DNA from: an uncultured Planctomycetaceae bacterium
GTDB taxonomy: Bacteria > Planctomycetota > Planctomycetia > Planctomycetales > Planctomycetaceae
Assembly (NCBI GenBank): GCA_903823545.1
Contig: CAIJTL010000412.1
Span: 1-11,839 of the forward strand
Direction: 5' to 3'
Length of the DNA stretch: 11,839 nt
Made by a program: the position numbers and the translations under genes. The notes beneath the pieces are model-generated. The model searched no databases, was not told the origin of the DNA, and was given only the letters and a program-made list of their open reading frames with translations. Below, one piece after another: positions 1 to 11,839 of the stretch; positions within the stretch are counted from its first letter, which is position 1; the number at the start of each line of letters is the position of its first letter.

Positions 1-722
1 AACAGTTCAGGCTCGGATTCTTGGAGTTCGGCGCGATTGAAGGGGTAGAAGTCGTTGACGCCAAAGAATGACTCGGTCATTTCGGCGAAGAATTCCATCT
101 GATTGGTGAGGCCATAATGTTTCACTCGCTTGCCGTTGTAGAGGAGCGTGGCATCGCCGTGGCCGCTGGCTTTGAACTTCTCGTGAGCCGCTTTGATACG
201 CGGTTCGTCGAAGCCCAGCTTTTGGTCGTGATAGGCGTGAGCCAGTTCGTGCAGGATGACCCACGGTTGCTCGTTGATATTGCGGCGCGTCACGACATCG
301 GCGGCTCGCGGCAAGTGGACGCACTTCGCAAGTTCGGGCGGAAATCCGTTCGCCTTCAGCCATCCGGCGTCCGGGTGATACTGCATCGCCCCCAGCTTGC
401 CGCAGTTCAAGTCGAGCACGATCGTGACTTCCTGCAAGTCCTTCACGCGATCTTCTGGGACAACCGCTTTGATCTCGACGAGCTTCGCTTCGAGAAACCG
501 CTGTGTTTTCGCTCCGAGGGCTCCATCAGGCGACTCTCCCAGCAATCGGTCATCGACGCGGATCTTCCAGCCTTCGAGTTCTCTCTCCGTCCGAGAAGTC
601 GGCTGAGGCAGCGCGGGCTTTTCATCAGCCTGGCTCGATTGCAAAACAACCCTCGGAAGTTCGACCCCAATGACTGTCGCGAGAAGCCAACCACCGACAA
701 AGAGCGCAACCCCCATTTTCAT
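1..722 (-). CDS. Secreted HELAH metallopeptidase-like protein, C-terminus cut by window edge
   Basis: The frame stays open from an ATG at 722 to the window edge (240 codons visible), with a stop codon upstream in the same frame and no other start between. Residues 1-21 are hydrophobic (MKMGVALFVGGWLLATVIGV), suggesting a Sec signal peptide or anchor. Residues 158-162 read HELAH within WVILHELAHAYHDQ, the HExxH zinc-protease signature with E159 as likely catalytic base. About 50 residues later, MEFFAEMTESFFG (209-221) offers glutamates (E210, E214, E217) for a third zinc ligand, as in gluzincins; which one is used is inference. The segment at 110-150, including GAMQYHPDAGWLK, resembles conserved but uncharacterised planctomycete proteins that I recall. 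The gene starts 39 bp after the AbgT transporter and is probably cotranscribed with it. An AGGA sequence lies about 11 nt before the ATG. Substrate unknown; a peptidase-related role is likely, a named family is not certain. Confidence 0.85.
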   Translation of the reverse strand, partial: MKMGVALFVGGWLLATVIGVELPRVVLQSSQADEKPALPQPTSRTERELEGWKIRVDDRLLGESPDGALGAKTQRFLEAKLVEIKAVVPEDRVKDLQEVTIVLDLNCGKLGAMQYHPDAGWLKANGFPPELAKCVHLPRAADVVTRRNINEQPWVILHELAHAYHDQKLGFDEPRIKAAHEKFKASGHGDATLLYNGKRVKHYGLTNQMEFFAEMTESFFGVNDFYPFNRAELQESEPEL

Positions 723-761
723 GCGTTGTCCATCCTGCTGAAGTTGTGAAGAGTGACGAAA

Positions 762-2309
762 TCAAACGCCGTAGGTGTAAGGTGCCTGCAAGCCCAGCGG
801 GATACCCAGCATCCAAAACAGCATGAGCAGCAAGCTCCAACAAACTAAAAACGAAATGGAGTATGGCAACATCAACGACGTGAGTGTGCCGATCCCGGTC
901 TCCTTCACGTAGCGTTGGCAGTAAAGCACAACCAATGGAAAGTAGGGCATCAGCGGTGTGATGATGTTCGATGTCGAGTCACCGATGCGATACGCGGCCT
1001 GAGTCAGTTCGGCGGAGATTCCCAACGACATCAGCATCGGCACGAAGATCGGTCCCAACAGCGCCCACTTGGCGGAGGCCGAGCCGATCAACAGATCGAC
1101 GGCGGCGGTTAGCAGAATGATCCCCAGGATTGTCACCTGGGGAGGCATGTTCAAAGCGGCGAGGGTGTTGGCTCCTTTGACCGCTAGCAGCACACCAACA
1201 TTCGATTGCGTGAACGCCGCCGTAAACTGCGAAGCGAAGAAGGCCATCACCATGTAATAGCTGATCGAGCCCATCGACTTGGTCATCCCCTGAACGATGT
1301 CGCGATGGTTCTTGACCGTTCCTGCGACGTAGCCGTAAACGACTCCCGGCACCAAGAACAACAAAAAGATCAACGGCACCAACGACTTCATCAGCGGGAC
1401 GTCTCGACCAACCAGACTTCCATCAGGCGTGCGCCACGGCGAATCTGACGGCCAAGCCGACCATGCCAGTCCAATCAATCCGATCGACAGACCTGCCAAT
1501 CCCGCGAACAGACCGCGCACTTCACACGGTTCCAAATTCATTGATGGAACCACACCCGACGCTTCTCCGTCGACGATCAGACGCTGAAGTCGCGGTTCGA
1601 TCACGCAGTCACTCACATACCAACCGACTCCAATAATCATGAGGCACGCGGCAGTCATGAACCCCCAATTGCAAAGCGGGTTGATGACGATCTGAGGATC
1701 AATGATCTGAGCGGACGATTGCGTGAAACCCTGCAAGAGCGGATCAAGTCCCGATGGCAGAAAGTTCGCGCTAAAGCCACCACCCACACTGGCAAAGGCA
1801 GTCGTGATTCCAAGCAGCGGATGGCGCCCAGCAGCGGCATACATGACAGCACCCAGCGGGATCACCAACACAAAGCCGGGATCGCCGACTGAATGACTCA
1901 GGAGTCCCACAAAAAGTAACATCGGCGTCAAAAGCTTGCGCGGAGTCAGCCGCAACAGACTCTTCAATGCCGCCGGAATAAACCCCGTATGTTCGGCCAC
2001 GCCGACACCCAACATCGAGACCAACACCATTCCCAACGGCGGAAACTCGACGAACGTTTTGACCATGTTCGCCAGGAAGTTCACCAGCGATGACGACGTC
2101 ACTTGGCTGACGACTCGAATCGGCTGCTTCGTGCTCGGATTCAACTCTGTGAACTCGATCGGAGCCAGATAAGCCGACACTCCCCAAGTGACGAGCAACG
2201 CAAAGAGAAACAAAAACGCCGGGTCAGGCAGCTTGTTTCCAAGCCACTCCACGACATCCAACAGGCGTTGGGTCGGGTTTGAACGCGCGTTTCGATTTTC
2301 GTGTGCCAT
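762..2309 (-). CDS. AbgT-family inner-membrane transporter
   Basis: This 515-residue polytopic membrane protein matches the AbgT family (E. coli AbgT, Neisseria MtrF, Alcanivorax YdaH; about 500-520 residues). The start resembles the family pattern (VEWLGNKLPDPAFLFLF, 20-36). Signature stretches are SGLDPLLQG (186-194), GSASAKWALLGPIFVPMLM (409-427) and RIGDSTSNIITPLMPYFPLV (441-460). D189, W415, R441 and D444 line up by spacing with residues reported as functional in YdaH and MtrF. D405 and A433 stand where I recall Asn and Pro in those proteins. Family members take up p-aminobenzoyl-glutamate or pump out sulfonamide antimetabolites using ion gradients; the direction here cannot be decided. 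The ATG at 2309 follows a GGGATGA-like sequence. The gene begins 35 bp after the DUF1501 gene upstream and ends 39 bp before the metallopeptidase gene. No symbol is given because orthology to abgT itself is unproven. Confidence 0.93.
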   Translation of the reverse strand: MAHENRNARSNPTQRLLDVVEWLGNKLPDPAFLFLFALLVTWGVSAYLAPIEFTELNPSTKQPIRVVSQVTSSSLVNFLANMVKTFVEFPPLGMVLVSMLGVGVAEHTGFIPAALKSLLRLTPRKLLTPMLLFVGLLSHSVGDPGFVLVIPLGAVMYAAAGRHPLLGITTAFASVGGGFSANFLPSGLDPLLQGFTQSSAQIIDPQIVINPLCNWGFMTAACLMIIGVGWYVSDCVIEPRLQRLIVDGEASGVVPSMNLEPCEVRGLFAGLAGLSIGLIGLAWSAWPSDSPWRTPDGSLVGRDVPLMKSLVPLIFLLFLVPGVVYGYVAGTVKNHRDIVQGMTKSMGSISYYMVMAFFASQFTAAFTQSNVGVLLAVKGANTLAALNMPPQVTILGIILLTAAVDLLIGSASAKWALLGPIFVPMLMSLGISAELTQAAYRIGDSTSNIITPLMPYFPLVVLYCQRYVKETGIGTLTSLMLPYSISFLVCWSLLLMLFWMLGIPLGLQAPYTYGV

Positions 2310-2344
2310 CGGTCATCCCAATAAGGCATTCGACGGCAAGAAAC

Positions 2345-3697
2345 TTAGGCCCATTCCGACAGATGACGACCGTAGCACAGCGGCAGCGGGCGGCCAGCGT
2401 TGTCGGGAAGCTCTTGCGTGTAGTCGATCCCCAGATGGTGCAGCAGAGTCGCACGAATGTCATCGGGATCGAGCGGCCGATCGACGGGATACTCAGCCTT
2501 GCTGTTGGTGGCACCAATCACTGTGCCAAGCGGACCTTTGCCACCAGAGATGAGCATCGACATGGCAGCAGGGTAATGGTCGCGGCCAAAGCGGCCGGGT
2601 GAGTTGTTATCGACGCGCGGCGTCCGCCCGAACTCTCCTGTCACGAGCAACAGCACCTTCTTGTTCAACCCGCGCTGATGCAGGTCTTCGATCAACGTCG
2701 CCACCGTGCGATCGTAGAACGGGAGGCGATCTCGCATGGCCTCGATCAAATCCCAATTCACCGCGTGATCGTCCCAGTCGTAGTTCTTGCCCATGCTGCC
2801 GGGCGCTCGGCCGGGGACATGCACCGTGACCATGTTCACGCCACGCTCCACCAGCCGGCGAGCGACCAAGCACTGCTCACCCCATTCCACGCCGTAACGC
2901 TCGCGCAGCTTGGGATCTTCTTTAGAAACGTCGAACGCCTCGTGAGCTTTATTCGAGAGCAGAATCTCGGTGGCCTGTTGCTGGAAGTAGCCCATTGCTT
3001 TGAGATTGCCGCTGTGATCCAAGTCCGACCGCAGGCGATCGAATTGCGTGAGCAGCGACCGACGATCTTCAAGCTGACCCGGCTTCACCTGCAATCGCCA
3101 ATTCTCCAACCCGCGCGACGCCACCGGCACGCGATACATCTCGCCCCAGTAACCCGGCGAACCGTACCAACGATAACCGCTGCTCAAGTCGAGCGACACC
3201 GGCATGCCGTTGCGAGTGATTCCCAAGGCGCGATTGACCACTGCGGTGATGCAGGGATGTTTGGATTCCGAGCTCAACAGCCCACCGACCTTGTCCTGAC
3301 CAAAGCCGCTCGTGAAACGAAACGTGCCGTCGGGATGGCCAGCGTGACCGTGACTCACCGAGCGAATTATTGTGAACTTCTCTGCGACCTGAGCGTGATG
3401 CGGCAACAGTTCGCAAACGTTGATGCCCAGCACGTTCGACTTGATGGCGTTCATCGGCCCGCGAATTTCGCTCGGAGCATCGGGCTTCATGTCATACGTC
3501 TCAAGCTGACTAGGACCACCACCGCACCAAAGCAGAATGACGGCCGTATCGCTCTGAACTGGCTTTACGGCCGCCTTGGCTTGCAACGTCAGCAGGTCGG
3601 CTAGAGTCAGGCTCCCAATCCCCAGAAAGCCCGCCTGCAAGAATGCTCGCCGAGTTTTATTTCCAAAACCTGGACTGACCGTTTCAAGTTCCAACAT
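2345..3697 (-). CDS. DUF1501 protein with twin-arginine signal (second copy)
   Basis: The 450-residue product has a twin-arginine export signal: TRRAFLQ at 15-21 followed by a hydrophobic stretch to about 43. The mature part carries DUF1501 hallmarks: WCGGGPSQLETYDMKPDAPS (57-76), RSVSHGHAGH (112-121), YDWDDH (306-311), GEFGRTPR (354-361) and GRDHYP (371-376). DUF1501 is a planctomycete-rich family placed in the alkaline-phosphatase/sulfatase superfamily; the Asp/His-rich motifs fit a metal site, but no substrate is known. Length is usual for the family. The ATG at 3697 has GGAG about 10 nt upstream. The gene lies 77 bp after the other DUF1501 gene and 35 bp before the transporter. The two copies share motifs but little else (for instance the mid-region and YDWDDH versus WDHH), so this is not a recent tandem duplication. 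Export through Tat, often with a bound cofactor or metal, is inferred from the signal. Confidence 0.93.
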   Translation of the reverse strand: MLELETVSPGFGNKTRRAFLQAGFLGIGSLTLADLLTLQAKAAVKPVQSDTAVILLWCGGGPSQLETYDMKPDAPSEIRGPMNAIKSNVLGINVCELLPHHAQVAEKFTIIRSVSHGHAGHPDGTFRFTSGFGQDKVGGLLSSESKHPCITAVVNRALGITRNGMPVSLDLSSGYRWYGSPGYWGEMYRVPVASRGLENWRLQVKPGQLEDRRSLLTQFDRLRSDLDHSGNLKAMGYFQQQATEILLSNKAHEAFDVSKEDPKLRERYGVEWGEQCLVARRLVERGVNMVTVHVPGRAPGSMGKNYDWDDHAVNWDLIEAMRDRLPFYDRTVATLIEDLHQRGLNKKVLLLVTGEFGRTPRVDNNSPGRFGRDHYPAAMSMLISGGKGPLGTVIGATNSKAEYPVDRPLDPDDIRATLLHHLGIDYTQELPDNAGRPLPLCYGRHLSEWA

Positions 3698-3774
3698 GGA
3701 TCTGTAACTCCAGACTTCAAGGAGAAGACAATGACTTCGGCGACCAAAAACTGTCGTACTATTTCAGGAAGCGA

Positions 3775-5112
3775 CTACACCAGTTCAAAAATCGGCTTCC
3801 CGCCTCCGATGATGCTGGTGGGGCGACCGCTGGCGTCTTCGTAGTGGGTTTCGAGCGGCACGCCGAGTGTGTGATAGATCGTCGCCAGCAGGTCTTGCGG
3901 CGTGACGAGTCGCTCTTGGACTCCGCCCCCCCACTTCTCGCTGGCACCGACGATGCGGCCACCTTGAATGCCCCCTCCGGCCAGTAGCACGCTGAAGCAA
4001 TCGGACCAGTGATCGCGGCCCGCGTGGCCGTTCATGCGCGGAGTGCGACCGAACTCGCCAGCACAGTAAACGATGACGTCGTCGAGCAGACCGCGCGTCG
4101 AAAGGTCTTCGACCAGCGTGGCGATCGCTCGGTCGAGCGGCGGCAAGTGCTCGTCGTGCCCTTTGGCGATGTCGTTGTGATGGTCCCAGTTTCCCGTGTT
4201 GATGTTCACGCAGCGAGCCCCCGCTTCGACCAATCGCCGCGCGAGCAACGCACTTTGCCCGTACCGATGTCGCCCGTATTGGTCACGCAGCTTCGGGTCT
4301 TCCTCGTCGAGATTGAACGCGGCTCGCATGCGATCCCCGGCGACCATCTCCAACGCTTGGCTCTTGAATGTATCGAGACCTTCCATGACGCCGGTCTCGT
4401 CGATGTCGCGACGGAGCGTGTCGAATGTCTTGAGCAACGAGCGTCGCGAATCGACGCTGCGAGCGGTCAGTCCGTTCGGCAGCGACAGATTTGGAACTTT
4501 GAAATCCTTCGCGTTCGGATCGGCTCCCACTTCAAAAGGGTTGAACGACTTGCCGAGATAAACCGCTCCCTGATAGCCGAACGATTCCGACTTTGGGATC
4601 GTGACGTAGGCCGGCATCGGCGGTTGACGCGAACCGAGCGAACGAGCGATGACCGAACCGAGCGCCGGCTTTTGAGCCGCGTTCCTCGCGAGCGTCGGTC
4701 CGAAGTAACCAGTCTGCATCCAGTGCGCCGACGGTGCGTGAATGCCGTTCTCATGATGCACCGACCGCACGATCGACAATCGGTCCATCACCTTCGCCTG
4801 CAACGCTAGCCGCTCGCTCAGCACAACGCCCGGCACGTTCGTCTTGATCGACTCATACATGCCTCGATAGTCCGAGGGCGCATCGGGCTTTACGTCGTAG
4901 CTATCCTGCTGACTCACTCCTCCGTCGGTCCAAAAAATGATCAGCGATTTTTTGCTGCCGCCATTCGACGAAGATCCCGCCTCAGCCGCCATCGCCTCCA
5001 GACGCAACAAATCAGCCAGCCCCAAGCCCATCAGCGGAGCGCCGATCTGCAATAGGTTCCGCCGTGTGATAGGGGAGCGGGCATCTGATTTGCGCTGATC
5101 TTTGTTTAACAT
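3775..5112 (-). CDS. DUF1501 protein with twin-arginine signal (first copy)
   Basis: The 445-residue product begins with a Tat signal, ITRRNLLQIGAPLMGLGLAD (15-34), followed by AMAAEA near 40-45 as a likely cleavage area. DUF1501 motifs are WTDGGVSQQDSYDVKPDAPS (61-80), RSVHHENGIHAPSAH (116-130), GNWDHH (307-312), GEFGRTPR (352-359) and GRDHWS (365-370). The family is grouped with alkaline phosphatases and sulfatases; the biochemical role is unknown. A strong Shine-Dalgarno (GGGAGG at 5126-5121, spacer 8 nt) fixes the start at 5112. That site lies inside the 3' end of the small upstream gene, and the coding regions overlap by 7 bp, so translational coupling is likely. The second DUF1501 gene follows after 77 bp. 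Presence of two diverged DUF1501 proteins in one gene run is uncommon enough to suggest non-redundant substrates, which is inference. Confidence 0.94.
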   Translation of the reverse strand: MLNKDQRKSDARSPITRRNLLQIGAPLMGLGLADLLRLEAMAAEAGSSSNGGSKKSLIIFWTDGGVSQQDSYDVKPDAPSDYRGMYESIKTNVPGVVLSERLALQAKVMDRLSIVRSVHHENGIHAPSAHWMQTGYFGPTLARNAAQKPALGSVIARSLGSRQPPMPAYVTIPKSESFGYQGAVYLGKSFNPFEVGADPNAKDFKVPNLSLPNGLTARSVDSRRSLLKTFDTLRRDIDETGVMEGLDTFKSQALEMVAGDRMRAAFNLDEEDPKLRDQYGRHRYGQSALLARRLVEAGARCVNINTGNWDHHNDIAKGHDEHLPPLDRAIATLVEDLSTRGLLDDVIVYCAGEFGRTPRMNGHAGRDHWSDCFSVLLAGGGIQGGRIVGASEKWGGGVQERLVTPQDLLATIYHTLGVPLETHYEDASGRPTSIIGGGKPIFELV

Positions 5113-5528
5113 CGGGCTGACCTCCCAGAACTATAAATTCTTTGCAACTCATTAAAGACACCAACGCAATCATCTCGGCGATCAGGATGCCTATCGAGGT
5201 AGACTTTCAATGCGCGCTCAATAAAGGAGAGAAAGTCATCTCTGCGATAAAAGGTCTCGGGATGCTCAAGCGAATATATCTCACACGCTGTCGCTTTGAA
5301 TGACGCCCAGTCTGGCCAACCTTCGTTCTCAGCAACATAAGGACTCCTGCGTTCAAGATCCCAACAAGGATCTCCACCGAATCCTTCAATCCCATTCTCA
5401 TCAGAAAGAAGCATCAGGAGTTGTTCAAATAACCGCCCCTGTAACACTTGGTTTAAGCAGAATTTGATTGCACCGTCCTTGTCATCTGAAGAAACAAAAC
5501 CGAGTTCTTGTTCATAACTGTATCCCAT
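5106..5528 (-). CDS. Small AT-richer hypothetical protein
   Basis: This 140-residue protein is not recognised. It is soluble and acidic in its first two thirds, with no signal peptide or membrane segment. Visible features are a helical start (residues 18-43), a Gly/Trp-rich central part (GFGGDPCWDLERRSPY, GWPDWASF) and an Arg/Asp-rich helical end (FIERALKVYLDRHPDRRDD). Size, charge and composition recall small immunity proteins of contact-dependent or polymorphic toxin systems, but no toxin is adjacent and this is only a resemblance. The coding region is about 46% G+C over 5161-5520 by hand count, clearly below its neighbours, which suggests later arrival. It overlaps the DUF1501 start by 7 bp (TGT TAA over ATG TTA A), and its last codons include the DUF1501 ribosome-binding site. 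The start at 5528 has no good Shine-Dalgarno. A real gene is supported by the open frame, the overlap and a sensible amino-acid composition. Confidence 0.72.
   Translation of the reverse strand: MGYSYEQELGFVSSDDKDGAIKFCLNQVLQGRLFEQLLMLLSDENGIEGFGGDPCWDLERRSPYVAENEGWPDWASFKATACEIYSLEHPETFYRRDDFLSFIERALKVYLDRHPDRRDDCVGVFNELQRIYSSGRSARC
5121..5126 (-). promoter_or_regulatory. Ribosome-binding site of first DUF1501 gene, inside the small gene
   Basis: GGGAGG on the minus strand lies 8 nt before the ATG at 5112. It sits within the last codons of the small upstream gene, whose stop codon overlaps the DUF1501 start. Such an arrangement commonly couples translation of the two. Confidence 0.75.
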
Positions 5529-5581
5529 TTAGAACACCGTTTCTGGACTCTCGAATTGACGGACGATTCATCTATCAGTTG

Positions 5582-5610
5582 TTTTAAGCCCCCCGAAAAC
5601 GTGAATTCAA
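5582..5610 (-). promoter_or_regulatory. Weak candidate promoter for the small gene
   Basis: On the minus strand TTGAAT (5610-5605), a 17-nt spacer and TTAAAA (5587-5582) give a poor sigma-70-like pair about 54 bp before the small gene's start. It lies in the 117-bp gap after the DUF4058 gene. A perfect 12-bp palindrome, ACTTCGCGAAGT, at 5614-5625 just upstream could be an operator. The match is weak and may be chance. Confidence 0.2.
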
Positions 5611-5645
5611 ACAACTTCGCGAAGTAGGAACCTCGGAGAATTGGT

Positions 5646-6431
5646 TTACTTCAGAAATCCCGCATCACGCAGACGTTGCTGACACCAGCCGATTCGGCCA
5701 GCAGGCATATTTCCGGGAGGTGGCTCGCCATAACGAGACATGCCGGGATAAGGGCCTTCGTCCCTGCAGCGATCGAAGGCCGCCTGCAAGTCGAGCACGA
5801 CACCAGGAACCTTGTCGAGTAACGGAATCGACACGCGCGGCAATCGTCGCTCCAACGGAAACGCATAGACTTCTTGACGACCCGGAACGCGACGACTGAC
5901 CGCAACGACGTAGTCCCAAGGACGCAATGAGTCGAGTTTGTACTTCGCCACTCTCACGATCGATGGCCCTGATCGCAACAGGTCAATCTCAACCACGTTG
6001 GCACCGCCGTCCCAATACTCTTCACGCTTAATCTCATAAGCGTCCTGGCCCTCACTGCGATCTTTGTTTGTTGGACTGATCACTTCAATCGTCGTCACAA
6101 TACGACCTGATGACGGCTCGATAATCTCGATGAACGGCTCACGAATCTCTTCGGCATCCAACTCAAAGACCCTTGGAGCATCGACCTCCAAGATCGCCGT
6201 CCCACTGCTGTCTCTCAGATTCGGTTGCGGTGTTTGAACGATCGACACATCGGGATACACCGCGCGATCCGACTCGACCAAATACAGCCTGTCTTGAGTC
6301 ACCGCTGCGAACCTTGGCCGCAGCAACGGCTGTAGTTTTCCAACGATCGACGCAATCAGACGATCATGGAAGTCCGGCCAAATTGCAGGACGCTCGATGT
6401 ACGGGTCCATTCCGGGAAACGGGCTAGGCAT
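5646..6431 (-). CDS. DUF4058 family protein
   Basis: The 261-residue product starts with MPSPFPGMDPYIE, the diagnostic opening of DUF4058, and keeps the family length. A GTG at 6449 in the same frame would add six residues, but GAGGAG at 6444-6439 sits 7 nt before the ATG at 6431, and family members begin at MPSPFPGMDP, so 6431 is chosen. Further conserved parts are YPDVSIV (59-65), TTIEVISPTNK (113-123), KREEYWDGGANVVEIDLLRSG (near 135-155) and RPWDYVV (170-176). The PDV/EVxSP pattern resembles the Uma2 (DUF820) group of PD-(D/E)XK-like proteins, so a nuclease-type fold is possible; this is inference. No signal peptide is seen, so it should be cytoplasmic, unlike the exported proteins on both sides. 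It lies 59 bp after the DUF1549/DUF1553 gene. Function unknown. Confidence 0.93.
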   Translation of the reverse strand: MPSPFPGMDPYIERPAIWPDFHDRLIASIVGKLQPLLRPRFAAVTQDRLYLVESDRAVYPDVSIVQTPQPNLRDSSGTAILEVDAPRVFELDAEEIREPFIEIIEPSSGRIVTTIEVISPTNKDRSEGQDAYEIKREEYWDGGANVVEIDLLRSGPSIVRVAKYKLDSLRPWDYVVAVSRRVPGRQEVYAFPLERRLPRVSIPLLDKVPGVVLDLQAAFDRCRDEGPYPGMSRYGEPPPGNMPAGRIGWCQQRLRDAGFLK

Positions 6432-6438
6432 AATCTTG

Positions 6439-6444
6439 CTCCTC
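6439..6444 (-). promoter_or_regulatory. Ribosome-binding site that fixes the DUF4058 start
   Basis: GAGGAG read on the minus strand lies 7 nt upstream of the ATG at 6431. The competing GTG at 6449 has no such sequence upstream, and the ribosome-binding site would lie inside its coding region. This decides for the shorter protein, which then begins exactly as the family does. Confidence 0.8.
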
Positions 6445-6490
6445 GTCACGTTGACTCAACTTGACGGTCAACAGTCTAACCCATGTTCGA

Positions 6491-8710
6491 TCAATGATTG
6501 AATAAAAACTCGTTGGTCGCCAACAGCGACCATAACAGTGAGCGGCAGGCTTCTGGTCGGTCGGGTTCCGAGGTCAGGAAATCAACAGCGGCTTTCAGTT
6601 CTTCGGGGCGAGCTTGTCGGGCCAGGACTCGGAGGAACAAGGCGTTGGCGAGTTCGGTGTGTGACTTGTCGCTCGCAGCGAGTTGTTGAGCGTAGCCGGT
6701 CTTCTCGGTCAGCTTCCGTTGAATCTCGGCGGAGTTCACCAGCTCCAACGCTTGAGTCAGTGCTGGCGAATCGACTCGTTCGCATTCGCACGCGGACATC
6801 CGAGCGGGGCGACCGAAGACATCCAGGAAATGTGCGGCGACGTTTTCGTCGGGCAGGTCGATTGCTCGTGTGCCAGCAGCGACGCCGGGAAAATTGGTCG
6901 GCACTTCGAGCACTTGGCTGATCCCGTCGAGCAACACTTCGGCGGTCACTCGACGCGGATAGAACCGGGCGAACGTTTGCGTGTCGCCTGAGTTGCCGGG
7001 ATGCGGAGCTGATTCCAAACCGTAGGCGTAGCTGCTGGTGATGACTCGAATGAGATGCTTCACGTCGAAGCCACTGGCGATGAAGTCTTGAGCCAGCGCG
7101 TCGAGCAGTTCGGGATTACTCGGCGGATTCGTGCTGCGAGCGTCGTCGATCGGGTGAACGATGCCGCGTCCGAGGAAGTGAGCCCACATGCGATTGGCCA
7201 TCGTGCGAGCGAAGAACGGATTGTCGGCACTCGTCATCCAGCGCGCGAGACTGTTGCGAGGATCGTCATGCAGTCCGAGCGAGAACTCAGTCCCTCCAAG
7301 CGGTCGCGGCTTGAGAAGCTCGCCGGTGCGTGGGTGCAACACGTCGCCGCGATCCTTCAGAAAGATGATCTCATCGGTCGGAACTTCGGCATCCGCGAAA
7401 CCTCCCTTGCGACCAACTCGCGAGAAGACCGCCGCCAAGCCGAAGTAGTCCGACTGGCTCCAGCGTTCCGTCGGATGATGATGGCACTGAGCACACTGCA
7501 CACGGACGCCAAGAAACGCTTGCGAGACGGACTCAACATACTCAGGCGACTTCCGCACGGCGCGATACCAAATCGCGGGCGGGTTCTCGTTCTGGCTGCC
7601 GCTGGCCGTAATGATCTCGGACACAAATCGGTCATACGGCTTGTTCGCCGCGAGCGAATCACGAATCCACGCAGCGAAGAGCGTTGTCCCCGCCCGTTGC
7701 TTGCTCGTTGAATATCCGGCCCCGCGATTCTGCAGAATGTCGGCCCACTTCAGCGTGAAGTAACTCGCATACTCCGGTCGTTCCAACAGGCGGTCGATCA
7801 GCCGCGCTCGTTTGTCGCTGCGCGTGTCCGCGAGAAACTCTGTGACTTCTTCGTTCGTCGGCAGCGTGCCGCAGATGTCAATCGTTGCTCGACGCAGGAA
7901 CGTCGCATCATCGGCCGGCGAAGAGGGAACGACTCCCATTCGTCGCCATTGAGCGAGCAAATGGCGGTCGAACGACGATGCTCCCAGCTTCGGTTCCAAT
8001 TGATCGAGTTGTTTCTGTGCGGCGGCCATTTTGGTCGGATCGCTCGCGAATGGAACGGCGGCATGAAACGTCGCGATCTGTTCGCCGAATCGAGCCATCA
8101 CTGATACGAGCCCATGTTGCGAAGTCGTCGTAACCAACCCATCCGCCTCGACGTTCGCGATGTTCGGTTCGTTCGATTGATAGACCGCCTGACGAGTCAC
8201 CTCTCGCGATTTGCCGTCGGAAAAGAACGCCGTCACTCGCAGTTGTTGCGTCGCATTGGGTTTCAGAACTTGCTGATTCGGCGAAAGCTCGATGCGAATC
8301 AAACGAGGATCATTGGCCCGCGGCGCGGTCGCTCCCTGAGCGATCCATTCGCGGAGAATCTGGTAGTCGTCACTCGATTCATCCAACCGCCGTCCGCCGC
8401 CATGTGGGACTCTTGAAGTCGCCTTGAGCAACAGCAAGCTGTGGTCGGGTGCCGCATAATTCAACCGCCGCCCTTTGCTGTCGGTGACGAGTGCGTCGTA
8501 ATCCACTTCCGGCTCAAACCCGAACAACGAGAGCTTGAACCCATTCTGCCCCGTCGCCTTCCCGTGACATCCACCACTATCACAACCGAGCTTGGTCAGG
8601 ATTGGGACAACATCGGTGCCGAAGTGAACTTCGGCGGCAAGTGTTTGATTCAACGGGATCGCGCTGACTAACAGCAGTAGAAAACAAGCGATGTCTTTGA
8701 GGTTGGTCAT
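6491..8710 (-). CDS. Secreted cytochrome-like protein (PSCyt1-type, Ig-like, DUF1549, DUF1553)
   Basis: From the ATG at 8710 the product has 739 residues. Residues 1-26 (MTNLKDIACFLLLLVSAIPL, then NQTLAA) form a Sec signal peptide. Next is a cytochrome-like segment with C43-x4-C48-H49 (GCDSGGCHG), a haem-binding pattern usual for this subgroup. Residues about 139-219 look like a bacterial Ig-like (Big_2) domain (TAFFSDGKSREVTRQAVYQS). DUF1549 runs from about 246 and carries a second motif, C406-A-Q-C409-H410 (VQCAQCHHHPTERW). DUF1553 covers about 484-735 (FARTMANRMWAHFLGRGIVH). This architecture is typical of planctomycetes; the proteins are thought to be periplasmic redox proteins, with the reaction unknown. 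The frame stays open to an ATG at 8863, but that extension runs through an inverted repeat and lacks any signal-peptide sense, so it is rejected; an ATG at 8734 remains an alternative. The usual partner genes, PPC and DUF1501, lie nearby. Confidence 0.92.
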   Translation of the reverse strand: MTNLKDIACFLLLLVSAIPLNQTLAAEVHFGTDVVPILTKLGCDSGGCHGKATGQNGFKLSLFGFEPEVDYDALVTDSKGRRLNYAAPDHSLLLLKATSRVPHGGGRRLDESSDDYQILREWIAQGATAPRANDPRLIRIELSPNQQVLKPNATQQLRVTAFFSDGKSREVTRQAVYQSNEPNIANVEADGLVTTTSQHGLVSVMARFGEQIATFHAAVPFASDPTKMAAAQKQLDQLEPKLGASSFDRHLLAQWRRMGVVPSSPADDATFLRRATIDICGTLPTNEEVTEFLADTRSDKRARLIDRLLERPEYASYFTLKWADILQNRGAGYSTSKQRAGTTLFAAWIRDSLAANKPYDRFVSEIITASGSQNENPPAIWYRAVRKSPEYVESVSQAFLGVRVQCAQCHHHPTERWSQSDYFGLAAVFSRVGRKGGFADAEVPTDEIIFLKDRGDVLHPRTGELLKPRPLGGTEFSLGLHDDPRNSLARWMTSADNPFFARTMANRMWAHFLGRGIVHPIDDARSTNPPSNPELLDALAQDFIASGFDVKHLIRVITSSYAYGLESAPHPGNSGDTQTFARFYPRRVTAEVLLDGISQVLEVPTNFPGVAAGTRAIDLPDENVAAHFLDVFGRPARMSACECERVDSPALTQALELVNSAEIQRKLTEKTGYAQQLAASDKSHTELANALFLRVLARQARPEELKAAVDFLTSEPDRPEACRSLLWSLLATNEFLFNH

Positions 8711-8738
8711 CCGATATGTCTCGCCAAGTCGCATAAAT

Positions 8739-8905
8739 CCTGGAGTGCTGCGGCTCGACGCAGCCCTTGGATCAATTGCAATAACGATTCTCAAGGTTTC
8801 AAAAACGTCGCTACGAAGATCGACTGTCCCGATAGTCGTTTTCTCGATGATCGACGTCCTCATTCCAAATGATCACAGGGCTGCGTCGAACCGCAGCACT
8901 CCAGG
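8739..8905. repeat. Inverted pair of palindromic repeats (REP/BIME- or MITE-like)
   Basis: Two 29-bp arms at 8739-8767 and 8877-8905 are reverse complements at 28 of 29 positions; with three mismatches in all, the match extends to 36 bp (8739-8774 and 8870-8905). Each arm also has its own hairpin: GCTGCG, a 6-nt loop, then CGCAGC. The 95-bp centre shows no coding sense. The element fills most of the 203-bp gap between the PPC gene and the DUF1549/DUF1553 gene. In the transcript it could fold into one long stem or two small hairpins, either of which could affect termination, mRNA stability or processing between the two genes. No target-site duplication is evident (left flank TAAAT, right flank TTACG). 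It may be a REP-type doublet moved by a distant RAYT-like transposase, or a non-autonomous terminal-inverted-repeat element; the sequence alone does not decide. Confidence 0.85.
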
Positions 8906-8913
8906 TTACGTGG

Positions 8914-11451
8914 CTACTCAATAATCTCCAACGGAAATAATCCGCTGCCGAAATACTTTGGCTCGTCTTCGACGACACCGACGGTAAAGAGCCTCAAGAA
9001 ATTCTGTCGGCCCAACGGTGCATCATCGTTGATGACAATTTGAAGCGTTCCTTTGTCGGTCTGACCAGTGAAGGTTTCGCCTCGACCGCGTAGACCAACG
9101 ATATCCGTCACCCGCCCGGGAGCAGCCAGTTCGGTGTGCATCTTGCCGATGAAGCCGTTGATCCGCTTGGCGGAATAGCTCACTTTGATCGTCTCGCCCC
9201 GCTTCGCGCGAGTCACGGCAAACGGATCGACTTCAACCAGAAACGCCGCCGGTTGCACATCAATGGTGATGGGGTTGCTGATGACCGTCACTGTTTCAGT
9301 TTTCTTATCAGTGGTCGCGATCGTGGTTTCCGCACGAACGGCGAACGAGTAGCGACCGACCGGCAATGTCTGAGGTAAATAGAAACTGAGATATCCCTTT
9401 TTCTCCCCAGCCGCGATAACCGCCGTTTGATTTGGAATTGCTTCAAGCAACCCAACGCCGATCAGTTTGACGGCCGCTTGATGACCCGTGTCGCGACGTT
9501 CGATGTGAATGGCGACATCGACCACACCGCCCGGTGAATGCTTCGCGGCGAGCTTGCCGTAAAGATGGTGCTCGATCACTTCGTGAGCATCCGCCGTAAT
9601 TCGCAGCGGTGATTCGCCCACCACTGCAAACGGAATCTGCGACGTGATCCGCCCCCAGCCGTTCGGCGTTCCCGGACGAACGATCGTGCCGCCACGCACC
9701 ATGCGACTAACGTAGCTTGGCACTCCAGAGCCGAGAGGCTCGACTCTCCGAGTCGAGCTACCGACAAGTTTCATCTCGCCAAATTGAGCCTCTCCATTTT
9801 GGTCAGCCGAAACAACGACGACCGCTCGATCGACTCCCGGACCAAGCCACACATCGGGACATTCCAAACCAGCGGGCAAATCCTTCGCTGAAACACGGAT
9901 TGCTCCATCGAAACCGCGTCGCCGAAACGCCAGCAAATCAAACGCTTCTCGGCCACCACGTCGCACATTCAACGCGGCCAAATCATCGCGATGCGGAACT
10001 GCGACCAGATGAAAGTCAGGCTCTTCGCGCCGCAAACTCAGTCGGTAAATCCGACGCGGATCAGGTTGCGAGCCGCCAATCAGATTTTGGATGACTACCA
10101 AATAGCGACCATCCAGCGGACAGACCCAGCGTCCCGATGGATCGAGGTGATTCGTTGGAAATGTGCCACCAATGTTTTGGACTTCATCTCCAAATTGAGC
10201 CAACTCGTTCTGCCCCGCTGAATCCAACACGCTGATCTGCAAATCAACCGGCGATTGAATGCGTTGTCCAAATCCTTCGACGAAGAAGACTTCGCCCCGT
10301 CGCGCATCAATCGCAAACCAGTCTCGTTCGTCTCGCTCAACAAGCTGTCCGCTCACTTCGCACGGTATTGCCAACTTTTGTGCCGATGACGGCGAGTGGT
10401 TGTCAGCACCATCCAACACGACAGGCACATCGGCCACACCGATCACAACCGGCGCGTGACTGCCTGGGAACTGATATGGAAACGATGCCGCTTCAATTAC
10501 TGCTTGAGCTGGCTGCAAGCGAGTTCGCAACGGCCATGCTGGTTCCGTGAGCAACGTCGGGATGTCAATGTCGAGACGATCGAAGACATCGAGTAACTGG
10601 GAGGGCGAGGCTCCCGCCGAGCCGGGCGTATCTACGACTCGCGGCTCGGTGGGAGCCTCGCCCTTCCGCAGGTTCCAACCAAGTAGAGTGACGCGCGATG
10701 CTTTGCCACGTTCAATCAGACTCGGAACCGTAAACGCGACACGCGGGCCTGAATCGATATCAAGCCGGTAGTAATGCTCGGCGTTGCCCGACGATGTGAG
10801 GTCTTGAATCTTCACAACATACGAGCCGTCGGTCGGCACGCGGAAGTCGATCAACGGGTCGATCCCGAAGTAACCTCGATTGACCGCCAGCCGCTTTCCA
10901 GCAGCATCGAAGAGTTCAATCACCGCACGCAACCGCGAATCAATCCGCTCTGCTGAGCACTCGATGACCACTCGCTGGCCCTGCTTGGAATCGAAGCGAA
11001 AATGATCGACATCACCTGCTTTGTCGATTCGTCCGTTGATCACAACGTTCAGCGGTACTGACATCGGCGCTGCTGTTGTCTCTTTAGGCTCGACCTCTGA
11101 TTGTTCGAGGCGATTGCTGATCACAAACGTCCGAGGCGAACTCACCCCGTTATCACCAACCGCCCACAAGTCACACATTCCAATGGGAGCGTCTGCCGGG
11201 ACACTCAACCGAAACCGATTTTGATCGAGCCGCTCACAACGAATGCCTGAAACGTTGCAATGGAGCGTTCGAATTCCTTGCAGATTGCCGCCACCCACCG
11301 TCACTTCGACCGTCTGGCCAACCTGAGCACCCATCGGGAAAACCGTGCTGAGTACCGGAGGTGCTTGTCCAAAGACCGTGTGGTCGGCAAACATCGCCAA
11401 CCAAACGGCGACAATTACGAGCAGATCACGGCATCGGCTGCGGACAATCAT
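8914..11451 (-). CDS. Large secreted PPC-domain / Ig-like protein with in-frame palindromic insertion
   Basis: The ATG at 11451 gives 845 residues. GGGAG at 11462-11458 lies 6 nt upstream, favouring this start over two TTG codons just before it. Residues 1-28 form a signal peptide (LLVIVAVWLAMF core). An IPT/TIG-like segment follows (VLSTVFPMGAQVGQTVEVTV, about 33-110), then a PPC-type domain at about 125-232 (DVDHFRFDSKQGQRVVIECS) and another at about 350-475 (RDWFAIDARRGEVFFVEGFG), then several beta-rich segments to the end. No catalytic motif is seen; the domains suggest an exported, surface or periplasmic binding or structural protein. In planctomycetes such proteins are commonly encoded beside DUF1549/DUF1553 and DUF1501 genes, as here. 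Residues 262-285 are encoded by a 69-bp palindrome, and residues near 565-571 by a second palindrome, both without breaking the frame. It is the first gene after the upstream terminator, 203 bp before the cytochrome-like gene. Confidence 0.92.
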   Translation of the reverse strand: MIVRSRCRDLLVIVAVWLAMFADHTVFGQAPPVLSTVFPMGAQVGQTVEVTVGGGNLQGIRTLHCNVSGIRCERLDQNRFRLSVPADAPIGMCDLWAVGDNGVSSPRTFVISNRLEQSEVEPKETTAAPMSVPLNVVINGRIDKAGDVDHFRFDSKQGQRVVIECSAERIDSRLRAVIELFDAAGKRLAVNRGYFGIDPLIDFRVPTDGSYVVKIQDLTSSGNAEHYYRLDIDSGPRVAFTVPSLIERGKASRVTLLGWNLRKGEAPTEPRVVDTPGSAGASPSQLLDVFDRLDIDIPTLLTEPAWPLRTRLQPAQAVIEAASFPYQFPGSHAPVVIGVADVPVVLDGADNHSPSSAQKLAIPCEVSGQLVERDERDWFAIDARRGEVFFVEGFGQRIQSPVDLQISVLDSAGQNELAQFGDEVQNIGGTFPTNHLDPSGRWVCPLDGRYLVVIQNLIGGSQPDPRRIYRLSLRREEPDFHLVAVPHRDDLAALNVRRGGREAFDLLAFRRRGFDGAIRVSAKDLPAGLECPDVWLGPGVDRAVVVVSADQNGEAQFGEMKLVGSSTRRVEPLGSGVPSYVSRMVRGGTIVRPGTPNGWGRITSQIPFAVVGESPLRITADAHEVIEHHLYGKLAAKHSPGGVVDVAIHIERRDTGHQAAVKLIGVGLLEAIPNQTAVIAAGEKKGYLSFYLPQTLPVGRYSFAVRAETTIATTDKKTETVTVISNPITIDVQPAAFLVEVDPFAVTRAKRGETIKVSYSAKRINGFIGKMHTELAAPGRVTDIVGLRGRGETFTGQTDKGTLQIVINDDAPLGRQNFLRLFTVGVVEDEPKYFGSGLFPLEIIE
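9738..9758. repeat. 21-bp perfect palindrome inside the PPC gene
   Basis: GCTCGACTC, a 3-nt loop TCC, then GAGTCGAGC form a perfect 9-bp stem. It overlaps a second, imperfect palindrome at about 9727-9747 (AGAGCCGAG paired with CTCGACTCT, one mismatch). In the coding frame it gives SSTRRVEPL, starting at residue 565, within a stretch (GSSTRRVEPLGSGVP) that reads like an inserted linker between KLV and YVSRM. A repeat of this kind could have been inserted in frame, but only one copy is visible here. Confidence 0.6.
10599..10667. repeat. 69-bp palindromic element inserted in frame in the PPC gene
   Basis: Arms at 10599-10624 and 10642-10667 are reverse complements at 24 of 26 positions, with a 17-nt loop. 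Each arm also holds a small hairpin of its own (GGGAG, 7-nt loop, CTCCC). The length is 69 bp, exactly 23 codons, so the host frame is kept; on the minus strand it encodes KGEAPTEPRVVDTPGSAGAS and flanking residues, about 262-285. The peptide is low in hydrophobics and falls just after a beta-rich segment (VTLLGWNLR), a likely surface loop. Similar GEAPxEP...GSAGASPS peptides recur in planctomycete proteins as far as I recall, which fits a mobile or spreading palindromic repeat. Confidence 0.85.
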
Positions 11452-11770
11452 CAACAACTCCCAACGAGCATGGCGTTGAATACGCTCATCAGGCCGAGCC
11501 GCCTGACTGAACTATTCAACCGCCGCTTGGGAATATATCGGTCTTTGTTGATGCACCGATAGTTCTGAGTCGCAATCCCGCAAATAGTCTGTCGACTCGT
11601 CAGCGGGTTATGCGAATTGCTCCGGCGGCGATGCGACTTGAACTCCGCTCTATTCGCTAATGAGTCAACGAGTGGATAAACGAAAAACTAATTTCGGTAA
11701 GCACCCCTGAACTCGATTGACCACGAAGCCTTTGATGGTCTAAGAACATGCCAAGTCCCCAAATAGGATC
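11452..11770. other. Gene-free leader of the PPC gene
   Basis: No gene is supported in these 319 bp. The region should hold the promoter of the leftward gene run, since it lies between a terminator and the first start codon, but no convincing -35/-10 pair was found. On the minus strand a TATATT hexamer at 11537-11532 is a possible -10 without a good -35. It touches a 7-bp stem (TATCGGT at 11536-11542 and ACCGATA at 11555-11561, 12-nt loop). A smaller stem, CAGGC/GCCTG, lies at 11490-11505. Either could be an operator or a leader hairpin; neither is proven. Confidence 0.5.
11458..11462 (-). promoter_or_regulatory. Ribosome-binding site that fixes the PPC-protein start
   Basis: GGGAG on the minus strand is 6 nt upstream of the ATG at 11451. 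The open frame could also begin at TTG codons at 11457 or 11454, but those would lie only 0-3 nt from this site, too near for normal initiation. Confidence 0.7.
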
Positions 11771-11802
11771 AAAAAAAATCGCCCAAGGTTTAAGCTTGGG
11801 CG
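11771..11802 (-). terminator. Intrinsic terminator of a gene to the right of the window
   Basis: On the minus strand an 8-bp GC-rich stem (CGCCCAAG, 7-nt loop, CTTGGGCG; 11802-11780) is followed by A and eight T residues (11778-11771). This is a standard rho-independent terminator for leftward transcription. No coding end is visible in the 37 bp to its right, so the gene it serves lies outside the window. A second small hairpin (TCCATT, TTGG, AATGGA; 11806-11821) precedes it. Confidence 0.75.
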
Positions 11803-11839
11803 CAGTCCATTTTGGAATGGATTTCCAACGTGTAGCGAA

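Follow-up and report, generated by a model that had tools for sequence, protein, structure and literature searches.

A dispersed palindromic element read in frame within protein loops of Planctomycetaceae

A 69-bp palindrome lying in frame within a gene of an uncultured Planctomycetaceae bacterium belongs to a dispersed family, here called family A, whose members recur across the host genome and those of its relatives, are often read in frame as part of unrelated proteins, and appear to share a protein loop with unrelated palindromes found in sister species. Taken as a whole, these observations are very probably best explained by a non-autonomous mobile hairpin element that is tolerated in loose loops of proteins. 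The stretch of DNA analysed, 11,839 nucleotides long and referred to below as the window, contains the following features:

8914..11457, minus strand: host gene, encoding an 847-aa protein modelled as largely beta strands, with a weak PPC match and a probable signal peptide
10599..10667, minus strand: family A palindrome of 69 bp (two 26-bp arms around a 17-nt loop), read in frame
10599..10624, plus strand: arm one, 26 bp, GGGAGGGCGAGGCTCCCGCCGAGCCG, with an internal GGCTC/GAGCC hairpin
10642..10667, plus strand: arm two, 26 bp, complementary to arm one at 24 of 26 positions
9737..9761, plus strand: tentative, low-copy family F palindrome with a GTAG end, in the second low-confidence loop of the window protein

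Direct comparison of the 26-bp arms confirmed the architecture that an earlier note had described from the letters alone, with 24 of 26 positions complementary around a 17-nt loop. Its further claim that each arm is itself hairpin-forming agrees with the short hairpin GGCTC-ccgcc-GAGCC seen by eye in both arms, one of which has an altered loop base. The repeat search also recovered this inverted repeat, delimiting it as arms of 31 nt with 87% complementarity and a 7-nt gap. Folded as single-stranded DNA, positions 10590-10680 reach -38 kcal/mol versus -18.7 +/- 2.3 for shuffled sequences (z -8.4), none of 200 shuffles being equally stable. The family A consensus (GGGAGGG...CCCTCCC) is covered end to end by the 69 bp, so that the boundaries 10599-10667 fit. 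Elsewhere in the window, 49-nt arms at 8739-8787 and 8857-8905 (86% complementary, 69-nt gap) form an inverted repeat that looks like another palindromic element; it overlaps the point at which the ORF 6491-8863 is called to begin, and translation of this gene may really begin downstream of the repeat.

In the minus-strand ORF 8914-11457 the palindrome is read, with no stop, as GEAPTEPRVVDTPGSAGASPS, which is the in-frame reading originally proposed. The residue numbers given with that proposal (262-285) hold if translation begins at an ATG two codons downstream of the TTG at 11457, but not if it begins at the TTG itself, from which a hand count gives 264-287. The designation of the host as a PPC protein is likewise weak, the match to Pfam PF04151 reaching 19 bits against a cut-off of 25.9. 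An N-terminal hydrophobic stretch, recognised by eye, makes it probable that the protein is secreted. An AlphaFold2 model based on the window protein and 29 orthologues (mean pLDDT 82) is confident on both sides of the insert, which follows a beta strand ending at residue 261. The pLDDT falls below 50 at 266-289, approximately the insert, and at 572-579 in a second loop. The model thus depicts the insert as a probably disordered, low-confidence, loose loop, with the reservation that the low pLDDT may partly reflect the few aligned sequences that cover it. The second loop carries the palindrome at 9737-9761 (inverted-repeat score 9, shuffle maximum 8), whose family F has one match in its own genome and 13 matches (3 mismatches) in six congeners, with none for the control.

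Seventeen places, one of them the window, were found at E<=0.01 when the 7.2-Mb host genome was searched with the 69 bp; the 39 match rows obtained when weak ones are counted are in many cases the two strands of one place. At twelve of the 17 places the arm is read as GEAPAEP or a close variant within an open frame longer than 150 aa, while four are without an open frame of that size reading the arm and one is read differently. With up to two mismatches allowed, the arm has 24 matches in the host, 22 in genome G001, 29 in G007 and 126 in the one-contig genome G074, against none in any of the four for its reversed control pattern. A covariance model (R1) has matches in 12 of the 12 genomes of the genus, host included, with 2 to 148 matches per genome (counting both strands and scoring up to 150 candidates in each). 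When 150 genomes sampled from the taxonomic family, among them the host and its congeners, were searched with the 69-bp consensus, 70 had matches, representing 29 of the 58 genera in this sample. These copies in the host and its relatives support, together with the orthologues described below, the earlier view of the palindrome as a presumably selfish repeat that spreads into tolerated loops and thereby creates linkers. Simple repeats do occur in variable loops (SNLKS stretches at the L126 site, GGAGT-like ones in L342), as they might if the palindrome were a local product of template switching in a repeat-prone loop rather than a member of a mobile family; this explanation is exceedingly improbable, and for family A is refuted by the presence of the same arm at many unrelated loci across the sampled genomes.

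Two local arrangements of copies were noted. By eye, 14 of the 22 listed loop-28 family A copies of G006 are centred in a larger repeat (e.g. L136, L138, L148 and L149) with ends like ATCCGGATTCCAA / TTGGAATCCGGAT, a nested repeat that is expanded in this genome; such copies may have spread together with the larger repeat, and the copy number of G006 overstates family A's own spread because part of it lies inside that repeat. In G143 (C189:46-367), three family A matches stand in tandem with a spacing of 121 bp.

The genic context of the family was assessed on 124 distinct copies flanked on each side by 260 nt or more (locus L122 being entered twice), with coding flanks scored by a codon model trained on the longest ORFs. 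Fifty-three copies lie between coding flanks in the same frame and six between same-strand coding flanks out of frame; the others lie between opposite-strand flanks (3) or have one coding flank (29) or none (33). These fractions are not genome-wide rates, as the copies are best-scoring hits and G004 and G006 together contribute at least 52 of the 124. The window's own copy, with only one flank above the coding threshold, is not among the 53, which do include its orthologous copies L070 and L073. No stop occurs within 80 codons in 48 of the 53, and removal of the L122 duplicate and merging of related host genes left 34 genes with one representative each (merged clusters include members read otherwise, namely L179 with L125, and L145 and L165 with L066). 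The first arm is read as EGEAPAEP in 31 representatives, GRARLPPSR in two and GGRGSRRA in one, a bias in phase with p = 3e-12 against an expectation of one third, and the second arm as GSAGASPS in 25, ARREPRPP in eight and LGGSLALP in one. Inserts in genes measure 65-99 bp; their length is divisible by three in 24 of the 34 representatives, and in the other ten the flanking bases must have changed too. The host ORFs are considered real since 17 of 20 selected ones contain Pfam domains, in some cases with a domain match spanning the insert (kinase in L122, AcrB-type in L125, asparagine synthase in L166 and DUF7779 in L173).

Could the bias in phase and site come from the inserting enzyme's own preference for certain targets, and not from selection acting on the protein? 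The element has a weak TYRA target, with which codon position could correlate. Nonetheless, this seems unlikely: the 53 copies in frame versus six out of frame, and the compensation of insert lengths that are not multiples of three, point to selection on the reading frame (p = 2e-11 even when the 34 merged in-frame genes are set against the six unmerged out-of-frame copies). Selection, more than the choice of target, would probably set the phase among surviving inserts.

Thirty orthologues of the window protein were aligned, 11 forming a close clade that includes the window and 19 an outgroup. At the loop holding the insert (loop 1), a strong palindrome is present in eight of the 11 close-clade rows and in none of the 19 outgroup rows, nor do any of these 19 distant orthologues carry the GEAPAEP or GSAGASPS residues; the segment that the earlier note had placed at residues 262-285 is in this sense absent from the outgroup. 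Family A occupies loop 1 in the window, L345 and L346, whereas L347, L348 and L373 carry a palindrome of family B, L351 one of the B-like family C, L352 one of the GTAG-ended family D, and L353 none; in L349 and L350 a one-sided stretch, TPPRSPN, resembles half of B. In the tree, the A-bearing L346 groups with the B-bearing L347 and L348 and the empty L353 with a support of 100/100, the window's own placement being weak (83/49). On that tree the content of loop 1 requires at least six changes with the halves scored as B (seven with an empty root), or at least five (six with an empty root) if C is also scored as B. Loop 2 has strong palindromes in four of the 11 close-clade rows (family G in L347, L349 and L351, family H in L373) and in none of the 19 outgroup rows, the window's own being marginal. 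To judge from these alignments, a single orthologous loop holds the unrelated palindromic families A, B/C and D in sister species. G005 and G009 were rejected as a close pair: their PPC loci (L037, G005:C25; L038, G009:C18) are identical over 5505 bp though the genomes are assigned to different species, which is probably due to cross-contamination of genome bins, and the two were counted as one copy. G005 also has a second PPC orthologue.

Similar turnover was seen at other sites. Twelve pairs of flanks, with the element removed, were searched in 12 genomes, and seven of the 12 sites were informative; at L122, L173, L178, L188 and L086, the joined-flank search gave no or too few readable orthologues. 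At the L174 site, family A is present in one genome, palindromes of the GGGCACGTTTCCAACC or GGGACAGGCTTCTAGCC type in three, AGCACGACGCGCCAGCGAGTGG in one and a weaker palindrome in one, with none in four; at the L162 site, three genomes have A, three a palindrome of the GTTTCCAAC type and three none. Family A occurs in two genomes at the L125 site, which is short in four loci (two of them, in G005 and G009, may be one sequence), and in six at the L146 site, where two genomes are without a clear palindrome. It is found in two genomes at the L153 site and one at the L166 site, with weaker or other repeats or none elsewhere, and in one at the L126 site, with simple repeats or none elsewhere. Palindromes thus appear, on sequence comparison, to be reused at no fewer than two host sites besides the loop of the window. 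The joined-flank search did return empty orthologues, with hypervariable junctions and hence no exact empty site for A, and direct comparison of loci yielded distant pairs only; the loops are too variable for a precise empty site, and the cleanest case, L125, differs by a few extra codons.

The other palindromes at these sites are themselves dispersed. Families B and C were found at 18 places among the loci examined (five of them the PPC loop of the window protein), 13 of the 18 contexts being in frame, and palindromes of the GTGGGGCAGGTTTCCAACC and AGCACGACG types at 22 and 14 places, some of them orthologous. A further repeat type was noted in L310, L311 and L313, orthologues of L126, whose loop contains AAATCTCAAATT-like repeats translated as ISNLKSQISNSKSEIS.

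A strong fold and arms that are well conserved among copies would also be expected of a hairpin that selection preserves for the function of its RNA or DNA structure, be it in pausing, as a terminator or in mRNA stability. The alignment of 13 family A copies speaks against this: 91.7% of cells are paired, but no pair has changed on both sides and equal or better pairing is reached by 479 of 500 shuffles. Pairing thus looks inherited and then decays, and these copies show no covariation as a sign of function. Orthologues, moreover, have no palindrome or unrelated ones, and positions 8600-11000 of the window gave no Rfam match at the gathering score. A functional structure is therefore a very improbable explanation.

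How family A is moved was approached through its flanks and through its association with candidate transposases. Among 110 copies with at most three mismatches, the base at -1 is Y in 92 and that at +1 is R in 89, with T at -2 (49/110) and A at +2 (41/110) both favoured, giving the weak TYRA target. Comparison of the flanks outside the element ends revealed no clear excess of target duplication in these copies: matches of one and two bases number 22 (16.8 expected) and nine (5.8), those of three and four bases two each (2.3 and 0.8), and those of five to nine bases zero, so that with matches of three bases or more near chance no target duplication is evident.

Foremost among the alternatives suggested by these features is an ordinary REPIN: family A would depend for its movement on a RAYT (Y1 transposase) from the same cell, and its presence in genes would be incidental. 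Like REPINs, it has two inverted hairpin-forming units with conserved arms and a variable loop, occurs also as single arms and leaves no target duplication, and the genus is rich in Y1_Tnp genes (11 of its 12 genomes gave 91 hits), some of them flanked by GTAG hairpins or long inverted repeats. One such gene, in L255 (G006:C21:11000-15100), has GTAG-tagged palindromes of family D on both sides and is likely the RAYT for that family; family D is also found in frame in the PPC orthologue L044. The ends of family A, however, read YGGGAGGG and carry neither a GTAG nor a CGTC tag. Within flanks of up to about 2 kb, no A arm lies close by any of the 71 genus Y1 loci examined out of 91; two of them, in copy-rich genomes, have A arms at about 1.0 and 1.2 kb. 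In ten family genomes that carry A there are 65 Y1 hits, and none of the 30 loci inspected among them has A arms. Finally, no Y1 match was found in G143 and G164, which belong to one genus, are 99% and 95% complete and are rich in A (95 and 126 R1 matches on both strands), nor in G011 (27 R1 matches), such absences from draft genomes not being proof. We consequently regard the REPIN explanation as somewhat unlikely. A parent insertion sequence with A's terminal repeats was not seen either, the systematic look being confined to Y1 loci.

The mobile-element explanation that we favour would run as follows. Family A, with 52 bp of arms and a variable loop, would be copied by a putative enzyme into YR (weakly TYRA) sites without target duplication, and may still be mobile, though no copy was caught in the act of moving among the genomes compared. 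Most insertions in genes would be lost; the survivors would lie in loose loops and be of a length and phase compatible with an uninterrupted reading frame, mostly the phase that encodes a mild linker (EGEAPAEPR...GSAGASPS) rather than arginine-rich peptides. The arms would drift independently after insertion, and loops tolerant of one insert would accept others, leading to successive colonisation by unrelated palindromic families and partial emptying by deletion. A stronger version, in which loose loops are shared landing sites for unrelated palindromes with arms encoding harmless linkers, which replace one another between sister species and steadily supply protein segments, with an enzyme for A that is not of the Y1/RAYT type, is plausible yet falls short of probable.

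The nearest known kinds of element are the palindromic elements of Rickettsia and intragenic REPs. In-frame palindromic elements are best known from Rickettsia, intracellular bacteria with reduced genomes, where their tolerance could be ascribed to weak selection. With planctomycete genomes of 5-9 Mb, many copies and turnover at the same loop, the supply of linkers by mobile DNA, and its limits, become testable. Some variable segments of planctomycete proteins are dispersed repeats rather than functional domains, which calls for caution in annotation. Family A or in-frame palindromes of planctomycetes were not found described among the best-ranked open PMC papers, a weak negative.

The parallel with Rickettsia drawn by the earlier note holds in behaviour. 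Rickettsia palindromic elements are described, in the available parts of PMC10969869 and PMC3733652, as dispersed palindromes inserted in frame in unrelated genes, with several families per genome, and family A likewise lies in frame in unrelated genes (34 host genes). It differs in belonging to another phylum, in its shorter inserts (65-99 bp versus about 150 bp in the available part of PMC10969869), and in that sister species carry unrelated families at a shared orthologous site. Intragenic REPs of the GTAG and CGTC superfamilies often occur as dimers or groups encoding 20-30 residues; the recB genes of two Xanthomonas species carry different REPs at about the same site, which sets a precedent for site reuse, and in R. 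baltica several families of REPs coexist with numerous genes for tyrosine transposases (available part of PMC3733652). Family A differs from them in having no GTAG or CGTC end and no RAYT found beside it, and in a strong bias for one phase that the same part of PMC3733652 does not report. REPINs, as characterised in the accessible portion of PMC3116915, consist of two inverted units forming a hairpin with a spacer and are extragenic and RAYT-associated; family A shares the two inverted hairpin-forming units and spacer, but the tags are missing and no A-flanked Y1 gene turned up at the loci inspected. In our non-random sample, 53 of 124 copies lie in frame between coding flanks. Compared with MITEs and RU elements, of which the intragenic enterobacterial ones are the topic of PMC2759123 to judge by its available part, family A similarly has terminal inverted repeats and no gene of its own, but differs in having no target duplication seen and no parent insertion sequence found at the Y1 loci. 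What seems new, next to these systems and within the reach of the literature searched, is an in-gene element without a GTAG tag or an evident RAYT, together with its phylum and scale, its bias in phase and the turnover of unrelated families at one loop.
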